The notes under the pieces were generated by a model. It had not been told where the DNA came from and searched no databases. It saw only the letters and a list, made by a program, of their open reading frames with translations. The position numbers were made by a program, and so were the translations under genes. Below are positions 1 to 64,000 of a DNA stretch of 64,000 nucleotides, one piece after another. This DNA is from Candidatus Peregrinibacteria bacterium (GTDB taxonomy: Bacteria > Patescibacteriota > Gracilibacteria > Peribacterales > Peribacteraceae): contig JACPXZ010000010.1 of the NCBI GenBank assembly GCA_016196225.1, forward strand, positions 1 through 64,000. Direction: 5' to 3'. Positions within the stretch are counted from its first letter, which is position 1. Every line of letters begins with the position of its first letter.

Positions 1-248
1 AAGAGGAACCTCCAGACGAAAGAGAGGAGGCTGCGGAGGATGAAGAAGGTGCGGAAGAATCAGAAGATGGCTCAGAAGAATCTTCGGATGACGAAGAGGA
101 CGAAGATTCAGAAGAATCTTCGGAAGAAGCAGAAGAGGGAGGAGGGGGGGGAGGGGGGGGTGGTGAGGAAGGAGTGATCGCGGGAGGGGTAGTGGGAGGG
201 GGAGGTGGTGAGGAAGGAGTGATCGTGGCAGGGGTAGCGGGAGAGGGA
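1..248 (-). other. Alternative-frame continuation of the Cys-rich protein, open to the window edge
   Basis: On the minus strand, codons starting at positions with remainder 1 modulo 3 are open from 248 to base 1. They encode PATPATITPSSPPPPP-type sequence followed by SSASSEDSSESSSS-type sequence. This low-complexity style matches linkers in the other Cys-rich proteins here, whereas the annotated frame yields His/Phe-rich sequence. A one-base change in the 10-nt run at 249-258 would join the two frames. The true 3' end lies beyond the window. Confidence 0.6.
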
Positions 249-1010
249 GGGGGGGGGGAAAGGTGGAGGAGGAACTGCGGTGGGTCCCTGAGCGACATCG
301 CAATAATCAGCGGGGAGATTGCAGGCCGCCCGAATATCCTCGCAGGTCGCACTGCATGTTGCATCAGCATCGGTCTCGCCTACGCCTACAATGCACGTGA
401 GCTGGACATCGGTCGAGCACGTATCAAACTCGACGCGCGTGTTGCCACAACACGGAGTATCAGCACAGGATTCACCGGACCCAGCACAAGAAGAAGAAGA
501 AGAAGAAGAAGAAGAAGAAGAAGAAGAAGAAGAAACAACACATCCGCATACAATATCTTCAGATTCAACGACTGTAATGCTTTGGCATGCTTGGCCCGCT
601 GGACACGATCCACTACTACAGAGGGAAGTTAGGGATTCACAAGGGAGTGGACTTTTACAATCGCTGGTGCACCCATCTCCGTCCTCTGTATTCCCGTCGT
701 CGCATTCTTCTGCCAAGGCAAGAATTCCATCTCCGCATGTTCCATTACACCTCACCTCACAAGCTTCCTTGGATAGGCCGTACTCCCCACATTCATCTCC
801 TCTGACACCCGGTATCTCGCTGCACGGTTGGCAGCCGACCCCCTCATCTAAAAATGCACAACTATATAATGTTCCTTCCGACTGACCGAGGAGCGACTGG
901 GTTTTGTGGTATCGAACGAGAGAAACACCAAGGGCAACCATCATTCCTACTACGATGAAACCGCGAACACCGATATTCAGGAGATTACGACCATAATACG
1001 AAATAGTCAT
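108..1010 (-). CDS. Cys-rich DUF4215-repeat surface protein, tail probably frameshifted
   Basis: A membrane-anchored or secreted protein. Residues about 14-30 form one hydrophobic segment, followed by a Cys-rich ectodomain with one CGDG...EECDDGN...DGDGCTSDC unit (residues ~92-117), a 16-residue polyserine stretch, and a second Cys module starting CAGSGESC with a CC pair and ending near DYCDVAQG. The same second module occurs in the gene at 42622-44016, so it is a shared domain of this genome. The frame then enters a Pro-rich region and stops at 108, but the last ~55 residues look like out-of-frame translation. From position ~249 leftwards the neighbouring frame is open to base 1 and encodes a natural Pro/Thr then Ser/Glu/Asp-rich tail. 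Function unknown; a cell-surface role is inferred. Confidence 0.7.
   Translation of the reverse strand: MTISYYGRNLLNIGVRGFIVVGMMVALGVSLVRYHKTQSLLGQSEGTLYSCAFLDEGVGCQPCSEIPGVRGDECGEYGLSKEACEVRCNGTCGDGILALAEECDDGNTEDGDGCTSDCKSPLPCESLTSLCSSGSCPAGQACQSITVVESEDIVCGCVVSSSSSSSSSSSSSSSCAGSGESCADTPCCGNTRVEFDTCSTDVQLTCIVGVGETDADATCSATCEDIRAACNLPADYCDVAQGPTAVPPPPFPPPSLSRYPCHDHSFLTTSPSHYPSRDHSFLTTPPSPPSSLFCFFRRFF
249..258. repeat. Homopolymer G10 (C10 in the coding strand)
   Basis: Ten consecutive G residues on the plus strand, read as C on the coding strand. Two further G8 runs lie at 144-151 and 153-160. The reading frame of the Cys-rich gene changes from sensible to poor exactly at the ten-base run, so it is either a slippage site or a sequencing indel. 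Confidence 0.75.
488..534. repeat. AAG trinucleotide microsatellite
   Basis: About fifteen uninterrupted AAG units, read on the minus strand as TCT/CTT and giving the polyserine tract of the Cys-rich protein. Being a multiple of three, length changes here would alter linker length without breaking the frame. Confidence 0.9.
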
Positions 1011-1043
1011 CCTGCCGAGAGTGTATCACATCCCGACAGTTTT

Positions 1044-1370
1044 TTATTTTTTTTGTAATCCCTCTTCCAGCAATTCTTTCCCCTCCTGGATCTTCTCAAC
1101 TCCATCTTGAATCTTTTGTACGCGTTGCTCGACCTCAACGAATCCTTCCTGAACATTGTTTGCGGTATCCTGCCCAAACTTTACAACGCCCGACACAAAC
1201 GCACGAAAAGCATGCCAGTGGCGTCCGACCATGGATACCGCTCCGCTGGCCGTCTCCGTCGTCTCATCCAAAAAACCCCGCACACGCTCCCGGCGTTCGC
1301 TCACGGGAGAACATGCGGCGAGCAACGCGCATCCGCACAAAAAACAGCTCACCAATTTATTTTTTCCCAT
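1044..1370 (-). CDS. Small lipoprotein with amphipathic helical C-terminus
   Basis: The start is placed at an internal ATG because it creates a clear lipoprotein signal: MGKNKLV, a hydrophobic core, then LLAAC as lipobox with the Cys at about residue 20. The upstream open frame lacks protein-like composition. The mature ~88 residues contain a WHAFRAFVSGVVKFGQ segment and a charged, coiled-coil-prone tail (VEQRVQKIQDGVEKIQEGKELLEEG). The gene overlaps the end of the upstream zinc-ribbon gene by 14 nt, so the two are probably cotranscribed. No known family recognised; role at the cytoplasmic membrane is inferred from the lipobox. Confidence 0.65.
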   Translation of the reverse strand: MGKNKLVSCFLCGCALLAACSPVSERRERVRGFLDETTETASGAVSMVGRHWHAFRAFVSGVVKFGQDTANNVQEGFVEVEQRVQKIQDGVEKIQEGKELLEEGLQKK

Positions 1371-1704
1371 ACTTTTGGAATAACTGCTCAAAGGAACCGC
1401 CCGAATCTTTGAGAGCCTGCTGCAGGAGAGACAATTCCTGCTCACTAAAATGCAACTGCGATGAGACGTTGTATCCGGACGCGGATGCCCCTTTTTGTAC
1501 GATATGTTCCGCTCCCGCAAGCGACGCGTGGAGCACGATATATGCATTGCAGGTGCGGCACTTGAGCTCCAGCAGCAGAAAGTTTTCCCCCATCACCTTT
1601 ACGGCCGCCAAATCCACTATCACACGCTTACCACACTGCGGACACCGCATCTGCTGGTCGATCCGTTGGACTATTTGATGAAGAGCGTGAGGATCAAGTT
1701 CCAT
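1357..1704 (-). CDS. Zinc-ribbon-like hypothetical protein
   Basis: A 115-residue soluble protein with two Cys pairs, CPQC near residue 21 and CRTC near residue 50, the spacing expected of a zinc ribbon. The C-terminal half (LHFSEQELSLLQQALKDSGGSFEQLFQKYGKK) is predicted helical. The ATG at 1704 is preferred over a GTG at 1725 because a purine-rich AAGAGAA stretch lies just upstream of it. First gene of a two-gene minus-strand unit with the lipoprotein. Function unknown. Confidence 0.6.
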   Translation of the reverse strand: MELDPHALHQIVQRIDQQMRCPQCGKRVIVDLAAVKVMGENFLLLELKCRTCNAYIVLHASLAGAEHIVQKGASASGYNVSSQLHFSEQELSLLQQALKDSGGSFEQLFQKYGKK

Positions 1705-1786
1705 AACTTCTCTTAAGTATACCACACCACGAATATGCTTTCAAAGCATTTCTTATTCCTCATCGCTCCTCATACCATAGGGTCAT

Positions 1787-2293
1787 ATGAAGAGCGCGCT
1801 TTCCCGACCGCAGAGTGTCGCCATTATCGCGCTCACCATGATGATAGGGGGTATCGGCACCGTTGGACTTTTGCAAGTCTATGGAAATACCCCCGTTGCT
1901 CCGGTCAGCCATTTCGGCATCGAACATGCTAATCCACTCACTCTTTCTGTAGTTCTGCGTACATCCAGCGGGAAGTGGGGCATTATTGACTTCGGATCGA
2001 TCACCGACGAAACTATTTTTATCAGTCTCCCGGATACATGGCGTCGTCGCGAGGTGCGTAGTGTCCCGTTAAGTGACGTGCAGGCCGATCCGCCATCGTT
2101 TGGATTTGTCCGGTATACCTTCCCTCCGCAGGCAGTCGTTTCCTTTATCGTGCCGGATCTTCCCGATCACCTCCTCCTCCATAACCCTTCCAATGTCCCG
2201 ATCCAGCTCAATCTGACCAACATGAATACTTCCACAAAAGTCGCGACACATGACGTGATCTTGATGCAAGAATCTCCGAAGGAGATCTGGTGA
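1787..2293 (+). CDS. Membrane-anchored hypothetical protein
   Basis: A 168-residue protein with one N-terminal hydrophobic helix (about residues 10-33, VAIIALTMMIGGIGTVGLLQV) and an extracytoplasmic domain of beta-rich composition. No Cys and no recognisable motif. The stop codon is the first triplet of a double palindrome (2291-2346), so the repeat defines the gene end. The CofE-like gene starts 63 nt downstream on the same strand. Function unknown. Confidence 0.6.
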   Translation: MKSALSRPQSVAIIALTMMIGGIGTVGLLQVYGNTPVAPVSHFGIEHANPLTLSVVLRTSSGKWGIIDFGSITDETIFISLPDTWRRREVRSVPLSDVQADPPSFGFVRYTFPPQAVVSFIVPDLPDHLLLHNPSNVPIQLNLTNMNTSTKVATHDVILMQESPKEIW

Positions 2294-2346
2294 AATGCAT
2301 AGCATTTCACCCTGAGCGAGCCCGAAGGGCGAGTCGAAGGGTGATA
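2291..2346. repeat. Double palindromic intergenic repeat
   Basis: Two adjacent hairpins. The first is TGAAATGC/GCATTTCA with a 3-nt loop; the second is bounded by CACCCT...AGGGTG and contains GCCCGAAGGGC. Composition and position match short palindromic repeats spread through CPR-type genomes. It could fold in mRNA between two codirectional genes. Confidence 0.75.
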
Positions 2347-2356
2347 GTATGAAACC

Positions 2357-3112
2357 ATGCAAGTTATCCCAATTAAAACACCAACCCTCTGTCAGGGCGA
2401 TGACTTGGCCGAAATCCTAACGCAATGCGGCAATATCCAACCTGGAGATATCCTCGTCGTCTCTTCGAAAGCTGTTGCCACCATCGAAGGAGCGGCAATC
2501 GACCTTGCCACGATTGTTCCGACGACTGAAGCGCGGGCTTGGGCAAAGAGATGTGGCGGCCCACCGGCATTCCGGCAAGCGATCCTGAGCGAGGTGCAGC
2601 GGATGCATGGTGTCGTCCTCTCCGGTTGCCCACTCGCGATGCTCACGGAACTCAAGCCGGACGGATTAACGGACGGGACCATCCTCGCCGTCAATGCCGG
2701 ACTCGATCGGTCGAATGTCGCAGACGGATATGCCATTGGATGGCCAAGAGACCCTATTAGCAGTGTGCGGAAATTAAAAGAAGAATTAAAAAAAGAACTT
2801 GCGGTGATCCTCTCGGACTCGTGTTGCCGTCCCCGCCGGATCGGCGTGGTCGCGATGGCCATTGCCGTTGCAGGGATTGATCCCATAAAAAATCAAATCG
2901 GATCTCCCGATCTTTTTGGCCACCCCCTCCAAATGACACAGGAGGCCATCGCGGATCAACTCGCAACTGCTGCAAATATCGTCATGGGGAATGCCGGACA
3001 GTCCATTCCCGCCGCCATCATCCGAGATCACCATATTCCTTTTACTACATTCGCCGGATGGGTCCCGGGAATTGTACGGGACAAGGATCTTTTTTGTGGT
3101 ATGGTCCATTGA
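2357..3112 (+). CDS. CofE-like F420-0:gamma-glutamyl ligase family protein
   Basis: The 251-residue sequence has the CofE/FbiB-type organisation: IQPGDILVVSSKAVATIEGA near residue 27, then DGTILAVNAGLDRSNV and the C-terminal FAGWVPGIVRDKD region. In known members this fold adds glutamate to F420-0 with GTP. No other F420 gene is visible, so the substrate may differ; CofE-like proteins are common as orphans in CPR genomes. It sits in a plus-strand run ahead of a small unknown gene and purN. Family assignment is fairly firm; the exact reaction is uncertain. Confidence 0.8.
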   Translation: MQVIPIKTPTLCQGDDLAEILTQCGNIQPGDILVVSSKAVATIEGAAIDLATIVPTTEARAWAKRCGGPPAFRQAILSEVQRMHGVVLSGCPLAMLTELKPDGLTDGTILAVNAGLDRSNVADGYAIGWPRDPISSVRKLKEELKKELAVILSDSCCRPRRIGVVAMAIAVAGIDPIKNQIGSPDLFGHPLQMTQEAIADQLATAANIVMGNAGQSIPAAIIRDHHIPFTTFAGWVPGIVRDKDLFCGMVH

Positions 3113-3146
3113 CGAAAAAATTCGAATCTCATAGCGTGCTCCCAAT

Positions 3147-3428
3147 ATGAGCATGAGTTCACTCGACATCACGTTTTATGAACCTGAAAACGGAGTCTCC
3201 AACGCCGATCACTATCAAACATGTCTTGAAAAAGCTCGTGCGCTCCTCGAAGCGGTCGGAGTCATTACTCATCAATCGCCCGAAGAACTCCGGCTTCGAT
3301 TCGAGTGTCCAACAGACCACGTGGAAGATGTTGTGCGTGTTCTCACGACCGTAACCCGTATCGGCATTGTACAAGCGATCGAGATGGACTCGGTTCACCA
3401 CCATGAAATGGGGAGTGACGGAGGATAA
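3147..3428 (+). CDS. Small conserved-looking hypothetical protein
   Basis: A 93-residue acidic protein without membrane segment. The layout (ITFYEPENG..., a 17-residue helix around CLEKARALLEAVG, then LRLRFECPTDHVEDVVRVLTTVTRIGIVQAIEMD) suggests a small alpha/beta fold. It follows the CofE-like gene by 34 nt and precedes purN by 40 nt on the same strand, so it is likely cotranscribed. I recognise no family. Confidence 0.5.
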   Translation: MSMSSLDITFYEPENGVSNADHYQTCLEKARALLEAVGVITHQSPEELRLRFECPTDHVEDVVRVLTTVTRIGIVQAIEMDSVHHHEMGSDGG

Positions 3429-3468
3429 TGTTTAAAGGGACCATTCACTCATGTGATAGTCTTTCAAC

Positions 3469-4059
3469 ATGAATTTCATTGTTCTCTGTTCCTCAAACGG
3501 GACGACGTTCCATGCAGTACTTGATCGCATTGCCGATGAATCACTGACGGCCAAGTGCCTTGGACTCATCACGGACTCCGGGGAACGAGGATGCATAGAG
3601 AAGGCAAAACGGGCGGGCGTCCCCGTCCAAGTTGTTGAAAAAAAGAAAAGTGAATCAAGAGAGGAATATGACAAAAAATTACACAAGATGATCCAGGGTG
3701 ACATCTATATTGCCTGCATGGGCTGGATGCACATCTTTTCCCCATGGTTTATCCGGCAATTCCAAAACCGCATCCTCAATGTGCACCCCGCCCTCCTCCC
3801 CAAATACGGAGGGAAAGGGATGTATGGGATCAAGGTTCATGAAGAAGTATTACGCCATAAGGAAAAAGAATCCGGCATGACCATTCATATGGTGACCGAA
3901 CAAGTGGACGAGGGCCCAATACTGCTCCAAAAAAAATGTCCGGTGCTTCCGGACGATACGCCCGAAACTCTGCAAAAACGCGTCCAGGAACTGGAAAAAG
4001 AATGGTATCCAAAGATTCTGCAGAACATCGAAGAGGGCACGATACAACCCCCCATATGA
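3469..4059 (+). CDS. purN: Phosphoribosylglycinamide formyltransferase
   Basis: PurN transfers a formyl group from 10-formyl-THF to GAR, the third step of purine synthesis. The 196-residue length is typical. Family signatures are present: an N-terminal Rossmann start (FIVLCSSNGTTF), the catalytic NVHPALLPKYGGKG segment (Asn and His, residues ~103-116), GMTIHMV, and VDEGPIL with the catalytic Asp. The stop overlaps the next gene by ATGA, so translation is coupled to the flavin reductase-like protein. purE and purM are elsewhere in the window, so the pathway genes are dispersed. Confidence 0.92.
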   Translation: MNFIVLCSSNGTTFHAVLDRIADESLTAKCLGLITDSGERGCIEKAKRAGVPVQVVEKKKSESREEYDKKLHKMIQGDIYIACMGWMHIFSPWFIRQFQNRILNVHPALLPKYGGKGMYGIKVHEEVLRHKEKESGMTIHMVTEQVDEGPILLQKKCPVLPDDTPETLQKRVQELEKEWYPKILQNIEEGTIQPPI

Positions 4060-4772
4060 CGACCCCCACCTATCAAATCACCTGCACCTTCAATCAACGC
4101 ATCGCCACCGATGTTCATGAAATTCGCTTTGATAAGCCAAAAAATCTTACTTTCAACCCGGGACAATTTCTCCTGTTTTTGGTCCCTTCGTTACAAAATC
4201 AATCCGACATAGAGCCCCGGGCAATGTCGATTGCATCCTCCCCGAAGGAAGACGAACTGATCTTCGCCGCCAAACTGAAAGCCGGCGGACGGATCAGCAC
4301 ATGGATCACCGATATGCTCACCATAGGAACCGTAGTGGATATTCAGGGACCCTTTGGGATTTTTGGACTGAATAGAAAAACATCGAAAGACTATTTCCTG
4401 ATTGCGACGAGCACCGGGGTCGGACCATTCCGGTCGCAACTCCTCTCTGTCCTCCCAACTGATACGAATCGGCGGATTGATTTGGTCTTCGGCGCGCGGA
4501 GTGAAGAAGATCTGTTTTGGACCGATCAATTCGAAGCGCTTGCTAGGCAGCACAAAAACTTTTTCCTCCATCTGGCTTTAAGTAATCCTTCCCCCTCATG
4601 GAAAGGCCACCGCGGCCGCGTTCAAACCCTTGTCCCCCAAATTGTCCGGGATTTTAAGAATAAATCCGTCTACATCTGCGGGAACCCCGAGATGACAAAA
4701 GAGCTCAAACAACTCTGTCTCGCGGAATGGAATGTCCCGAAAGAGGATGTTCACATGGAAGGCTACATCTAG
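4056..4772 (+). CDS. Ferredoxin-NADP reductase-like FAD/NAD(P)-binding oxidoreductase
   Basis: The start is the ATG overlapping the purN stop (ATGA). The 238-residue protein has an FNR fold: a beta-barrel FAD domain (residues 1-100) with EPRAMSIASSP matching the flavin-binding RxYS-type motif, and an NAD(P) domain with ATSTGVGPFRSQL (GxGxxP variant), LVFGARSEEDLFW, and the C-terminal YICGNPEMTKELK. It probably passes electrons between NAD(P)H and an unidentified partner. No [2Fe-2S] domain is attached. Confidence 0.82.
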   Translation: MTTPTYQITCTFNQRIATDVHEIRFDKPKNLTFNPGQFLLFLVPSLQNQSDIEPRAMSIASSPKEDELIFAAKLKAGGRISTWITDMLTIGTVVDIQGPFGIFGLNRKTSKDYFLIATSTGVGPFRSQLLSVLPTDTNRRIDLVFGARSEEDLFWTDQFEALARQHKNFFLHLALSNPSPSWKGHRGRVQTLVPQIVRDFKNKSVYICGNPEMTKELKQLCLAEWNVPKEDVHMEGYI

Positions 4773-4848
4773 ACAAAAAAATAAAATTCATTATAGTAAT
4801 GTTAAACGACCGATCTTTACCATCACCCTCCTTTTAAGGAATACCACC

Positions 4849-5274
4849 ATGGACCGCGGACATTTTTTTGCCATTGGAGTGGCAGTGATATGGGGACTGA
4901 TCTATGCCATCGATGGGAAGATCCTTACAAAGATCGCCCCCGGCCATTTGATCTTTGTGCATTCCTTCCTCGTCGCCCTGCTCACGGCACCATTCTTTTT
5001 GTGCACCGACGGAATAAAGGCAATCCGGTCTTTGGACCACGCAACCCAACTTTTGACGGGGGCAACCGTGCTCCTCGCCATTGTGGCGAACATGGGGATC
5101 CTGATCGCAATCCAAAGACTCGGGCCCTCGATGGCCTCGAGTTTTGAGATCAGCTACCCGTTCTTCGTGATCCTCTTCAGTATGTTCCTCTTTGGGGAGC
5201 GTCTCAGTATTCCGGTCGTCATCGGCGGTGTGTTCATCTGCATCGGTTCTCTCATCATCATTCGATATGGGTAA
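4849..5274 (+). CDS. EamA-like half-size transporter
   Basis: A 141-residue integral membrane protein with four or five hydrophobic helices. FFAIGVAVIWGLIYAIDGKIL and the closing SYPFFVILFSMFLFGERLS...IGGVFICIGSLIII match the EamA/DMT repeat. One EamA domain has about five helices, so this is a half-size member that would have to dimerise. The ATG at 4849 follows TTAAGGA with eight bases of spacing, which fixes the start; upstream in-frame codons overlap the previous gene. A strong terminator follows. Confidence 0.75.
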   Translation: MDRGHFFAIGVAVIWGLIYAIDGKILTKIAPGHLIFVHSFLVALLTAPFFLCTDGIKAIRSLDHATQLLTGATVLLAIVANMGILIAIQRLGPSMASSFEISYPFFVILFSMFLFGERLSIPVVIGGVFICIGSLIIIRYG

Positions 5275-5304
5275 CCGACAAAAAGACCACACCCCTTCTC
5301 TCAA

Positions 5305-5340
5305 AGGACCGCAACACTGTTGCGGTCCTCATTTTTCTTT
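5305..5340 (+). terminator. Rho-independent terminator
   Basis: Stem AGGACCGCAA (5305-5314) pairs with TTGCGGTCCT (5320-5329), extended by an inner C-G pair over a 3-nt loop, and is followed by CATTTTTCTTTCTG. It ends the plus-strand purN to EamA unit. Confidence 0.85.
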
Positions 5341-5388
5341 CTGTTTTCTTTCTATATCGTCGGCAAAAAAAATTTATTATTTAAATAC

Positions 5389-5426
5389 ATCAATTAATTG
5401 ATTAATTGATATGTAATGATTATTAT
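5389..5426 (+). promoter_or_regulatory. Palindromic operator overlapping the promoter of the TrpR-like gene
   Basis: A perfect inverted repeat ATCAATTAAT-TG-ATTAATTGAT (5389-5410). Its right half contains TTGATT (5398-5403), which with TATTAT (5421-5426) 17 nt downstream makes a sigma70-type promoter. Transcription would start near 5433, almost at the start codon. A repressor bound here would cover the -35 box. Confidence 0.7.
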
Positions 5427-5435
5427 CTCATTGGT

Positions 5436-5972
5436 ATGGGAAAATTAGACTTTCGGAAGCTCTCAAAGAATGACCTCCTCGACCTCGAGGACGAACTCTG
5501 GAAAACACTAAAGGGGATGCGGGCATTAAAAAAGGATCCCTCTCTCCTCTTTCGGGATCTCCTCACGATGAGCGAAGTCGTCATGCTCGCACGACGTATC
5601 CAAATAGCAAAACTCCTCATGTGCGGTCAATCGCAACAAGATATCTGTTTAAAACTCTCCGTCGGACTCTCCACTGTCCAGTCCATTGATCGGTGGCTCC
5701 GGGAAAAATTTGAAGACTACCGCGATGTGCTCCCCGAGCTCTATAAACAAACATGTACCCTGCAACAGAGTAAAGACCGCAAACGTGTACCCATCGATCT
5801 TTATTCCTTCCGATGGCTTCGCCGAAAGTACCCTCTCCATTCTCTTCTCTTCAATGCCATCCTAGACGACCTCCGGTTTGGTCCCCCTCCAACCCACCCT
5901 GCAAAGGGGAAATATAAACCGAAATATTTGTCTCCCAAACAATATAAAACATCTCATACATCAATTAATTGA
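5436..5972 (+). CDS. TrpR/YerC-type DNA-binding regulator
   Basis: A 178-residue protein. Residues ~40-90 resemble the TrpR/YerC helical DNA-binding domain: LLTMSEVVMLARRIQIAKLL is the helix preceding the helix-turn-helix QDICLKLSVGLSTVQSIDRWL. The remaining 85 residues are basic (RFGPPPTHPAKGKYKPKYL) with no known domain. The last residues TSIN are encoded by the left half of a 22-bp palindrome identical to the one at the promoter. Twin palindromes at both ends suggest autoregulation and possible looping. An ATG at 5406 is in frame but lies upstream of the predicted transcription start. Ligand unknown. Confidence 0.75.
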   Translation: MGKLDFRKLSKNDLLDLEDELWKTLKGMRALKKDPSLLFRDLLTMSEVVMLARRIQIAKLLMCGQSQQDICLKLSVGLSTVQSIDRWLREKFEDYRDVLPELYKQTCTLQQSKDRKRVPIDLYSFRWLRRKYPLHSLLFNAILDDLRFGPPPTHPAKGKYKPKYLSPKQYKTSHTSIN

Positions 5973-5981
5973 TTAATTGAT
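5960..5981 (+). promoter_or_regulatory. Second copy of the 22-bp palindrome
   Basis: Identical in all 22 positions to 5389-5410 and overlapping the stop codon of the TrpR-like gene. Two perfect copies 571 bp apart and nowhere else noticed in the window, so the best reading is a paired operator; a repeat acquired with the gene is the alternative. Confidence 0.65.
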
Positions 5982-6047
5982 GTATATACGACTATTTATT
6001 GTCTCTTCTCTTTTTTATAAAAAGAATAATGGGGTATACTGCTTCTC

Positions 6048-6509
6048 ATGATCGAAGGCGATATCCTCGAAAATCCCGACGAACTTCGCCGACGCTTGGG
6101 CGGCAAGCGTGCGGGGAGGCCCGGGGAAGGATTCGCGGACATTCGCATTGTGACCGATCCGGTGGAAGAGATCGAAACGATCGGCCAGCAACTCTATCGG
6201 TTGTCCCGTCGTATGCGAAGACTTTGTGATTATGAAGATAATCCGGACCAATTCATGATGCGCTGCCCCAAATGCGATCTCATGAACGATTTTACGAGCA
6301 CCGGACAGCAGATATTTTATTTTGAGAGTGAATGGAAAGGCGATCGCCCACCCGATCATTCCACAACCCCCAAACGCATCTCGGTGATCCGCTATGAGGG
6401 CGATCGGGCGATCTGCAAATGCGGCAATTGCGGAGAGGAATTCGAGCCGGAGTCTTCTCCTGATCCCATTCCTTTTCTTCCCTCTCCCGACGGGAGAGGG
6501 CCAGGGTGA
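6048..6509 (+). CDS. Zinc-ribbon hypothetical protein ending in a palindromic repeat
   Basis: A 153-residue cytoplasmic protein. The N-terminus is charged (DELRRRLGGKRAGRPGEGF); a helical stretch with RLSRRMRRLCDYEDN follows, then CPKC (~residue 73) and CKCGNCG (~residue 125), which could together bind zinc. The final residues PFLPSPDGRGPG are encoded by a palindromic repeat that also supplies the stop, so the original C-terminus may have been replaced. Function unknown. Confidence 0.55.
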   Translation: MIEGDILENPDELRRRLGGKRAGRPGEGFADIRIVTDPVEEIETIGQQLYRLSRRMRRLCDYEDNPDQFMMRCPKCDLMNDFTSTGQQIFYFESEWKGDRPPDHSTTPKRISVIRYEGDRAICKCGNCGEEFEPESSPDPIPFLPSPDGRGPG

Positions 6510-6585
6510 GGGGGTCAGATAGTATCTATACATAAACGAGCCTCATACCCCCTCACCTCATTCCTCTCCCGTCGGGAGAGGAGGA
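6481..6585. repeat. Inverted pair of CTCTCCCG palindromes between convergent genes
   Basis: Copy one (6481-6515) holds CCTCTCCCGACGGGAGAGG followed by CAGGGTGAGGGGG. Copy two (6547-6585) is its mirror, CCCCCTCACC then CCTCTCCCGTCGGGAGAGG. Each is a hairpin and the pair can form a larger one. They lie between a plus-strand and a minus-strand gene and probably end transcription from both sides. Confidence 0.75.
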
Positions 6586-6611
6586 TTTGTAATCCTTTGT
6601 TGTGTCGTTTT

Positions 6612-7742
6612 TTACTTCTCTCTCCTCATCACTGCTAAGAATTCATCAAATAAATAATTTGCGTCTTCCGGTCCCGGGGATGCTTCGGGATGGAACTGCA
6701 CCGCAAAAAATTTACCCGATTGGTGCCGTATCCCCTCGACTGTCCCGTCATTGGCATTGGTAAACCATACGGACCACCCGAGCGGAAGTTTTTTTTCATC
6801 CACCGCAAACCCGTGGTTTTGAGAGGTGATGATGCAATGGCTCATGTCATGGTTCGTCGAGCTCACCATGACACGTTCAATACATGGCTGATTCGCCCCC
6901 CTATGTCCGTACTTGAGTTTGTATGTCTCTCCCCCGATTGCGAGTGCCATGAGCTGGCATCCGAGACAAATCCCGAATGTCGGGATCCCCTTCTCAAGAG
7001 CTCTTCGAATATTCTCGATCGTGGCAATGCATATCTTGGGATCCCCCGGACCATTCGAAATAAAGACTCCATCAAAGCGATCTTTACAGCTCTCAAGATT
7101 AAAGTCCCACGGAACCCGGATCACCGTGATCCCCCGTTTGAGGAAGTTCCGTAAAATCCCCCTCTTCATCCCGCAGTCATACGCAAGGACCGTACGGGGA
7201 TTAATCACCTGATCTTCCTTGCGCGGTTCGTAGATGGTGACCTCCTTGCAACTGACTTCGGCAACGAGATTCCTCTTGTTTGGATCTTCTAATTCTACAT
7301 TCTGCATTCTACATTCTACATTCTGCCGCAGACAGCCCAGCATCACTCCATGCTCCCGCAACTTCTTAGTGAGCGCCCGTGTATCCACCCCCGTGATCCC
7401 GGGAATATCGTGCTTAACCATCCAGTTATGGAGAGAACTCACCGCATTATGGTGACTAAAGAAGCGGCTCTCCTGCGCGACCACCACTCCCCGCACATGA
7501 ATGTGTTCGCTCTCAAAATTCCTACTAAATCCATACTCATTCTTCTCCTCACTCGGCACCCCATAATTCCCGATCAACGGATACGTAAACACGAGGATCT
7601 GTCCTCGATAACTTGGATCGGTCAAGCTCTCCGGGTATCCCACCATCCCCGTTGTAAAGACTACTTCCCCATCGCTATCTCGGGGTGCACCAAACGACTC
7701 GCCTTCAAAGACGGTACCATCTTGAAGGATAAGAGAGGTCAT
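6612..7742 (-). CDS. carA: Carbamoyl-phosphate synthase small subunit
   Basis: CarA hydrolyses glutamine and feeds ammonia to CarB for pyrimidine/arginine synthesis. The 376-residue protein has the N-terminal CPSase domain (GTVFEGESFG, FTYPLIGNYG) and a class I glutaminase with nucleophile Cys259 in FGICLGCQLMALA and His351/Glu353 in FHPEASPGPEDANYLFDEF. The usual CLGHQ is CLGCQ here. Two stretches look inserted: NVECRMQNVE (residues 141-150) from a TTCTACATTCTGC repeat, and IERVMVSSTNHDMSH (residues ~288-302) from a GTCATGGT...ACCATGAC palindrome. The ATG at 7742 begins the conserved domain. carB is not in the window. Confidence 0.93.
   Translation of the reverse strand: MTSLILQDGTVFEGESFGAPRDSDGEVVFTTGMVGYPESLTDPSYRGQILVFTYPLIGNYGVPSEEKNEYGFSRNFESEHIHVRGVVVAQESRFFSHHNAVSSLHNWMVKHDIPGITGVDTRALTKKLREHGVMLGCLRQNVECRMQNVELEDPNKRNLVAEVSCKEVTIYEPRKEDQVINPRTVLAYDCGMKRGILRNFLKRGITVIRVPWDFNLESCKDRFDGVFISNGPGDPKICIATIENIRRALEKGIPTFGICLGCQLMALAIGGETYKLKYGHRGANQPCIERVMVSSTNHDMSHCIITSQNHGFAVDEKKLPLGWSVWFTNANDGTVEGIRHQSGKFFAVQFHPEASPGPEDANYLFDEFLAVMRREK
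6844..6874. repeat. In-gene palindrome ATGTCATGGT...ACCATGACA
   Basis: Thirty-one bases inside carA matching the palindrome at 34910-34940 at 29 positions. Arms ATGTCATGGT and ACCATGACA flank an 11-nt loop. It encodes VMVSSTNHDMS, a place where CarA proteins normally have a shorter linker. Confidence 0.7.
7292..7326. repeat. In-gene TTCTACATTCTGC repeat
   Basis: Iterated ATTCTACATTCTGC units within carA, read on the coding strand as NVECRMQNVE. The sequence is a low-complexity repeat unlike the flanking coding DNA and adds residues between the two CarA domains without breaking the frame. Confidence 0.65.
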
Positions 7743-7864
7743 ATCGGGCGTAGAGTACAGGAAGAGCAGGGAAGAAAACATAAAAAAGAGAGGTCTGTGT
7801 TGCCACAGACCCCTCAGCGCCACGTGAAGATATGCACTCACGTGACTGGTACCGCGCCTTTGCG

Positions 7865-8557
7865 TTACCAACAATGACTCCTGACAGCCGGGTAGTATTG
7901 ATAGTGTCGGGTGACACCATCAGCACCATTGGATCCCTGCAGACCGGTTGCGCCGGTTGCGCCGGTGTACCCACGAGGTCCTTGCAGACCCGTAGCGCCG
8001 GTTGCGCCGGTGTACCCACGAGGTCCTTGCAGACCCGTAGCGCCGGTATCGCCTTGCGAACCTTGCGGTCCGACGGCGCCGGTGAAACCACGGAGACCGG
8101 TCGTGCTCCGGACGAAGTCCGGATCACTCTTGAGGACAGTTGCCACATCTCCCGCCGTTGCCGGCTTGGGGAGCGTATCGATACGGGTATTGACCGCACC
8201 GATTGCTCTTGCATTCACATTCACCTTGCCTTGCAGCTTGGTGATACGAGTGCCGAGAGCGTCGACGTCGCCTCGAAGTGCGGTGATCTTGCCCTGTTGG
8301 ACAAGCACCGCGTCATTCGTGGCGATCAGGTCAGTCCGGAGGGACTGGACCTGGGTATCGAGCACTACGGTGTTATCCACTGCAGTGTTTGCCGTCGCCT
8401 GTGCGTCGTCACCGGCTTTTTGAGCCGCGACGATCGAAGTATCCTGATCGCTATCCCGATTCCAGTTCAAAAAAACATGGGCATGCGGGACGAGCAGGAA
8501 CCCACCGACAACAGCGATCCCGATCGACATGAAAACCTTCTGAACGGTTGCGGACAT
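7865..8557 (-). CDS. Collagen-like repeat surface protein
   Basis: A 230-residue protein with an N-terminal membrane anchor ([23 protein letters not shown]), a heptad-like helical region ([20 protein letters not shown]...) likely to trimerise, and Gly-X-Y repeats from about residue 154 to 219 ([32 protein letters not shown]). Collagen-like bacterial proteins form trimeric surface fibres. The ATG at 8557 is chosen because GAAAGGG lies just upstream; a TTG at 8572 is the alternative. It has its own perfect consensus promoter. The repeats are 45-bp near-identical DNA units, so the length may vary. Confidence 0.85.
7934..8050. repeat. 45-bp tandem repeat in collagen-like gene
   Basis: About 2.5 copies of a 45-bp unit containing GCGCCGGTGTACCCACGAGG, each encoding five G-X-Y triplets. 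The near identity points to recent duplication. Confidence 0.85.
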
Positions 8558-8613
8558 TGCGGACCCTTTCAAAGAGACTTGTGGGTGTAAAGGAACGACA
8601 GTACCTGTTTATT

Positions 8614-8642
8614 ATTATAAAACTAAATATTGTCTCTGTCAA
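8614..8642 (-). promoter_or_regulatory. Consensus sigma70 promoter of collagen-like gene
   Basis: Minus strand TTGACA (8637-8642), exactly 17 bases, TATAAT (8614-8619). Both boxes match the consensus at every position. The -35 box lies inside the last codons of the upstream 842-residue gene. Transcription would start near 8607, giving a leader of about 50 nt. Confidence 0.9.
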
Positions 8643-11151
8643 TAAACCCCAGCCGATCGCTAAAGTCGCGCACATCGACAACCGTTCCATTTGCCTTGCG
8701 CAGACGGAGGTTATACACCGGTACAAACCCTTCCCTGCCCCCTTCGGCGAGGAACCGCAACGTCACCATGGAGACCCCGGGAATAGCTTCCACTGCCTGC
8801 AGACTTGCCGCCCCTCCTGCAAGTGCTTTTGCCCGTTCGAACTCTCCACGAACATTCGGAGCACCCGCACGGACCTGCGTTTCATAAATCGCCCGCCGAA
8901 CTCCGTTCCGATATCGGCTTGAATCCACAAGAAGTCGACTAAGCATGTCTTCTGTCCACGTTCCCCGCTCGGCAGGAGGAACATCGATACGCCCGACTGG
9001 CACTGCCCCTCCTACAACCGCAACAACACCAGGCGAACGCTCCAACATCATGCGACTCACTATTTGGCCCGGCGATAATTCTTCGACCATCCGCCAATGG
9101 AGCCACTGATTAAAGGGAACACCAATATCTCCTCCTCCTACGACAACACGTGCCCGAACCGACTGCGATGCCGCATCGTAGCGGATCGTGTCTAAAAGAA
9201 CGGGTGACCCCGGGAGATTAATATCATTCCCGACACGCAGGATATCCTGCGCAACTTCCGCCTCGCCCATAAGATTTAACTGTCCCGTACGTACGCTGTT
9301 TTCGAATGCCGCTCTATTACCGGTGCCATACGCTTGTAACGCTGTACGAAATCGACTGGTGTCGAGGACAAATGATGGCCGCACATTGAGTGCCCGGACA
9401 CCAGATGTCGCAACCGACGGAAATTCCACGAGTATGTATTCACCCGCAATCCCCGCTGGACGAAGTTGTCGGAATGTATACCCACTGCGCCCAAGCTCTT
9501 CAAGACTCCGCCGGAGTGCTGCGTTGGATTCGCCAGGGAGGAGCGTCTCCAGTCCTCCCACCCCTCCACTCCCCCGTATCAACGCTGCCCTCTGCTGAAA
9601 ATGTTTTCCAAGAGAGAGATTCGTGCCGAGTGCACGCTCTTTGCCCAAACTTACCATCGTATCAAATGCACGCCGCGCATCACCGGTCAGATCGAAATAA
9701 TTCTGATTTTGTCCTAATGTAGGGACAGCCGCCTGAACCCGTGCACGGAGAGATTCGTTGGCAGGATTGCTCGATGCAATGTCAAAGAACACGTACGATA
9801 ACATACTGCTCGCCGCACGATTATTGTCCGCACTCCCCAACCACTGGAGGATACGCGACCGGTTATGCTGGATATCCGCATAATTGGCATCGGATTGTGG
9901 GATGCGATTCAATTGTGTATTGAGCAAATTTGCATCAATCGACCACTGACCGCTCGGACCTTGTGCAAAGCTTGTGGCAAGAGCTGTCAACGGAACGACT
10001 CGGAGCAACCCTGCTCCCACAACTTCCGGAGAATTTCGCCCGATAATACTCTCTCCCAAAACATCTTCGATTTCCCGAACATGATTCGCATTCTCTTCGA
10101 TCGGACTCCCCTGTCCCCGCGCCTGGTCAATCGCATCGAACATATTCCCCCCCCGACTCCAAAACTTATGTGCAAAGTATGCCGCGACTCCGGCAAAGAG
10201 CAACGGTTTTCCTTTGTCACTCCTGAGTAACATGAACGCCGTGATGAGGAGGACGAGCTTTTCTCCTCCTCCCAAATTTTGCCAGACATCGCGCATCCCC
10301 ATCGCCTCCCGGACAGCCCCTAAACGGTTCAGCTCTCCCGCGGCATCCGTCGTGACCCGCGCCCGCTCCGATTGATACCCGTCGCTCACCTTTTGCAATT
10401 CCTCCATGATTGCCGGATTAAATATCCCGAGTCGGATCGCTCCACGAAACGGTGACAATGGAGGAGGTACTCCTCCTATCGGAGGAGGTGCTGCAGAGTA
10501 CGATGTGAGCACTCTCCCTCTCTGCCGATGCCACTCAAAATCCCGACGACTGTCGCTGCGTAATGTATTCGAAAGAGCCGGAGTTGCAGGATCGATTTGA
10601 TAATGCTGATTCAAACTCTCCACCGCCAACCTATGGGCCGGACTCCCGACCGCGGGAACCTCGCTCCCAAAGACCGCTCCCAATGCTTGCTGCAACGTTC
10701 CAAGATTTCCCCGTCTTTGGATATCCGCAAAATTAGTCCCAATATTGTGCCGGTCTCGGACATCCTGCGGGATAAAGCGCAACGAGAACTGTTCAAAGCT
10801 ACGGATACGCTCCGCGGGCGGGAGGTGAAGGAGAACTTCCTTCGGCCCAAATGTTCCTGATGGTGCCGCCGGAGTTTGTAATGCGGTGAAAATAGTCGGA
10901 TCACGGAATGCTTGTATCCACTCTGAGTCGTCTGCAAGACGGAGCATTGTTTCGTTCGCAAGATTCGACAGTTGCTCACCCGGAAACAACTGCGTGACCA
11001 ACGGGCCAACCACGGGCATTGTCCGTACATAACTTATTGCCTTATCGACATATCCTTCGGCGGGTCCCCCCGCCGGTCCACCGGTGGGAGGACAGAGGGA
11101 ACAGAGTCTCCGTTCCTTATGAGAGCCGTTCACAGAAAAATCATTCATCAT
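8623..11151 (-). CDS. Large hypothetical protein (842 aa) with central membrane segment
   Basis: I recognise no family. The N-terminal 290 residues are hydrophilic with Pro/Gly stretches (GGPAGGPAEG, APPPIGGVPPPLSP). One or two hydrophobic helices follow (residues 298-309 KLVLLITAFMLL and 316-331 PLLFAGVAAYFAHKFW), then about 500 mixed alpha/beta residues ending FIDRDNI. The start ATGATG overlaps the TGA of the preceding 134-aa gene, so the two are translationally coupled. The 888-aa gene lies upstream in the same unit. Composition resembles its large neighbour (Ala/Gly-rich, few Cys). A membrane-associated complex with the two upstream products is inferred. Confidence 0.75.
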   Translation of the reverse strand: MMNDFSVNGSHKERRLCSLCPPTGGPAGGPAEGYVDKAISYVRTMPVVGPLVTQLFPGEQLSNLANETMLRLADDSEWIQAFRDPTIFTALQTPAAPSGTFGPKEVLLHLPPAERIRSFEQFSLRFIPQDVRDRHNIGTNFADIQRRGNLGTLQQALGAVFGSEVPAVGSPAHRLAVESLNQHYQIDPATPALSNTLRSDSRRDFEWHRQRGRVLTSYSAAPPPIGGVPPPLSPFRGAIRLGIFNPAIMEELQKVSDGYQSERARVTTDAAGELNRLGAVREAMGMRDVWQNLGGGEKLVLLITAFMLLRSDKGKPLLFAGVAAYFAHKFWSRGGNMFDAIDQARGQGSPIEENANHVREIEDVLGESIIGRNSPEVVGAGLLRVVPLTALATSFAQGPSGQWSIDANLLNTQLNRIPQSDANYADIQHNRSRILQWLGSADNNRAASSMLSYVFFDIASSNPANESLRARVQAAVPTLGQNQNYFDLTGDARRAFDTMVSLGKERALGTNLSLGKHFQQRAALIRGSGGVGGLETLLPGESNAALRRSLEELGRSGYTFRQLRPAGIAGEYILVEFPSVATSGVRALNVRPSFVLDTSRFRTALQAYGTGNRAAFENSVRTGQLNLMGEAEVAQDILRVGNDINLPGSPVLLDTIRYDAASQSVRARVVVGGGDIGVPFNQWLHWRMVEELSPGQIVSRMMLERSPGVVAVVGGAVPVGRIDVPPAERGTWTEDMLSRLLVDSSRYRNGVRRAIYETQVRAGAPNVRGEFERAKALAGGAASLQAVEAIPGVSMVTLRFLAEGGREGFVPVYNLRLRKANGTVVDVRDFSDRLGFIDRDNI

Positions 11152-11552
11152 GCGGCGAGAGCGTCATCGGGGGTAAAGAGCGGGTATTCGTTTTCGAATA
11201 TGACAGGGAGCTTACCCCGCAGTTCTTGCATCACTTCGGTTGCCTTTGTGTCGGCTGCCGCATCGATCCCAAAATTGGCATGTGTCTCAAACCATTCAAC
11301 AAGCGGGACGGCATCTGCAGTCTCTTCTGCAAAAGCCTTATCCTCCGCCGCATGGAAGGCAGCAATTGCTTCCGGAGCACACTTTGCAATAAAGAGTTGC
11401 CAGAAACCGTCGATGGTAACCTCCGTCATCGCACGGAGGAATGCAGTATCCTGCGGACGGGTCATCGGAGGGAGATGCATCGTCGCCTCGGCCACAATTT
11501 CTCCAAAAGAAGGAGGAACGGGACGGCCGGTGGGGAGTGTGATTGCATTCAT
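11148..11552 (-). CDS. Hypothetical protein (134 aa) between two large proteins
   Basis: A small acidic, Ala-rich, mostly helical soluble protein (FWQLFIAKCAPEAIAAFHAAEDKAFAEETADAVPLVEWFETH). No known motif. Its start lies 5 nt after the stop of the 888-aa gene and its stop overlaps the start of the 842-aa gene, so all three are cotranscribed and probably made in fixed proportion. Confidence 0.65.
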   Translation of the reverse strand: MNAITLPTGRPVPPSFGEIVAEATMHLPPMTRPQDTAFLRAMTEVTIDGFWQLFIAKCAPEAIAAFHAAEDKAFAEETADAVPLVEWFETHANFGIDAAADTKATEVMQELRGKLPVIFENEYPLFTPDDALAA

Positions 11553-11557
11553 AGAGT

Positions 11558-14224
11558 TTATGGGGCTTTATTGGACGAAGACTGCGAAAGATGATAGACA
11601 CCGACCGCAACGAGTCCCACGGGACCAAGGAACCATGTTGCTGCAACAGCAGCCACTGCGGTACCGGGATTGTTCTTCACAAACTTGAACGGGGCTGCAA
11701 TCGCTCGTCCTCCCATTTTGGCAGCACCAACCACGGGATTCACGATGACGGCCATCCCTGCATGTCCAAGTTGTTTGCTTCCCCAACCAATTCCTTTCCC
11801 GATACCTTTGCCTACTGCTTTGCCACCACGGAGCAACCCCCCGACAGAGATCTTCGTCTTCTCACCTCCGACTTCACCAAGGATAAACCGCCGACGCACC
11901 CACTCCACTCCTCGATCGGCCGCCACGATCGCACGCTCAATCCGCTTGTCGTATTTGGCAGGCGCGGACCCCTCAAGCATTTGCTGAAGGAGAGCCACAT
12001 GTTCTGACTTAGTGGGGTCTTTGATAATTGCCGCCTGTTTGCTCGCATCCACCCCCGCCCCCGGTCCGAGATCCCGCACCAATGCGACGGCATGATGCGT
12101 CACGAGCGCTTTGCTGATCTCCCGCATCGCGTTCAAGAACGCATCTGTCTTTTGGAGCTTAATTGCCTTCGACCCGGCAGTCCCCTCGTGTAACTTTTTC
12201 AATGAAAAATATGCGACGATCAACGCATCAGGACGCTTTGTTGCCCGCCACTGCGGGACTTCTCCCGTCATACTGACACCGCACGACTGTGCAACCGCCG
12301 CAAGAATTTTTTGGGACCTGGCCTCGGGATTCCTCGAAAGATTACCCAAGTTTTTAAACCAATTACCGGCACGCTCCCCGCTCGAGACCCGCTCTCCATA
12401 GAGTTCATTGGATAAGTCCTCTGCCGCAGAAGAAAGTTCAGCATCAACGTAACTGCGTGCACGGATAAAGTTGGTCGCGGCATTCGCCTCCTGCTCGGTC
12501 GCTCCATGGTACTTCTGTAAATATTCCTTGATCACGGCATATTGAGCATTATCACCATCCAACCCTCCTCCACCGATACTTTTCCGAACCTCTTCACAAA
12601 GATTGTGAATATCAAGACTGGCCCCAAATTGGGCAGTTTGCGGTATACCGGCCGCATCGAACATATTGAGTATTTGCGGTCCCGTCGTAACACCATTACT
12701 TCTCAAGGCTCGGACAATGGGTAACATTTTTGTAGCGATTTTTCGATATTCTTCGATCTGCTGACGTACTTCTCTTTCAAAACCGCCAAGCCACTGATAT
12801 ACCGCACCAAGGTCCGGCCTTGTCGGCGCTGCAGCGGCAACTGTCATCGTCTCTGTACGTCCAAGAAAAGCCACCGTTACAACAGTGCCGATCGTTAACG
12901 TGCCAACGGTTCCGCGCACCGTACTGATCGCACCCAAATCTGTAGTTAATTGATCCCATCCAAATTCGAGAGGTGGTGACATCCCTTCTAATCCCCCAAT
13001 CAATTGTTCAATCCTTTTTCTCTCTGGCTCTGGCATGTTTGTTGTCGTTCCAAGAACGTTCCGCAAATCTTTGTATCGCATGAGGATCGTCGCTGCGATC
13101 GCTGCACCCGAATGATTTTCACTCCCCGTGCGCAGTCGCGTAAAGAATCGATGCTGCTCGCTTACTTCTGTATGAAGCTTTAAAAGCTTCTGTTTGCTCA
13201 GTGCAAGCGTGGGTGCCATAGACGCACTCCCTTGCAATCGACCCCAAAGGAGTTCTGCTACTTCGTACGATGCATTGGGCGTCGCAGGACCGACGGGCGG
13301 ATCCGTGGTGACGAAATCCCACAGTTCCGCATGTTGTTGCAAGGCAACATTCAGTTGCGCCCGGCTCAAACTTGCAACCAACTCGCCACGAAAAGGAGCA
13401 GTAGCTATCCGATGTTTTACAAGGTTCCCGGTGTTTATAGAGACCTGAATCATCTGCCCTCCAACATTCACGGTTCCATCAATATTCGTATAACTCTTAT
13501 CAAGATCGATCACATCCGTTTTGGCTTTCGTGATCCTCCGTGCATCCATATTCTTCCTCGTATTTTTGATAATGTACGTCTCTGCTAGAGGGGGGCTCCC
13601 AAGATCACGGATACCGAGACTACTCAAAGATTTGCCCGTGAGTTCTTTTTGTAAATCAGTGACACTCCCAATCGTCTGGTCTCGCCAAAACGTATGACGC
13701 ATATCTATTTGGAGATGACGCGGCGCACCATCAATATCACAACGAATATTGACATGATGAGCAGGGACATTCTCACTCTGATGGATCACGGCCGGTAACC
13801 CATACTGCACATAATCGAGGAGAGCTTGTTTGGGCAAACTTTCGCGGACTGCTTCTGCAATCGCCCGAACGCGCTGATGATAGGCAGTATCCGCCACGAC
13901 ACCGACGCGACCGGGTGTCCCCGGGACCACTCTCCGGAGCGCTGCCGAAATATTCTGATTAAGTACACCCTCGAGTTGTGCCTGATCAATAGCATGACGG
14001 GTAACATCCAAATTCCCCGCAATACGGATCGCCACCTGACGGGCCATTTGCAGAGCCACAGGGTCAACCTGTGCATCCGGAACGTTATGTGGGATGTGCA
14101 AACCCAACAGATGCTGGAGGAGTACCTCATCTTCTGCACTTGCAGCCGTCGACCGGACGTGATCGCTCACGCCGGCTTCGAAGTCTATTTGAGTGCTCGG
14201 ATCTGGCACGTTGGCTGCAGTCAA
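11558..14224 (-). CDS. Large hypothetical protein (888 aa) with C-terminal membrane helices
   Basis: No family recognised. Most of the protein is hydrophilic and helical. A Gly-rich stretch with GKGIGKGIGWGSKQLGHAGMAV precedes the C-terminal hydrophobic region (about residues 855-880, AVAAVAATWFLGPVGLVAVGVYHL). The start is a TTG codon; an in-frame TAG lies a few codons upstream and no ATG is available near the promoter, so TTG is the best choice. It opens a three-gene unit with the 134-aa and 842-aa products. Possibly a cytoplasmic or surface assembly attached by its C-terminus. Confidence 0.72.
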   Translation of the reverse strand: MTAANVPDPSTQIDFEAGVSDHVRSTAASAEDEVLLQHLLGLHIPHNVPDAQVDPVALQMARQVAIRIAGNLDVTRHAIDQAQLEGVLNQNISAALRRVVPGTPGRVGVVADTAYHQRVRAIAEAVRESLPKQALLDYVQYGLPAVIHQSENVPAHHVNIRCDIDGAPRHLQIDMRHTFWRDQTIGSVTDLQKELTGKSLSSLGIRDLGSPPLAETYIIKNTRKNMDARRITKAKTDVIDLDKSYTNIDGTVNVGGQMIQVSINTGNLVKHRIATAPFRGELVASLSRAQLNVALQQHAELWDFVTTDPPVGPATPNASYEVAELLWGRLQGSASMAPTLALSKQKLLKLHTEVSEQHRFFTRLRTGSENHSGAAIAATILMRYKDLRNVLGTTTNMPEPERKRIEQLIGGLEGMSPPLEFGWDQLTTDLGAISTVRGTVGTLTIGTVVTVAFLGRTETMTVAAAAPTRPDLGAVYQWLGGFEREVRQQIEEYRKIATKMLPIVRALRSNGVTTGPQILNMFDAAGIPQTAQFGASLDIHNLCEEVRKSIGGGGLDGDNAQYAVIKEYLQKYHGATEQEANAATNFIRARSYVDAELSSAAEDLSNELYGERVSSGERAGNWFKNLGNLSRNPEARSQKILAAVAQSCGVSMTGEVPQWRATKRPDALIVAYFSLKKLHEGTAGSKAIKLQKTDAFLNAMREISKALVTHHAVALVRDLGPGAGVDASKQAAIIKDPTKSEHVALLQQMLEGSAPAKYDKRIERAIVAADRGVEWVRRRFILGEVGGEKTKISVGGLLRGGKAVGKGIGKGIGWGSKQLGHAGMAVIVNPVVGAAKMGGRAIAAPFKFVKNNPGTAVAAVAATWFLGPVGLVAVGVYHLSQSSSNKAP

Positions 14225-14247
14225 AAGATATGTGTGTAAATCTATCT

Positions 14248-14276
14248 ATTGTAGCAAAAAAACGCATTTGAGGCAA
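14248..14276 (-). promoter_or_regulatory. Promoter of the 888-aa gene
   Basis: Minus strand TTGCCT (14271-14276), 17-base spacer, TACAAT (14248-14253). Predicted start near 14241 leaves about 17 nt before the TTG start codon. Confidence 0.65.
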
Positions 14277-14296
14277 TGTGGGAGAGTTATGGATTC

Positions 14297-14620
14297 TTAT
14301 GCTGATTTTTTCTTTTCCCCTTGCGGCTTCGCTGCATCGGAAGTTGCGGGTTTTGGTGTTGCTATCGGGGACTCTGCTAACGGAGCGGGGGCAGCTGTGG
14401 GGGATGTAGAGACAGAGATCTTCATATCCACTCCCCGCCTATTGAACAAGGCCCGTAACAATTGCCCGTAGTACGTATCCTCTGGGTGATGAGCCAATAA
14501 CTTTTTGAGGTAGCTCTCGGGATCCGCCGGTTGTCGCGGGGCAGGTCGCCACTCAGGAATGAACGAAGGGGATGAGTGTGTGATACCCAAGAAAGAGAAA
14601 ATAGGAAAATACACAATCAT
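14297..14620 (-). CDS. Small hypothetical protein, start uncertain
   Basis: The open frame encodes up to 107 residues: a hydrophobic beginning, a helical middle (DPESYLKKLLAHHPEDTYYGQLLRALF is protein-like) and an Ala/Pro/Lys-rich tail ending GEKKKSA. The ATG at 14620 lies inside the predicted -10 box, so translation more likely starts at a downstream TTG (14590) or at ATG 14425, where GGGGAG precedes MKISVST. No family recognised. It lies just upstream of the large-protein unit and may be expressed with it. Confidence 0.45.
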   Translation of the reverse strand: MIVYFPIFSFLGITHSSPSFIPEWRPAPRQPADPESYLKKLLAHHPEDTYYGQLLRALFNRRGVDMKISVSTSPTAAPAPLAESPIATPKPATSDAAKPQGEKKKSA

Positions 14621-14647
14621 TATACAATTTATTTATTATTTAGTCAA
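14619..14647 (-). promoter_or_regulatory. Strong sigma70 promoter
   Basis: Minus strand TTGACT (14642-14647), 17 bases, TATAAT (14619-14624). It would start transcription near 14612 for the small hypothetical gene. The -35 box lies in the last codons of the lamin-tail gene. Confidence 0.8.
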
Positions 14648-17109
14648 ACGCTCCTTCCCCCGAATACAAACCAAAGACCGGACAACAGACTTACGGCCAC
14701 AAGAAGGGATTCCCACATGTCACCATGAGTATTTTTACTTACCATGATATCTCGATGATCGGCCATCTCTAAGACCTCGGCCAAGAAGGGAGAAGTGACT
14801 TCGGGAAGCTTTGAATGTGATTTAAGGAGAATGTGTTGGTAGATGGTTTTAAGAGATAAAATATTGAATATATTATTTGATCGTGAATTCGATTTTAGAG
14901 CTTCATATAATGATTTTTCTTCATATTCTTTAGCCCCCCTCCTTAATCCTCCCCCTATGGGGGAGGTGCTCCTGAGAGAGAAGGAATCTGAGCAAATATT
15001 TTCTTTGAGAGGAGTAGATATCTCTGTGGTACACCATCGGCTTCCTTTTCGACTAAAGGATAATCCTCTCTTGATTTTGGGATACGTCACAGAATCAATC
15101 GTCAAACCATCTGGTCCAAACAGATTCACTTCATCTCCATCATTATTAAGCGCCAAATGTGTTTGTTCTTTGCGAAAGATAATATAGCTATGAGCCGGGA
15201 CCAGCGTTCCATCAGAGATCTCCCAAAGTTTACTCCCACCCTCCTGAATATCATCAATCAAAAGACCAGACAGGTCTACCGATTCATCGGAGAGGTTCAC
15301 GAGCTCGATCCATTCTTCTCCGCCGGTAAGGGGGGCGGGGTAAACTTCATTAATGAGAATAGTACCGGTAAAGGGAATTCCCCCCTCCCTACCCTCCCCC
15401 AATGAGGGAGGTGCTCCGAATTCACTCCTATCCATATAAGATTGTCCTTCGGGGATTTCTGAATATGCAATCTCTTGAACAAGATTCCCGTTAAAGAGCA
15501 GACGGACGGAATCTCCGCCGTTATTGAGGGCAATCTTTGTTTCCTGAATAGAAAGTCGTCGTAGTCCACCCGGTTCAATCCTCACACTATCTAATGGGAA
15601 TGGCTTGCTCCCTCCCTCGCTATCATCCAATACCCACCCACAGAGATTGGCCGAGTATGAATTTGAATTCTTAAGTTCAATCCACTCTCCAACCCCGCAG
15701 AGCTCTCCTTCGCAAGCTTCGGAGAGCGGCGTGGGGTCTCTTCCTTTGTCCGACCCCACTGGATTTGGAATAAAGTCAGTGATCACAGTCCCTGTCGAAA
15801 CCGACGGGGTACATGTAGATTCTGCCCCATCGAAATTGTAAGACGCCTCCTGATACACTCCTGTTTCTAAGACCTCTATCTCCAATATACGTTCCACTGT
15901 ATTACTACAATAATCCTTTACCGAAAGATGAATATCATATCTCCCAATCGTCCGAAATGTATGCGACGGAGGGTTGCAACTGTCACTGGTGTATCCATCA
16001 GAGTAATCCCAAGAGCATTTTGCAGATGTTAAAGATCCACTCGAAACCCTCGCCTCCAGATTGATCGTAACTTTTAAGGGGGCATGTGTCTCACCGGATT
16101 GAACAGAAATAACAGGATCAGGAAGAATAACTGCATTAGCCTTCCCCTTTGTCGGTATACAAAATGATTGAAAACTTTCGCCCAGCCGACCGTAGCTAAT
16201 TCCTTCGGGTAGTTCAGAATACTCAACAGAATCAATAAGCATCTCTCCATAGAGCAAACGCACAATATCCCCGGCATTACGAAGGGATAACCCGGTGACC
16301 GATCGATCCAACGCCAAATATTCCCCCGATCCAAGAGAACGCTCTGGTAATACAAATGTTCCACCCTCTCCTACACCGAGGAGAAGCCCTCCAATATTGA
16401 GAGCGCCCGAACCGGTATTCGCAATCTCAATCCATTCCCCATCGGTATCGCTCCCTACGGGATCTGATAATACTTCTGTAATTTTTAGCTTATTAAAGGA
16501 CTCTAATTGAATTTCTGAATCATTTATTTGTTCATTTTCTACAATACTATTTGGGTTCCCGGGTGTCCCAAAGATAAGTGTCCCACTGTCAAAACCAAGT
16601 GAAAGGATTGCAGCTTGCCAGTTATTCTTTAATCCTCCCGAACCAATCAGGCTAATACGTTCCATACTTGCTTTGGGATCAGTGTTGGAACCTGCAAAAG
16701 GATCCCCTACCCCATCATCAGCGCTGTCGATGAGATTTCCCTCTTGATCACGAAGACGTAACAGCAACTTGGTATTTGCAAGAACCATGTTTGTTGTCAC
16801 AAGAAGAGGATCCGCTGCCAACCGTGATTCATCTGCCGAGTAATTACTTATGAGAATGTATTGCCCCGATCCAATAAATGTATTGCCAAACCGAATAATA
16901 GTCTCTTCTTGTTCATCTTTTAACCGGCTTAATGTCCATCCCGATAACGACATCGGTTCGTTGCCAAAAATCTCCACCCACTCATCCGCAGAACTCAAAT
17001 CGGACCCCATCCACATCACTTCCGAAATCACAACTGAAAGATTTTCCGCGGCTATTGCATCAGGTACGTATCCGACGAGTGCAATAATGATCAACCACGT
17101 CATCTTCAT
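14644..17109 (-). CDS. Secreted multi-domain lamin-tail (LTD) surface protein
   Basis: An 821-residue exported protein with a signal peptide (MKMTWLIIIALVGYVPDAIAA). Four lamin-tail-type domains are visible, each with an ADEWVEI/GEWIEI/EEWIELVN strand, an LSGW or LSGLLI element and an L(A)LNNGGDSVRL element, at about residues 25-160, 205-310, 440-560 and 590-690. A PKD-like domain (CSWDYSDGYTSDSC...FRTIGRYDIHLSVKD) sits between the second and third. The C-terminus has one membrane helix (SLLVAVSLLSGLWFVF). Two palindromic repeats are inserted in frame in different reading frames. LTD domains occur in secreted nucleases and surface proteins; no nuclease motif is seen here. Confidence 0.82.
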   Translation of the reverse strand: MKMTWLIIIALVGYVPDAIAAENLSVVISEVMWMGSDLSSADEWVEIFGNEPMSLSGWTLSRLKDEQEETIIRFGNTFIGSGQYILISNYSADESRLAADPLLVTTNMVLANTKLLLRLRDQEGNLIDSADDGVGDPFAGSNTDPKASMERISLIGSGGLKNNWQAAILSLGFDSGTLIFGTPGNPNSIVENEQINDSEIQLESFNKLKITEVLSDPVGSDTDGEWIEIANTGSGALNIGGLLLGVGEGGTFVLPERSLGSGEYLALDRSVTGLSLRNAGDIVRLLYGEMLIDSVEYSELPEGISYGRLGESFQSFCIPTKGKANAVILPDPVISVQSGETHAPLKVTINLEARVSSGSLTSAKCSWDYSDGYTSDSCNPPSHTFRTIGRYDIHLSVKDYCSNTVERILEIEVLETGVYQEASYNFDGAESTCTPSVSTGTVITDFIPNPVGSDKGRDPTPLSEACEGELCGVGEWIELKNSNSYSANLCGWVLDDSEGGSKPFPLDSVRIEPGGLRRLSIQETKIALNNGGDSVRLLFNGNLVQEIAYSEIPEGQSYMDRSEFGAPPSLGEGREGGIPFTGTILINEVYPAPLTGGEEWIELVNLSDESVDLSGLLIDDIQEGGSKLWEISDGTLVPAHSYIIFRKEQTHLALNNDGDEVNLFGPDGLTIDSVTYPKIKRGLSFSRKGSRWCTTEISTPLKENICSDSFSLRSTSPIGGGLRRGAKEYEEKSLYEALKSNSRSNNIFNILSLKTIYQHILLKSHSKLPEVTSPFLAEVLEMADHRDIMVSKNTHGDMWESLLVAVSLLSGLWFVFGGRSV
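14934..14973. repeat. In-frame palindromic element, copy 1 (LTD gene)
   Basis: Contains TCCTCCCCCTATGGGGGAGG next to a C-rich arm. On the coding strand it encodes RSTSPIGGGLRRG. The same element at 15379 and 26783 is read in the other two frames. Confidence 0.85.
15379..15416. repeat. In-frame palindromic element, copy 2 (LTD gene)
   Basis: Variant of copy 1 with CCTCCCCCAATGAGGGAGG. It encodes GAPPSLGEGREGG between two lamin-tail domains, so it is read in a different frame from copy 1. Confidence 0.82.
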
Positions 17110-17233
17110 AAAAAGGATTGATTGTAATGAAGCAGCGATAGATTTTCAAAAAATCTGTGCTATGCTTCCTATCGATGTTTTTATTCAGCCATCACGAAAC
17201 AGTCATTCCTTTTAATTTTGCCCCTATGTCACC

Positions 17234-18787
17234 ATGGATATTATCGCGCTTATCGCCCTCGCTATTGGGGGAGCTCTCGGCATATACCTCGGTCGATCCC
17301 TCTTCTCGAAAGGTTCCACTATCAGTCGCTCTCTCCAGCAGGAAATTGACGAAAAAGAAGGGCGTCTCAGGGACCTAAAAACCAAGATTTCCGATTCCGA
17401 ATCACGCATTCGGTCTGCCGAAGCGGAGGCTAAGGCAACCGCCAAAGAAGTCCTTGCCGATGCCCGATTGCAAGCTCGCGAACTTACCGGAAAAATCGAA
17501 AAAGATCAGGTACGACTCGAAGAAAAAGAACGCGGTCTCGATCAAAAAGTCCAGGAGCTCGCTCTCCAACGTACGAACCTCGAAAAATCCCAGTCCCATG
17601 TCAAAGAACTGGAGACCGAACTCAAAGATGCAAGCTCCGCGCATCGCCAAGCTCTGGAAAAAGTAGCCAAACTTTCTACGGAGCAGGCAAAAGAACAACT
17701 TGCCCACGAATTAGAAGCGGAGTTTGGTGAATTTTTTGCCAAACGCATCAAAGCAAAAGAGCAGGAAATTGAACAAACAGTCGAAGATCGGGCCCGCGAT
17801 CTTATGGCGCAGGCCATGCAGCGCTTTGCATCCGAAGTCGCCAGCGAATCCACAACCACCGCCGTTCAGATCCCTTCGGACGATATCAAAGGGAAAATCA
17901 TCGGGAAAGAAGGGCGAAATATCAACGCCTTCGAACAGGCGACCGGCGTTGACGTTATCATCGATGACACTCCCGGGATCATCGTGCTCTCGGGATTCGA
18001 CCTTGCCCGTCGATACGTCGCAAAACTTGCTATGGAAAAATTGATTCAGGATGGCCGCATCCAACCCGCCCGCATCGAAGAAATCGTCGGCAAAATGAAG
18101 GAGCAGGTCGGTAAAATGATGCTCGAGTTCGGCAAACGGGCCGTCGATGAACTCAATATTACCGGCTACCCTACGGATCTCCTCAAGATCATCGGACGTC
18201 TCCGCTTCCGCACAAGCTACGGTCAAAATATTCTCAAGCATTCCGTCGAAATGGCGCATATCGGACGCATGCTCGCGGAAGAACTGGGAGTCGATCCGAC
18301 GATTGTCCTCGAAGGATGCCTCCTCCATGATATCGGTAAAGCACTCGACCACGAAGTGATCGGGACACATGTCGAGATCGGAGTTGAGATTTGCAAACGT
18401 TTCAAGATCCGGGATCCGGTCATTCATTGCGTCGCCGCACACCACGAAGATATCCCCATGGCCACCCCCGAGGCCTTCGTTGTCGCAGCGGTGGATGCGC
18501 TTTCCGGTGCACGTCCCGGGGCGCGAAAAGAATCCATCGAGGCCTACTTTAAACGTCTCCGGGACCTTGAAGAACTGACCAAAAAATTTGAAGGGGTTCA
18601 GCGCGCCTTCGCCGTCTCTGCAGGTCGTGAGATACGGGTATATGTTGATACGAAAAAAGTGAACGACCTTGAGCAGGAAAAACTTGCCAAATCGATTGCT
18701 GAGAACATTGAGAATGAACTCACGTACCCCGGTATCATCAAAGTCAATGTGATCCGTGAACGACGGATCGAAGAATCCGCCCGCTAA
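17234..18787 (+). CDS. rny: Ribonuclease Y
   Basis: The membrane-anchored endonuclease that initiates mRNA decay. The 517 residues match the usual length. Order: N-terminal membrane helix (DIIALIALAIGGALGIYLG), long charged coiled coil (residues ~30-200), KH domain (IPSDDIKGKIIGKEGRNINA, with the GKEG loop), HD domain with HSVEMAH, LLHDIGKALDHE and AAHHEDI, and the conserved C-terminus ending YPGIIKVNVIRERR. First gene of a plus-strand pair with the SLH protein. No obvious SD lies in front of the ATG. Confidence 0.96.
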   Translation: MDIIALIALAIGGALGIYLGRSLFSKGSTISRSLQQEIDEKEGRLRDLKTKISDSESRIRSAEAEAKATAKEVLADARLQARELTGKIEKDQVRLEEKERGLDQKVQELALQRTNLEKSQSHVKELETELKDASSAHRQALEKVAKLSTEQAKEQLAHELEAEFGEFFAKRIKAKEQEIEQTVEDRARDLMAQAMQRFASEVASESTTTAVQIPSDDIKGKIIGKEGRNINAFEQATGVDVIIDDTPGIIVLSGFDLARRYVAKLAMEKLIQDGRIQPARIEEIVGKMKEQVGKMMLEFGKRAVDELNITGYPTDLLKIIGRLRFRTSYGQNILKHSVEMAHIGRMLAEELGVDPTIVLEGCLLHDIGKALDHEVIGTHVEIGVEICKRFKIRDPVIHCVAAHHEDIPMATPEAFVVAAVDALSGARPGARKESIEAYFKRLRDLEELTKKFEGVQRAFAVSAGREIRVYVDTKKVNDLEQEKLAKSIAENIENELTYPGIIKVNVIRERRIEESAR

Positions 18788-18800
18788 TGCTCTCTCTTGT

Positions 18801-19586
18801 ATGTCTCGTCTCCCACTCATCTGCGCCTCTCTCCTTGCGATCCTTCTCCTGATCCTTACTGCAAATTACACATCGCACTGGAATGCCGCTATCAATCTTC
18901 CGTTCTCCGATATCGATCAAAAGTCTCTTGCAGGTCATGCCACGCTGTACTTCGCTCACCGGGACTTTCTCCAGGGATTTCCGGACGGAACCTTTCGGGG
19001 ATCATCGATCGTGAATCGTGCCGAGGCAGCAAAACTCCTCGTCCTCGCCGCAGGTTTGTCCTTCAATGAGGATCTCCCGAACCCCTTCTCGGACGTCCCA
19101 CAGAGCGAATGGTTTACCCCCTTCGTCCTTGCCGCGCGCGAAAAGGGGATCCTCGATGGATATCCGGATGGTTCCTTCCGCCCTGCCCGTGGGATTACCA
19201 CCGCAGAATTCATCAAGATGGCCACCAATGCATTCGAACTTCCTCTTTCGCTCCCCCATCGCTTTACCGACTTCCATGCAGGATCATGGTTCACTCCGTT
19301 TGCCGGTACCGCTTGGCACTACCACCTCTTCCCCGAACGCTTGAATACCAATGTCCTTTTACCCGAAGAACTTCTTTCCCGTAACGACATGATCGTTGCT
19401 CTCTACCAAATCGCCACCTTCGGGACGAAGGCGCACTTTATTGATCCTGATTGGAATCTGCGACAAGACCGCACCGATATATTGCGATCTCGCGGACAAT
19501 TTCATGCTGGAGGAAAATCCCTCCCCAGCCCCCACCTCACGGGTGGGATCCTCCCGGGAACGGGAGGAGTGGTGCCGGGAACGTAG
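18801..19586 (+). CDS. SLH-domain exported protein
   Basis: A 261-residue protein with an N-terminal hydrophobic signal (LPLICASLLAILLLILTA) and two or three SLH motifs: FLQGFPDGTFRGSSIVNRAEAAKLLV and ILDGYPDGSFRPARGITTAEFIKMA are clear, and a third around FTDFHAGSWFTPF is degenerate. SLH domains anchor proteins to secondary wall polymers or the S-layer. The ATG at 18801 (MSRLPL) is just after the rny stop; an upstream start would lie inside rny. The last ~25 residues are encoded by a cluster of palindromic repeats (GGILPGTGGVVPGT), so the natural C-terminus may have been changed. Confidence 0.8.
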   Translation: MSRLPLICASLLAILLLILTANYTSHWNAAINLPFSDIDQKSLAGHATLYFAHRDFLQGFPDGTFRGSSIVNRAEAAKLLVLAAGLSFNEDLPNPFSDVPQSEWFTPFVLAAREKGILDGYPDGSFRPARGITTAEFIKMATNAFELPLSLPHRFTDFHAGSWFTPFAGTAWHYHLFPERLNTNVLLPEELLSRNDMIVALYQIATFGTKAHFIDPDWNLRQDRTDILRSRGQFHAGGKSLPSPHLTGGILPGTGGVVPGT

Positions 19587-19741
19587 GAAGAGGTTTGCGG
19601 AGTCACCTCCCCCTTGAGGGGGAGGATGAAGGAGGGGGGGTCGGTGTGGTCTGCAATACAAACAAATCCGTCTTACCCCCTCCCCTGGCACGTCGGTCGC
19701 GACCGACGTGCCCTTCCCCTCCCTCCAGGGAGGGGTGCGCA
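19527..19741. repeat. Cluster of palindromic repeat elements
   Basis: Successive hairpins: CCACCTCACGGGTGGG, CCTCCCGGGAACGGGAGG, CACCTCCCCCTTGAGGGGGAGG followed by GATGAAGGAGGGGG, CACGTCGGTCGCGACCGACGTG, and CCCCTCCCTCCAGGGAGGGG. The third is the same family as the elements inside the LTD, folP and phosphomannomutase genes. They separate the convergent SLH and mutY genes and could terminate both transcripts. Confidence 0.8.
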
Positions 19742-19754
19742 AGCGATTCTCCTA

Positions 19755-20663
19755 CTAATCTTTCAATATATATGTTCCTTTTTGTTCAGAAATCAACGCA
19801 TCTTTTTTTAACTTCTCCAGAATGGTCGTTAACCATTCCTGGTGGACTCTCCTATCCCAATCGGAACAAATATACTTCCCCATCTCCGATAACGAAACCC
19901 CACGCGTTTGATCTCGCAATACCTCAATGATCTTCCCACGAAAAATGCGATTGGGGATATATCGCGACCCGACAGTACGCCCCGGTTCTGTGCGAGTATT
20001 TCTCGAAATTTTCACGGCTTTTTCCTTCAGTGATCCATAATCCATCAACGCGTGATGCCAATCGGCTGCCGGATACTGAACAACTGATCGCGGATACTCA
20101 CTCACTGCAATCTGCAGCACCTCTCTGGCAAGAGACAAAAGGGCGCAGTCGCTCTTTTTCCATGTTCCATCCGAACGTTCCGGTCCGATAAAAGCACGAT
20201 GGAGCACGCGACGGATATTGGTATCAAGACACGGTGTGGGAATGTTAAACGCAAAGTTCCTTATCGCCGCCGCCGTGTAGGGACCAATCCCCGGAATCTT
20301 TAGAAGTTTATCCACAGTTTTAGGAAATCTGATTGAGTCAATCGTTCGTGCCGCATCTCTCAACATCAATGCTCTCCTGTTATAGCCCAATCCTCTCCAC
20401 GCGAAGACCACTTCTTTATTCGATGCTTTTGCCAAATCCCCCATCGTCGGAAACTTTTCCAAAAATTGCGGAAACAGAACCATCACCCGAGGAACCTGCG
20501 TCTGTTGAAGCATCACCTCTGATACCAATACCTTGTACGCACGCATTCCTTCGGATTCATGCCAAAGATCCCGCCACGGCAGCATCCGCTTATGATGGGT
20601 ATACCATGACCAGATTTTATCGGTAAACCCACGAAGGCGTGTTTTTGCGATCACAAACACCAT
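19755..20663 (-). CDS. mutY: A/G-specific adenine glycosylase without Fe-S cluster cysteines
   Basis: MutY removes adenine mispaired with 8-oxoguanine. The 302-residue protein has the HhH-GPD core: LPWRDLWHESEGMRAYKVLVSEVMLQQTQVPRV is split by the catalytic Glu region, KIPGIGPYTAAAI is the helix-hairpin-helix, and CLDTNIRRVLHR carries the catalytic Asp. After ALMDYGSL, where the C-x6-C-x2-C-x5-C cluster normally follows, there is KEKAVKISRNTRTEPGR with no Cys. The C-terminal ~70 residues look like a winged helix (VSLSEMGKYICSD) rather than the NUDIX-like domain. Start ATG 20663; the longer frame upstream is antisense to tuf and is not coding. Confidence 0.85.
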   Translation of the reverse strand: MVFVIAKTRLRGFTDKIWSWYTHHKRMLPWRDLWHESEGMRAYKVLVSEVMLQQTQVPRVMVLFPQFLEKFPTMGDLAKASNKEVVFAWRGLGYNRRALMLRDAARTIDSIRFPKTVDKLLKIPGIGPYTAAAIRNFAFNIPTPCLDTNIRRVLHRAFIGPERSDGTWKKSDCALLSLAREVLQIAVSEYPRSVVQYPAADWHHALMDYGSLKEKAVKISRNTRTEPGRTVGSRYIPNRIFRGKIIEVLRDQTRGVSLSEMGKYICSDWDRRVHQEWLTTILEKLKKDALISEQKGTYILKD

Positions 20664-20682
20664 TCTATCATCGGTTTCCCCC

Positions 20683-20710
20683 TTGACTCCCCTTAAACTT
20701 CCCCTAGAAT
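20683..20710 (+). promoter_or_regulatory. Promoter of tuf
   Basis: TTGACT (20683-20688), 16 bases, TAGAAT (20705-20710), giving a start near 20717 and a ~33-nt leader. The leader (CCCCCTCTTTTTT before ATG) contains no Shine-Dalgarno sequence. Confidence 0.7.
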
Positions 20711-20750
20711 TTTCCGGCAATACGTTATTACTGGTTTCCCCCTCTTTTTT

Positions 20751-21932
<1,182 letters not shown>

Positions 21933-21983
21933 TTCGCAGAGAGCCCAGTCTCTTCTTGTTCTTTCTCTTCTCCTTTGTTCCCT

Positions 21984-22382
21984 ATGCCGCCCCGTAAGAA
22001 GACCTCCAAAAAATCCGCTCCCTCTCCAACTCCTCAAGACAAGAAAAAGGCATCCAAAGGAGGCAGCGCTGCTCCCTCAGGAGGTATCCGTATCCGCTTA
22101 AGCGCTTTTGATCACAACGTCCTTGACGAAGCGGCGGCCAAAATCCTGGATTCGGCTCTCCGCAGCGGCGCCGTAGTTCACGGTCCGATCCCCCTCCCGA
22201 CCCGTATTCGCAAATTTACCGTGAATCGCTCTACCTTTGTGCATAAAAATGCACGGGATCAGTTTGAGATGCGTACCCATCGTCGGCTCATTGATTTGAC
22301 CGAAACCACCTTTAAAACAGTTGAAAGTCTTCAGGACTTAAGCCTCCCCTCGGGGGTCGATATTGAGATTAAAATGAAGTAA
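21984..22382 (+). CDS. rpsJ: Ribosomal protein uS10 (NusE) with basic N-terminal extension
   Basis: uS10 is part of the small-subunit head and, as NusE, pairs with NusB in transcription antitermination. The conserved domain spans residues ~36-132: [59 protein letters not shown]. It is preceded by about 35 Lys/Ser/Pro-rich residues ([20 protein letters not shown]), an extension not seen in the ~102-residue standard form. The ATG at 21984 is preferred to a TTG three codons earlier. The stop TAA is directly followed by ATG of nusB. Confidence 0.95.
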
Positions 22383-22787
22383 ATGGCGCGCCGCAGACAC
22401 CTCTCCCGGATCGCCGTGATGCAAGTTCTCTTCGAACGTGAACGTCATCCGGACACGGACCCCCTGACGATGCTTGCCTACGATGCTTCGGAGATCGGAG
22501 ATATCGATCAGGACTTTGCCTGCTCTCTCCTTGCGGGGATCCTCGAACACGAACCGCACATCCGCGATATCATCACGACGTATGCGCCGGCATGGTCTCC
22601 CGAACGCATGGATCCTATTTCCCGCTGCGTGCTCCTGATCGGGGGCTTCGAACTTTTGCACAGCAATGATGCGCCCCCAGCGGTCATCATCAACGAAGCC
22701 ATCGAGATCGCCAAAGAATATGGAAATGAAGAAAGCGGAAAATTCGTCAACGGCGTCCTCAATGCGATTGCCCATCGAAAACCGTAA
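22383..22787 (+). CDS. nusB: Transcription antitermination factor NusB
   Basis: Binds boxA RNA as a heterodimer with NusE/uS10 in rRNA antitermination. The 134-residue all-helical protein shows the family start MARRRHLSRIAVMQVLFERE, the RMDPISRCVLLIGGFELLHS segment, and the conserved PPAVIINEAIEIAKEYGNEESGKFVNGVLNAI (shown only in part by name). It begins immediately after the rpsJ stop (TAAATG), so the two partner proteins are translationally coupled. Confidence 0.94.
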   Translation: MARRRHLSRIAVMQVLFERERHPDTDPLTMLAYDASEIGDIDQDFACSLLAGILEHEPHIRDIITTYAPAWSPERMDPISRCVLLIGGFELLHSNDAPPAVIINEAIEIAKEYGNEESGKFVNGVLNAIAHRKP

Positions 22788-22802
22788 GGTACACTTCAAT
22801 CT

Positions 22803-23501
22803 ATGGTACAAAAGTCGTTCCTCCCGCTCGAACGCATCATTGGGGTTACCTTTCACAAAAAAGACCTCCTTGCCCAAGCCCTCACTCACCGAAGTGCGGT
22901 CCGCGAAAGCCGCGCCCATGGCAATAATGAGCGACTCGAATTTTTGGGAGATGCCGTACTGGAACTTTCGGTAACCGATCACCTTTTTCGCAGTTCGGAT
23001 CGACCGGAAGGGGAACTGACCAACTGGCGTTCGGCCCTTGTCCAGGGAGAACAACTGGCTCACGTCGCGCGAACGATAAAACTCGGGGAATATCTCTGCA
23101 TGAGTCGGGGAGAAGAGGCAAACGGCGGCCGCGAAAAAGTCTCCACCCTCGCCAACGCTCTCGAGGCTCTTATCGGAGCAATCTATGTCGATCAGGGGTT
23201 TCAAATGGCATGCACCTTCTGTGAACGATTTATTTTTGTACGATTAAAGGACCTAATTGCAGAGGGGAAGGATCGCGATGAGAAAAGTGTCTTCCAGGAA
23301 CAAGCACAAGAACATTACGGGGTTACTCCGCACTACAAAGCACTGAGTGAGTCCGGTCCGGATCATGATAAGCACTTCCTCTGTGCTGTGTTTATCAACG
23401 ATGAAAAAATTGCCGACGGTCACGGCAATAGCAAACAACGCGCCGAACAGGATGCCGCTAAAAAAGCCTTGAAGGTGAAGAAGTGGAAAATTACGCCTTA
23501 A
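22803..23501 (+). CDS. rnc: Ribonuclease III
   Basis: Cleaves double-stranded RNA in rRNA and mRNA maturation. 232 residues. The nuclease domain has the signature NERLEFLGDAVLELSVTDHLF (residues ~40-60) with catalytic Glu/Asp, and the second acidic pair in ANALEALIGAIYVDQG. The dsRNA-binding domain (residues ~160-228) has SVFQEQAQEHYGVTPHY and ends HGNSKQRAEQDAAKKALK. It closes the tuf-rpsJ-nusB-rnc unit; its 3' end overlaps the convergent small basic gene by 11 nt. Confidence 0.96.
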   Translation: MVQKSFLPLERIIGVTFHKKDLLAQALTHRSAVRESRAHGNNERLEFLGDAVLELSVTDHLFRSSDRPEGELTNWRSALVQGEQLAHVARTIKLGEYLCMSRGEEANGGREKVSTLANALEALIGAIYVDQGFQMACTFCERFIFVRLKDLIAEGKDRDEKSVFQEQAQEHYGVTPHYKALSESGPDHDKHFLCAVFINDEKIADGHGNSKQRAEQDAAKKALKVKKWKITP

Positions 23502-23676
23502 TGCGTGTCACCTTTTCGATTGCTTTATCCCCATCATCCTTCTTTGTTGCGATCACCGCATAAGGGGAATTGCGAAGATTCGTCAAACGACGCCGCTCAC
23601 GCTGCATAAATGCAGAATGTTGAGTCCGTGTTTGACTCTTGGATCGCCGCTTTTTGGGGGTGGGACGCTTGGACAT
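23491..23676 (-). CDS. Small basic protein, possibly divergent ribosomal protein bL32
   Basis: A 61-residue very basic protein. The N-terminal PTPKKRRSKSQTRTQHSAF resembles the bL32 start (PKRKTSKSRR...RRxH), but the C-terminal Cys pairs of typical bL32 are absent and replaced by SPYAVIATKKDDGDKAIEKVTRIKA. An RNA-binding role is likely. Convergent with rnc. The bL32 assignment is tentative. Confidence 0.5.
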   Translation of the reverse strand: MSKRPTPKKRRSKSQTRTQHSAFMQRERRRLTNLRNSPYAVIATKKDDGDKAIEKVTRIKA

Positions 23677-23688
23677 GGACTAGGCGAT

Positions 23689-23730
23689 TAGGCAGGTAGG
23701 AAAGTAGGCAGGTAGGCAGGTAGGCAGGTA
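23689..23730. repeat. Short tandem repeat GGCAGGTA
   Basis: Four to five imperfect 8-bp GGCAGGTA units between two minus-strand genes. No gene or promoter is visible in it. Confidence 0.85.
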
Positions 23731-23732
23731 AT

Positions 23733-24422
23733 TTAACGACGGTCGCCGGAGAGGGCGATCATGAAGCGAAGAATGTACAAAAACAAGTTAAAAATATCGA
23801 GATACAGACTAAGCGCAAGGAGGAATGGGTTTAATCCGCGAGCTCCCAGCATCTGGATACGTTGGAGATCGTACGCAGTAAAGAGCCCGAAAATAACGAC
23901 ACCTGCTCCCGAGAAGAGTAGTTCAACTTGCGCTACCCGGAGTGCCGGAATAAAGATCTGGAGTAATGCAAACCCGACAAGACCAAGCAGTGCAAAAAAC
24001 AACGCTCGCCCCATCACCCCCAGATCCCATGTCGTGGTCCGTGCAAATACACATGCAGCGAGCCCCATGAACATCGTCGAAAGAAGAGCATTGATGAGGA
24101 TTGCTCCTCCATTGGCATACCCCGTAAGCACATGGACGATGAACGGGGTGATCGTCAGACCCGAAAGAAACGGGAATATCCCAAAGAGAACATAATTAAG
24201 GGGAGAGCGTTCCATCCAAAGTCCCGAAGTCAGGATGATCCCAAATTCTGCAATAACGAGCAGCCATACCAACCCCGATCCAAAGAGCACCGTAAAAAAT
24301 TGCATTCCTCCATACACTCCAAGCACCGTTAGTCCCATAGCCAACGCAAAAAGTCCATACACTTGCGCCTCCGTGGAAGCGCTCAATACGATAGGCCGGG
24401 AACGGACGAGAGTCTCATGCAT
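23733..24422 (-). CDS. Bax inhibitor-1/YccA family membrane protein
   Basis: A polytopic protein of 229 residues with seven hydrophobic helices. The family pattern is clear in the C-terminal half: GVVIFGLFTAYDLQRIQ followed by ALSLYLDIFNLFLYILRFM, matching the YDxQ and LYLDxxNxFxxLL motifs. BI-1/YccA proteins act as membrane ion-leak or protease-associated factors. ATG 24422 is chosen; the longer frame needs a TTG at 24461 close to the divergent gene. Confidence 0.88.
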   Translation of the reverse strand: MHETLVRSRPIVLSASTEAQVYGLFALAMGLTVLGVYGGMQFFTVLFGSGLVWLLVIAEFGIILTSGLWMERSPLNYVLFGIFPFLSGLTITPFIVHVLTGYANGGAILINALLSTMFMGLAACVFARTTTWDLGVMGRALFFALLGLVGFALLQIFIPALRVAQVELLFSGAGVVIFGLFTAYDLQRIQMLGARGLNPFLLALSLYLDIFNLFLYILRFMIALSGDRR

Positions 24423-24472
24423 CGCTGTAAGGATTGTACCAACGGAGTATGAGTGGTACAATAGGATGATTT

Positions 24473-25285
24473 ATGTGGTTTTTTGCACTTCTCCCACAAA
24501 AAGCGGCTGCTCAGTTCATCCAGGAAATCCAACAGGGAGTACTGAGTTCAACAAACATCGGCCCAGTCGGCGGAGGGGGGGTAGCAGGGCTCCAGACCTT
24601 CCTCATCTCGAATATCTTCCCCATGTTCCAAACGATCTTCCTCGCACTCGCCCTCGTGATGTTCTTTTGGTACGCTCTGCAACTCCTCCTCGAAAGCGGC
24701 GAAGAAGCGACCGTAACGGAAGCAAAACAAGCATACGAATACGCGATTTTTGGAGGGGCAGTCGTCGCCTTTGCAACATTTATTGTCAATTCGTTTGGTG
24801 TGGGACCGGGGGCAGCCGGGAGTACGCTGGTTAATCCCGGCCCCATTAAAACTGCCATCATTGATACGATTATTTATCTCAAAGCCATGGTCTCCGCACT
24901 CGTAACGGTGGCTATCTTTGTTCAGGGATTCCGCTTGATTGCGCTTCAGGGCGCGGAAGGAGAAATGGAAAAACAGAAGAAACAATTCTTTTACACTCTT
25001 GTCGGTGTTGCCATGATTCTCCTGGCCGAGGTGGTGATCTCTGCGATGCAACCACCGGCAGGTTCGGGAATCCTCTCCGCCGAAATTGCAGGGATCGCAA
25101 GTTTTGCTCTCGCAATATTCGGATTATTGGCCGTCATTGCGATTGTTATCGGAGGAGGAATGCTCGTTCTCTCCGTTGACGAAAGTATGAAAGACCAGGC
25201 AAAAACCATTATCCGCGGGGCCGTGATTGCCATCGTGGTCGTGCTCGCATCGTACTCCCTCGTGAAATACGTCCTCACCATGTAA
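24473..25285 (+). CDS. Membrane protein of three tandem VirB2/TrbC-like hairpins
   Basis: 270 residues with six membrane helices arranged as three similar helix-polar loop-helix units: ALVMFFWYALQLLLESGEE...AIFGGAVVAFATF (~50-110), VTVAIFVQGFRLIALQGAEGE...YTLVGVAMILLAEVV (~135-185), and AVIAIVIGGGMLVLSVDES...RGAVIAIVVVLASYS (~215-265). The charged loop with GEE/EGE/DES between helices is the VirB2/TrbC pilin pattern. The stop touches the start of the next gene, which has the same build. In type IV secretion such hairpins form a pilus or membrane conduit; the fused triple form suggests a fixed membrane assembly. Exact role unknown. Confidence 0.7.
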   Translation: MWFFALLPQKAAAQFIQEIQQGVLSSTNIGPVGGGGVAGLQTFLISNIFPMFQTIFLALALVMFFWYALQLLLESGEEATVTEAKQAYEYAIFGGAVVAFATFIVNSFGVGPGAAGSTLVNPGPIKTAIIDTIIYLKAMVSALVTVAIFVQGFRLIALQGAEGEMEKQKKQFFYTLVGVAMILLAEVVISAMQPPAGSGILSAEIAGIASFALAIFGLLAVIAIVIGGGMLVLSVDESMKDQAKTIIRGAVIAIVVVLASYSLVKYVLTM

Positions 25286-26131
25286 ATGTATTCTTTTCTT
25301 ATCGCCCTTTTCGGCATCTTCATCGAGAACGCCTCCGCACAACTGAGCAACATCGCCAATCAGGTTTCGGGTGGACAACTCGTGTCAGGTTTTGGAGGAG
25401 GTCCCGGAGCATCGGGCATCTACGGGATCGCTCAAACACTCTATAACGGATTTCGGGCGATCGTCAGTACCATCGCCATTCTGATGATTATTCGCTCCGG
25501 ACTCCGTCTCATCTACCGATCCGCGGAGGAACAGATGGAAAAGAGCAAACGCGTCATTGCGGGATCCATCGCTGCCATCATGCTCGTGAACCTCGCCCCT
25601 ACTCTCGTTACCGCCATTAGACCGACATCGTGGGGAGGAGGCGGCGGCGGGTTCGTGATCTCGGCAGAACTCTATGGAATCATCGCCTGGGCACAGGTGC
25701 TCGTCGCCACAACTGCGATCCTTATGATTGTCATCAGCGGCATCCGGGCCGTTGTAAGCTACGGGAGTGAGGAAGGAGTATCGCAACTTAAACGAACGGT
25801 TTTTTCGGTCCTTGGAGGATGCGCCATTATTGTCTTCCAGGGATGGATCAAGTCGTCCGTCGGGCTCACTGCCACAGGAACCAGTATCGGTACACCTGTA
25901 GTGGGCAACGCCCTTCTAGGTATTCTCGGAGTGTTTAACCAAATCCTGATCTTTATCGGAGCTGCGGCAGTGGCCGTTGGGATTTATGCGGGAATGCTCA
26001 TGATCACGAGCGCCGGGAACGAAGAACAATTCGGTCGGGGGAAAAGCCTCATCATCCGGGTCGGAGTCGGTCTTCTCGTGATCGTCGCAAGTCTTGCACT
26101 CGCGAACCTCGTGATTGCGACGGTGTTCTAA
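25286..26131 (+). CDS. Second membrane protein of three VirB2/TrbC-like hairpins
   Basis: 281 residues, paralogue of the preceding gene and probably translationally coupled (TAAATG junction). Units: IVSTIAILMIIRSGLRLIYR with SAEEQMEKSKR loop (~55-110), LVATTAILMIVISGIRAVVS with GSEEG loop (~130-185), and FIGAAAVAVGIYAGMLMITS with AGNEEQFGRGK loop (~215-275). The third unit is closest to classical VirB2. An N-terminal hydrophobic segment may be a signal. Together the two proteins could build a heteromeric pore or pilus base. Confidence 0.7.
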   Translation: MYSFLIALFGIFIENASAQLSNIANQVSGGQLVSGFGGGPGASGIYGIAQTLYNGFRAIVSTIAILMIIRSGLRLIYRSAEEQMEKSKRVIAGSIAAIMLVNLAPTLVTAIRPTSWGGGGGGFVISAELYGIIAWAQVLVATTAILMIVISGIRAVVSYGSEEGVSQLKRTVFSVLGGCAIIVFQGWIKSSVGLTATGTSIGTPVVGNALLGILGVFNQILIFIGAAAVAVGIYAGMLMITSAGNEEQFGRGKSLIIRVGVGLLVIVASLALANLVIATVF

Positions 26132-26149
26132 GGAAAAGCTGAAAACCAT

Positions 26150-26285
26150 CCTTCGAGACAGTGAAAACATGTCATGCTGAGGAGGAGCTTCGCTTGCGAA
26201 GCGACGTCTCGAAGCATCATCAAAGGAATATTCGTTTATGGTCCTTCGATACGCCCCGCATGCGCGGGGCTACTCAGGATGACGT
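26150..26285. repeat. Palindromic intergenic repeats
   Basis: Hairpins GCTTCGCTTGCGAAGC and CCCCGCATGCGCGGGG, flanked by CCTTCGA-type borders and ending CTCAGGATGACG. This is a spacer repeat of the style common in CPR genomes and probably ends the convergent membrane-protein and folP transcripts. Confidence 0.75.
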
Positions 26286-27172
26286 GTATGTGTTTTGTAT
26301 GTTTTTTTCAGATTTTCCCTAATCACAGAAGCAACCTCGCACCCCCTCCGTACCTCTTTTACATCATGTGTGCGGATATAGGATGCGCCATGGAGTACAG
26401 CAATGGCGGATGCGGCAATTGTTCCCGGCAACCGATCCCCTGCGTTCAGATTCTCCAAACCGGCAAGAAAGGATTTGCGCGACGGACTAAGGAGGATAGG
26501 ACAGCCAAGTTCCTGAAGTTCCGACAGTCGCGCGATGAGTTCTAATGAATACTTCGGATCACTCGAAACAAAATGCCCCATCCCCGGATCGAGGATGATC
26601 CTCTCCGGAGAAATTCCTGCAGAAATTGCTGCATCCCTTCTTTCTTTTAAACATTCTTTTACGGTTTTAAGGACATCGTCGTATTGAACGTCCTTTATAG
26701 TGGTACGCGGGGAACTATCTTTTGAATACATGAGAACTAATTGAGCATTCGTATCTTTGATGATGTTAAACATGATCTCCGACCCCCCCTCCTTTATCCT
26801 CCCCCTATGGGGGAGGTGCTCCTCCAGGGGAAGCCACCTCCCTGCAGTGATGTCGTTGATCATCATTGCCCCTGCGTCGATGGCAGCACGGGCCACCTCG
26901 GGTTTATAGGAATCAATGGATATATTTGCTTTGGGAAAATTCTTACGAATCGCCTTGATGACCGGGATGGTACGATCCAATTCGTCTTCCACTGACACAC
27001 TGCTCGAATGTGGTCCTGTTGATTCTCCGCCGACCTCAATCCAATCCGCTCCATCGTCGAGCATACGTCCGACTTTCTGTACCGCAGAGTCAATAGAAAC
27101 ATACTGCCCTCCGTCGTAGTACGAATCGGGCGTCACATTGAGAATACCAACGATCTGCAGAAATTTCTTCAC
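26270..27172 (-). CDS. folP: Dihydropteroate synthase with inserted palindromic element
   Basis: Condenses dihydropterin pyrophosphate with p-aminobenzoate in folate synthesis. TIM-barrel motifs: IVGILNVTPDSYYDGG near the N-terminus, DDGADWIEVGGESTGPHS, ISIDSYKPEVARAAIDAGAM, RIILDPGMGHF, LLSPSRKSF, GTIAASAIAVLHGASYIRTHDV. Between AGRW and the next barrel strand lies LPLEEHLPHRGRIKEGG, encoded by the palindromic element at 26783-26822; most family members have no such stretch. GTG 27172 (MKKFLQIVGIL) is chosen; a GTG twelve codons earlier overlaps the divergent gene further. No other folate gene is seen here. Confidence 0.9.
   Translation of the reverse strand: MKKFLQIVGILNVTPDSYYDGGQYVSIDSAVQKVGRMLDDGADWIEVGGESTGPHSSSVSVEDELDRTIPVIKAIRKNFPKANISIDSYKPEVARAAIDAGAMMINDITAGRWLPLEEHLPHRGRIKEGGSEIMFNIIKDTNAQLVLMYSKDSSPRTTIKDVQYDDVLKTVKECLKERRDAAISAGISPERIILDPGMGHFVSSDPKYSLELIARLSELQELGCPILLSPSRKSFLAGLENLNAGDRLPGTIAASAIAVLHGASYIRTHDVKEVRRGCEVASVIRENLKKTYKTHTRHPE
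26783..26822. repeat. In-frame palindromic element, copy 3 (folP)
   Basis: Contains TCCTCCCCCTATGGGGGAGG, identical at its core to copy 1 in the LTD gene (14934). In folP it is read in the third possible frame, giving EHLPHRGRIKEGG. Confidence 0.87.
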
Positions 27173-27189
27173 TGTGCTAGCGTAGTCGT

Positions 27190-28593
27190 ATGAGCACAAT
27201 CGATCCACGGATCTTCAGGGCATACGATATTCGGGGAAAAGCTTTTACGGAAGTTACCGAGGATGCCTGCCGGCAGATCGCGTACGCGTTTGGACAAGAA
27301 TTGGCCAAGCGCTATCAATTGGAATACCCCAAAATCGGAGTCGGACGGGATGCACGGACGCATAGCCCACAGTTCGAAAAGGCCATTATTGAAGGATTAC
27401 TCACTGCCGGATGTCAGGTATGGACTCTTGGTCAAATCCCCTCTCCGACCAACTACTTTACCGTCTGCACCCAAAAACTCGACGGTTCCATCCAAATAAC
27501 CGCCAGTCATAATCATAAAGACGATAACGGCCTAAAGTTGCAGATGCGGGAGGCAGTGGCGTTTTGTGGGGAAGAGATTCAGGAATTGCGGAAAACCATT
27601 GAACACAACCCTCTCCCGGCAAACTCCCCCCCCCTTCATCCCCCCCCAATGGGGAGGGTACCCTTCGATGCCATCACTCCTTACATTAAACATCTGACTG
27701 CGGTATTTAAAGGAGTAGGGAAAGGATTGCATGTCGTCATTGATGGGGGAAATGGAGTGGCCGGTCCGGCATATGTCCAAATTCTAAAAAATATCGGCTG
27801 CACCGTCACGGAACTCTTCATCGAACCGGATGGCACCTTCCCAAACCACGCAGCCGATCCGAGTAAGTGGGACACCCTCAAAGATCTTCAAAAAACTGTC
27901 ACAGAATCGCACTCTGACATCGGACTCGCATTCGATGGAGACGGCGACCGTCTTGGGATTGTGGATGAAACAGGAAAAATTCGAACAGCCGACGAGACTC
28001 TCTTACTCCTCGCGCATGATCATCTCTCGCGTCATCCGGGTTCCCCGATCGTCTTCACTGTGAGTTCGTCCAGCATCCTCGAGTCCGAAATAACACAGTG
28101 GGGCGGAAAACCCGTCATGGAAAAAGTAGGACATGCGTTTGTCGAACATTCAATGGAAACGCATGGTGCGCTCCTTGGGGGCGAGCAATCGGGGCACTTC
28201 TTCTGCTTTGAGAATTACTTCCACTTCGACGATGCAATGGTGGCGGGACTCACCATTCTCAAAATTCTCTCAGGGGCAAAATCTCCGATCTCCATATTAT
28301 GCGATCAATTCCCGCGTGTCTTCCAAGCTCCCGAATCCCGCCCGCACTGCCCTGACGAACAGAAAACCCGTATCGTGATGTCCATTACCAAGCACTTTGC
28401 AAAAACCTATCCGGTGAATTCCCTTGATGGAGTCCGCATTGATTTTGGAGAAGGTGCGTGGGCAGGGATCCGCCAAAGCAATACCTCTCCCTGTTTATCA
28501 GTGTGTATAGAGGCGCGCAGTCCGGAAAAACTGAAAGAGGTGCAAACAATCGTGTGGGCCCACTTAAGGTCATATCCCGAGATTGAGCAATAA
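27190..28593 (+). CDS. Phosphomannomutase/phosphoglucomutase
   Basis: Interconverts hexose 1- and 6-phosphates for nucleotide-sugar synthesis. 467 residues with all four alpha-D-phosphohexomutase landmarks: FRAYDIRGKAF at the start, the phosphoserine loop TASHNHKDDNG (residues ~100-110; the usual SHNP has His instead of Pro), the metal loop DGDGDRLGI, the sugar loop GGEQSGHFF, and a C-terminal phosphate site DGVRIDF...RQSNTSP. Residues about 145-158 (SPPLHPPPMGRVPF) come from a palindromic element inserted in frame, here in the opposite orientation. Starts divergently from folP. Confidence 0.9.
   Translation: MSTIDPRIFRAYDIRGKAFTEVTEDACRQIAYAFGQELAKRYQLEYPKIGVGRDARTHSPQFEKAIIEGLLTAGCQVWTLGQIPSPTNYFTVCTQKLDGSIQITASHNHKDDNGLKLQMREAVAFCGEEIQELRKTIEHNPLPANSPPLHPPPMGRVPFDAITPYIKHLTAVFKGVGKGLHVVIDGGNGVAGPAYVQILKNIGCTVTELFIEPDGTFPNHAADPSKWDTLKDLQKTVTESHSDIGLAFDGDGDRLGIVDETGKIRTADETLLLLAHDHLSRHPGSPIVFTVSSSSILESEITQWGGKPVMEKVGHAFVEHSMETHGALLGGEQSGHFFCFENYFHFDDAMVAGLTILKILSGAKSPISILCDQFPRVFQAPESRPHCPDEQKTRIVMSITKHFAKTYPVNSLDGVRIDFGEGAWAGIRQSNTSPCLSVCIEARSPEKLKEVQTIVWAHLRSYPEIEQ
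27624..27662. repeat. In-frame palindromic element, copy 4 (phosphomannomutase)
   Basis: C-rich arm, CATCCCCCCCC, AATGGGGAGGG: the same element family in reverse orientation relative to the coding strand. It encodes SPPLHPPPMGRV between domains 1 and 2. Confidence 0.78.
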
Positions 28594-28616
28594 TTCTGTG
28601 GTATGATGCTCCTACT

Positions 28617-28784
28617 ATGTGGTGGTTCTTCCGCCGCTCACGCTCACGTCCCAAAGATCATCTGCTCCGCAAGATCATTGTCGGTCTCATCATCGGCGGC
28701 GCCATCGGATCGATTGTGGGCCGCAAACTCATCGACAAACAAAGCCAAAAGTACCCGGAGGATGAGGATGATTGGCGGGAATGA
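28617..28784 (+). CDS. Small single-helix membrane protein (55 aa)
   Basis: A short frame starting MWWFFRRSRSRPKDH, then a membrane helix (KIIVGLIIGGAIGSIVG, with GxxxG-type spacing) and an acidic tail KQSQKYPEDEDDWRE. Positive-inside topology would put the N-terminus in the cytoplasm. It follows the phosphomannomutase by 23 nt. Composition and regular structure suggest a real gene; function unknown. Confidence 0.6.
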   Translation: MWWFFRRSRSRPKDHLLRKIIVGLIIGGAIGSIVGRKLIDKQSQKYPEDEDDWRE

Positions 28785-28842
28785 AGCGCAAGGGGAAGGA
28801 TCGTAAACATCGAAAAAATGGCCTACCAATAAAGAGAAATCA

Positions 28843-29067
28843 ATGATCTACGACTTCGTTCTCTGTCCTTATGGAAAGGAATTATTTTTCGACAATACTG
28901 GCCGCATGGAAACTGATATACCTTCATTCTCCGATTCCTCCTCTCCGGTCGTCCCCTCTCCCGAGTCTCAAGAGCTCAACGTATTTGAACAGATACGTCC
29001 CGAGCTTATCGCATGGATGACCGAAGGTACTCCTCCGCATCTGGCCCCACGAGCGGATCACGGATGA
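28843..29067 (+). CDS. Small hypothetical protein
   Basis: A 74-residue frame (MIYDFVLCPYGKELFF...) preceded by AAAGAGAAATC. The second half has a Ser/Pro-rich stretch and VFEQIRPELIAWMTEG. An internal ATG at 28906 (METDIPSFSD) is an alternative start. It ends 1 nt from the convergent asparaginase homologue. Weakly supported as a gene. Confidence 0.4.
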   Translation: MIYDFVLCPYGKELFFDNTGRMETDIPSFSDSSSPVVPSPESQELNVFEQIRPELIAWMTEGTPPHLAPRADHG

Positions 29068-29068
29068 T

Positions 29069-30082
29069 TTAATCGTCCAACTCCCCGACAAGATTTCGTT
29101 CCATGAGTTCGCGAACTCTTCGGTGATTGTGTGTCTGTCCCAAAACCCACATGAGTTTGGTGACCGCTGCCTCATAGGTCATATTCTTCCCCGAAATCAC
29201 CCCGAGTTTTTCCAGAGTCAGTTGTTTGCGAAAGTGATGGAGATCAATCCGTCCCCGCGTCATCTGTGATGTGACCACAATGGCAATCCCCTCTTCTTTG
29301 GCACGACGAAGCCACGGGAAAAGCTCCTCCGGGAGCATCCCGAGTCCATACGCCCGGATCACAATTCCATGCGGATAGCTATCGAGAATACTCTCGAGAT
29401 AGGTTATCGGCATCCCCGGATGGAGCGTGATCGACGTCACATTGGTATCAAACGTAGACCGAAAGTTCGGTCGACGTTTGCGGCGAACCGTGCGCCAAGG
29501 ATGCAGGTACACATCGAGATTAAATTCCGCCAGTGGAGGGAAGAGCGGACTATCAAATGTCTGGAGGAAGGATTGCTCCACCTTTTTGGCACGATTCCCT
29601 CGCAGTACCCGCGACCCCAAAACGATGCACACTTCGGCAATATCCAATTGAGCTGCACGGATAGCAAACACCAGATTCATCCGCCCATCACTCGCGATAT
29701 CATTGATCGGAATCAGCGCCCCGGTGAGGACAACAGGCTTACTTAAATTTTGGAGTGCAAAACTCAGCGCGGCAGCGGTATAACTCATGGTATTTGTCCC
29801 GTGGATGATCACAAACCCATCAACGTTTGCATAAAGTTGTTCGATTTTGTTCGTAAGTTCTATCCAGTGTTCGGGAGTCACTTCAGACGAACCCACATTC
29901 GCAATAGAGTGAAATTCGAGTTTTACTTCCCGTTGAACATCGGGCAATGCCCGATGGATTTCTCCCAGAGACTCAATCGGTTCAATACGCCCCGTTCGTT
30001 TGTTGGCCACCATACCGATGGACCCTCCTACGTATAAAATGGCGATTGTCGGACGCACGTAAGGTACTCTACACGTAGACAT
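29069..30082 (-). CDS. L-asparaginase family protein with altered active site
   Basis: Type I-like asparaginase/GatD fold of 337 residues. Landmarks are the first nucleophile loop AILYVGGSIGMVANK, the second HGTNTMSYTAAAL, GALIPINDIASDGRMNL, and RGNRAKKVEQ supplying the Lys. Two key positions differ from the family: GGTIG is GGSIG and HGTDT is HGTNT, so the catalytic Asp is Asn and the Thr nucleophile Ser. Activity may be low or on another substrate. ATG 30082 sits in the T-run of a hairpin terminator, so expression may depend on read-through. Confidence 0.85.
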   Translation of the reverse strand: MSTCRVPYVRPTIAILYVGGSIGMVANKRTGRIEPIESLGEIHRALPDVQREVKLEFHSIANVGSSEVTPEHWIELTNKIEQLYANVDGFVIIHGTNTMSYTAAALSFALQNLSKPVVLTGALIPINDIASDGRMNLVFAIRAAQLDIAEVCIVLGSRVLRGNRAKKVEQSFLQTFDSPLFPPLAEFNLDVYLHPWRTVRRKRRPNFRSTFDTNVTSITLHPGMPITYLESILDSYPHGIVIRAYGLGMLPEELFPWLRRAKEEGIAIVVTSQMTRGRIDLHHFRKQLTLEKLGVISGKNMTYEAAVTKLMWVLGQTHNHRRVRELMERNLVGELDD

Positions 30083-30083
30083 A

Positions 30084-30124
30084 AAAATGGGCACCTGTTT
30101 TCTTTTGACGGAGAACAAGTGCCC
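30084..30124 (-). terminator. Hairpin terminator/attenuator touching the asparaginase start
   Basis: On the minus strand GGGCACTTGTTCTC (30124-30111) pairs with GAAAACAGGTGCCC (ending at 30089), followed by ATTTTT and then the start codon. A terminator placed directly against a start codon suggests attenuation by the structured region upstream. Confidence 0.65.
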
Positions 30125-30130
30125 TTCCTC

Positions 30131-30400
30131 CCTGTCTTATAGTAGAAAGATCAATCTGTGTTTGTATGACAGCGCCTGATCCAAGGCCGGCTCTTTTTTT
30201 AGCGAAAAGAGAAAACGCATGTGTGTTTGTTTTTAAGACAGAGAGAGGAGAGAAGTGACTTTCCGCGCCGTAAGGCACGGATCCCGAAGTGAAGCACTTT
30301 AGGAAGGGTCATGCACCCCTGGGAAAGAAAAGCGGTAAGGCCTCCCCATCCAGACGCGACATGCTGTCACTTCTCCCCTCTCCCTGCCTAATAAGACAGG
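30131..30400. ncRNA. Candidate structured RNA or leader, strand and class unknown
   Basis: A 270-nt gene-free interval closed by a perfect long-range stem, CCTGTCTTAT (30131-30140) with ATAAGACAGG (30391-30400). A second nested 17-nt helix pairs 30243-30259 with 30366-30382 with one mismatch. Inner hairpins such as AAGTG-AAG-CACTT are also possible. It does not match RNase P RNA, tmRNA or the SRP core as I know them. Read on the minus strand it would be a leader ending in the terminator before the asparaginase gene; read on the plus strand it would precede gmk. Confidence 0.5.
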
Positions 30401-30407
30401 CGACGTT

Positions 30408-30435
30408 TTGAATGAGCAAATCTTAATAGTATAGC
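30408..30435 (+). promoter_or_regulatory. Possible promoter of gmk
   Basis: TTGAAT (30408-30413), 16 bases, TATAGC (30430-30435). Start would be near 30442, a few bases before the ATG at 30456. Confidence 0.45.
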
Positions 30436-30455
30436 AAAAAATGATAGAATGCTCA

Positions 30456-31040
30456 ATGGATATGAAAGGGAAACTCGTACTGATCATTGGCCCTTCCGGA
30501 GTGGGGAAAAGCGTGATATTTAAATCACTCAAAAAGAAACACCCAGAATTTCACTTTCCCCGTTCCGCGACTACCCGCTTGCGACGACAAGGGGAAACGG
30601 ATGCCATCTACCACTTTGTGAACGACCAAGAATTCGAAAAAATTCGTGCAGAGGGAGCCTTCCTCGAGTGTGCAAAGATTCACAATGGTGCCTGGTACGG
30701 GACGCTCCTCAAGGAGATTCTTCCCGCCATCGAAGACGGCAAAACCGTTGTCCGGGAAGTCGATGTGCAGGGATTTGAGAGTATCCGCAATCACCAAAAA
30801 TTTTCAGGCCATTCTGCTCCCTACAAACTGCAATCCATCTTCATCCTGCCGGAAAACAGGGAACAACTGATTGGCCGCATCACCCATCGTGCGCCGATCT
30901 CCGATGACGAGCTAAAGCGCCGGATAAAGAGCATGGACAGTGAAATGACCTATGCCAAACTCTGTGATGTCCAAATCCTCAATAAGGAGGGACGATTGGA
31001 GGAATCCATTCGCAGTGTCGAAAAGGCGATCCTAAAATAA
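30456..31040 (+). CDS. gmk: Guanylate kinase
   Basis: Phosphorylates GMP/dGMP to the diphosphate. 194 residues with P-loop IIGPSGVGKSVIFKSL near the N-terminus, the GMP-binding region FPRSATTRLRRQGETDAIYHFV (given in part), the YGT step (NGAWYGTLL), and the LID Arg pair in RITHRAPISDDELKRRI. The usual S-x-TTRxPRxGE reads SATTRLRRQGE. Starts at 30441 and 30462 are also possible; 30456 fits the predicted transcription start. Confidence 0.9.
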   Translation: MDMKGKLVLIIGPSGVGKSVIFKSLKKKHPEFHFPRSATTRLRRQGETDAIYHFVNDQEFEKIRAEGAFLECAKIHNGAWYGTLLKEILPAIEDGKTVVREVDVQGFESIRNHQKFSGHSAPYKLQSIFILPENREQLIGRITHRAPISDDELKRRIKSMDSEMTYAKLCDVQILNKEGRLEESIRSVEKAILK

Positions 31041-31047
31041 CGACCAA

Positions 31048-31422
31048 TTACCGATAGACACCATCATCTCCCCGCTCCTTGTTTCCAATCACTTGCGCCG
31101 ATGCTGCTTTGTTCTGCTGAAGAATTTTTTCCTCATTAGCGATAAACGCAGTGAGCCTTGAGGCAAAGGGCGATCTGCGGAGTGTATCAATAGTTTGCTT
31201 AACCAAATCCAATTGGTACCCAATGTCACCCGTAGGCTTGTCATCACGCACATTTTGAACGAAGCTACCAGTCGCCCTATTGTTCATATATATGACACTT
31301 AGAGCTGATTTTATATCATCGGGAAGCTCACCCTCTATAGCCGCCAGTTCGGGATATGCAATCACGACCTCCTGGCTCAGCTCAAACGGCTGGCTTTGCT
31401 GATCTTCCAATGAATCGTTCAT
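31048..31422 (-). CDS. Hypothetical protein (124 aa)
   Basis: A hydrophilic, mostly helical protein (FELSQEVVIAYPELAAIEGELPDDIKS..., LDLVKQTIDTLRRSPFASRLTAFIANEEKILQQ). No motif or membrane segment. It has its own promoter upstream. Convergent with gmk, 7 nt apart. Function unknown. Confidence 0.6.
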   Translation of the reverse strand: MNDSLEDQQSQPFELSQEVVIAYPELAAIEGELPDDIKSALSVIYMNNRATGSFVQNVRDDKPTGDIGYQLDLVKQTIDTLRRSPFASRLTAFIANEEKILQQNKAASAQVIGNKERGDDGVYR

Positions 31423-31448
31423 AACTTTTGGAGAAAAGATACTTTAAT

Positions 31449-31477
31449 ATAATACACTAATATGTAAATATATGCAA
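31449..31477 (-). promoter_or_regulatory. Promoter of the 124-aa hypothetical gene
   Basis: Minus strand TTGCAT (31472-31477), 17 bases, TATTAT (31449-31454). Predicted start about 20 nt upstream of the ATG. Confidence 0.6.
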
Positions 31478-31515
31478 GGTCCAAAAAGGACCAGTTTTTA
31501 ATGAAGATCCGTACA

Positions 31516-32328
31516 TCAGCTCAAAAAATGCTGCTGCATGCTTAAAGTCACGCGATTCCATTCCTCATCTCCCAGTGCTTTTTGATCCGTAATGAGATGA
31601 AAAATACCATAACGAGTCGAATCGCGAACACGTTCTACCGGATCGATCGACCATGATGGACACTGATCAACAATCTCTGTAAGACCGGCGGCACTCACCA
31701 GTTCATCCCGTGGATGAATGAAAACTTTAGTGGGGATGTCGCCCGCTATTTTGAGAGCCTCATGACTTGATACGGAGGCATAAGAATCAAAAACTGCATG
31801 ATATGCGGCTGCGGACAAACCATGATTGATAAAGTATCCGGGGAAGGAATTGAGACTGGGGATCTTCCATGTCCGCGGCATCCACTTGGTCAACATTCTG
31901 AGCATATGCGTTTTATTTCGTAAACGTAATGCTGGCGCAAAAAGTGCCATCCGGTCGTAGCGCATATGTTTTTGCTCTTGCATGAGATCCACCTGTAAGA
32001 GTCCCCCGAGAGAGTAACCAACAAAATATTTGGGGGCATCAAAAGCGCATGCACGATCTGATACTGTCCAGTACGCATCGGCCATATCATCAAGCCATAC
32101 GTCGCGTGTCACCGTCTTGATCTCCCCCTCCTTCCCTCGATGTCCTGTAAGCGCAACGCGGAGAACATCAACCTGCGCTTTACGCAGCTCCTCAACAATA
32201 TCGCCCATTTTGCTGGGACGCATATTGAGTCCATGCACCACCGCTGCAACCGCCTTCGGCGCTTCGGCATCAGCAAAGAACCATTGAGTATCTTCAGAAT
32301 TTTCGGAAGAAACATGCCTACGATCCAT
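31516..32328 (-). CDS. Alpha/beta hydrolase
   Basis: A 270-residue cytoplasmic hydrolase of lysophospholipase/esterase type. AVVHGLNMRPSKMGDIVEEL is the oxyanion-hole region, YFVGYSLGGLLQ carries the nucleophile Ser in GYSLGG, HPRDELVS supplies the Asp, and FHLITD the His. Substrate unknown. The ATG at 32328 (MDRRHVSSE) is chosen over one six codons earlier; neither has an SD. The gene lies alone between the 124-aa gene and tRNA-Arg. Confidence 0.82.
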   Translation of the reverse strand: MDRRHVSSENSEDTQWFFADAEAPKAVAAVVHGLNMRPSKMGDIVEELRKAQVDVLRVALTGHRGKEGEIKTVTRDVWLDDMADAYWTVSDRACAFDAPKYFVGYSLGGLLQVDLMQEQKHMRYDRMALFAPALRLRNKTHMLRMLTKWMPRTWKIPSLNSFPGYFINHGLSAAAYHAVFDSYASVSSHEALKIAGDIPTKVFIHPRDELVSAAGLTEIVDQCPSWSIDPVERVRDSTRYGIFHLITDQKALGDEEWNRVTLSMQQHFLS

Positions 32329-32365
32329 AGCAAGCGAGTATATCATTTGCTACCCTTGCTTACGT

Positions 32366-32443
32366 GCGCCTGTAGCTCAGCCTGGATAGAGCATCAGCTT
32401 GCGGAGCTGGGGGTCGTGGGTTCAAATCCCACCGGGCGCACCA
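32366..32443 (+). tRNA. tRNA-Arg (anticodon GCG)
   Basis: Cloverleaf with acceptor GCGCCTG/CGGGCGC, D-arm GCTC/GAGC, anticodon stem TCAGC/GCTGG around loop TTGCGGA (anticodon GCG, codon CGC), T-arm GTGGGTTCAAATCCCAC, and encoded CCA. Confidence 0.95.
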
Positions 32444-32454
32444 TAGTTGAATGC

Positions 32455-32575
32455 GAGATGAATCCAAGTGCGAAGCACGCAGGATGAATCCGCAGATACT
32501 ATGTCCTCCGTAGCTCCGTAGGAGCGAAGGAGGACTGCCCTCCTTCGCACAAGGCTTCGGAGGGCACAGGATCTT
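32455..32575. repeat. Palindromic spacer repeats between two tRNAs
   Basis: Includes TCCTCCGTAGCTCCGTAGGA, GCGAAGGAGGA and CCCTCCTTCGCACAAGGCTT pieces that can fold as nested hairpins. No gene is visible in the 180 bp between the tRNAs. Confidence 0.7.
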
Positions 32576-32623
32576 GTGACTCACGTCGTCGCTTTGCTCC
32601 TTGTTCGTCTACAATTCACCTGT

Positions 32624-32700
32624 GGGGCTGTAGCTCAGCTGGCTAGAGCGTCTGCATGGCATGCAGAAGGTCAGGGGTTCAAGTCCCCTCAGCTCCACCA
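32624..32700 (+). tRNA. tRNA-Ala (anticodon GGC)
   Basis: Acceptor GGGGCTG/CAGCTCC, D-arm GCTC/GAGC, anticodon stem TCTGC/GCAGA around loop ATGGCAT (anticodon GGC, codon GCC), T-arm AGGGGTTCAAGTCCCCT, and encoded CCA. Confidence 0.95.
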
Positions 32701-32726
32701 TTCGATTCACACGTACATTCCTCTCC

Positions 32727-32769
32727 CAAAAACAAAACCGGCCAGCTCTCGTGAGTACGAGAGCCGGCC
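32727..32769 (-). terminator. Rho-independent terminator of the 46-aa gene
   Basis: Minus strand stem GGCCGGCTCTCGT pairs with ACGAGAGCTGGCC (13 bp, one mismatch) and is followed by GGTTTTGTTTTTG. It lies 20 nt after the stop of the small basic gene. Confidence 0.88.
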
Positions 32770-32791
32770 TTGGCGGGACGTGAGAGCGTGG

Positions 32792-32932
32792 TTAGCTCCA
32801 CGTCGTCGGGGCATTGCGCCCGGAGATGCTCGCGCCACTACCACCGCCCTTCGGGGCCTCCGGAGAATTGGGTGCCTGCGGCGGCTGAGCCTTCAGCTTC
32901 TGCCGATTCCTCTTACGACGCCTGGCGTTCAT
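32792..32932 (-). CDS. Small basic protein (46 aa)
   Basis: MNARRRKRNRQKLKAQPP followed by a Pro/Gly/Ser tail. The ATG has a near-perfect Shine-Dalgarno (AAAGGAGGAG, spacing four), unusual in this window where most genes lack one, and a strong terminator follows. Those two signals make a real, highly expressed gene likely despite its size. Arg/Lys richness suggests nucleic-acid or ribosome binding. Family not recognised. Confidence 0.7.
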   Translation of the reverse strand: MNARRRKRNRQKLKAQPPQAPNSPEAPKGGGSGASISGRNAPTTWS

Positions 32933-32997
32933 GACTCCTCCTTTCAGGAACACAGCACTACCGATACTACAAAAAACCGACCCGCACACTTTACAAC

Positions 32998-34863
32998 CTA
33001 TATTTGGTATGTCAATGGCTCCTGCGCCTCTTCGGGATGAGCTTTGTAATAGGCCACAATATACTCAACAGCCTCTTTTTTGAACGCATCATCCCCCCAG
33101 ATACCACTCTCGTCCTTCGTCACGATACTCAATCGCCGCAGGGCTTCTGTCTCGTTTCCTTCAAGGAGGGCGATCTTCCCCAATGCATGGTGACTGCGGA
33201 GATGTCCCGGGAATATGGAGAGTGCCTCTTGGAAATATTGTTTGGCAGATTTTTGATCGCCCTTTTTGCTCGCAACCAGTCCAAGGTAATAGAGCACATC
33301 GGGATTTTGCGGACACAGAGACCGTGCGACACGAAAGGCTTCTTCTGCTTCTTGATCTTTCCCCTCATGGAGGAATTCGATCCCCGTATGCCAGAGATGT
33401 ACATGGGCAAACCCTTCAAAGACGGGCATCACGATCATCGACTGCGGGTACTTCCAACGCTGCGTAAAATACGGATCGGCGTTCCAGATCACCGGTTGGG
33501 TCCGGGAACCATCCAAGAGATTCCGCATTTCCAGCATTGTCACTTCGGAGTTCGTTCCGCAGAGACGCAGTTCCCGTCCGCAGATATTAAAACCGAAATC
33601 AATGATGAGCACCTCTTTATCTTCGGTCAGAAGAAGAAGTGCTGCATGTACTCCTATTTGTCCATCCGCATCTTTATTGATATGACAAAAACGTAACTCC
33701 TCCGGCCGGATCCCGCACTTGAGGAGCAAGGACGCAATCAGCCACAGACCCCCAAAGCATGATCCCTCTTTGCGATTCACAATTTCGGTCGGGAATCCCC
33801 GGATATAATCTGCAGTTCCATTCCGATTTTCGTCTGCACTGGAGACTGTTTCTCTTCGTCCGCTCTCCATCCGCTCCACGTGGAAGAATACGTCGAGTGC
33901 GAGCTGTTTTTGGAGAGCGCCAAGACGTGTTGCATGCCCCTCACTGCGCGTCTCATCCAAACGTTTTTGCCATCCGTGACAGTCGATCATATCCATGAGT
34001 TTTCGCACGGGGGGAGCATCCGGATGCGCTAAAAAATACTCCTGCGCACGTTTTTGTACGTCGGATGCATTTTTTCGGATCGTCGTCCCAGAATCGCGAC
34101 TCAACTTCGCCAAAGTGCGAAAAGGCACCGCCGCAGTAATATGTTTTTGACGGGTGGCGGCATTCTTCGTCCGTTTCGCGATGCCCTCATGCTTCCGCGC
34201 AATTTGTTCCAAAGTCGATGCTGCGTTGTCTCGCGTACTGGCAACAATTTCATCATTGATCGCGTCTTTTACCTGACGCTGCCAGCATTCATGATCCGTA
34301 ATTTCACGTGCCTCCTCGGCAAGATGCACCCAACCCTGCCGCGCAATAGCCCCTGCCAAAAACTCTGTCGGCATCGTGGAACATTGATCAAGTGCCAAGA
34401 GGAGCTTGGAACGAATATGTTCACTTCTTTCGAGAATAGTCTCTAACCGCCGCAGATACTTCTTGTGGTTGTATCCAAACTTTTTCCGCCACTGCTCAAA
34501 CCGTTTATCTCCGAGTATCCATCGGAGTGTCTGTGTGCGATGGCCATGAGACAGAGGAACAGGATCGCCTTCGGATCCCGCACGAATACACAGTGCCGCA
34601 CAGAGATCACGGGATCGATCAGGATCATATTCCTTAAGAAGTGCTGCAAGGGAGATCGAGTGATCTAAAACACGTTCATCTCGTTTCATGGCTGCTTGCT
34701 CGAGTTCCAATTGTTCCAGCGTTATATTATTCGTGGCACGAGTAAGAGCACGACGAAAGACCTCACGCGTCAATTCGGTAGGCGGACTTTTTTGTACCGT
34801 ATCCACCGCTGTATCGAGCCAAACATCAACATTGGAACGCGCCTCTGGCGAGGAGTCAGACAT
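32998..34863 (-). CDS. Transglutaminase-like domain and TPR protein
   Basis: A 621-residue cytoplasmic protein. The N-terminal ~320 residues are charged helices without known motif. A transglutaminase-like core follows, with a plausible Cys-His-Asp triad in RKEGSCFGGLWL, GVHAALLLL and VLIIDFGFN. The C-terminal ~110 residues form TPRs: AEEAFRVARSLCPQNPDVLYYLGLVA and AKQYFQEALSIFPGHLRSHHALGKIA (each given in part). Such proteins often act as peptidases or scaffolds. Single gene between the small basic gene and purE. Confidence 0.72.
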   Translation of the reverse strand: MSDSSPEARSNVDVWLDTAVDTVQKSPPTELTREVFRRALTRATNNITLEQLELEQAAMKRDERVLDHSISLAALLKEYDPDRSRDLCAALCIRAGSEGDPVPLSHGHRTQTLRWILGDKRFEQWRKKFGYNHKKYLRRLETILERSEHIRSKLLLALDQCSTMPTEFLAGAIARQGWVHLAEEAREITDHECWQRQVKDAINDEIVASTRDNAASTLEQIARKHEGIAKRTKNAATRQKHITAAVPFRTLAKLSRDSGTTIRKNASDVQKRAQEYFLAHPDAPPVRKLMDMIDCHGWQKRLDETRSEGHATRLGALQKQLALDVFFHVERMESGRRETVSSADENRNGTADYIRGFPTEIVNRKEGSCFGGLWLIASLLLKCGIRPEELRFCHINKDADGQIGVHAALLLLTEDKEVLIIDFGFNICGRELRLCGTNSEVTMLEMRNLLDGSRTQPVIWNADPYFTQRWKYPQSMIVMPVFEGFAHVHLWHTGIEFLHEGKDQEAEEAFRVARSLCPQNPDVLYYLGLVASKKGDQKSAKQYFQEALSIFPGHLRSHHALGKIALLEGNETEALRRLSIVTKDESGIWGDDAFKKEAVEYIVAYYKAHPEEAQEPLTYQI

Positions 34864-34909
34864 AAAGTAGTATATTTTGAATTAAAATTATATTTTGTCA
34901 ACTTCAGAT

Positions 34910-34940
34910 ATGTCATGGTTCGTCGGGCTCACCATGACAT
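34910..34940. repeat. Palindrome ATGTCATGGT...ACCATGACAT upstream of purE
   Basis: Perfect 10-nt arms around an 11-nt loop; 29 of 31 bases match the copy inside carA (6844-6874). A half copy TCTCACCATGACAT occurs inside rsmG (41122-41135). Confidence 0.8.
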
Positions 34941-34957
34941 GCCCTTATACTGTCTTT

Positions 34958-35410
34958 GTGCAAGTAACCATCCTCCTTGGATCCGAGAACGATAAGCCTC
35001 ATGCAGAAAAAATTTCTGCTGTTCTCACAGGCTTCGATATTCCATCCAATATCATCATTGCTTCTGCTCACAAAGTCCCCGAAAAAGTCGTTTCGATCAT
35101 CGAGAAATTAAATAAAGATCTACAGCCACAGGTGGTGATCACCGTGGTTGGATTAAGCAATGGTCTTGCCGGTGTAGTGGCTGGGAGTTCACTCCATCCG
35201 GTCATCAACTGTCCGCCTCACAAAAACGAACAAGAGTACCTTGCGGATATTCATTCCAGTCTCCGCATGCCGTCCTATGTCCCCGTCATGACGATCCTTA
35301 ATCCAAAAAATGCCGCCCTTGCGGCGGTCAAGATTCTGGCGGAGTCGAACAAGGAATTACGAGAACAGGTGAAAAAGAATATTGCTGATACCAAAAACCG
35401 ATACTCATGA
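34958..35410 (+). CDS. purE: Phosphoribosylaminoimidazole carboxylase, class II PurE type
   Basis: Converts AIR to CAIR in purine synthesis. 150 residues from the GTG at 34958. The sequence follows the animal-type class II enzyme that uses CO2 directly: LLGSENDKPHAEKI, IIASAHKVPEKV, VGLSNGLAGVVAGSSLHPVI and NCPPHK replace the bacterial class I GSDSD/GAGGAAHLPG pattern. This would make a separate PurK unnecessary. A longer frame starts inside the palindromic repeat; TATACT seven bases before GTG suggests a leaderless start. The stop overlaps the UDG start (ATGA). Confidence 0.88.
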   Translation: MQVTILLGSENDKPHAEKISAVLTGFDIPSNIIIASAHKVPEKVVSIIEKLNKDLQPQVVITVVGLSNGLAGVVAGSSLHPVINCPPHKNEQEYLADIHSSLRMPSYVPVMTILNPKNAALAAVKILAESNKELREQVKKNIADTKNRYS

Positions 35411-35964
35411 ACCTTACACTTGACCAACTTCAGGAAAAATTAAAAGCATGGAAAGGCTGTCCATTATGGGAACATAGTAACCCCGTCCTCGGGGAAGGAA
35501 GTGCCGATGCACAGATTATGTTCATCGGCGAAGCACCCGGTCAAAAAGAAGATGAACTTGGTCGCCCCTTTGTCGGACCCGCGGGGAAACTCCTCGATGA
35601 ACTCCTAGAATCCATTGGACTTGCGCGGGAAGATGTCTACATCAGCAATGTCGTCAAATACCGACCTCCGGGTAATCGTGATCCGACACCCGAAGAAAAA
35701 GAACAATGCATGCCGTGGCTCAAACTCGAAATCGCCCTCATTCACCCTAACGTTCTTGTCCCCCTCGGCCGCCATGCACTCGGTCACTTCTTCCCCGAGC
35801 TCAATATCACATCCGCTCATGGAAAACCCTTTAAACTAACGGATGATGCATGGGTCTTCCCGATCTACCATCCTGCCGCCGCTCTCCACAACCCTAACCT
35901 TAGAGACGCTCTTTCCCAAGATTTTCAGTCTCTTAAAAAGTTTCTTACGACCTTACCAGCCTAA
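35407..35964 (+). CDS. Uracil-DNA glycosylase, family 4-like, with incomplete Fe-S ligands
   Basis: Removes uracil from DNA. 185 residues with motif A GEAPGQKEDELGRPFVGPAGKLLD (partial), VVKYRPPGNRDPTPEE, and motif B YHPAAALHNPNL. Family 4 enzymes bind [4Fe-4S] through four Cys. Here the first Cys of the N-terminal pair is Trp (AWKGCPLW) and the third is Tyr (VVKYRPP where VVKCRPP is normal), leaving two. Activity may persist without a cluster. Translationally coupled to purE. Confidence 0.88.
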   Translation: MNLTLDQLQEKLKAWKGCPLWEHSNPVLGEGSADAQIMFIGEAPGQKEDELGRPFVGPAGKLLDELLESIGLAREDVYISNVVKYRPPGNRDPTPEEKEQCMPWLKLEIALIHPNVLVPLGRHALGHFFPELNITSAHGKPFKLTDDAWVFPIYHPAAALHNPNLRDALSQDFQSLKKFLTTLPA

Positions 35965-35967
35965 ATC

Positions 35968-36333
35968 ATGCCTTCCCTGCTCCTCACTCTCTTGGTTGCT
36001 TCCCTTGTCTCGATTGTTTCTTTCCTGACTGTCCTTTTTCGCATCAGTCCTCTGTTAACCCCTTATCAAGCTATCCCTGCGTTTCTGGTCAGTCTGTTTT
36101 TGGCAAGCAGCAGCACCGGGACATTGCTCCTCTCTCTCCTCTGGAAAGCCCTTCCCGTCCATACATGGGATGAGGGACGCATCCTGAGTATCTCCCTTCG
36201 GCAAGGTCTGCTCCTCGCATCTGCGATCAGTATCGTCGCACTTTTCCAGATCCTTCAACTCCTCACATGGTGGAGCGCTATTCTTATCGTGATTGTCTTT
36301 TTGCTCATTGAGTTAGCACTGCATGCCGAGTGA
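35968..36333 (+). CDS. Hypothetical four-helix membrane protein
   Basis: 121 residues, four hydrophobic helices (LLLTLLVASLVSIVSFLTVL, AIPAFLVSLFLASSSTGTLL, LLLASAISIVALFQIL, AILIVIVFLLIELAL) with a short polar loop WKALPVHTWDEGRI after the second. Starts 3 nt after the UDG stop, so it belongs to the purE-UDG unit. Family not recognised. Confidence 0.65.
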   Translation: MPSLLLTLLVASLVSIVSFLTVLFRISPLLTPYQAIPAFLVSLFLASSSTGTLLLSLLWKALPVHTWDEGRILSISLRQGLLLASAISIVALFQILQLLTWWSAILIVIVFLLIELALHAE

Positions 36334-36335
36334 CG

Positions 36336-36395
36336 CCCCTCACCCTAGCCCCTGCCCGTCCGGCAGGCGGGCTCTCCCGCGGGGAGAGGGGACAT
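36336..36395. repeat. Palindromic spacer repeat
   Basis: Contains CCCGTCCGGCAGGCGGG and CTCTCCCGCGGGGAGAG hairpins bounded by CCCCTCACC, the same family as 6481-6585. It fills most of the gap before pheS. Confidence 0.75.
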
Positions 36396-36409
36396 GCTAG
36401 GATAAATCT

Positions 36410-37420
36410 ATGTCCTTCGATGAATACAAGAAGCGAATAAAAGCCCTGAAACGTCTCGACGAATTAGAGACAATCGAACACGAACTTTTTGGACGAAAAA
36501 ACGGTGCGCTGACGCTCTGCTTTAACAATCTTCACCGACTCTCCCCGGATAAAAAACGTCAGGAAGCCTCGACATTGAACAGGGTCAAACACGATCTTAC
36601 TACACTCCTTGAGGAACAACGGGAACGCATTCAGGGGAAATCCGACGGATCCCTCTCTGCTACCCCGTTTGACGTCACTCTCTCCGCACCCGCACACGAC
36701 TGCGGACACTTGCACTTAATCCCGTCGTTCATGACACAGGTCGAAGAGGTCTTTGGCCGCATGGGATTTGACACCGCCTACGGCAACGAAATCGAGACAG
36801 AGGAAATGAACTTTGATCTCCTCAACTTCCCCCCCGATCATCCCGCACGAGATGCGCAGGATATTTTCTATGTGAAAATTCCCAACTTGAAAAAAGATGC
36901 GAGCAAGCCGGTCCTCCGCGCGCACACCTCCCCCGTCCAGCTCCACTACATGCAGACACATAAGCCCCCATTCCGAATGATCTGCCCGGGGCGCGTCTAT
37001 CGACGGGATGCCGACGCCACTCACTCCCCTGTATTCCATCAATTTGAAGGCCTCATGATCGGAGAGAACATTTCGCTTGCCGACATGAAGGGGGTGATGA
37101 TTGCCGCCGTAAAGGAACTCCTTTCGCCTGAAATTACATTCCGCTTCCGTACCGGCTACTTCCCCTTTGTCGAACCCGGCCTTGAGATGGATATCCAATG
37201 GCAGGGGGACGTCAAAGATAGTCGCGAAGGAACATGGTTAGAAATTGCCGGCTGCGGGATGGTTCACCCGAATGTCCTCAAAAATGCCAAGATCGATCCC
37301 AAAAAATGGCAGGGGTTTGCCTTTGGATTCGGGGTCGAACGCCTCCTCATGATCCGCCACCGGATCCCCGATATCCGATTATTTTACGAAGGGGATTTGA
37401 GGTTCTTAAAACAGTTTTAA
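36410..37420 (+). CDS. pheS: Phenylalanyl-tRNA synthetase alpha subunit
   Basis: Charges tRNA-Phe with PheT. 336 residues, normal length. The N-terminal ~90 residues are the tRNA-binding coiled coil. Class II motif 2 is RVYRRDADATHSPVFHQFEGLMI (partial) and motif 3 is GFAFGFGVERLLMIRH. The EIETEEMNFDLLNFPPDHPAR region is typical of the family. pheT is not adjacent. Ends one base from the convergent helical-repeat gene. Confidence 0.95.
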   Translation: MSFDEYKKRIKALKRLDELETIEHELFGRKNGALTLCFNNLHRLSPDKKRQEASTLNRVKHDLTTLLEEQRERIQGKSDGSLSATPFDVTLSAPAHDCGHLHLIPSFMTQVEEVFGRMGFDTAYGNEIETEEMNFDLLNFPPDHPARDAQDIFYVKIPNLKKDASKPVLRAHTSPVQLHYMQTHKPPFRMICPGRVYRRDADATHSPVFHQFEGLMIGENISLADMKGVMIAAVKELLSPEITFRFRTGYFPFVEPGLEMDIQWQGDVKDSREGTWLEIAGCGMVHPNVLKNAKIDPKKWQGFAFGFGVERLLMIRHRIPDIRLFYEGDLRFLKQF

Positions 37421-38392
37421 CTATTCATCCTCCCCCATTAACCAATCATCGTCTGGTTTTTCCTCATATTCTGTACCCTTTTTCCATATATCTCCCCTAT
37501 CATCATCCTCGCCATCTTCATCATCCTCACTATCGATAGTATCCAAAATATTCTTCACCGCGTCCGCTACTCGTTCTACCTTCTTCAGCAGCTCTTCGTC
37601 CTCAAGGACCTGCCCCAGCTCCTTGGCAATATTAACATGCGTAAAAGCTGCATTCGACTCTCCAAAACAGGCAAAACGATAGGCAAAAATTTCATGAGCA
37701 TGCAGCAAGGAACGCTCTGCGCCTGATGTACGGAGAATATGAGTCATGAGAGATTCCATCTGTCCGTCATAGCGCTCCAGCCAGTCCAAACGCTGCGAAT
37801 ATTTTTCACAAATCACTAACCGATAAACGATCGACTGCATTTTTTTGCAAAAAAGTTTGGCGCGCAGGATTGGATCTGCCACTTCTTTAATGGCCTGTTC
37901 GATATACTTATCGTCGGTTCTTTCGTGGATAGATAACCATACTTTTACACAACAAAGCGTCGTGAGTGACGCTCCACGGTCATCAAACGGGATCCGGAAA
38001 AACTCCTCCATATACTTCTGCTTTTCTTCCGGGAACGGCGACCGGCTGCAGATGAGATGATGGGCAAGAGCCCTCTGCCGACCGTCGCTTGCAGCGTCTT
38101 CGAGAATCTTGTGAGCTATCTCCAATGCATTACATTCATTCCATTCTTCCCCCTGTGGTGCATCCGGTTTGACATGCGCATAGATAACGTGTGCTTGGAG
38201 CCGCTCGGCAAGGGTGTACTCCTGGGGCATGCAAAATATTCGTTTCATTGCGGCCATGGCATCCAGTTGATCCTGTTCGCAAAACTGAAAGCCTGGAACC
38301 TGCATGCGAGTATCATACAAACGCATCTTGGTTCGATCCTCATTCCGAATGGTGGACTCGATCTCGCCTGCATTGTTTACCTCATGATCCAT
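37421..38392 (-). CDS. Helical-repeat hypothetical protein, paralogue 3 of 3
   Basis: 323 residues, all helical by composition, with an acidic tail (DTIDSEDDEDGEDDDRGD). It shares a core pattern with the next two genes: a DGRQRALAHHLICSRSPF segment, a region of paired Leu/Ala helices, and a late helix followed by a Tyr/Ala-rich repeat, suggesting a TPR-like solenoid. No catalytic motif. Last of three codirectional genes; 5 nt separates it from the preceding one. Confidence 0.65.
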   Translation of the reverse strand: MDHEVNNAGEIESTIRNEDRTKMRLYDTRMQVPGFQFCEQDQLDAMAAMKRIFCMPQEYTLAERLQAHVIYAHVKPDAPQGEEWNECNALEIAHKILEDAASDGRQRALAHHLICSRSPFPEEKQKYMEEFFRIPFDDRGASLTTLCCVKVWLSIHERTDDKYIEQAIKEVADPILRAKLFCKKMQSIVYRLVICEKYSQRLDWLERYDGQMESLMTHILRTSGAERSLLHAHEIFAYRFACFGESNAAFTHVNIAKELGQVLEDEELLKKVERVADAVKNILDTIDSEDDEDGEDDDRGDIWKKGTEYEEKPDDDWLMGEDE

Positions 38393-38397
38393 AGACT

Positions 38398-39363
38398 TTA
38401 TTCCGTATCTTTCTCTTCATCCGGTTCTTTCCCCTCGTACGGTGCCCGGGACTTAAAGTGATCGCGTACGGCCAGCGCAAGCTGCTCAAGATGCGAATCC
38501 CCCAACCGCCTTGCCATCGCGAGCGCCGTATAGGCATGGATGAGTCCCAGTTCTGTTTCGTCCATACATGCTGCGGCGTACGCCAGGTAATACTCGCTAT
38601 ACGCCTGTTGAAAGAGCTCCCCCGGCATCATCCGCAGATGCGCATAGCACATTACGAGTTTGGTATGAATATCTTTGCGATCAAGCACCTCCGATTCCGT
38701 ATCTTCCTCTAACTCCCGCAACACGGTGGCCATTTTTTTATGCAGAAGATCCGCCACGAATCCCGACGGACTCTTGACCCGATCGAGCGCACGATCGAGA
38801 TATATTAAATCGGTTGCCCGGTGGAACGAAATTTTTGCCGACGTCACGGCCTGCGTGATCGCAAACGCATTCCCGCCATCCAATAATTCTTCAAGACAAA
38901 GGCGTACCTGATCGTCGTCCGGAGACTCTGATGCGATGAGTGTAAGCGCAAGATCACGATCCTCACGGGAGGACTCCGGATGCGCCAAAACTTCCTGCGC
39001 ATCCTGCAAGGCAAAAAATTCGTGCTTCTCAGAATCGACGGTCCATTCTCCCTTTAATGCTCCAAAAATCATGTGCGCCCATAATCGGTATCGCTGGGAG
39101 AACGCCTCCCTATGGGCAAAAACGTGACGTGCCACCCGTAAACTGTCTTCTTGAATATCTTGATCAATCGGATGATCCGGGAGCGCCATAAGAAGCATAT
39201 AGATTCGGATCCGCTGCTTGTACGCATCCGATGAAAGACGCGGAAGAGTGCCTTTTACAATCCGTTTCACCGCATCATAGTCACCCTTCCGCAAACATTC
39301 GCATGCCGCATCAATGGCAGGAGTATTCAGATCGCGCACTGGGGGATTTGCCACTTCCATCAT
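38398..39363 (-). CDS. Helical-repeat hypothetical protein, paralogue 2 of 3
   Basis: 321 residues. DREDRDLALTLIASESP-type core (actual SREDRDLALTLIASES) aligns with LICSRSP of paralogue 3 and the LLCAYGG segment of paralogue 1. TPR-like ends: AYSEYYLAYAAACMDETELGL and HAYTALAMARRLGDS. Its start ATG overlaps the stop of paralogue 1 (ATGA), so translation is coupled. Soluble; likely protein-protein interaction. Confidence 0.65.
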   Translation of the reverse strand: MMEVANPPVRDLNTPAIDAACECLRKGDYDAVKRIVKGTLPRLSSDAYKQRIRIYMLLMALPDHPIDQDIQEDSLRVARHVFAHREAFSQRYRLWAHMIFGALKGEWTVDSEKHEFFALQDAQEVLAHPESSREDRDLALTLIASESPDDDQVRLCLEELLDGGNAFAITQAVTSAKISFHRATDLIYLDRALDRVKSPSGFVADLLHKKMATVLRELEEDTESEVLDRKDIHTKLVMCYAHLRMMPGELFQQAYSEYYLAYAAACMDETELGLIHAYTALAMARRLGDSHLEQLALAVRDHFKSRAPYEGKEPDEEKDTE

Positions 39364-40280
39364 TCGAGTTGGGATACGCGATGTATCTCCGTCCGCGCTT
39401 TATCGGCCAGACCGGAAAGACCGTATACTTCTGCGATCTCAATGGCTTTGGCAAACATCGTCCGCGCACTCTCGTTTTTACTTTCCTCCGCATATAAAAG
39501 ACCCATGTAAAAATATGAGGAAACCTGCGGTTCGATGGCGCCGGACGTTTTTTTGATCGTCGAAAACGCATCACGGATCGCCTCCATGATCACCCCTTTT
39601 TGTTCATTCACCTTAGGGTCATATGCTTTTGTCTGTTCACAAAACATTTTGACATAGATCTCCAAACGTCTGGCAAGCAAACGCGCGCGCAACAGAGGAT
39701 GCCGTACTTTTTGGAGCGCCTGATCAATCTTCATCTGCGCCCGCCACCGACCATTCATTCTGTTCACGGAACGTCGAAACCCTTCCGTAATGGAAAATTC
39801 ATCCCCATGCTCAAGGAGCCAATCAAGACTTTGTTCGATTTGCTTTCCATCACCTCCATATGCGCATAGGAGCACATGGGCAAAACGCCGGTCCCGATCG
39901 GATATGTCCTCCTTTTTTATCACCATCTCCGCATCGTTGAGGAGACCAGTCGTATCTTCATGTGGAAAACCGTGATATGTCCGGAGGAGATATTCATTCA
40001 TCCATTTCTCCGCCGGAACATCGTCAGCAGGTGCAACGGTATCACGATCTGCATATTTTTTTTGAACCGCTGTCAGCCGACCTTGCGGGCATTGCATAAG
40101 GAGAACAAACACACGAAGACGCTCCTCCCGAGAGAGTCGATCGATATCCTCCAATGCATCCTTCGCTACTTCTACCGTGCCTTCGTATCTCCCGTGTTCT
40201 CCATTGTTTTTGAACAAATATTCCGCATAAGCGATCTTCTGCTGTGGACTCAGACCCCCATCATGAGAAGATCGTTCCAT
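39360..40280 (-). CDS. Helical-repeat hypothetical protein, paralogue 1 of 3
   Basis: 306 residues. SDRDRRFAHVLLCAYGGDG matches the shared core of the two downstream paralogues. The C-terminus has one clear TPR-like repeat (YFYMGLLYAEESKNESARTM, then FAKAIEIAEVYG). The N-terminus contains SPQQKIAYAEYLFKNNGEHG. First gene of the three-gene unit. Function unknown. Confidence 0.67.
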   Translation of the reverse strand: MERSSHDGGLSPQQKIAYAEYLFKNNGEHGRYEGTVEVAKDALEDIDRLSREERLRVFVLLMQCPQGRLTAVQKKYADRDTVAPADDVPAEKWMNEYLLRTYHGFPHEDTTGLLNDAEMVIKKEDISDRDRRFAHVLLCAYGGDGKQIEQSLDWLLEHGDEFSITEGFRRSVNRMNGRWRAQMKIDQALQKVRHPLLRARLLARRLEIYVKMFCEQTKAYDPKVNEQKGVIMEAIRDAFSTIKKTSGAIEPQVSSYFYMGLLYAEESKNESARTMFAKAIEIAEVYGLSGLADKARTEIHRVSQLE

Positions 40281-40324
40281 TAAATCCGCATGATACTCTG
40301 TCCACTTTATTTGTCACGTATTTT

Positions 40325-40957
40325 TTACATGGTCCATTTTTCCGGATCTTTGATAAACCCTACGATGTGTTCTATATCCCTTGCCGTAATCCTCCCCTGC
40401 TCCTTGGCAACAGCAAGCAGTGTCATGATCGTGGTCAGCGGGTGGAGATGAACCCCTGCTTCCTGCGCCTTCTCTCGTGATGACAAAAATTCATAACTGA
40501 AAATCGCGACAATATCCGATACATCGCACTTCCCTTCCTCCCGGATCGCGTCCACCGTCGAGATCGCGCTCCCGCCTGTCGAGAGCAAATCCTCCACAAC
40601 GACCACATGCTGATGCGCTTTGAGATCCCCTTCCAGACGCTTTTTTGCCCCGTGTTCTTTGGCCTTCGGCCGGACATACACAAAAGGGAGTGCAAGGCGA
40701 TCCGCCACGAGCGCCCCCCATGGGATCCCCGCCGTCGCCGTCCCTGCGATACAGTCCGGTTCGATATGAAGATGCCGCACGCGATCCGTGAGAGCACTTA
40801 CAATAAAACTCCGCGCCTCGGGATGACTCAAGACCATCCGGTTATCGCAATATATCGGTGCTTTGAGACCTGATGTCCATGTAAACGGCGGATCAACGGA
40901 AAGTTTCACGGCACCGATGTCGAGGAGAAACTCGGCAATGCGCTGAGCATGGGGCAT
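40325..40957 (-). CDS. pyrE: Orotate phosphoribosyltransferase
   Basis: Makes OMP from orotate and PRPP in pyrimidine synthesis. 210 residues with FTWTSGLKAPIYCDNRMVLSHP (partial) near residue 25, ATAGIPWGALVADRL, the flexible Lys loop RPKAKEHGAKKRLEG, and the PRPP motif VVVVEDLLSTGGSAI. Starts divergently from rsmG with only 11 nt between the start codons. With carA it is the only pyrimidine gene here. Confidence 0.94.
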   Translation of the reverse strand: MPHAQRIAEFLLDIGAVKLSVDPPFTWTSGLKAPIYCDNRMVLSHPEARSFIVSALTDRVRHLHIEPDCIAGTATAGIPWGALVADRLALPFVYVRPKAKEHGAKKRLEGDLKAHQHVVVVEDLLSTGGSAISTVDAIREEGKCDVSDIVAIFSYEFLSSREKAQEAGVHLHPLTTIMTLLAVAKEQGRITARDIEHIVGFIKDPEKWTM

Positions 40958-40968
40958 GATATGAGTAT

Positions 40969-41625
40969 ATGGTTCCCGCCGAAAAAGAGAAGACTCTTCG
41001 AAAACTTGTTGAGATCTTCCTCGAAGAAAATAAGAAGCTGAATCTCTCGGCCTATCGGACGGAAGAAAATTGTTGGATAGGGAATGTCCTCGATTCCCTA
41101 GCTTTTTTGGATATGAATTTTTCTCACCATGACATACGGTGTCTATCTATTCTTGATATTGGCATCGGTGGCGGCTTCCCCCTCCTCCCCCTTGCAATTT
41201 CCCTACCCAACGTACAATTCACCGGCATCGATTCCACAAGAAAGAAGATCGACGCCGTGCAACGTATCGTGCACGCCATGAATCTCAACAACGTCACCCT
41301 CAAGTGGCAACGGGCAGAAGAACATAAAACGCATTATGACATCGTCCTTGCCCGCGCAGTCGCGCCATTAAAAAAACTCCTGCCCCTCGCCGCCCCTCTC
41401 GCCAAACCGGATGGTCACCTTGTTTTTTGGAAAAGTATGCATATTGATAACGAATTAAAAGAGAGTGAACCCATTCAACGCAAACTCGGTTGTGTTCTTA
41501 TCGATAAACATGTGTATGAATTACCGGAAGATGGAGCCTGCCCGCCGGAGCTCTGCGAGGCAGAGCGTAGGTGGGGGAAACGGCAGCTCCTCATCTTTAC
41601 GGTAGCCGCTCCGGCGGAATCATAA
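40969..41625 (+). CDS. rsmG: 16S rRNA m7G527 methyltransferase
   Basis: SAM-dependent methyltransferase of 218 residues. Motif I is ILDIGIGGGFPLLPLAISLP, followed by FTGIDSTRKKIDAVQ and VLARAVAPLKKLLPLA, all typical of RsmG/GidB. NVLDSLAFLDMN precedes a stretch FSHHDIRC encoded by a half copy of the ATGTCATGGT palindrome. The 3' end overlaps the convergent Cys-rich gene by 29 nt. Confidence 0.93.
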   Translation: MVPAEKEKTLRKLVEIFLEENKKLNLSAYRTEENCWIGNVLDSLAFLDMNFSHHDIRCLSILDIGIGGGFPLLPLAISLPNVQFTGIDSTRKKIDAVQRIVHAMNLNNVTLKWQRAEEHKTHYDIVLARAVAPLKKLLPLAAPLAKPDGHLVFWKSMHIDNELKESEPIQRKLGCVLIDKHVYELPEDGACPPELCEAERRWGKRQLLIFTVAAPAES

Positions 41626-42742
41626 GGGCGCAATTATCAAAACACCCATCTCCATCAAGACGATTGCCGTCGTCACATTCTTCAAATCCTTCGACGACGC
41701 GGTTGCCACAGACGGGCAACCGACAATTGGGCATACAAGCATCATAGATCTCATTATTGCCATCATCGCATTCTTCGGATCCCTGCTTGATCCCGTCTCC
41801 ACAACGAATGAAGGTACAGGTCTTTGCATCACATTCGGGATCGTAGCGACCACCAGTATCGCATTGCTCATCATCCGCCGTGCCTTTGATCCCATCCTTC
41901 CCAAGGATTTGGACAATCCCGTCTCCACAGAATTCCTTTTTACACTTCGCCGAGCACCCATCGTTATCCGCAGGGATCGGGCGACCACCTTCCTCAATAC
42001 ATGCCTGCACATCTTCTTGCGAGAGAATTTCGAGACCCGTGAGCGATCCTCCGTCACAGAATCCCCCATGATCGCATTCTTCACTAAATTCATGGACTTC
42101 GTTCCCGCAGATCCACACAGAAAGAGAAGAAAGACTCCTCATTATTGAAGAAGTCGGTGTGATCGTCGAAGTAATGGTTGGAGTCACGGTGAGTATCACC
42201 ACAGTGGGAGTCACCACTGGAGCAATAGTTCCCCCTACGCTCGAGGAGCTTCGGGAGACAGGGGGGGTAACTGTCGGAGAAACCGTCGGAGAGAAAGATG
42301 AACTCCCGCAGTCGTGCGGCGTACACCAGAACATCCACCAGGAGCAGGAGACTGCACTACAAGCAGAACGCGAGGACTCTGCCGAAAGCTCTGAGCTTTT
42401 TGAATAGGATGATGCAGATGATGGAGGGGGGGGAGTCGGCGTGATAGTCGGAGTGACTGTTGGCGTGATGGTTGGGGTCACCGTAGGCGTGATAGTCGGA
42501 GTGACTGTTGGCGTGGTGGTTGGGGTCACCGTAGGCGTGATAGTCGGAGTGACTGTTGGCGTGATGGTTGGGGTCACCGTAGGCGTGATAGTCGGAGTGA
42601 CTGTTGGCGTGATGGTTGGGGTCACCGTAGGCGTGATAGTCGGAGTGACTGTTGGCGGGTCACCGTAGGCGTGATAGTCGGAGTGACTGTTGGCGTGATG
42701 GTTGGAGGAGTCGTTGGTGAAGTAGATGATTGCGAAGAACAC
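41597..42742 (-). CDS. C-terminal part of a frameshifted Cys-rich surface protein
   Basis: The meaningful frame begins around 42660 with TVTPTITP repeats; the first ~28 residues ([13 protein letters not shown]) are out-of-frame reading of the same repeats. It contains a [18 protein letters not shown] motif, matching two copies in the upstream frame, and three DUF4215-like units (CGDGIVQ..., [32 protein letters not shown]). Ends in IPPERLP without a membrane helix. With 42622-44016 it forms one gene of roughly 780 residues interrupted by a 10-bp deletion. Confidence 0.65.
42438..42715. repeat. 48-bp tandem repeat (TVTPTITP units) with one 10-bp deletion
   Basis: About six copies of a unit made of two related 24-mers, one with GGCGTGATAGTCGGAGTGAC and one with GGCGTGATGGTTGGGGTCAC. 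At 42650-42665 one unit reads GTTGGCGGGTCACC instead of having twelve bases between GTTGGC and GTCACC. This 10-bp loss shifts the frame of the host gene. Confidence 0.9.
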
Positions 42743-44016
42743 GTTTGTGGATTACACCAAAACATCCACCATGGACAAGTAATCGGCACACACGAACTTG
42801 ATGCGGATGAACACGATGAAGGCTCACAGAATGGATTCCACCACGGACAGGGGATATCGCTACATGATGATCCAGAGGAGAAGGAAGAGGAAGAAAAGGA
42901 AGAAGATGAGTCAGAAGAAGATGAGGGGAAGGAAGAGGAAGAACTTCCACACCCAGAGAGTGGACAACAGGTACAACTGTCGCCATTAAGTTGGCAACTT
43001 GTTCCAGGTGTAAAGCAGGGGCCACCACAACTTGCTGTGTACGGATCCCAATCACAACCGGAGGAAGATTGAGAGCTGTTTGATCCGTGGGAGTCTTCTG
43101 ACCCTTGTGATCCTTGTGACCCCTGAGAACCTTGAGAGTTTTGAGAGTCTTGGGATCCTTGCGATCCTTCGGATGAAGAAAGAGGAGAGGGAGAAGGAGT
43201 TGTGATCGGAGTGGGAGAGGGAGAGGGAGAAGGAGAAGGAGAAGGAGTTGTGGTCGGAGTGGGAGAGGGAGAAGGAGAAGGAGTTGTGGTCGGAGTGGGA
43301 TAGGGAGAAGGAGAAGGAGAAGGAGTTGTGGTCGGAGTGGGAGAGGGAGAGGGTGATGGGCCGGGTTCGGGGCACGCCGTCGTCGGATCATACCCGCACG
43401 CTGATGCAATAATCAGACAAGCAGTAGAACATGTTGGGCTCACATTCCCCATACAGGCAAGAGGGGTTTGGATAGGTGGACTGCCCGAGGAAGATCCGAG
43501 ACACTGAAACTCATCCTCACTACAACATGGATGGTCACTATCACACGACTCACCTCTTCCTCGACATGTTGAAGGTGGGGGAGGAGGAGGAGGTGAAGGT
43601 GGGGGAGGAGGAGGTGGAGAGGGGGGAGGAGGAGGTGGAGAGGGGGGAGGAGGAGGTGGAGAGGGGGGAGGGGAAATCTGACACTTAAGGTCATAACCTT
43701 CTTCTGGGTTAGCTCTGGGTTCAGGAGTGCATACGGAACCCTGCGTGCATATCGGTGTGGTCCAAGCCTCACCGTAGTTAAAGATATGACCTCTCAAGCA
43801 ACACTGGCTACAGTCCTCTCCAGGGGCAGCGAACTCCTCGCAAATGCGTATGCCTAGGGATAGACAGTAATTATTGTCGTAGCAGTAAGGATCGTTTGGG
43901 TATTCACAGGCAGGATCAACTTGGGCCTGAAACCGCTGCTCTCGCACAAAAGCGAATACCACCGTGAGTAAAAGCACAATCACGATGCCAAAGAACGCAG
44001 TAAGCCGCGAAGACAC
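42622..44016 (-). CDS. N-terminal part of a frameshifted Cys-rich surface protein
   Basis: Signal/anchor [20 protein letters not shown], a Cys-rich segment ([26 protein letters not shown]), polyproline linkers, a module [14 protein letters not shown]...TCSTAC shared with the gene at 108-1010, [12 protein letters not shown] repeats, SQGSQGSQ repeats, and two C-P-W-W motifs ([26 protein letters not shown]). The frame breaks inside a 48-bp repeat and the last 11 residues ([11 protein letters not shown]) are spurious. The continuation is in the neighbouring frame. Confidence 0.75.
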
Positions 44017-44050
44017 GGGATCACGATACCCCCATTAACTGTTATGTTCA

Positions 44051-44086
44051 AATTATGTCTAAACTTCGCTTAGACATAATTTTTTC
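44051..44086. terminator. Hairpin terminator after the 729-aa Cys-rich gene
   Basis: Perfect 12-bp stem AATTATGTCTAA (44051-44062) with TTAGACATAATT (44070-44081), directly after the stop of the minus-strand gene. The T-run TTTTTTC is on the plus-strand side, so it may work in both directions; for the minus transcript the tail is weak. Confidence 0.65.
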
Positions 44087-46276
44087 TTATCTCTTCCTCC
44101 TCCTTATCCACGCCATCCCCGCTCCCGCTCCCGCGGCTATAATCGCCACTGCCACAGGACCGGTATCACTCAATGGAAGATCCGGCGCGGCAAGGTGATA
44201 TGGGAACGCCATGTAATACTGCCACCATTGTTGGTTAATGGAGGCGGCGAGGAGAGATGAATAATCGGGTGCTGCAGGACGCTCTCTCTTACACGTGGCA
44301 CTGCACCCATCGCCATCATCAAGATTCCCATCATCGCAATCTTCATTGATATCCCAGATATGGTCCCCGCAACGTGCGCGGGTGCAATCCGGTCGACACT
44401 GTGCTTCGGCGGTATCGGCATTCGCCCCTCCTTCGTCACATTCTTCTTCCAGATCTAACATCCCGTCGCCGCACACCGGCAATATAACCAAGAGTGCTTC
44501 CTGTGTACAATCAGGAGCACAGCCGTCGCCGGACTCCGCGTTACCGTCATCACAGTCCTCCCCCGTATCGAGCGTTCCATCACCACAGGATACCTCAATC
44601 GAGATATTCGCAGAAATCTCCTGCCGACAAAGAGGATCACAGCCATCTCCCGGCAGAATATTGCCATCATCACACTCTTCACCATACTCAAGGAACGAGT
44701 TCCCGCAAATCGCCACCCCCTCCCATCGACAATCGGTACTGCACCCATCCCCGCTGTAAAAATTCCCGTCATCGCAATCCTCTCCCGAATCCCGGACTTT
44801 GTCTCCGCAGAACGGGAGTGTGCAGCTCGTCCGGCAACTATCGGGAAGCACATCCGAATTATACGTCCCCTGATCGCAAATTTCTCCAAAGGCGGTATCC
44901 GTTACATTGTCACCGCACACCGGTAACGTACACATGGTCCGACAGGCGTTTGGCACAGTATCCGCATTAAAGCTCGCGTCATCACACCATTCTCCGCTGT
45001 CAATGACACCATTCCCGCAGAAAGGGATATATCCGGGATCTGAGGGAAGAGTTTCGGAGAAAGCTGGTTGAGTACTGCCTGCTTGTCCCAGGATAACCGT
45101 TCGAATGCGGCAGAATCGTGTACAATCGGTGTCATAGTTCAAATTGTAGGAACAAATAAACGGCGCTGATCCGCAATCTGCATCACTACTGCATATTTTT
45201 CCGTAAGGATCGCCACCGCACCGGCTTATCGCGATATCTGCAAGAGCCATACACGCGATGCAATCCCTGTCACTCCGACACGGGATAAGTTCGTTCTGAC
45301 TGCACACACTCCCATTATCGCATTGCTCCCCCATCCGCTCCTGCGGTATCCCATCCCCGCAAAATTCGCGGAGGCATTGTGGAGAGCATCCATCCCCTAG
45401 TCCATTGTTGCCGTCATCGCATTCTTCGCCAGAGTTTAACTTGCCATCACCGCAGATCCCGGGTTGGCGCTCTGCCGAGTCATCCCCACCGGTCCCTCCG
45501 GTATCCCGTTGAATATAGAACACCGATGGTGTCGGGGGTGCCGCGAGTACCATCGGCGGAGGGGGTGGAGTGGGGCGCACAGGAGAAGGAGGAGTTACAG
45601 ATACAGGAGTCGGAGGAGGAGAAGACTGAGGAGAGGGCGCAGGAGGAGGTGGACTCTGTACCGTTGATGCAGGTGGAGGCGGGGGGGTCTGTGGAGTGGA
45701 AACTGGTGGAGGAGAAGGAGGGGAGGACTGCGGAGAGGGCGCAGGAGGAGGTGGACTCTGTACCGTTGATGCAGGTGGGGGCGGGGGGGTCTGTGAAGTG
45801 GAAACTGGTGGAGGAGGAGATTTTGGCGGAGGAGAAGCAAATATGGGAGAAGAGGGAGGAGGAGAGGGTGCAGTCTCAAAACTCCCATCACTACCAAAAT
45901 CGCCACTGGTATCCCCGCTGGTATCAAAACCACTATCATCTCCACTATAATCATATCCACCGTAATCATATCCACTGGTATCCCCGCTGGTATCAAAACC
46001 ACTGGTATCCCCACTACTATCAAAGCCACTGTCATCGCCACTATCGGGAGGACTAAAGCCACTGTCATCGCCACTATCGGGAGGACTAAAGCCACTATCA
46101 TCGCCACTGGCATCAAAACCACTATCATCGCCACTTATGTCCCCCCCATCGGGCTCTATTTGTGCCAAAAATGTCCCCCCTCTTAAGGGGCCGCCGTTCC
46201 CAAAAAGAACGATGTAACAAGCGAGTATTACCCCCATCCCCAGAGCAACCCGGCAAAAAACGCTTTTTAGTGACAT
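44087..46276 (-). CDS. Cys-rich DUF4215-repeat surface protein with sortase-like C-terminus
   Basis: 729 residues. N-terminal membrane signal (ALGMGVILACYIVLFG); repeats of DSGFDTSGDTSG type (residues ~45-135); a Pro-rich region with a duplicated 34-residue unit; then nine Cys units of the CGDG...GEECDDGN...GDGC type (residues ~275-655). The C-terminus reads LPLSDTGPVAVAIIAAGAGAG then a basic RRRKR: an LPxTG-like signal, a helix and a positive tail, as in sortase substrates. The DUF4215 units resemble those of secreted myxobacterial and CPR proteins. Likely exposed and covalently or membrane anchored. Ligand unknown. Confidence 0.82.
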   Translation of the reverse strand: MSLKSVFCRVALGMGVILACYIVLFGNGGPLRGGTFLAQIEPDGGDISGDDSGFDASGDDSGFSPPDSGDDSGFSPPDSGDDSGFDSSGDTSGFDTSGDTSGYDYGGYDYSGDDSGFDTSGDTSGDFGSDGSFETAPSPPPSSPIFASPPPKSPPPPVSTSQTPPPPPASTVQSPPPPAPSPQSSPPSPPPVSTPQTPPPPPASTVQSPPPPAPSPQSSPPPTPVSVTPPSPVRPTPPPPPMVLAAPPTPSVFYIQRDTGGTGGDDSAERQPGICGDGKLNSGEECDDGNNGLGDGCSPQCLREFCGDGIPQERMGEQCDNGSVCSQNELIPCRSDRDCIACMALADIAISRCGGDPYGKICSSDADCGSAPFICSYNLNYDTDCTRFCRIRTVILGQAGSTQPAFSETLPSDPGYIPFCGNGVIDSGEWCDDASFNADTVPNACRTMCTLPVCGDNVTDTAFGEICDQGTYNSDVLPDSCRTSCTLPFCGDKVRDSGEDCDDGNFYSGDGCSTDCRWEGVAICGNSFLEYGEECDDGNILPGDGCDPLCRQEISANISIEVSCGDGTLDTGEDCDDGNAESGDGCAPDCTQEALLVILPVCGDGMLDLEEECDEGGANADTAEAQCRPDCTRARCGDHIWDINEDCDDGNLDDGDGCSATCKRERPAAPDYSSLLAASINQQWWQYYMAFPYHLAAPDLPLSDTGPVAVAIIAAGAGAGMAWIRRRKR
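45617..45820. repeat. 102-bp direct duplication in Pro-rich region
   Basis: Two adjacent near-identical 102-bp copies, recognisable by GAGAGGGCGCAGGAGGAGG at 45631 and 45733. Each encodes 34 residues of the PPPPPASTVQSPPPPAPSPQ type. In frame, so length can vary by recombination. Confidence 0.85.
45890..46135. repeat. Short tandem repeats encoding DSGFDTSG units
   Basis: Repeated CCACTATCATCGCCACT and CCACTGGTATCCCCGCT type units, all in frame with the 729-aa protein, giving an acidic Ser/Gly/Asp linker after the membrane segment. Confidence 0.8.
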
Positions 46277-46391
46277 TCAAAAGCAATCGTACCAAAAAAA
46301 GCATACGGAAGAGTCGAAGAACAATTGACATCAAACTGCATTCATATCGTCCTACCTATTTAGGATTTTTCTCTCTGTTATCATTCATATC

Positions 46392-47120
46392 ATGATTAGT
46401 GTCCAACATCTTCGAAAAATATGTGATGGACGAATGATTCTCGACGATGTCACATTATCGATCCCTCCCGGCGAACGCCTCTGTATCATTGGACCCAGCG
46501 GAAGCGGAAAAACGCTGCTCCTTCACCTCCTTCTCGGACTGCAAAAACCCACCAGTGGCACAATCAACATCGACGGCGCCCCGCTTCAGCTCCTCCCCCC
46601 CTCGATTCTCCGCCTCTACTATCAACGCAGCGGGTTTATCCGAGAAGAGGACTCCCTCCCCAATAGTGAAACCGTCTTCGAAATTGTCGCCCTCCCCCTC
46701 ATTCTGCAAAACAATCCCCCTGCGATCACCACGACAAAAACCCTTGATGTTCTGCAATCACTCACTCTTTTACCACATGCTCACGCGTTCCCAAACATGT
46801 TATCAAAAGGAGAACGCAAGCTCATCTCGATTGCACGCGCTCTCGTCACCGATCCTCTTCTCCTCTTTGGAGATAACCCCTTGGAAGGACTTGATCCCAC
46901 ACAAGCCGCCATCGTCTGCAATCTCTTTAAACAGTTGAATAAAAAAGGAACGACGTTGATCCTTACTTCGCGCGACCCTCTCCTTGGAGACGAACTGCAC
47001 TGCCGCACGCTGACCTTAAAAGATGGAACTCTCCATGGAGAATATGCTCCCTCTCCTCTCCCGTTGGCATCCGACTCTAAAACAATTGAACGGAGCGTAA
47101 AGATCACTGCGGTGAAATAA
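46392..47120 (+). CDS. ABC transporter ATP-binding protein, FtsE-like, atypical Walker B
   Basis: 242 residues, one nucleotide-binding domain. Walker A GPSGSGKTLLLH (residues ~34-45), a Q-loop region YYQRSGFIRE, signature LSKGERKLISIARAL, and Walker B LLLFGDNPLEGLD, where the catalytic Glu expected after Asp is Asn. H-loop region LILTSRDPL lacks His. Both changes argue for weak or absent ATP hydrolysis. No permease gene is adjacent; the next gene is purM. Substrate unknown. Confidence 0.82.
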   Translation: MISVQHLRKICDGRMILDDVTLSIPPGERLCIIGPSGSGKTLLLHLLLGLQKPTSGTINIDGAPLQLLPPSILRLYYQRSGFIREEDSLPNSETVFEIVALPLILQNNPPAITTTKTLDVLQSLTLLPHAHAFPNMLSKGERKLISIARALVTDPLLLFGDNPLEGLDPTQAAIVCNLFKQLNKKGTTLILTSRDPLLGDELHCRTLTLKDGTLHGEYAPSPLPLASDSKTIERSVKITAVK

Positions 47121-47134
47121 GCTATGATCCCTGC

Positions 47135-48163
47135 ATGATCTCCTACAAACAGACCGGAGTGGATATTGCGGCCACAGACAAGGCAAAAAAAAACATGAAA
47201 AAACATATTGAAATCGGCGATGCACGCATTTTGTCCAACATGAATACCTTTGCCACACTCGTTGATGGATCCTTCCCCGGATATTCTCACCCTGTTCTCG
47301 TCCTCAAAACAGAAGAGCCGGGGAGCAAACAACTCCTCGCGTTTGAACATAACCACATCGAAAGTATTTGTCAGGATCTCATCCATCATCTCATTAATGA
47401 TATTGCCGTGATGGGTGCCACTCCCCTCTCTGTGCAAGATGCCATTATTTGCGGATCACTCGAAGCACACGTGGTAACCAAGATTGTCGCCAGTCTCGCC
47501 TCCGCTTGCAAAGAACATGGATGCATCCTCACCGGCGGCGAAACATCCGTGCAACCGGGAGTGCTCCAACCCAAACGCTATATCCTCACAGCCAATATCG
47601 TCGGCGTGGTGGAAAAAAAGAATATCATTGATGGACATCGTATCCAAAAAGATGACGTCCTCCTCGGCATTGCATCGAACGGTCTCCATACCAATGGATA
47701 TTCGCTCGTCCGAGCATTGATTCAAAAAAATCCCAAACTCCTGCATGTGGCGGTCGGCAGCAAATCATTCCTCGAAATTATCCTTCGTCCCCATACCTCC
47801 TACTATCCTGCACTCAAAGATCTTTTTACCAATCCCGATCTTCATGGAGCCGCCCATATCACCGGCGGCGGCATTCCCGGTAACCTCCCGCGCATCCTTC
47901 CCAAAAACATGAGCGCGCATATTGATCTCTCTTCGTGGGATGTCCCATCGGTATTCAACGTCATCCGGACGGAAGGCTCTGTCTCGGACAAGGATATGCT
48001 CCGGACTTTCAACCTCGGCATCGGACTTATTCTTGTGGTTGCCAAAAAAGCCGTACACAAAATCCAAAAACACTTCCAGACCCATACCATTCCATCCTTC
48101 TGCATCGGGACCATACATCACGGGAATAGCAGCATTGTCCTGAGTAAACATCTTCGCTGGTGA
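47135..48163 (+). CDS. purM: Phosphoribosylformylglycinamidine cyclo-ligase
   Basis: AIR synthetase, fifth step of purine synthesis. 342 residues with YKQTGVDIAATDKAKKNMK at the start, LINDIAVMGATPLSVQDAII, LTGGETSVQPGV, GIASNGLHTNGYSLVR and AHITGGGIPGNLPRILP, all family signatures. Gln replaces the usual Glu in the ETAEMPG-like loop (ETSVQPG). Third purine gene of the window, after purN and purE, each in a different unit. Confidence 0.93.
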   Translation: MISYKQTGVDIAATDKAKKNMKKHIEIGDARILSNMNTFATLVDGSFPGYSHPVLVLKTEEPGSKQLLAFEHNHIESICQDLIHHLINDIAVMGATPLSVQDAIICGSLEAHVVTKIVASLASACKEHGCILTGGETSVQPGVLQPKRYILTANIVGVVEKKNIIDGHRIQKDDVLLGIASNGLHTNGYSLVRALIQKNPKLLHVAVGSKSFLEIILRPHTSYYPALKDLFTNPDLHGAAHITGGGIPGNLPRILPKNMSAHIDLSSWDVPSVFNVIRTEGSVSDKDMLRTFNLGIGLILVVAKKAVHKIQKHFQTHTIPSFCIGTIHHGNSSIVLSKHLRW

Positions 48164-48194
48164 TACAAAAAGAATGGTGTAGAATAATCATTTA

Positions 48195-49343
48195 ATGACC
48201 CCCGAGAAGGATCCCCACCTGCAACTGGCGGATACCGTGAGTCAACTCGCGCAAACAGTCGGTACCCTTGCCAAGCGCGTGGAGACATCGGGGCAACCGG
48301 GCTTTGTTCGACGTTGGACACGTCGGGGATTTCTTCTTACTCTTGGAGCGGCCGTCGGCGCCGGATGGGTTCTCCTCAAACCGACAAAAGATGAGGAATT
48401 TTCCGAATACATCCCTCCAAACGAGGAACGCTATCGCCAAAAACTCCACACATGGCTCGATCAAATCGTCACACGATCAGGTAATCGTTTTGCCGTGACG
48501 AATATCGACGATCAAGGGAGTGTATATATTTCTTTGCCCCAGGGACTCCATCAACAGCAAGGAACAAACTCGCTCACGATCGAAACCGATCAAGAAGGAC
48601 GGCTCCTGCATCTTAGAGAAACGCAGTTCACGACAACATACCTCTTGACCGAACTTTTCCCAAAGCACAAAGATATCCGGAAACAAACGGGTTTTATCGG
48701 AGCGAATAGCGGCATCCTTACGCAGTATGAATGGTACACACAAAGTGATGCCCTCTCGGGTTGGATATCCAGTGATGCAAACATGCGCCGGATGCAAGTG
48801 GAGAGCGGCGGTGAGATACAAATCATCGATCCCGAATCTCCTCCGGAAACTCTCGCACGGCAACTTTCGACTCCGCATCGTATCGCACTCTTCCAAACAC
48901 TATTTGGAAAGAAGGAGGGTCCCTCCAACTTCCTGGAACTCTTTGCCTCCGGAGAAATCCCAAAGGATTTTCGCATCCCCTTTGCCGAGTTCCATCGCCG
49001 AAAGTTTCACGGCAACTGCAATGACTTTGCCGAGATGGCCTGTGAAATCCTTACCCGTCACGGTTATCCCATGCACCTCCTGACCATCTGCCCCGCTCTC
49101 CCACATGAGGTTCTCGAGCCCTGGCATACGGTCGCGGCCATCCCTCATAAAAACGCAGGATTCACGATCATCGACAACGGCGATCTCCTCTACGTGAATA
49201 CCAAAGAAGAATATGCCGGCAGGCAGAGCCGTGAGTCCGGTCATCCAATGCTGATCGCTCCCCAGCCTTTTGGCTACGTGGAGTGGGAAAAAGTCGACGC
49301 CGCCATCGGGCGGTGGTTACAGCATGTGGGAGTGAGGAGATAA
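48195..49343 (+). CDS. Membrane-anchored transglutaminase-like protein
   Basis: 382 residues. After ~38 cytoplasmic residues, RRWTRRGFLLTLGAAVGAGWVLL looks like a Tat-type or anchor signal (twin Arg followed by a hydrophobic stretch). The C-terminal third has a transglutaminase-like triad: Cys in FHGNCNDFAEMACEIL, His in PWHTVAAIP, Asp in FTIIDNGDLL. Possible roles are peptide cleavage or crosslinking at the envelope. It starts 31 nt after purM on the same strand. Substrate unknown. Confidence 0.75.
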   Translation: MTPEKDPHLQLADTVSQLAQTVGTLAKRVETSGQPGFVRRWTRRGFLLTLGAAVGAGWVLLKPTKDEEFSEYIPPNEERYRQKLHTWLDQIVTRSGNRFAVTNIDDQGSVYISLPQGLHQQQGTNSLTIETDQEGRLLHLRETQFTTTYLLTELFPKHKDIRKQTGFIGANSGILTQYEWYTQSDALSGWISSDANMRRMQVESGGEIQIIDPESPPETLARQLSTPHRIALFQTLFGKKEGPSNFLELFASGEIPKDFRIPFAEFHRRKFHGNCNDFAEMACEILTRHGYPMHLLTICPALPHEVLEPWHTVAAIPHKNAGFTIIDNGDLLYVNTKEEYAGRQSRESGHPMLIAPQPFGYVEWEKVDAAIGRWLQHVGVRR

Positions 49344-49459
49344 AAGTGGCCAAAAAAAATATTTGAGCTTGCAGCTATTCAACAAATTATTGGTCATCAT
49401 ACTTTTTCTCCATGAGAGAAACGCACATATCCTTTTCCTGAAAACAAAAAGGCGATGGG

Positions 49460-49475
49460 TCACAATATATTGTGG
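49460..49475 (+). promoter_or_regulatory. NrdR-box-like palindrome
   Basis: CACAATATATTGTG is a perfect 14-bp palindrome closely matching the known NrdR box (ACACWATATATWGTGT). It lies upstream of the riboswitch and nrdBA and includes TATATT, a possible -10 element. I see only one strong box, whereas NrdR sites usually come in pairs. Confidence 0.65.
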
Positions 49476-49494
49476 GCTGATTTGCATCAAAATA

Positions 49495-49606
49495 CTACCG
49501 GCTGCATAATTCGCTCTACGCGGTACAAGCTAAGAGGGTGAAATTCCCCACTGTCGCGCAACTGTTATAGCCAGACAGCTTGTAGTTGGAGACTCCTGTC
49601 TCCCCG
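49495..49606 (+). promoter_or_regulatory. Cobalamin riboswitch
   Basis: The conserved core GGGTGAAATTCCCCACTGTC followed by GCGCAACTGTTATAGCCAG matches the B12-element pattern GGTG...AATTCC...CTG.C.CGCAACTGT, with AGCCAGACAGC as the B12 box. Helix TACAAGCT (49524-49531) pairs with AGCTTGTA (49577-49584). Peripheral helices are short, so it is a compact variant. It precedes nrdB-nrdA and should reduce their expression when cobalamin is bound. Confidence 0.85.
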
Positions 49607-49655
49607 CTTCGCTCGCCCGAAGCATCTCGCCATCACGACAGAAAAGGACGTGACG

Positions 49656-49698
49656 ACAGGTGTCTAGGAGTTCTCGCTTCTCCATCACCTGTGTTTTT
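49656..49698 (+). terminator. Terminator of the riboswitch expression platform
   Basis: ACAGGTG (49656-49662) pairs with CACCTGT (49686-49692), with an inner GGAG/CTCC helix, followed by GTTTTTA. GACAGG at 49655-49660 could instead pair with CCTGTC at 49595-49600 next to the aptamer, forming an antiterminator. Confidence 0.82.
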
Positions 49699-49758
49699 AC
49701 GCCCTCTTACGCATCGGCATGTGATTCTCTGTTTGCACCAAATCTTTCATCGCTGTAG

Positions 49759-50778
49759 ATGAGCGCGAATGTTTACAATGTGACATGGGCATCGGAACGG
49801 AAACGCGATCTTTTTAAGAAGCGCATCAATTTGAAGCCCTACGAATATCCCGAATTGCTCGAATATGTTGATGCGATCAGGCATTCCTATTGGATTCACA
49901 CGGAATTCAATTTCACGAGTGACATTCAGGACTTCAAAGTTGGCATTACCGAAAGCGAACGAAATGCCATCAGGAATACCCTGCTGGCGATCTCGCAAAT
50001 CGAAGTCGCGGTGAAAACATTCTGGGGGAATATGTACGAGAAAATCCCCAAGCCAGAAATCGGTGCGATCGGGGCGACATTCGCTGAGAGCGAAGTGCGT
50101 CATCATGATGCCTACTCGCATCTCTTGGCAATTCTCGGTTTGAATGAGGACTTTAAAAAGCTCTTATCCAACCCTGTGATCATGGAACGGGTGAACTATT
50201 TGGAAACCGCTCTCAGGAACGCTCGGAGTGAAGATAAAAAAGAATACACGCAATCGGTGTTGTTGTTCTCACTCTTCGTTGAGCACGTATCGCTCTTCTC
50301 ACAATTTCTGATCATCATGGCGTTCAACAAGCACAGGGACAAACTCAAGGGCATCTCCAACGTCGTAGAGGCAACCTCCAAAGAAGAACAGATACACGGA
50401 AATTTCGGCATTGAACTGATACGCATCATCCAGCACGAGCATCCTGATTGGTTCGGGCAGTCGCACGAACATGTTGTTCGTGCTCTCTGTATAAAAGCAT
50501 TTCAGGCCGAGAGCCGTATCATCGACTGGATCTTCGAAGCAGGGGAACTCGAATTCCTGCCCAAATGTGTCATTAACGAGTTCGTTAAAAACCGGCTGAA
50601 TAATTCTCTGAAAAGTATCGGCATCCAGCCCGTCTTCGACATCAACGCATCATTGATCAAACAATCCGAATGGTTCGATGATGAAATCATCGGCACAAAA
50701 CATGGCGACTTCTTCGTAAAACGTTCCATTAACTACAACAAGAGGAGCAAGAGCGTTACGAGTTCTGATCTTTTTTAA
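49759..50778 (+). CDS. nrdB: Class I ribonucleotide reductase beta subunit
   Basis: Holds the diiron (or related) cofactor and radical for dNTP synthesis. 339 residues. Metal ligands and radical Tyr are visible in AESEVRHHDAYSHLL, aligning with the Glu-x-x-His and radical Tyr of class Ia/b NrdB; later ligands lie in VEHVSLFSQF and KEEQIHGNFG (ExxH). It follows a cobalamin riboswitch and precedes nrdA by 19 nt. The order beta-alpha is the reverse of E. coli nrdAB. Confidence 0.94.
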   Translation: MSANVYNVTWASERKRDLFKKRINLKPYEYPELLEYVDAIRHSYWIHTEFNFTSDIQDFKVGITESERNAIRNTLLAISQIEVAVKTFWGNMYEKIPKPEIGAIGATFAESEVRHHDAYSHLLAILGLNEDFKKLLSNPVIMERVNYLETALRNARSEDKKEYTQSVLLFSLFVEHVSLFSQFLIIMAFNKHRDKLKGISNVVEATSKEEQIHGNFGIELIRIIQHEHPDWFGQSHEHVVRALCIKAFQAESRIIDWIFEAGELEFLPKCVINEFVKNRLNNSLKSIGIQPVFDINASLIKQSEWFDDEIIGTKHGDFFVKRSINYNKRSKSVTSSDLF

Positions 50779-50797
50779 TTCCTTTTCCTTATTTTCC

Positions 50798-52468
50798 ATG
50801 AAATGGCTCAACGATAACTCCCGCAAATTCCTCGAACTCGGATACCTTGTGAGCGGTACCACACCCGAACAGCGCATACGCGAAATCGCCAATCGGGCAC
50901 AGGAGCTCAATCACATCGAGGGATTTGCGGATAAGTTCTATAACTGCATGGCGGAAGGATATTTTTCGCTTGCTTCTCCTGTCTGGTCAAATTTCGGAAA
51001 AAAACGTGGTCTTCCGGTGAGTTGCTTTGGTTCGTATATCGGCGATGATATGGGGGACATTCTCTTCACGCAAGCAGAGGTCGGCATGATGTCCAAGCTC
51101 GGAGGAGGAACGTCAGGATACTTCGGAGCATTGCGGCATCGGGGAGCGCCTATCAAGGATAACGGGAAATCTGCCGGAGCGGTGCACTTTATGCAATTAT
51201 TCGACAAGATGACAGATATTGTCAGTCAGGGTTCAACACGACGGGGGCAGTTCGCGCCGTATCTTCCGCTTGAACATCCGGACGCAGAAGAATTTCTAGA
51301 CATCGGGACAGAGGGCAACCCCATTCAGAAACTGACATACGGGGTCTGTGTGGGCGACGCATGGATGAAGGAGATGATTGATGGTGATAAGAAGAAACGT
51401 GCGCTCTGGGCGAAGGTCATTCAGACCCGTGGCGAAATCGGGTATCCGTATATTTTCTTTACCGACAATGTGAACCACCAAACGGTGGATGTTTATAAGG
51501 ATAAGAAGATGCCTATTCGAGCGAGCAATCTCTGTACGGAAATCATGCTGCCGACTACAGACACTGAGTCTTTTGTGTGCGTACTTTCGTCTATCAATAT
51601 TCTCCACTACGACAAGTGGAAGGAAACGGATGCCGTCGAAACTTTGGTCTATTTCCTCGATGCCATTGTGACGGAGTTTGTTCAGAAGCTAGAGGCATAT
51701 CGTGACTCGAAGAAACAGGAGGATCGCAAAACTTTCCTCTTCATGGAACGTGCATATAATTTTGCCAAGAGACATCGAGCACTCGGTCTCGGCGCACTCG
51801 GATGGCATTCGTATCTGCAATCAAGGATGCTTGATTTTGAAAGCAAAGAAGCCGCAAAACTGAATTATGAAATTTTCAAATTGATCCGCGCGCACTCCTA
51901 CAAAGCATCTGCTGAACTTGCCACACGATTCGGAGAACCCGAAGTACTCAAAGGCTATGGGCGTCGTAATACAACACTCATGGCAGTAGCCCCGACCACT
52001 TCTTCAGCATTCATTCTTGGACAGGTCTCTCAAGGCATCGAACCCGTATGGTCGAACTGTTACGTCAAAGATATTCAAAAAATTAAAACAACCATCAGGA
52101 ATCCCTTTCTCGTGACCTTACTTGAGGAAAAGAAAAAGAACACCGATGAGGTGTGGCATGATATCCGCAACCACGACGGTTCGGTACAGCATCTCGACTG
52201 TTTGAGCGAAGAAGAAAAAGAGGTATTCAAAACATATCCCGAGATCGACCAAATGACGATCATTCATCAGGCAGCTATTCGGCAAGAATTCATCGATCAA
52301 GGGCAATCACTCAACATCATCATCCATCCCGATACACCCGTCAAAGCGATCAATGAGCTATACATAACTGCATGGCAAATGGGCATCAAAACACTCTATT
52401 ACCAACATAGCATGAATGCCGCCCAGCAGCTTAATCTCAAGAAAATCTGCAAAGCATGTGAAGCTTGA
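50798..52468 (+). CDS. nrdA: Class I ribonucleotide reductase alpha subunit, short form
   Basis: Catalytic subunit, 556 residues, about 200 shorter than E. coli NrdA because the N-terminal ATP-cone is missing, so the usual activity switch is absent. Catalytic features: LPVSCFGSYIGDD (first redox Cys), ASNLCTEIMLP (Asn, thiyl Cys and Glu), CVLSSINI (second redox Cys), KTLYYQHSMNA (Tyr pair of the radical route), and the C-terminal shuttle KICKACEA. ATG 50798 has no strong SD. Confidence 0.93.
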   Translation: MKWLNDNSRKFLELGYLVSGTTPEQRIREIANRAQELNHIEGFADKFYNCMAEGYFSLASPVWSNFGKKRGLPVSCFGSYIGDDMGDILFTQAEVGMMSKLGGGTSGYFGALRHRGAPIKDNGKSAGAVHFMQLFDKMTDIVSQGSTRRGQFAPYLPLEHPDAEEFLDIGTEGNPIQKLTYGVCVGDAWMKEMIDGDKKKRALWAKVIQTRGEIGYPYIFFTDNVNHQTVDVYKDKKMPIRASNLCTEIMLPTTDTESFVCVLSSINILHYDKWKETDAVETLVYFLDAIVTEFVQKLEAYRDSKKQEDRKTFLFMERAYNFAKRHRALGLGALGWHSYLQSRMLDFESKEAAKLNYEIFKLIRAHSYKASAELATRFGEPEVLKGYGRRNTTLMAVAPTTSSAFILGQVSQGIEPVWSNCYVKDIQKIKTTIRNPFLVTLLEEKKKNTDEVWHDIRNHDGSVQHLDCLSEEEKEVFKTYPEIDQMTIIHQAAIRQEFIDQGQSLNIIIHPDTPVKAINELYITAWQMGIKTLYYQHSMNAAQQLNLKKICKACEA

Positions 52469-52516
52469 ACGCTTACTGAGGCAAGTGGGTCTATAAAGAC
52501 GCGCACGTAGTGGCTG

Positions 52517-52566
52517 GGGAGGAGTTCTACTTCGCCCAAAGGGCTACGAAGAATGATTCTCCTCCC
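52517..52566 (+). repeat. Large palindrome after nrdA
   Basis: GGGAGGAG (52517-52524) pairs with CTCCTCCC (52559-52566), and inside it CTTCG-CCC-AAA-GGG-CTACGAAG forms a further hairpin. It lies 48 nt after the nrdA stop and may end the transcript, though no T-run follows. Confidence 0.7.
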
Positions 52567-52573
52567 AACGATA

Positions 52574-52765
52574 CTACTTCTTAAGCTCCACAGAATTGGC
52601 TCTCCAGAAATGACGTTTCGCGAACGCATATCCAGATCCCCCTTTTAAATACTGTTCAAACTCCTGCGCCTTTTTCAAATCTCGAAACGAAACAACCGTT
52701 TCGATCGACCATGGAATATGCGGCGCAGTCGTTTTTGTGAGGCCACGATTGTGTTCCCGAAGCAG
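52574..52765 (-). pseudogene. Truncated GIY-YIG nuclease family remnant
   Basis: About 62 residues matching the C-terminal half of small GIY-YIG proteins: LREHNRGLTKTTAPHIPW, then SFRDLKKAQEFEQYLKGGSG and YAFAKRHFW. The N-terminal half with the GIY and YIG motifs is missing because the frame runs straight into the 3' end of tRNA-Gln. No plausible start codon exists in the remnant. Probably a decayed gene. Confidence 0.65.
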
Positions 52766-52767
52766 AA

Positions 52768-52842
52768 TGGCTGGGGAGGAGGGATTCGAACCCCCGCATG
52801 ACGGGTTCAGAGCCCGTTGCCGTACCACTTGGCTACTCCCCA
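52768..52842 (-). tRNA. tRNA-Gln (anticodon CTG)
   Basis: Minus-strand cloverleaf: acceptor TGGGGAG/CTCCCCA, anticodon stem ACGGG/CCCGT around loop CTCTGAA (anticodon CTG, codon CAG), T-arm GGGGGTTCGAATCCCTC, discriminator G and encoded CCA. Confidence 0.93.
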
Positions 52843-52875
52843 AGCATGACAAAGCTTATCACAATCTTGAATCTC

Positions 52876-52903
52876 TTGAGTGGTAGGTTTGGAGTGCTAA
52901 TAT
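52876..52903 (+). promoter_or_regulatory. Promoter of the 55-aa gene
   Basis: TTGAGT (52876-52881), 16 bases, TAATAT (52898-52903). Start near 52910, four bases before the ATG. Confidence 0.55.
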
Positions 52904-52913
52904 GCTACATACA

Positions 52914-53081
52914 ATGATCTTCTCACGGGAAAACGCTGGCAAATGGGTGGCGAGCAAGAATAGTAAAGTGATTGATGCCTCACGGAAGCTCCCCGTGCTT
53001 TTAAAAAAAATAGAAAAAAGAGATGATCGTCAGAATATCCGGTTTGCGAGAGTGCCAAAGAACTTGAACATTACGGGATAG
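52914..53081 (+). CDS. Small DUF5678-like protein (55 aa)
   Basis: MIFSRENAGKWVASKNSKVI followed by a Lys/Leu helix (LPVLLKKIEKRDDRQ) and IRFARVPKNLNITG. The layout (N..GKWVA....KVI, helix, a late strand ending in VP) resembles small DUF5678-type proteins common in CPR and archaea. A promoter with good spacing precedes it. Role unknown; the family resemblance is from memory of its pattern only. Confidence 0.6.
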   Translation: MIFSRENAGKWVASKNSKVIDASRKLPVLLKKIEKRDDRQNIRFARVPKNLNITG

Positions 53082-53099
53082 TATAAGGAGAATCTCTAA

Positions 53100-53176
53100 C
53101 GACCCCCCCCTTCACCCGCCCGTACCGAACGGGTACGTTCGGGCGGGTCCCCTCCTTCAAGGGAGGGGTACCCCCA
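53100..53176. repeat. Composite palindromic repeat
   Basis: A C-rich border, ACCCGCCCGTACCGAACGGG then TACGTTCGGGCGGGT, then CCCCTCCTTCAAGGGAGGGG. The outer borders match the element family found inside the LTD, folP and phosphomannomutase genes; the GC-rich centre is a second inserted palindrome. Lies between convergent genes. Confidence 0.75.
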
Positions 53177-53190
53177 AAGAAGAATGGCTG

Positions 53191-55455
53191 CTACTGACGC
53201 GAACTGCACTTCCTCGTGCTGCCCGCGTTAAAGGAATTCCGTACCTGGTCCGCATCCAGCGCGCTCGTATAGACGGAGACCTCGTCGAGGCTACCGGAGA
53301 AGAACTCCGTCACACCGAACCGGTCATTCCATGCGCCAAGCGTGAACGGGGCCCCGCTGATTGTTTCGGCCCTCGAAGCTTTCCGGATAACGGTGCCTTG
53401 CGACCCCCCATCAATATATAATTTCACATTATCAAAATCGTCCCTCGTCGCCACGACATGATGCCACACCCCCGCGCTAATCGGTGCAGTGATCAAACTC
53501 TGGCCATCAGGACCGGTCGTTGATCCGACTGAAAATTCCAACGTTTGGCTATCTCTGCCGATGCGGAGCCAATACCCGGCTCCGGGACCACTGACGGGGT
53601 AATTGGATTTTCTGATAATATTGTTGACTTGAGATCCGCCGCCGTCCCAATTGACCCACGCTTCCAGTGAGAACGGGCCGGCTCCGAAGTTCAAACTCTC
53701 CGGATTCCCCATGCTGATATATCCGCTCGATCCGTCAAATGCAAACGCTTTCCCATTCTCCATGGGGGTAGTGGTGACTCCACCAAAAATCGTGCCGTCA
53801 TTGCGATGCACTACGCTCCCGTCCGGAACCGCTGTTCCCGAGACCATATCTCCGTTCCACCAGCTGACGATTAACCCATCGGGTGGAATACAACTCTGTA
53901 CGTCACCGCCATTATCACCACCGTCGGTACCACCATCGTCACCACCACCATAGTTAGGGAAATTACACTGTTTACCATCCCAGCTTCCCCCCTGTTTGAC
54001 GCACTCTTCAGCGCCATGGTCGCCACCGCCGAACCCGCCGAAGTCACCACTATAATCACCGCCATAGTCGCCACTGTAGTCACCGAAGTCGCCACCACCG
54101 CATTCATTCGGATGTTCCTCGCAAAAAGCCCGACATTCTTGCTCGTTTGTACATCCGCCCGGTCCGCCGAACCCACCAAAACCGCCGAAGTCCCCACCAA
54201 ATCCACCGTAATCGCCACTGTAGTCACCGAAGTCACCACCAAACCCGCCATAATCACCGCCATAGTCGCCGCCGTAATCACCACTGTAATCACCGAAGTC
54301 GCCGCCTTGACCGCCGCCATCATCCATCGCGCGAGGATCCCATCCCATGTTCCCAAACATTTCACACGCAAATTCCACTCCGTTTGCATATATCATCGGA
54401 TCATCAATGACGGGTTCCATGACGGTCATGAAATCGATACAGAGAGCTATTGCGGCATCTCTTCCATATTTTTCTTCGGCACTCTGATGCGCCTCCATAG
54501 TGAGATCCATCATGAGATCTTCCATGTCACTCGCAGCGTCTTCACAGCGCTCGAGATCACCGCTGGAACATGCTTCTGTGATCTCATCAATCATATCCTC
54601 AACATCACTCGGATCGGCGTACTTCCCCAGGAGTTCAATACCGGCGCGAATGGCACCCATCATGTCGTCCACCGGCGGGCCGCCGCGACCACCACCGATG
54701 ATTCCTACACCGGCGGCCTGGAACACCCCTTCCGCCTCTGCGAGAAGATCTGCCGCTTCGGCAAACTGATCAGATCGTATCCGTGTGAGAGCGAGAGTAA
54801 TCGGATCCAACTGACTTTGAAACTGCGGAGATATATTCTCCATGTTGTTCAAAATCAGATCGAGTGCTTGGCGCGCGATCTCCTTGGCATCCTCGACATC
54901 TTGCCCCCTGTCCGATCCATCGGAACCAGGACCACGCATACCATGATCGGAAACGCGAGGACCAAAATACTGGTTGCCAAAGTCACCAGGATCAAAGTCC
55001 TGAAAGGGATCATCAACATCGGGAAAATCATCACTGTCGTCGTCTCCAAAGTCACTATCGATTGGTTGCGGCGCAGCATCATGGCAAGCTTCCGGATACG
55101 TCTCGCAGTGCTCTTCGCATTCCCGCGCATGGTCAGGGTTGGCACAGTACTGTGTGCATTCCTCTGTGCTTTGACAGCCCCCCGGTCCGATAGTAATTTC
55201 GTAGCAAGCTTCCGGATAATCTTCGCAATGTTTTTCGCATTCCTGCGCATGACCTGGATCAGCACAGTACTGTGTACATTCCTCTATGGTGGTACAGCCC
55301 CCCGGTCCGCTGAATTCATAATTTGACTGACCCTCCTCTCCATCTTCAAACGCTAAAAATCGTACAGATCCTTGGAGAACCGAACTCGCAAATACAATAA
55401 CTCCCGAGAGGAGCACGAGTGCAAAAAATCCACCAAGAATATATTTTTTCTGCAT
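53191..55455 (-). CDS. Surface protein with Cys motifs, Gly/Asp/Tyr repeats and C-terminal LamG domain
   Basis: 754 residues. Membrane signal YILGGFFALVLLSGVIVF; two GPGGC-x5-EEC-x2-YC-x4-HA-x-EC-x3-C-x4-EAC units (residues 50-84 and 90-124) and a third, shorter one after the repeats; an acidic linker; a helical domain (~190-370); repeats of GDYSGDYGGDYGG (~385-500); and a concanavalin/LamG domain (~530-745) with GLIVSWWNGD, FSLEAWVNWDG, GVWHHVVATRD and GSLDEVSVYTSALDADQV. LamG folds bind carbohydrate or protein. No C-terminal anchor, so N-terminal tethering is inferred. Confidence 0.8.
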   Translation of the reverse strand: MQKKYILGGFFALVLLSGVIVFASSVLQGSVRFLAFEDGEEGQSNYEFSGPGGCTTIEECTQYCADPGHAQECEKHCEDYPEACYEITIGPGGCQSTEECTQYCANPDHARECEEHCETYPEACHDAAPQPIDSDFGDDDSDDFPDVDDPFQDFDPGDFGNQYFGPRVSDHGMRGPGSDGSDRGQDVEDAKEIARQALDLILNNMENISPQFQSQLDPITLALTRIRSDQFAEAADLLAEAEGVFQAAGVGIIGGGRGGPPVDDMMGAIRAGIELLGKYADPSDVEDMIDEITEACSSGDLERCEDAASDMEDLMMDLTMEAHQSAEEKYGRDAAIALCIDFMTVMEPVIDDPMIYANGVEFACEMFGNMGWDPRAMDDGGGQGGDFGDYSGDYGGDYGGDYGGFGGDFGDYSGDYGGFGGDFGGFGGFGGPGGCTNEQECRAFCEEHPNECGGGDFGDYSGDYGGDYSGDFGGFGGGDHGAEECVKQGGSWDGKQCNFPNYGGGDDGGTDGGDNGGDVQSCIPPDGLIVSWWNGDMVSGTAVPDGSVVHRNDGTIFGGVTTTPMENGKAFAFDGSSGYISMGNPESLNFGAGPFSLEAWVNWDGGGSQVNNIIRKSNYPVSGPGAGYWLRIGRDSQTLEFSVGSTTGPDGQSLITAPISAGVWHHVVATRDDFDNVKLYIDGGSQGTVIRKASRAETISGAPFTLGAWNDRFGVTEFFSGSLDEVSVYTSALDADQVRNSFNAGSTRKCSSRQ

Positions 55456-55582
55456 ATTACTGAAGAAACCGGGTAAAGATATGTATGTGAATTATTATGA
55501 ATATAATAGCATAATTTATCTCCTCTATCAATGAAAATCGCATCCGCATCTCTACGTCCTTCCCCTATACTGCCTTCCACAT

Positions 55583-56395
55583 ATGCGCATGTGGACATCC
55601 ATCATTTTTTTCTTTTTCTTCTTTTCCCTCTCTGCCTCCACCGCCCACGGATTCTTTCAAGGACTGCAGAATTTGGGCAAGGAGCAAGGCAGCGGCTTGA
55701 GCGAATTACGTGAAAAGTTGCAAGAAGCCCTCCCTCCCCCGACATCTTTTGACGATGTGAAAGAGGGTGATTGGTTCCATACATTTGTCCAATCCGTCGC
55801 AGAGTGGGGCATCGTCTCCGGCTACAAGAATGAAAAAGGGATCTTCACCGGCAATTACGGTCCGGGGGACCCGCTCTCCATTGGAGCAATCCTCAAGATG
55901 GCACTGAAAGCCGCTAAAGTTGACGAAACAAAATGTTCGGGTTCCCCGGCTAACCCAAAGGCCAAGGCCCACTGGGCAAAGGCGTATGTGCTCTGCGGCG
56001 AGCAAATGGATGTCCGCATCCTCCGAGACTTCCCCGATCCCGATCGTCCTGCCAAGCGTGGAGAAGTGGTGGGCCTGCTCTTCGATGCGTTTGGGGAGAG
56101 TGTTCCACGAGGAGTCGCGAATTTCACCGATACCGCCAATCATCCGTACGAAGCGGACATTAGTGAGGCCACGAAGCTCGGCATCGTTTCCGGTGACATG
56201 AAGGACGGCGTTCCTACAGGTACCTTTCGCCCTAATGATGGGGTGAATCGCGCAGAAGCCGCAAAACTTATCTTCGGAAAACTCGCAACGCTTGCTCAAA
56301 CAGGGAAAAGTTCTCTGCAAAAGATAGGAGCGAAGAAACCGTCCAGTGGCAAGTCCAGTTCGCGTCCTCTTCCGCGTCGAAGTTTACGACGATAA
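55583..56395 (+). CDS. SLH-domain exported protein
   Basis: 270 residues with an N-terminal signal (MWTSIIFFFFFFSLSASTAHG) and three SLH-like motifs: WFHTFVQSVAEWGIVSGYKN, WAKAYVLCGEQMDVRILRDF (degenerate), and ISEATKLGIVSGDMKDGVPT followed by FRPNDGVNRAEAAKLIF. The tail is basic (KKPSSGKSSSRPLPRRSLRR). SLH motifs suggest attachment to the cell surface layer. The TerC-family gene follows by 9 nt on the same strand. Confidence 0.8.
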   Translation: MRMWTSIIFFFFFFSLSASTAHGFFQGLQNLGKEQGSGLSELREKLQEALPPPTSFDDVKEGDWFHTFVQSVAEWGIVSGYKNEKGIFTGNYGPGDPLSIGAILKMALKAAKVDETKCSGSPANPKAKAHWAKAYVLCGEQMDVRILRDFPDPDRPAKRGEVVGLLFDAFGESVPRGVANFTDTANHPYEADISEATKLGIVSGDMKDGVPTGTFRPNDGVNRAEAAKLIFGKLATLAQTGKSSLQKIGAKKPSSGKSSSRPLPRRSLRR

Positions 56396-56404
56396 GATAA
56401 GGAA

Positions 56405-57277
56405 GTGATCCCTCTCCTCTCTCAACTCTCCACCGAATTCTGGTCCATCGGTCCGCTGGATGGATTAACGATCGGGACGCTTGCGCTGCTCGAAGGCATT
56501 CTCTCTGTTGATAATGCCCTCGTCCTTGCGATCCTCGTCCGGCATCTCCCGGAAAAAGAGCGGCGCAAGGGGCTCACCTACGGACTTGTGGGAGCCTTTG
56601 TCTTCCGCATCATCGCCATTGTCTTCGCCTCCTCCCTCATTCAATTTATCATCTTCAAATTTGTCGGAGGAGCGTACCTCCTGTATCTCGCCATGAAGAA
56701 CATGTTCCGCATCGGAGCGCAGTCCGGACGAGAGGATAAAAAGGTACATCAGGCGGGATTTTGGAAAACCATCTTCCTGGTCGAGATGACCGATATCGTC
56801 TTCTCCATTGACAGCATCACCACCGCAGTTGCGATGAGCAACAAACTCCTCATCATCTACTTTGGGGGAGTGCTGGGTATCGTCTTTATGCGCTTCCTCT
56901 CGAGCTTCTTTGTCACGCTCCTTGAAAAGTTCCCCAAACTCGAAGACCTCGCGTATCAATTGGTCTTTTTTATCGGCACCCGCCTCACGCTCGAGGCCCT
57001 TCACATCGAAATGGAACATACGATCTTCTGGCTCATGATGGGCGTGATTGCAATCATTGGTGCATCCCTCGTATACAAGGACTGGAAGGAAACGACTCTG
57101 GCAACCGTCTTCCATGACGGGATCGTCGAGAAGTTAAAAAAACACGAGCTTTCTCTCGAGAGCATCCTGACGGAAAGGAAGTCTCTCCCCGTCGACACGG
57201 TCCGTCACCTCATTACCGAAGGCTATCTCCGTGTGACGAGCAAAGCCGCCCTGCAAGAGATGGGAGTAGAGAAGTAG
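56405..57277 (+). CDS. TerC family integral membrane protein
   Basis: 290 residues, about seven to nine membrane helices. Family motifs: LLEGILSVDNALVLAILVRHLP near residue 28 (the SVDNA motif), VEMTDIVFSIDSITTAVA (DxVFxxDSI), and KFPKLEDLAYQLVFFIGTRL. TerC-type proteins are linked to metal ion, mainly manganese, export. The start is a GTG at 56405 with AAGGAA directly upstream. The C-terminal ~60 residues are soluble. Confidence 0.88.
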   Translation: MIPLLSQLSTEFWSIGPLDGLTIGTLALLEGILSVDNALVLAILVRHLPEKERRKGLTYGLVGAFVFRIIAIVFASSLIQFIIFKFVGGAYLLYLAMKNMFRIGAQSGREDKKVHQAGFWKTIFLVEMTDIVFSIDSITTAVAMSNKLLIIYFGGVLGIVFMRFLSSFFVTLLEKFPKLEDLAYQLVFFIGTRLTLEALHIEMEHTIFWLMMGVIAIIGASLVYKDWKETTLATVFHDGIVEKLKKHELSLESILTERKSLPVDTVRHLITEGYLRVTSKAALQEMGVEK

Positions 57278-57314
57278 GCAGAAGATGTTGACTTTACTTA
57301 ACAAGAAGGGTAGC

Positions 57315-57572
57315 ATGACGAGTTCTATGGAGCTCAAGCAAGCGACCTATAAAGGCGTCAGACTTGAAGAAGTCGAGCAGGACCTCGTCAAACTTGAGCG
57401 GGACATCGGGTGGTTTGGAGAACACTCAAACATGGAGCATCTCGAAGCACGCGTCGAAACACTCCGATCGCGTTACAAAGATATTCTTGAATTGGAGGAT
57501 GATGGCACTCTTCCCCCCGTTGTGACCTCACTCATCAGCGCGTTGCAGCAGTACGAGGATATGCGTCGTTAA
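57315..57572 (+). CDS. Small coiled-coil hypothetical protein
   Basis: 85 residues from MTSSMELK, very acidic and helical (VRLEEVEQDLVKLERDIGWF, EHLEARVETLRSRYKDILEL). AGAAGGG lies 5 nt before this ATG. A start at 57285 or 57327 is possible: TTGACT (57288) and TAGCAT (57311) with 17-bp spacing would make 57327 the first codon of a near-leaderless transcript. Its 3' end overlaps the convergent subtilase by 4 nt. Confidence 0.55.
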   Translation: MTSSMELKQATYKGVRLEEVEQDLVKLERDIGWFGEHSNMEHLEARVETLRSRYKDILELEDDGTLPPVVTSLISALQQYEDMRR

Positions 57573-59215
57573 CGGAAAAAATTGCGTAAAAATTCACGGA
57601 TTGCGTTGGGTGGACCCTTGCCCCGGCCTTTGCCTTGTCCGACCCCAAGGTTCACCTCCCCTCGTCCACGAACTCCCTGCCCGCTGTCCACCTCAACCTC
57701 AACTTCGATATCCGCTTCGGCATCAATATCATTCCCACTCTCCCGCGAAGGCTCGGATGCGGTCGGTTCTTCGGACGGAGGCAGAGATGTGTCATCCTGA
57801 TCACTGCCCGCCTCGGCCGATTCGGACGGGTCGAAGGATGGCTCTTCTGACGGAGGTGGAGAAGGAGATAAAGTTGGTTCTTCGGATGGAGGAGGAGGAC
57901 TTGATGGTTCCTCCGATGGGGGAGGTTCCGGAGATGGCTCCGGTGACGACGGCTCCGCAGGAGAATCCTGCTTCGGTAACCATCCGCTTTGAACAAGAGC
58001 ACGTGCCGCCTCGCTATCCAGCCGCCCATACCCGGTTTCCGGATCAAACCCCGCGCTCTCCAAATCATAGGCACTTAATGTGAGCGCCGCATAGAGATCT
58101 CCCGGCGTAAGGTTCGGGAATTCTTCCTTGAGTAATGCAACAGCACCCGCAACATGCGGTGTCGCCATGGACGTCCCGTACCCTTTCCAATATGCCGGTT
58201 CTGGGCAGGTCCCGGCAACGGCGCAGGGATAAATAGACAGCACTCCGACGCCCGGCGCGACAATATCGATCGCTTTTCCGTAACTTGACCAAACGGGACG
58301 GACATCACTGTGATCAACGGCCCCGACCGCAATTGCTTTGGATGCACAGGCCGGGGCTAACACTCCTTCGCCGTATTCTCCTCCATTCCCGGCACCGGCA
58401 ACCACACTCACCCCCTGATCCACCGCCCAGTTCACTTTTGCCGCCAAGGGATCCGTATCGCAATGATCCGTATACAGTCCTGATCCAAGACTCAAATTGA
58501 TCACATCCGCCCCCTGATCCACCGCCCATTCGATCCCTCTCATAATATCTCCTTCGCTGCACCACCCCTGCTCGTCACAAATTTGTCCGACGAGGAGTGA
58601 CGCCCCCGGACTCACACCACGAGCGCTGTTGGTCTCTCCCCCATCGACAATTTCTTTTATTCCTTGCCCCACAATAATCCCCGCGACATGGGTCCCATGT
58701 CCCTGATGGTCCTCGCCATCACTCTCCGTGAACGATGTACGACTCACAATGCGCCCTTGTAGTTCCGGATGGGTCGCATCGACACCGGTATCGAGGACTG
58801 CCACTTTTACGCCCGCGCCAACCACCCCAGTTTGCTGCACGGTGATTGCCCGTACTTGATTGCTCGAGATCCACCCTTGCACTCTGAACATCCGCTCCGG
58901 CCGCGCCTGATATAAGGATGTCCCGAGCGGACATCGAAGAACCGTGCTGTCCTTGAGTCGATGCCGGATACGACATCCACGTTGGACCACCCGTCCAAGA
59001 GCGCGGGGATTCATCGTCGAGAGTAAAAGATGTTCCTCGTCCGGACATCGCCCCGCATCGATACAAGTGGGGATACTATGCAGTGCCTTCTCAACAAGCC
59101 CCGAAGGAATATTCCTCTTGGGAGATGGCGAAATCTGTGCATGTGTCGCAAAGAATACCGGCCCCGCCAAAAGCGACGTAAAGCCCACGACAGCGAGAAT
59201 GGTGCGTAATTTCAT
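57569..59215 (-). CDS. Secreted subtilisin-like serine protease (S8)
   Basis: 548 residues. Signal peptide MKLRTILAVVGFTSLLAGPVFFATHA, a propeptide region with four Cys, then the S8 catalytic domain (~135-420) with Asp in VAVLDTGVDATHPEL, His in GHGTHVAGI, oxyanion Asn in AGAGNGGEYGEG and Ser in GYGTSMATPHVAGAVALL. The C-terminal ~130 residues are a Pro/Ser/Glu linker (PSEEPSSPPPPSEEP) ending in a Gly/Arg-rich tail. Likely acts outside the cell on peptides or surface proteins. No sortase or SLH anchor. Confidence 0.93.
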   Translation of the reverse strand: MKLRTILAVVGFTSLLAGPVFFATHAQISPSPKRNIPSGLVEKALHSIPTCIDAGRCPDEEHLLLSTMNPRALGRVVQRGCRIRHRLKDSTVLRCPLGTSLYQARPERMFRVQGWISSNQVRAITVQQTGVVGAGVKVAVLDTGVDATHPELQGRIVSRTSFTESDGEDHQGHGTHVAGIIVGQGIKEIVDGGETNSARGVSPGASLLVGQICDEQGWCSEGDIMRGIEWAVDQGADVINLSLGSGLYTDHCDTDPLAAKVNWAVDQGVSVVAGAGNGGEYGEGVLAPACASKAIAVGAVDHSDVRPVWSSYGKAIDIVAPGVGVLSIYPCAVAGTCPEPAYWKGYGTSMATPHVAGAVALLKEEFPNLTPGDLYAALTLSAYDLESAGFDPETGYGRLDSEAARALVQSGWLPKQDSPAEPSSPEPSPEPPPSEEPSSPPPPSEEPTLSPSPPPSEEPSFDPSESAEAGSDQDDTSLPPSEEPTASEPSRESGNDIDAEADIEVEVEVDSGQGVRGRGEVNLGVGQGKGRGKGPPNAIREFLRNFFR

Positions 59216-59294
59216 GTTTATATTCTTTACGGATATTTTAGCACAAAAAACACTCTTTTACAAAACGGATGACCGCGCCGAAAGATCGGTAAAC

Positions 59295-59747
59295 CTATAA
59301 AGCCTTGTGGATCATCGCACGGAGTGTGTCTTCGGTTTGTGTCCCCACACACCGATCAACCATTTTTCCATCCTTAAAAAGGATAAATGTGGGCAATAGT
59401 TCTACCTTATAATCATTCCATACCTCGTTTGTATCAGTATCCAACTCTCCAATCTTCGCCTTTTTATCAAACTCTTGAGCCAGTTTTTTACAGATCGGCT
59501 TCATCTGTCGGCAGGCCCCGCACCACCGCGCGCTAAAATCAACAAGAACCGGTATTTTGGATTTGAGAACCTCTGCCGACCATGTGCCGTCGGTAAGGGT
59601 AATGACTGCTCCGCCTTCTTGTGCTGCGAGGATCGCGCTCACTCCTCTTCCTGTCGCCAACGCCACTGCTCCCACCACGAACAACCTGAAACTCTGTCGC
59701 CGACTGATATCCGGTTCTTTCGGCTCACCGGATTCTTGCATTTGCAT
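59295..59747 (-). CDS. Exported thioredoxin-like protein
   Basis: 150 residues. The N-terminal part has DISRRQSFRLFVVGAVALATG, a twin-arginine-like signal or anchor. The thioredoxin fold follows with active site DFSARWCGACRQMKPIC (CxxC as CGAC, the usual Pro replaced by Ala), and the cis-Pro in VELLPTFILFKDGK. Probably a disulfide reductase or oxidase facing the envelope, consistent with many Cys-rich exported proteins nearby. Lies between the subtilase and an SLH protein, same strand. Confidence 0.88.
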   Translation of the reverse strand: MQMQESGEPKEPDISRRQSFRLFVVGAVALATGRGVSAILAAQEGGAVITLTDGTWSAEVLKSKIPVLVDFSARWCGACRQMKPICKKLAQEFDKKAKIGELDTDTNEVWNDYKVELLPTFILFKDGKMVDRCVGTQTEDTLRAMIHKAL

Positions 59748-59794
59748 ATAACGACGATGATAACCGAACTATACAAAAAGGGAAATTCTTTTCA

Positions 59795-62056
59795 CTACGG
59801 TGTCCGATATGCGGTGGATTGCACGATACCCTCCTCCATATCCACCCACTGGAACGTCGTCTCCTCATCATCCCACTGGAGCGCCCCTACCTCCGCACGA
59901 TCATTGACGGGATACAGACGCACTTGCAGACTGCTCGATCCTCCTGCCACCTGGACGTGAGTGATATCTGCTTGTAAAACGAGTGTCAATGATTGTCCGG
60001 GAGAAAGGTTGGGCGTGAGCACGCTCTCCTCAAGATCCGCGCAAGCAACCGTGATCGTCCCGGTCGTTCCATCGGCCGTACAGGAGACCGACACCGACGG
60101 ATTATCTTTACGATGAAGCGTAAAACTCTGTTGATTGATCGTCGTATTCACCGCAGCGACCTGAAAGGTGAGATCGCGGATCCGCACGCGATTGAGACCC
60201 CCCTGACGATTATCGTGAGGAGCGGCGTGGAAGCTAAATTGTCCGATAGGATAGATACCAAGCGGGACAATGGTTCCATCGGGATCGGGATTCATCTGCC
60301 GCACATCATCGAGACGCGCGGCGACCGTATCATGCGTGGGACCGGTGAGAGAAACATTCGTTCCAGCCGCCTGTCGTCCGATAAAAATTTCACCATCCCC
60401 GCTGCTATCGCCGTCGTTCTGGGTGAGATCCCGATCCGATGCTCTTCCCCACGCCTCAACCGCGTGAGAAGTTCCTATCGATGCCGAAAGTGACAATGAG
60501 GCCGTCTCGCCACTGATCCCACCAGCAATATCCGCTTTGAGATTCCCCCATATCTCAATATCCATCTCTCCTTCTCGGGCAATGATAAAACTCCCCGCCG
60601 GGAAGGCCGCGCACGCCCGATCATTCGAGACCGGCGCGCACCCCGAACGATACGCACGGAATGTGAGCGATCCGAGCACAATATCCAACGCATCAAAACT
60701 CCCTGACAATCCTTCTATCGCCAGCGTACGCACTTCGATATCTTCTTCTTCTGCACGGAAATGCAGCGTCAGGAGAGGTCCCGCGTTCTCCCCAAGTAAA
60801 AGTTGCCGACTGCGTGCCGGGACGGATCCAGCGGTTACAAAAAGATTCCCTTTTGCCGATATCGTCACCCTGCTCGGCGCGGCGGTAAAGGCCTCGACCC
60901 AACAGATCGAATACGAGAGCGCGCACCGAACATTATCCGTCGTGATCCCCGTGAGTTCTCGGCCATCCATACGACCGACTGCGTGAATATATTGCGGATC
61001 GGAAAGCGCAAAACGTAACGCAAGCAAACTTTCGGACGGATCTTGCATAAGGTCCCCGCGGATCTCGAACGTTTTTTCGAACCCGTCTTCCAGTGGCAGA
61101 TCCACCGGAGCAAAGACCAGACGATCCCCCTGCATTTTCCCGAATCCCGGGACAGGAACGATCGGCCCTCCATCCGTATAGAACAATCGATAATTGGTCG
61201 CCGTTTGCAGGCTGCCGCTCGCGGCCTCGAAGATGAGGGACGTCACCGAGACATCTTGCCGTCCAGCGACCGCGCGGAAGCGGAGCAATGGAATATTCTG
61301 CGCCCCCTCCGACACATTGCGATCGGCAATGGAGAGTTGCTCGATCCGCATCGCGGCGTGACGAACGGGTTCGCCGAGATCGATACTGGGTGTCCGGACG
61401 GGAACAGTGGAACGACGGTTGAAGATAACAGGCTCAAAAACTTCAACAGTTTCTTCCTCTTCACCAACAACATTATTAAAACGAACAATGAGAGCAGCCA
61501 TTTCGGCACGGGTGAGGAGATGGGAGGGGTCGGATGGCAAAAATACAAATACGTTGCGTTGTTCAGCAAGTTTTATATACGGTTGATACCAGGAGAGATT
61601 TGTGGACGTGACAGGAATTTCTATGTCGTATACACGTGCAACCATCTTAAGTGCCTCCACAAGATTCACGTTTTTCTCCCCTAAAAATCTCCCATCAGGA
61701 TACCCACCAACAATCCCCTGCTCTTTTGCAGCACATGCATACCGCCAGTACCACTGCTCCTCCCCGCCAAAATCTGCAAAACAGTTTTTTACGGTAACAG
61801 TGGTCTCAGCTTCGCCAAAAATCGAACGCATCAGAATTTTTAAAAACTCCGCGCGATTGATCGTGGCATCGGGTCGAAACGTTCCATCCGTGTACCCGCT
61901 CACCACGCCTCTGTTATAAAGGATCACGATGTCATCTCGAAATTTATGATCCTGAATATCGGTAAACGGCACTCCCTGCGCCCGCACATACAGCCATCCC
62001 GATCCTACGAGAATCACGAGGAGACCAATGCTTCCCCAGAGATACATCCGCCGCAT
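59795..62056 (-). CDS. Large SLH-domain surface protein
   Basis: 753 residues. Start ATG 62056 gives a signal peptide (MYLWGSIGLLVILVGSGWLY). Three SLH repeats occupy residues ~30-200: VVSGYTDGTFRPDATINRAEF, IVGGYPDGRFLGEKNVNLVEAL, and a looser LTRAEMAALIVRF. The remaining ~530 residues are beta-rich with no known domain (repeated LTFRA, LSLSASIG strands; Cys pairs CALSYSIC and CAPVSNDRAC). The architecture fits an S-layer component. The longer frame upstream crosses tRNA-Arg and is not coding. Confidence 0.82.
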   Translation of the reverse strand: MRRMYLWGSIGLLVILVGSGWLYVRAQGVPFTDIQDHKFRDDIVILYNRGVVSGYTDGTFRPDATINRAEFLKILMRSIFGEAETTVTVKNCFADFGGEEQWYWRYACAAKEQGIVGGYPDGRFLGEKNVNLVEALKMVARVYDIEIPVTSTNLSWYQPYIKLAEQRNVFVFLPSDPSHLLTRAEMAALIVRFNNVVGEEEETVEVFEPVIFNRRSTVPVRTPSIDLGEPVRHAAMRIEQLSIADRNVSEGAQNIPLLRFRAVAGRQDVSVTSLIFEAASGSLQTATNYRLFYTDGGPIVPVPGFGKMQGDRLVFAPVDLPLEDGFEKTFEIRGDLMQDPSESLLALRFALSDPQYIHAVGRMDGRELTGITTDNVRCALSYSICWVEAFTAAPSRVTISAKGNLFVTAGSVPARSRQLLLGENAGPLLTLHFRAEEEDIEVRTLAIEGLSGSFDALDIVLGSLTFRAYRSGCAPVSNDRACAAFPAGSFIIAREGEMDIEIWGNLKADIAGGISGETASLSLSASIGTSHAVEAWGRASDRDLTQNDGDSSGDGEIFIGRQAAGTNVSLTGPTHDTVAARLDDVRQMNPDPDGTIVPLGIYPIGQFSFHAAPHDNRQGGLNRVRIRDLTFQVAAVNTTINQQSFTLHRKDNPSVSVSCTADGTTGTITVACADLEESVLTPNLSPGQSLTLVLQADITHVQVAGGSSSLQVRLYPVNDRAEVGALQWDDEETTFQWVDMEEGIVQSTAYRTP

Positions 62057-62089
62057 GACCGTAGTATACGGTATACTTCCAATCGAGCT

Positions 62090-62166
62090 GCCCGCGTAGC
62101 TCAGTTGGATAGAGCGCCTGGCTTCGGACCAGGAGGTCGTGGGTTCAATTCCTGCCGCGGGCACCA
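62090..62166 (+). tRNA. tRNA-Arg (anticodon TCG)
   Basis: Acceptor GCCCGCG/CGCGGGC, D-arm GCTC/GAGC, anticodon stem CCTGG/CCAGG around loop CTTCGGA (anticodon TCG, codon CGA), T-arm GTGGGTTCAATTCCTGC, encoded CCA. Divergent from the SLH gene by 33 nt. Confidence 0.94.
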
Positions 62167-62257
62167 CTCGATTCGCTTCGCTCACTCGCGGTCTTCGACC
62201 ATTCGCATCGTACCATCTATGCGGGAGTCCGCTCTTGTAAGCTACTTCCAAAATAGA

Positions 62258-62281
62258 GAGGCTTCCCGATGGAAGCCCCTC
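62258..62281 (-). terminator. Terminator of the 71-aa membrane protein gene
   Basis: Minus strand GGGCTTCC-ATCG-GGAAGCC followed by TCTCTATTTTGG. It lies 30 nt after the stop of the small gene. Moderate U-tract. Confidence 0.6.
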
Positions 62282-62310
62282 AAGCGATCTGTTCACCGGA
62301 CGCCACACTG

Positions 62311-62526
62311 TCACGACAGCCACAACCTCATCGTCGCGATCGTCCAAAATACAAGATTCAGGACTGAGCTAAGGGCAAACACGATGATCGTGAGCATCGC
62401 GACGATATCCCACGTGGTCACTAAGTATGCCGGTGCCGTCTTCGTAAGCTTCAAGAACGTCCGCAGGAGATTCACCATCAAGACTGCGATCACCATCCAC
62501 ACCGGCCACAAACTAATGTAGTTCAT
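62311..62526 (-). CDS. Small two-helix membrane protein (71 aa)
   Basis: Two hydrophobic helices (ISLWPVWMVIAVLMVNLL and VAMLTIIVFALSSVLNLVFW) joined by a short basic loop (RTFLKLTKTAPAYLVTTWD). AAAGGAAAATCTC before the ATG gives an acceptable SD, and a promoter and terminator flank the gene, so it is well supported. No family recognised. Confidence 0.68.
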   Translation of the reverse strand: MNYISLWPVWMVIAVLMVNLLRTFLKLTKTAPAYLVTTWDIVAMLTIIVFALSSVLNLVFWTIATMRLWLS

Positions 62527-62577
62527 GAGATTTTCCTTTCTTTGAGTACGACGTTGTGAGTGAACGACCTATAAATT

Positions 62578-62605
62578 AATTTACAATGAAGTATTTAAAA
62601 GTCAA
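62578..62605 (-). promoter_or_regulatory. Promoter of the 71-aa gene
   Basis: Minus strand TTGACT (62600-62605), 16 bases, TAAATT (62578-62583). Leader of about 45 nt. Confidence 0.55.
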
Positions 62606-62623
62606 TATTTTACGCATTTATGA

Positions 62624-62652
62624 TTGACCGACCGAAACTATCACTCTAATAT
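62624..62652 (+). promoter_or_regulatory. Promoter of clpB
   Basis: TTGACC (62624-62629), 17 bases, TAATAT (62647-62652). Start near 62659, nine bases before the ATG. No CIRCE-type inverted repeat is visible. Confidence 0.65.
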
Positions 62653-62667
62653 TATGAGTGACAGAAT

Positions 62668-64000
62668 ATGGGAGATCACCTTCCTCCACAGGCTGCCAAT
62701 GCGGACGATACCGTCCGACCGCTTGAGCGGTTTACCCTCGACTTTACCCGCCTTGCCCGCGACGGGAAGATCGATCCCGTCATCGGACGCGACCTTGAGA
62801 TCCGCCGCATTATGCAGATTTTATCGCGCCGGACAAAAAATAACCCCGTGCTTGTGGGAGAACCCGGGACCGGAAAAACGGCGATTGTCGAAGGGTTGGC
62901 GAAAAAAATTGTGGACGGCGACGTCCCCGATTTACTCAAAGACAAGCGCATCCTCGCGCTCGACCTTGGCGCCCTCATCGCCGGGACCAAATACCGGGGA
63001 GAATTCGAAGATCGCCTCAAGGCCGTCATGCGCGAGATCGAGGGATCTGATGGAGCCATGATCCTCTTCATCGATGAACTCCACACCATCGTCGGCGCAG
63101 GCGCTGCCGAAGGCTCAATGGATGCTGGCAACATCCTCAAACCCGCTCTCGCTCGGGGGACACTGCGAACGATCGGGGCCACAACGCTCAAAGAATATCG
63201 CAAATATATCGAACGCGATGCCGCGTTCGAACGGCGTTTTCAACCCGTTATGGTCGAACCGCCATCCATCAAAGATGCGATTTCGATCCTCCGCGGTATC
63301 AAAGAGAAATACGAGGTCCACCATGGGATACGCATTCAGGATAACGCCATCGTCGCGGCAGTGATGCTCTCCGATCGCTATATTGCCGATCGATTCCTCC
63401 CGGATAAAGCAATCGACCTCATGGACGAATCCGCCTCGATGCTCCGGATCGAGATGGACAGCAAGCCGGCCGAACTCGACCAACTCGACCGACAGATCCG
63501 ACAATTAGACATCGAACGAGAGGCACTCAAAAAAGAAAAAGATTCCGCTTCCAAAAAACGTCTCAATGATATTGAAAAAGAACATGTGGATTTGAAACAA
63601 GCGCAAAAAGAACTTGAGGAACGCTGGCACAAAGAAAAGGACATCATTGCGGTCATCAAATCTTCTACAAAGGAAGCCGACACATTAAAAATGCAGGAGG
63701 CCCGTGCGGAACGTGAAGGTAATCTGCAACGCGTGGCGGAAATCCGCTACGGCTTACTCCCGGGACTCGAAAAGAAGATCTCCGGAGCAAAAAAAGACCT
63801 TGTTGCCATTCAAAAGGACAACCCGATCCTCAAAGAAGAAGTGACCGAGGAGGATATTGCAAAAGTAGTTTCACGATGGACGAGTATTCCGGTTTTTAAA
63901 ATGCTGCAGGAAGAGGGTGAAAAATTGAAACATATGGAACAAGAACTTTCGAAGCGCGTCATCGGACAGAAGGACGCGATAACCGCCGTGAGCAATGCGA
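62668..64000 (+). CDS. clpB: ClpB-type disaggregase lacking the N-domain (partial at window end)
   Basis: 444 residues visible; the gene runs past the window. Only ~15 residues precede [20 protein letters not shown], so the ~140-residue Clp N-domain is absent. AAA1 has Walker [17 protein letters not shown], pore loop [13 protein letters not shown], Walker [15 protein letters not shown] and ERRFQPV. A coiled-coil middle domain (~residues 270-385, LEKEKD-like [20 protein letters not shown], ending [12 protein letters not shown]) identifies ClpB rather than ClpC/A. The NBD2 start [10 protein letters not shown] is the last part visible. Confidence 0.9.

Follow-up and report, generated by a model that had tools for sequence, protein, structure and literature searches.

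A TrpR-like gene between identical palindromes in a Peregrinibacteria genome: a candidate REPtron-like unit

A gene for a TrpR-like protein lies between two identical palindromes in the window, i.e., the whole analysed stretch of 64,000 nucleotides from a Candidatus Peregrinibacteria bacterium (genome G000). Do these palindromes act as a pair of operators, as the original prediction had it, with autorepression from the promoter site and possible looping to the other one, or do they mark the ends of a unit that moves? Comparison with related genomes, all of them draft metagenome assemblies, makes it rather probable that positions 5385-5986 constitute a small mobile (or formerly mobile) REPtron-like unit, composed of a gene for a TrpR-fold protein and its end palindromes.

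The palindromes and the TrpR-like protein

The locus contains the following features (coordinates in the window).

5385..5986, + strand: entire bracketed unit of about 0.6 kb including both palindromes, with ends formed by a 31-nt direct repeat; homology to the related genome G005 is confined to it
5389..5410, + strand: left palindrome, ATCAATTAAT TG ATTAATTGAT, overlapping a -35-like hexamer
5398..5426, + strand: promoter-like TTGATT-17-TATTAT, a consensus match only, with a count near chance
5436..5972, + strand: gene for a 178-aa TrpR-like protein (ATG at 5436; Trp_repressor domain, residues 36-101)
5541..5738, + strand: region encoding the helix-turn-helix domain of TrpR type (residues 36-101)
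5805..5870, + strand: part coding for a conserved C-terminal helical motif (YSFRWLRRKYPLHSLLFNAILD; consensus [KR]YPxH), two modelled helices, residues 125-145
5960..5981, + strand: right palindrome, 22-mer identical to the left one, in direct orientation; holds the stop codon TGA 5970-5972; perfect 14-bp arms, 5956-5985

According to the original prediction, two identical, perfect 22-bp palindromes overlap the -35 box and the stop codon of the gene. Both sites are indeed present and identical, each being an inverted repeat around a 2-nt centre TG (10+2+10); the 10-bp arms pair as claimed, but the central TG cannot pair with itself, so that the 22-mer is not a strictly perfect palindrome. The stretch identical in both copies covers 26 bp (5385-5410 and 5956-5981), and the ungapped direct repeat at the unit ends covers 31 nt with 94% identity. 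The 22-mer is absent from the rest of the window, and 100 dinucleotide shuffles yielded no chance match to it with up to three mismatches.

Both overlaps hold as well. The hexamer TTGATT (5398-5403) lies within the left palindrome and TATTAT (5421-5426) just outside it, with a 17-nt spacer and with the start codon 10 nt downstream of the -10 hexamer, these being consensus matches whose count in the stretch is close to chance (2 found vs. 1.7 expected). The stop codon TGA (5970-5972) forms the centre of the right palindrome; this overlap looks incidental, since in an 81%-identical relative the stop codon shortly precedes the palindrome, i.e., the overlap is not conserved. The right palindrome was also considered as an intrinsic terminator and rejected, as a scan of the stretch for intrinsic terminators did not detect it and no T-run follows it.

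The proposed TrpR-like identity of the product is borne out by the match to the Pfam Trp_repressor domain (PF01371; E 9e-10, 38.9 bits vs. the cut-off of 27), shared by all 48 family members, and by the predicted structure, in which two short C-terminal helices come after a TrpR fold (AlphaFold model, pLDDT 81). The closest PDB structures are TrpR proteins (Foldseek probability 1.00, E-values about 0.01), and the best profile relatives are TrpR-like proteins too; the score with the YerC/HisR profile TIGR02531 is 24.4 bits, below its cut-off of 42.2. Residues E47, M50, R53, and R54 are invariant in the family. Tryptophan is bound by R84, G85, and S88 in TrpR from E. coli; in an alignment with the E. 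coli sequence, one residue being trimmed, the corresponding family residues are S/K, V/I, and W, respectively. As the binding residues are not retained, the protein is unlikely to respond to tryptophan.

No catalytic domain or motif was found in the protein by Pfam, NCBIfam, and PHROGs searches, or via the AlphaFold model and Foldseek. In particular, there was no match to the Y1 HUH transposase domain (Pfam, NCBIfam, PHROGs), with no conserved HUH in the family alignment, and no DDE, tyrosine or serine recombinase domain (Pfam, NCBIfam, PHROGs, Foldseek).

Palindrome-bracketed genes in Patescibacteria

The arrangement recurs throughout the family. Nearly every close homolog has its own palindrome of 24-36 bp just upstream of the start codon, and among 35 further loci from GTDB genomes, a bracketing direct repeat (score 16 or more) is present in 25, vs. 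five out of 887 random control brackets placed in the same loci, while some relatives have the upstream palindrome only. The relatives with the bracket layout all come from Patescibacteria, the 35 loci including those from Peribacteria, Moran-, Taylor-, Nomura-, Portnoy-, Kuenen-, and Yanofskybacteria. The bracketing repeats are mostly hairpins or palindromes whose sequence differs between loci; within a locus, their asymmetric loops are identical too, and thus the repeats are in direct orientation. None of the seven measured YerC-type TrpR-like genes of the same class, those in loci resolved in frame, is bracketed. The bracketing goes with the C-terminal motif [KR]YPxH (34 out of 46 vs. none out of six, Fisher p 0.0009).

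The similarity of the palindromes tracks that of the proteins (Mantel-type p 0.0005), and the recognition helix is associated with the palindrome given the rest of the protein (p 0.035). The distribution is patchy: the family gene occurs in 13 out of 353 genomes of the class, and genomes of 0.7-1.0 Mb have up to 5-6 family copies. Family units lie between convergent genes more often than between divergent ones (16 vs. 5, p 0.03, with orthologous loci kept in the count). Five species of Taylor-, Nomura-, and Parcubacteria have the unit at one locus, between the transketolase and PfkB kinase genes, and hence it can be inherited vertically over long times with the bracket intact, like RAYT genes. 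Both palindromes of this locus change together between species, and one species (L090) has the unit in the opposite orientation with respect to the conserved transketolase/PfkB flanks.

Judged by sequence, this layout, found across many ultra-small bacteria of Patescibacteria/CPR, resembles a very small mobile element, not described before, with ends that would be bound by its protein. No description of the bracket layout was found in the searched full-text literature, subscription journals and preprints lying outside it.

Copies of the unit and solo palindromes

It was originally suggested to search the genome for the palindrome in order to define a regulon, with many unrelated copies pointing to a repeat instead. 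The whole genome (1.085 Mb, 38 contigs) contains exactly seven copies of the 22-mer and no variants with one or two mismatches, which rejects a many-copy repeat. Two of the seven are those of the window, two surround a decayed copy of the gene, and three are solo palindromes. The decayed copy, on another contig upstream of tRNA-Tyr, is the same gene with an internal deletion; both palindromes are kept, 158 bp apart, start to start. One solo separates a peptidase gene from a small ORF, well upstream of the latter; another, between convergent genes; and the third, in frame within the gene of a mevalonate-pathway GHMP kinase. Due to these distal, convergent, and intragenic positions the solos do not form a promoter set; a pure regulon is rejected, and a plain operator regulon does not explain the seven copies.

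In G005 (Candidatus Peribacteria RIFCSPHIGHO2_02_FULL_49_16, same family), the unit is 82% identical to that of the window at the DNA level over 597 bp. The identity starts and stops at the palindromes, with none in the flanks. The palindromes are identical in 44 out of 44 positions, compared with 80% identity of the interior in G005 and 74% in the decayed copy, the latter value depending on a gapped alignment. Like the decayed copy, the G005 unit adjoins tRNA-Tyr, with different left flanks; since both are found there, the window site was probably occupied later than the tRNA-Tyr site. Repeated insertion at one tRNA-Tyr hot spot is possible. Two G366 copies share 81% identity, which is restricted to the gene region, and have different palindromes. 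The decayed copy, G005, and G366 provide cases of one element at non-orthologous loci with sharp ends. The decayed copy at tRNA-Tyr and the limits of homology at the palindromes suggest that the entire bracketed unit has moved or been copied.

In G193, from the genus of G005, a family gene lies between two similar 36-bp palindromes, and this arrangement is itself flanked by aminotransferase and sortase-like genes; in G005, 8 bp separate these two genes. The junction is not base-exact, and the difference could be a deletion in G005. At the window site, the comparison being limited by divergence, only the downstream ORF matched its ortholog, in G008, so that no empty site was found. The spot orthologous to a G359 solo is without a palindrome in G358 and G370, where the sequences are too diverged for the junction to be read. 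Searches of viral contigs, phages, and plasmids gave no matches, and phage or plasmid origin was rejected on these grounds.

Among 36 related genomes, the window palindrome occurs in four, all of which have a family gene. Solos are few in any one genome (0-3). In G028, one of the genome's own palindromes recurs as a solo between the uvrB and purA genes; the large contig of this genome has 29 strong palindromes in all, five of them at TrpR-like genes. Three further solos each are found in G359 and G369, one of them within fmt (G369). The G359 solos (L213, L215, L217, near 1501) continue on both sides into complementary arms that differ between loci, e.g., CCCAGTT...AACTGGG, as if the solo core sat centrally in an older palindrome or terminator hairpin. 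Two G005 solos (L040 and L043, near 1501) have a common flank of about 35 nt on one side, and therefore the copied piece would be longer than the palindrome.

A palindrome occurs at about the same spot of the mevalonate-pathway kinase gene in two genera, G016 (L042, 1256-1277) and G000 (L007, 7232-7253), each resembling the palindrome of its own TrpR-like gene; the G005 version is decayed. The kinases of G000 and G005 have four extra residues at this site, and that of G016 does not have this insertion. By these sequences, either insertion or in-place evolution could have produced the site.

Comparison with known systems and alternative explanations

The closest parallel is with REPtrons, where a RAYT (TnpA-REP) gene is flanked by cognate REP palindromes that are also present elsewhere (PMC6006769, PMC3116915, PMC3686654). 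Here, too, one small gene is flanked by its own palindromes and further palindrome copies are found elsewhere in the genome, each gene has its own palindrome class with signs of co-evolution, and low gene copy number and patchy spread are combined with long vertical inheritance. The differences are also clear: the fold is that of TrpR, unrelated to the Y1 HUH transposase; solos number 0-3 per genome vs. tens to over a thousand; and there is no GTAG foot, though many arms begin with TAC. According to the REPtron literature (PMC6006769, PMC3116915, PMC3686654), these do not transpose as whole units, whereas the present unit, gene included, appears to have moved.

With YerC/HisR and TrpR (PF01371, TIGR02531, TIGR01321), the protein shares the DNA-binding domain and fold, and the gene shares a palindrome at its own promoter. 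It differs from them in an extra lysine-rich N-terminal start and the C-terminal [KR]YPxH helices, and the family palindromes are 24-46 bp long and have a second copy after the gene, and copies of the unit appear to move; HisR/YerC, unlike this bracket, have no 3' site. Rickettsia palindromic elements and other in-gene palindromic insertions are short palindromes in frame inside protein genes, similarly to the in-gene palindromes in the G000 mevalonate-pathway kinase and G369 fmt, with the difference that here the cognate gene is present in the same genome.

Under the REPtron-like reading, the palindrome is most likely a binding site for a dimer of the protein, and as binding at the left end would overlap the promoter, the gene should repress itself. 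The palindromes at both ends would mark the unit for movement, which the protein may drive or guide, and palindromes alone, i.e., the solos, might also land elsewhere. Since the protein has no recognised catalytic domain, a host enzyme may cut and join the DNA. Protein and palindrome would co-evolve, hence a palindrome of its own for each lineage. A bolder version, possible but put forward tentatively, is that a single TrpR-fold protein moves any DNA lying between copies of its cognate palindrome, either itself or through recruited host enzymes, making a minimal Patescibacteria element of ~0.5-0.6 kb that scatters solos, some of them in frame in genes. If true, this would be an independent counterpart of REP/RAYT built on a repressor fold in a vast uncultured group with reduced genomes; it would show how a one-domain DNA-binding protein becomes a genome-mobile unit, and would provide a natural series of protein/palindrome pairs for reading DNA recognition by the TrpR fold.

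Autorepression through the promoter site, proposed originally, is plausible: in almost every relative, a long palindrome specific to that relative immediately precedes the start codon, and the frequent autoregulation of HisR/YerC (PMC9413887) supports it as well. However, a pair of operators leaves most of the observations out of account, namely, that the unit itself seems to have been moved or copied, that solos are not at promoters, and that the bracket is family-wide with lineage-specific palindromes. In its fullest form, a dual-operator autorepressor, the protein would bind the promoter and 3' palindromes, the C-terminal helices would join two dimers, and the gene would be looped off, with solos being extra operators and duplicate genes being moved by ordinary recombination. 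This would account for the upstream palindrome at the promoter in nearly all relatives, the correlation of the C-terminal motif with the second site, and the retention of both sites through vertical descent at five orthologous loci, and it has a precedent in TrpR-family HisR/YerC, with 20-bp palindromes and frequent autoregulation (PMC9413887). We consider it unlikely, since the second site invariably lies beyond the gene, close behind the stop codon, instead of at a freely varying distance; blocks of homology terminate at the sites; solos occupy non-promoter positions, one checked solo locus not being common to relatives; and the G193/G005 junctions differ. Under this reading, too, the locus would be out of the ordinary, a conserved two-operator bracket that has no place in the standard picture of TrpR/HisR.

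It is very improbable that the palindromes are passive, i.e., belong to a hairpin or REP-like family (a terminator or mRNA-end element) that is spread otherwise and flanks the gene by chance. They are AT-rich perfect hairpins, several between convergent genes, and other palindromic repeats do exist in Patescibacteria genomes, e.g., the GTAGGGGC...GCCCCTAC family in G028; however, their sequence is specific to each TrpR-like gene, they are found only in genomes with a family gene, the right copy is not followed by a T-run, and bracketing is far above the control. Direct repeats at the ends and solo sites, resembling attL/attR and attB, respectively, together with the L090 unit inverted relative to conserved flanks, would suit a site-specific integrating cassette, with the palindrome as the attachment site of a host (Xer-like) recombinase and the TrpR-like gene as cargo. 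Yet the site differs in every lineage, following the cargo protein, unlike a fixed host site, and has no conserved core across lineages, which leaves this explanation highly doubtful.

Other repeats and compositional features were observed along the way. Contig C3 of G028 (L149-L202) has a separate palindromic family, GTAGGGGCAAGGCATGCCTTGCCCCTAC and variants, with about ten copies (e.g., 123219-123246, 539887-539914, 589229-589256) and no linked gene seen. In the window, two inverted copies of a CCCTCTCCCGACGGGAGAGG-type sequence with a MITE-like look follow ORF 6048-6509 (6476-6590); an ORF at 108-1010 has a long run of serine codons, read as poly-E on the opposite strand, and encodes a cysteine-rich, secreted-looking protein; and the GC skew rises to +0.28 at 42001-44000, within an otherwise negative stretch.

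What the first reader, a model, noticed from the sequence alone, without database searches (positions are those of the whole stretch)
14934..27662. Palindromic repeat family inserted in frame inside protein genes, in all three reading frames
One element (C-rich arm, TCCTCCCCCTATGGGGGAGG core, GGTGCTCC end) occurs twice in the LTD gene (14934, 15379), in folP (26783) and reversed in a phosphomannomutase (27624), with spacer copies near 19605 and 53100. The three same-orientation coding copies are read in three different frames (RSTSPIGGG, GAPPSLGEG, EHLPHRGRI), each without breaking the host ORF. This parallels the Rickettsia palindromic elements known to insert into coding genes. Insertion, selection for open frames and tolerated peptides would all be implied. 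folP and phosphomannomutase are core enzymes, so the host proteins presumably still work.
Basis: partly seen in the sequence, partly recalled or inferred. Interest (0 to 1): 0.88.

Follow-up and report, generated by a model that had tools for sequence, protein, structure and literature searches.

The report
Triplex-forming DNA repeats inside protein genes
A ~40-base hairpin repeat, of a kind known in E. coli only between genes, has spread through this small environmental bacterium (a Peribacteria relative) and sits in frame inside about 28 of its genes, including core enzymes, adding short floppy loops that the proteins seem to tolerate.

Summary
All four coding copies exist as stated, and 97 strict copies occur in the 1.09-Mb genome: 33 inside 28 predicted genes, using all six reading frames, and 64 outside or at gene edges. 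Homologues from other genera of the same family lack the element at 15 tested sites; 11 are clean in-frame gains of 10-26 residues (folP +17). The phosphomannomutase site is less clean (+7, in a variable loop).

The element belongs to, or is a close variant of, the G/C-rich intrastrand triplex motif (TM/PIT) described in E. coli, where all 23 copies are intergenic. Its first C-rich block mirrors the hairpin arm, as an intrastrand triplex requires. TM-type copies also lie inside genes in two other Patescibacteria families (14 of 17 sampled), but rarely in closer relatives. The Rickettsia palindromic element parallel holds for behaviour, not membership.

Spacer copies hug gene 3' ends in one orientation. 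I found no mobilising enzyme: two TM-rich relatives lack Y1 transposases. Best explanation: a non-autonomous repeat that inserts broadly, selection keeping in-frame copies in permissive loops. Untested: triplex formation in vivo, translation of the inserts, DNA-level empty sites (no same-genus genome was available).

The parts
14934..14973 (+). Subtype A triplex-motif copy inside the LTD gene; read on the gene's minus strand as RSTSPIGGGLRRGA (residues 713-726), after the last LTD domain
15380..15418 (+). Second copy in the same LTD gene, read in another frame as FGAPPSLGEGREGG (residues 564-577), just before an LTD domain (581-677)
26783..26833 (+). Subtype A copy with a short second hairpin arm, inside folP; the in-frame gain is 17 residues (51 nt) relative to homologues
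27626..27665 (+). Subtype E (all-C) copy inside the phosphomannomutase/phosphoglucomutase gene, read as SPPLHPPPMGRVPF; net +7 residues against relatives
19606..19644 (-). Spacer subtype A copy, 19 nt after the stop codon of the upstream gene
19676..19735 (+). Spacer subtype C copy whose linker holds a nested 26-bp perfect palindrome (GGCACGTCGGTCGCGACCGACGTGCC); forms an inverted pair with 19606-19644
53103..53177 (+). Composite spacer copy: C-rich block and hairpin separated by another palindrome
6480..6515 (-). Subtype D copy (same layout as the E. coli motif), one half of an inverted pair
6547..6582 (+). Subtype D copy, other half of the inverted pair
14644..17109 (-). Host gene: LTD/PKD-domain protein with two copies
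26270..27172 (-). Host gene: folP, dihydropteroate synthase, only copy found in the genome (upstream starts up to 27208 are also open)
27190..28593 (+). Host gene: phosphomannomutase/phosphoglucomutase, only copy found in the genome

Best explanation
The element is a G/C-rich intrastrand triplex motif (three C/G-rich blocks: a hairpin plus a third block that mirrors one arm) that has multiplied in this Peribacteria genome as a non-autonomous repeat. It inserts in many places. Selection removes most gene insertions and keeps those that stay in frame, in loops that tolerate 10-20 extra glycine- and proline-rich residues. Because the blocks are almost pure pyrimidine on one strand and pure purine on the other, nearly all six frames are free of stop codons and encode flexible peptides, which explains why every frame is used. 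In spacers, copies persist mainly just after stop codons, in the orientation that puts a hairpin followed by a purine block into the transcript's 3' end. Shown: copy number, in-frame gains, six-frame use, mirror symmetry, 3'-end bias. Inferred: insertion as the event, selective filtering, translation of the inserts. Unknown: the enzyme or process that copies the element.
For: 97 strict copies, 33 in 28 genes; 34 per Mb in coding DNA against 512 per Mb elsewhere. Relatives lack the element at 15 sites in 14 genes, 11 of them clean in-frame gains. Solved DHPS chains show the same 17-residue gap, and the FolP model puts residues 113-129 in a loop below pLDDT 50 within a confident barrel, pTM 0.83. 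Frame usage 8/4/5 and 5/5/6, with no strand bias inside genes. Element peptides are 37% Gly+Pro against 12% in the rest of the hosts. Block 1 of subtype A is a perfect mirror (Hoogsteen) match in 31 of 47 copies and a perfect direct copy in none; swapping blocks between subtypes lowers the match from 0.93 to 0.77 and from 0.92 to 0.70, shuffled control 0.69. Spacer copies: 35 of 76 adjacent 3' ends lie within 30 nt (6.9 expected, 0 of 1000 random sets), 1 in divergent spacers (16.7 expected), orientation 30:7. Same layout and inverted subtype pairs as the E. coli motif. In-gene copies in two other Patescibacteria families; thioredoxin reductase and glutamate dehydrogenase there compared with solved structures.
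Against: No DNA-level empty site: the nearest genomes are other genera, so insertion ends and target duplications are unknown. Net gains vary (5-26 residues), partly because the loops themselves vary; four of the 15 sites, the mutase among them, could be replacement of loop sequence rather than pure insertion. No mobilising enzyme was found. No proof that the inserts are translated or that the proteins work. The mirror test rests on few independent subtypes: A discriminates mirror from direct copy, C and D do not. Gene calls are my own and unreviewed.
Confidence: 0.8

Rival explanations
1. The in-gene segments are not translated but skipped, like mobile bypass elements of some fungal mitochondria, or removed from the mRNA; the proteins never contain the extra residues.
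For: The elements form RNA hairpins (-12 to -33 kcal/mol), and a gene would then tolerate them in core enzymes.
Against: Skipping would remove the need for an open, in-frame insert, yet at every site with informative homologues both flanks continue in one frame without a stop, and all 33 genic copies are read through. The fungal comparison is from memory.
Confidence: 0.05
2. The repeats are primarily functional 3'-end structures of transcripts (mRNA stability or termination), and copies inside genes are by-products of the same copying process.
For: Strong clustering just after stop codons, near absence between divergent genes, one preferred orientation (A subtype 16:0).
Against: There is no U-run, so it is not a standard terminator; copies inside genes have no strand bias; avoidance of promoters alone would give part of the pattern; E. 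coli PIT/TM motifs showed no promoter or terminator activity (cited in PMC4666352). Compatible with, rather than exclusive of, the best explanation.
Confidence: 0.3
3. REP-type spread: the repeats are mobilised by a Y1 (RAYT-like) transposase.
For: Hairpin repeats with G-rich flanks in inverted pairs resemble REP/BIME; Y1 fragments occur on three small contigs of this assembly.
Against: Relatives G012 and G019, 99% complete, have 26 and 32 TM matches and no Y1 match, while G003 with 9 Y1 matches has no subtype A match. The own Y1 hits are partial, divergent or frame-broken and sit on 3.6-5.9-kb contigs.
Confidence: 0.08
4. Ancestral or convergent low-complexity coding sequence, not an inserted element.
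For: G/P-rich loops can arise by slippage.
Against: Copies share one 40-nt structure across unrelated genes, spacers and both strands; homologues lack the residues.
Confidence: 0.02

Closest known systems
G/C-rich intrastrand triplex motif (TM, TMECO; earlier PIT element), Holder et al. 2015, PMC4666352
   Same: Same three-block layout; subtype D has the same sequence apart from loops (CCCTCACCCTAACCCTCTCCC...GGGAGAGGG); high copy number; inverted pairs made of two different subtypes; loops vary while stems are conserved.
   Different: In E. coli all 23 copies are intergenic; here a third lie inside genes in frame. Subtypes A, C and E with their own matched third block are not in the E. coli table.
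Rickettsia palindromic elements (RPE) and the protein-coding palindromes of Wolbachia and Methanocaldococcus jannaschii
   Same: Palindromic repeats inserted in frame in conserved housekeeping genes at permissive positions; hosts presumably functional.
   Different: RPEs are about 150 bp with a conserved peptide (reviews PMC2229807, PMC10969869); here about 40-51 nt, read in all six frames, triplex-type sequence, in Patescibacteria.
REP/BIME elements with RAYT (Y1) transposases
   Same: Short hairpins in high copy, inverted pairs, placement at gene 3' ends and between convergent genes (REP placement from memory).
   Different: No link to Y1 genes found; many copies inside genes; mirror (triplex) symmetry.
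In-frame MITEs such as ERIC, Correia and Yersinia palindromic sequences (PMC2229807)
   Same: Non-autonomous repeats fused in frame to genes.
   Different: Those are about 100-200 bp, most with terminal inverted repeats and target duplications; neither was demonstrated here.

Membership tests
Intrastrand triplex motif (TM/PIT) | Hairpin of two C/G-rich blocks plus a third block able to lie on it (mirror symmetry) | tested here: met
   31 of 47 subtype A copies perfect, 0 of 47 as direct copy; subtype swaps fall towards the shuffled level
Intrastrand triplex motif (TM/PIT) | E. coli consensus CCCTCNCCC N3-6 GGGNGAGGG N3 GGGNGAGGG | tested here: met
   Met for subtype D: 24 matches of a near-identical pattern in this genome, 0 in the reversed control; consensus read. 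Subtypes A, C and E deviate from it.
Intrastrand triplex motif (TM/PIT) | Intergenic location (as reported for all E. coli copies; descriptive, not defining) | tested here: not met
   33 of 97 copies in genes; E. coli statement
Intrastrand triplex motif (TM/PIT) | Forms a triplex | not testable with these tools
   Sequence potential only; needs CD or NMR
Rickettsia palindromic element | In-frame insertion in conserved protein genes, absent from homologues | tested here: met
Rickettsia palindromic element | Length about 150 bp with a conserved encoded peptide | tested here: not met
   About 40-51 nt, six frames used; RPE size and peptide from PMC10969869
REP element with RAYT | Associated Y1 transposase | tested here: not met
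   G012 and G019 have many TMs and no Y1 match; own hits are fragments on small contigs
MITE | Terminal inverted repeats and target site duplication | tested here: inconclusive
   A hairpin is present, but the ends and target duplications cannot be defined without an empty site from a close strain

The most novel reading that the evidence does not exclude
Triplex motifs are active mobile elements in several Patescibacteria lineages, moved by an unidentified process, and are a recurrent source of new in-frame protein segments in core enzymes, usable in any of six frames because of their purine/pyrimidine design.
Probability: 0.5. Interest if true: 0.75.

Novelty: new variant of a known kind. 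Interest (0 to 1): 0.63.

Why it matters
In-frame palindromes in core genes were reported for Rickettsia, Wolbachia and Methanocaldococcus and treated as exceptional; triplex motifs were known only between genes in E. coli. Here the two meet: a triplex motif acts as a protein-modifying insert in dozens of genes of a minimal genome. It makes two open questions testable: how triplex motifs spread, and how such segments are tolerated by essential enzymes. It also warns that G/P-rich loops in Patescibacteria proteins may be repeat-derived, which matters for alignments, annotation and structure prediction.

Tried and rejected
RAYT/Y1 transposase as mobiliser: Y1 counts do not follow TM counts in relatives. 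G-quadruplex reading: each strand of one copy has only two long G tracts, so the triplex reading fits better (reasoning, not a computed test). Rfam: only tRNAs in the window, no family for the element. RNA folding: the hairpin forms, but the z-scores of single copies are mostly weak. My first gene caller, based on codon usage, failed (34% coding) and was replaced by a hexamer model (88% coding). Two weak gene calls with copies (C11:35520, C38:38766) were dropped from the counts. Ogata 2002 is not held in the library. Searches for papers on triplex motifs inside genes found none. Four same-strand gene pairs flanking a copy closely were flagged as possibly split genes but not tested against homologues.
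Full report
What is there. The window lies in a 1.085-Mb, 38-contig genome; the nearest named genomes are Candidatus Peribacteria. I rebuilt the contigs from stretches and called genes with a hexamer model (1065 genes, 88% coding). A strict search for hairpins of four related stem types gives 97 copies: A (CCTCCCCC stem), C (CCCCTCCC), D (CCCTCTCCC) and E (all C). A relaxed search gives 106 copies against 7 in a reversed-sequence control.

Anatomy. Each copy reads: C-rich block 1, a 3-5-nt linker (often TTNAT), C-rich block 2, a loop of mostly 3-4 nt, G-rich block 3 complementary to block 2, and in A, C and E usually a tail GTRCYCC that sometimes carries a second small hairpin. Block 1 is the mirror image of block 2, so it can lie parallel to block 3 as a third strand: for subtype A, 31 of 47 copies match perfectly in that sense and none as a plain copy of block 2. 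Exchanging blocks between A and C lowers the match from 0.93 to 0.77 and from 0.92 to 0.70, with a shuffled control at 0.69. Subtype D is the G/C-rich intrastrand triplex motif of Holder et al. 2015 (PMC4666352), apart from its loops; those authors also report inverted pairs of two different subtypes, which recur here as C-minus/A-plus pairs about 80 nt apart.

Genes. Excluding two weak gene calls, 33 copies lie inside 28 genes and 64 lie outside or at gene edges: 34 per Mb in coding DNA and 512 per Mb elsewhere. Named hosts include LeuRS (two copies), IleRS, MnmA, phosphopentomutase, MiaA, an RlmB-type methyltransferase, PEP carboxykinase, FolP and the phosphomannomutase, and PurD, RNase HII, an ATP-citrate-lyase-type subunit (two copies) and ribulose-phosphate epimerase. 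A copy also extends the C-terminal end of ribosomal protein S5. For most of these enzymes no second copy was found in the genome. All six reading frames are used (8/4/5 and 5/5/6), without strand bias. The encoded peptides are 37% glycine plus proline against 12% in the rest of the same proteins.

Insertion. FolP homologues from other genera of the same family and from the wider class go straight from NDVTAGR to GD..MF, whereas this protein has WLPLEEHLPHRGRIKEGGS in between, a net gain of 17 residues or 51 nt. Solved DHPS chains show the same 17-residue gap. In the FolP model, residues 113-129 form a loop below pLDDT 50 inside an otherwise confident barrel. Across 15 sites in 14 genes the relatives lack the element. 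Eleven are clean: FolP +17, PurD +12, IleRS +13, MnmA +12, the methyltransferase +17, epimerase +12, a mannosyltransferase-like protein +13, MiaA +12, LeuRS second site +26 or +16, the ATP-citrate-lyase-type subunit second site +10, and a P-loop protein that resembles TsaE (not library-tested) +25. Four are ambiguous because the loop itself varies: phosphomannomutase +7, PEPCK +5, LeuRS first site, RNase HII. No same-genus genome is held, so there is no DNA-level empty site.

Spacer copies behave differently. Of 76 distances from a copy to an adjacent gene 3' end, 35 are within 30 nt (6.9 expected, never reached in 1000 random placements). Only one copy lies between divergent genes (16.7 expected). 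Orientation relative to the upstream gene is 30 opposite to 7 same, and 16:0 for subtype A. The transcript would then carry a hairpin followed by a purine block just after the stop codon. This looks like retention where harm is least, or a 3'-end role; I cannot separate the two.

Other genomes. Subtype A with its linker is almost private to this genome: among 96 relatives no other genome has more than two matches. D-type motifs occur in 34 of 380 genomes of the phylum with no match in the reversed control. In sampled loci, copies lie inside long open frames in 7 of 9 (G268) and 7 of 8 (G436) cases, but rarely in G019 (0/11), G030 (0/6), G012 (2/11, both copies in one doubtful frame) and G159 (1/11). 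In G268, thioredoxin reductase and glutamate dehydrogenase each carry such a segment where solved relatives do not match. In-gene triplex motifs are therefore recurrent in Patescibacteria but lineage-dependent.

Mobiliser. The own genome has only partial, divergent or broken Y1 transposase genes on small contigs. Two relatives at 99% completeness carry 26 and 32 motifs with no Y1 match. A REP/RAYT mechanism is therefore unlikely, and the agent of spread is unknown.

Known or new. In-frame palindromes in core genes are known from Rickettsia, Wolbachia and Methanocaldococcus, and from some MITEs. Triplex motifs are known, but in E. coli strictly between genes, and the paper searches found no report of in-frame copies. 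I therefore file this as a new variant of a known kind: a triplex motif that behaves like a Rickettsia palindromic element.

Noticed in passing
genome-wide; e.g. C12:30888, C1:28286, window 15707: A second palindromic family (about CCTTCGCCAAGGCTACGGCGGGCAGG) has 32 relaxed matches, 17 inside predicted genes; two relatives carry what looks like its peptide (FAKASGGK) at the same LeuRS loop that holds a triplex motif here.
   Followed up: partly
C2:4909, C3:47879, C8:20344, window 19687-19712: Other palindromes (CCTGTCCTGAGCCTGACGAAGG and GGCACGTCGGTCGCGACCGACGTGCC) are nested in the linker of triplex motifs, so repeats insert into repeats.
   Followed up: partly
spacers genome-wide: Spacer copies lie just after stop codons in a preferred orientation and almost never between divergent genes.
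   Followed up: partly
C38:38844-38934: Three tandem subtype A copies with a 36-bp period, i.e. a 12-codon repeat if translated; the gene call there is weak.
   Followed up: no
C22:76436-80755: The isoleucyl-tRNA synthetase gene encodes 1439 aa and matches phosphoglycerate-mutase/phosphatase-type models at residues about 518-914, inside the synthetase.
   Followed up: no
C3:42857-44008 (glycosyltransferase), residues about 147-192: A further repeated in-frame segment (ILRCIANFFMMLRGSANASHLSMTCSNASKDHGN) recurs at C13:62084 and C12:41558 with 72-89% identity.
   Followed up: no
contigs C4, C6, C18: Y1 transposase genes sit only on contigs of 3.6-5.9 kb and are partial, divergent or frame-broken; possibly contaminant contigs of the binned assembly.
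   Followed up: partly
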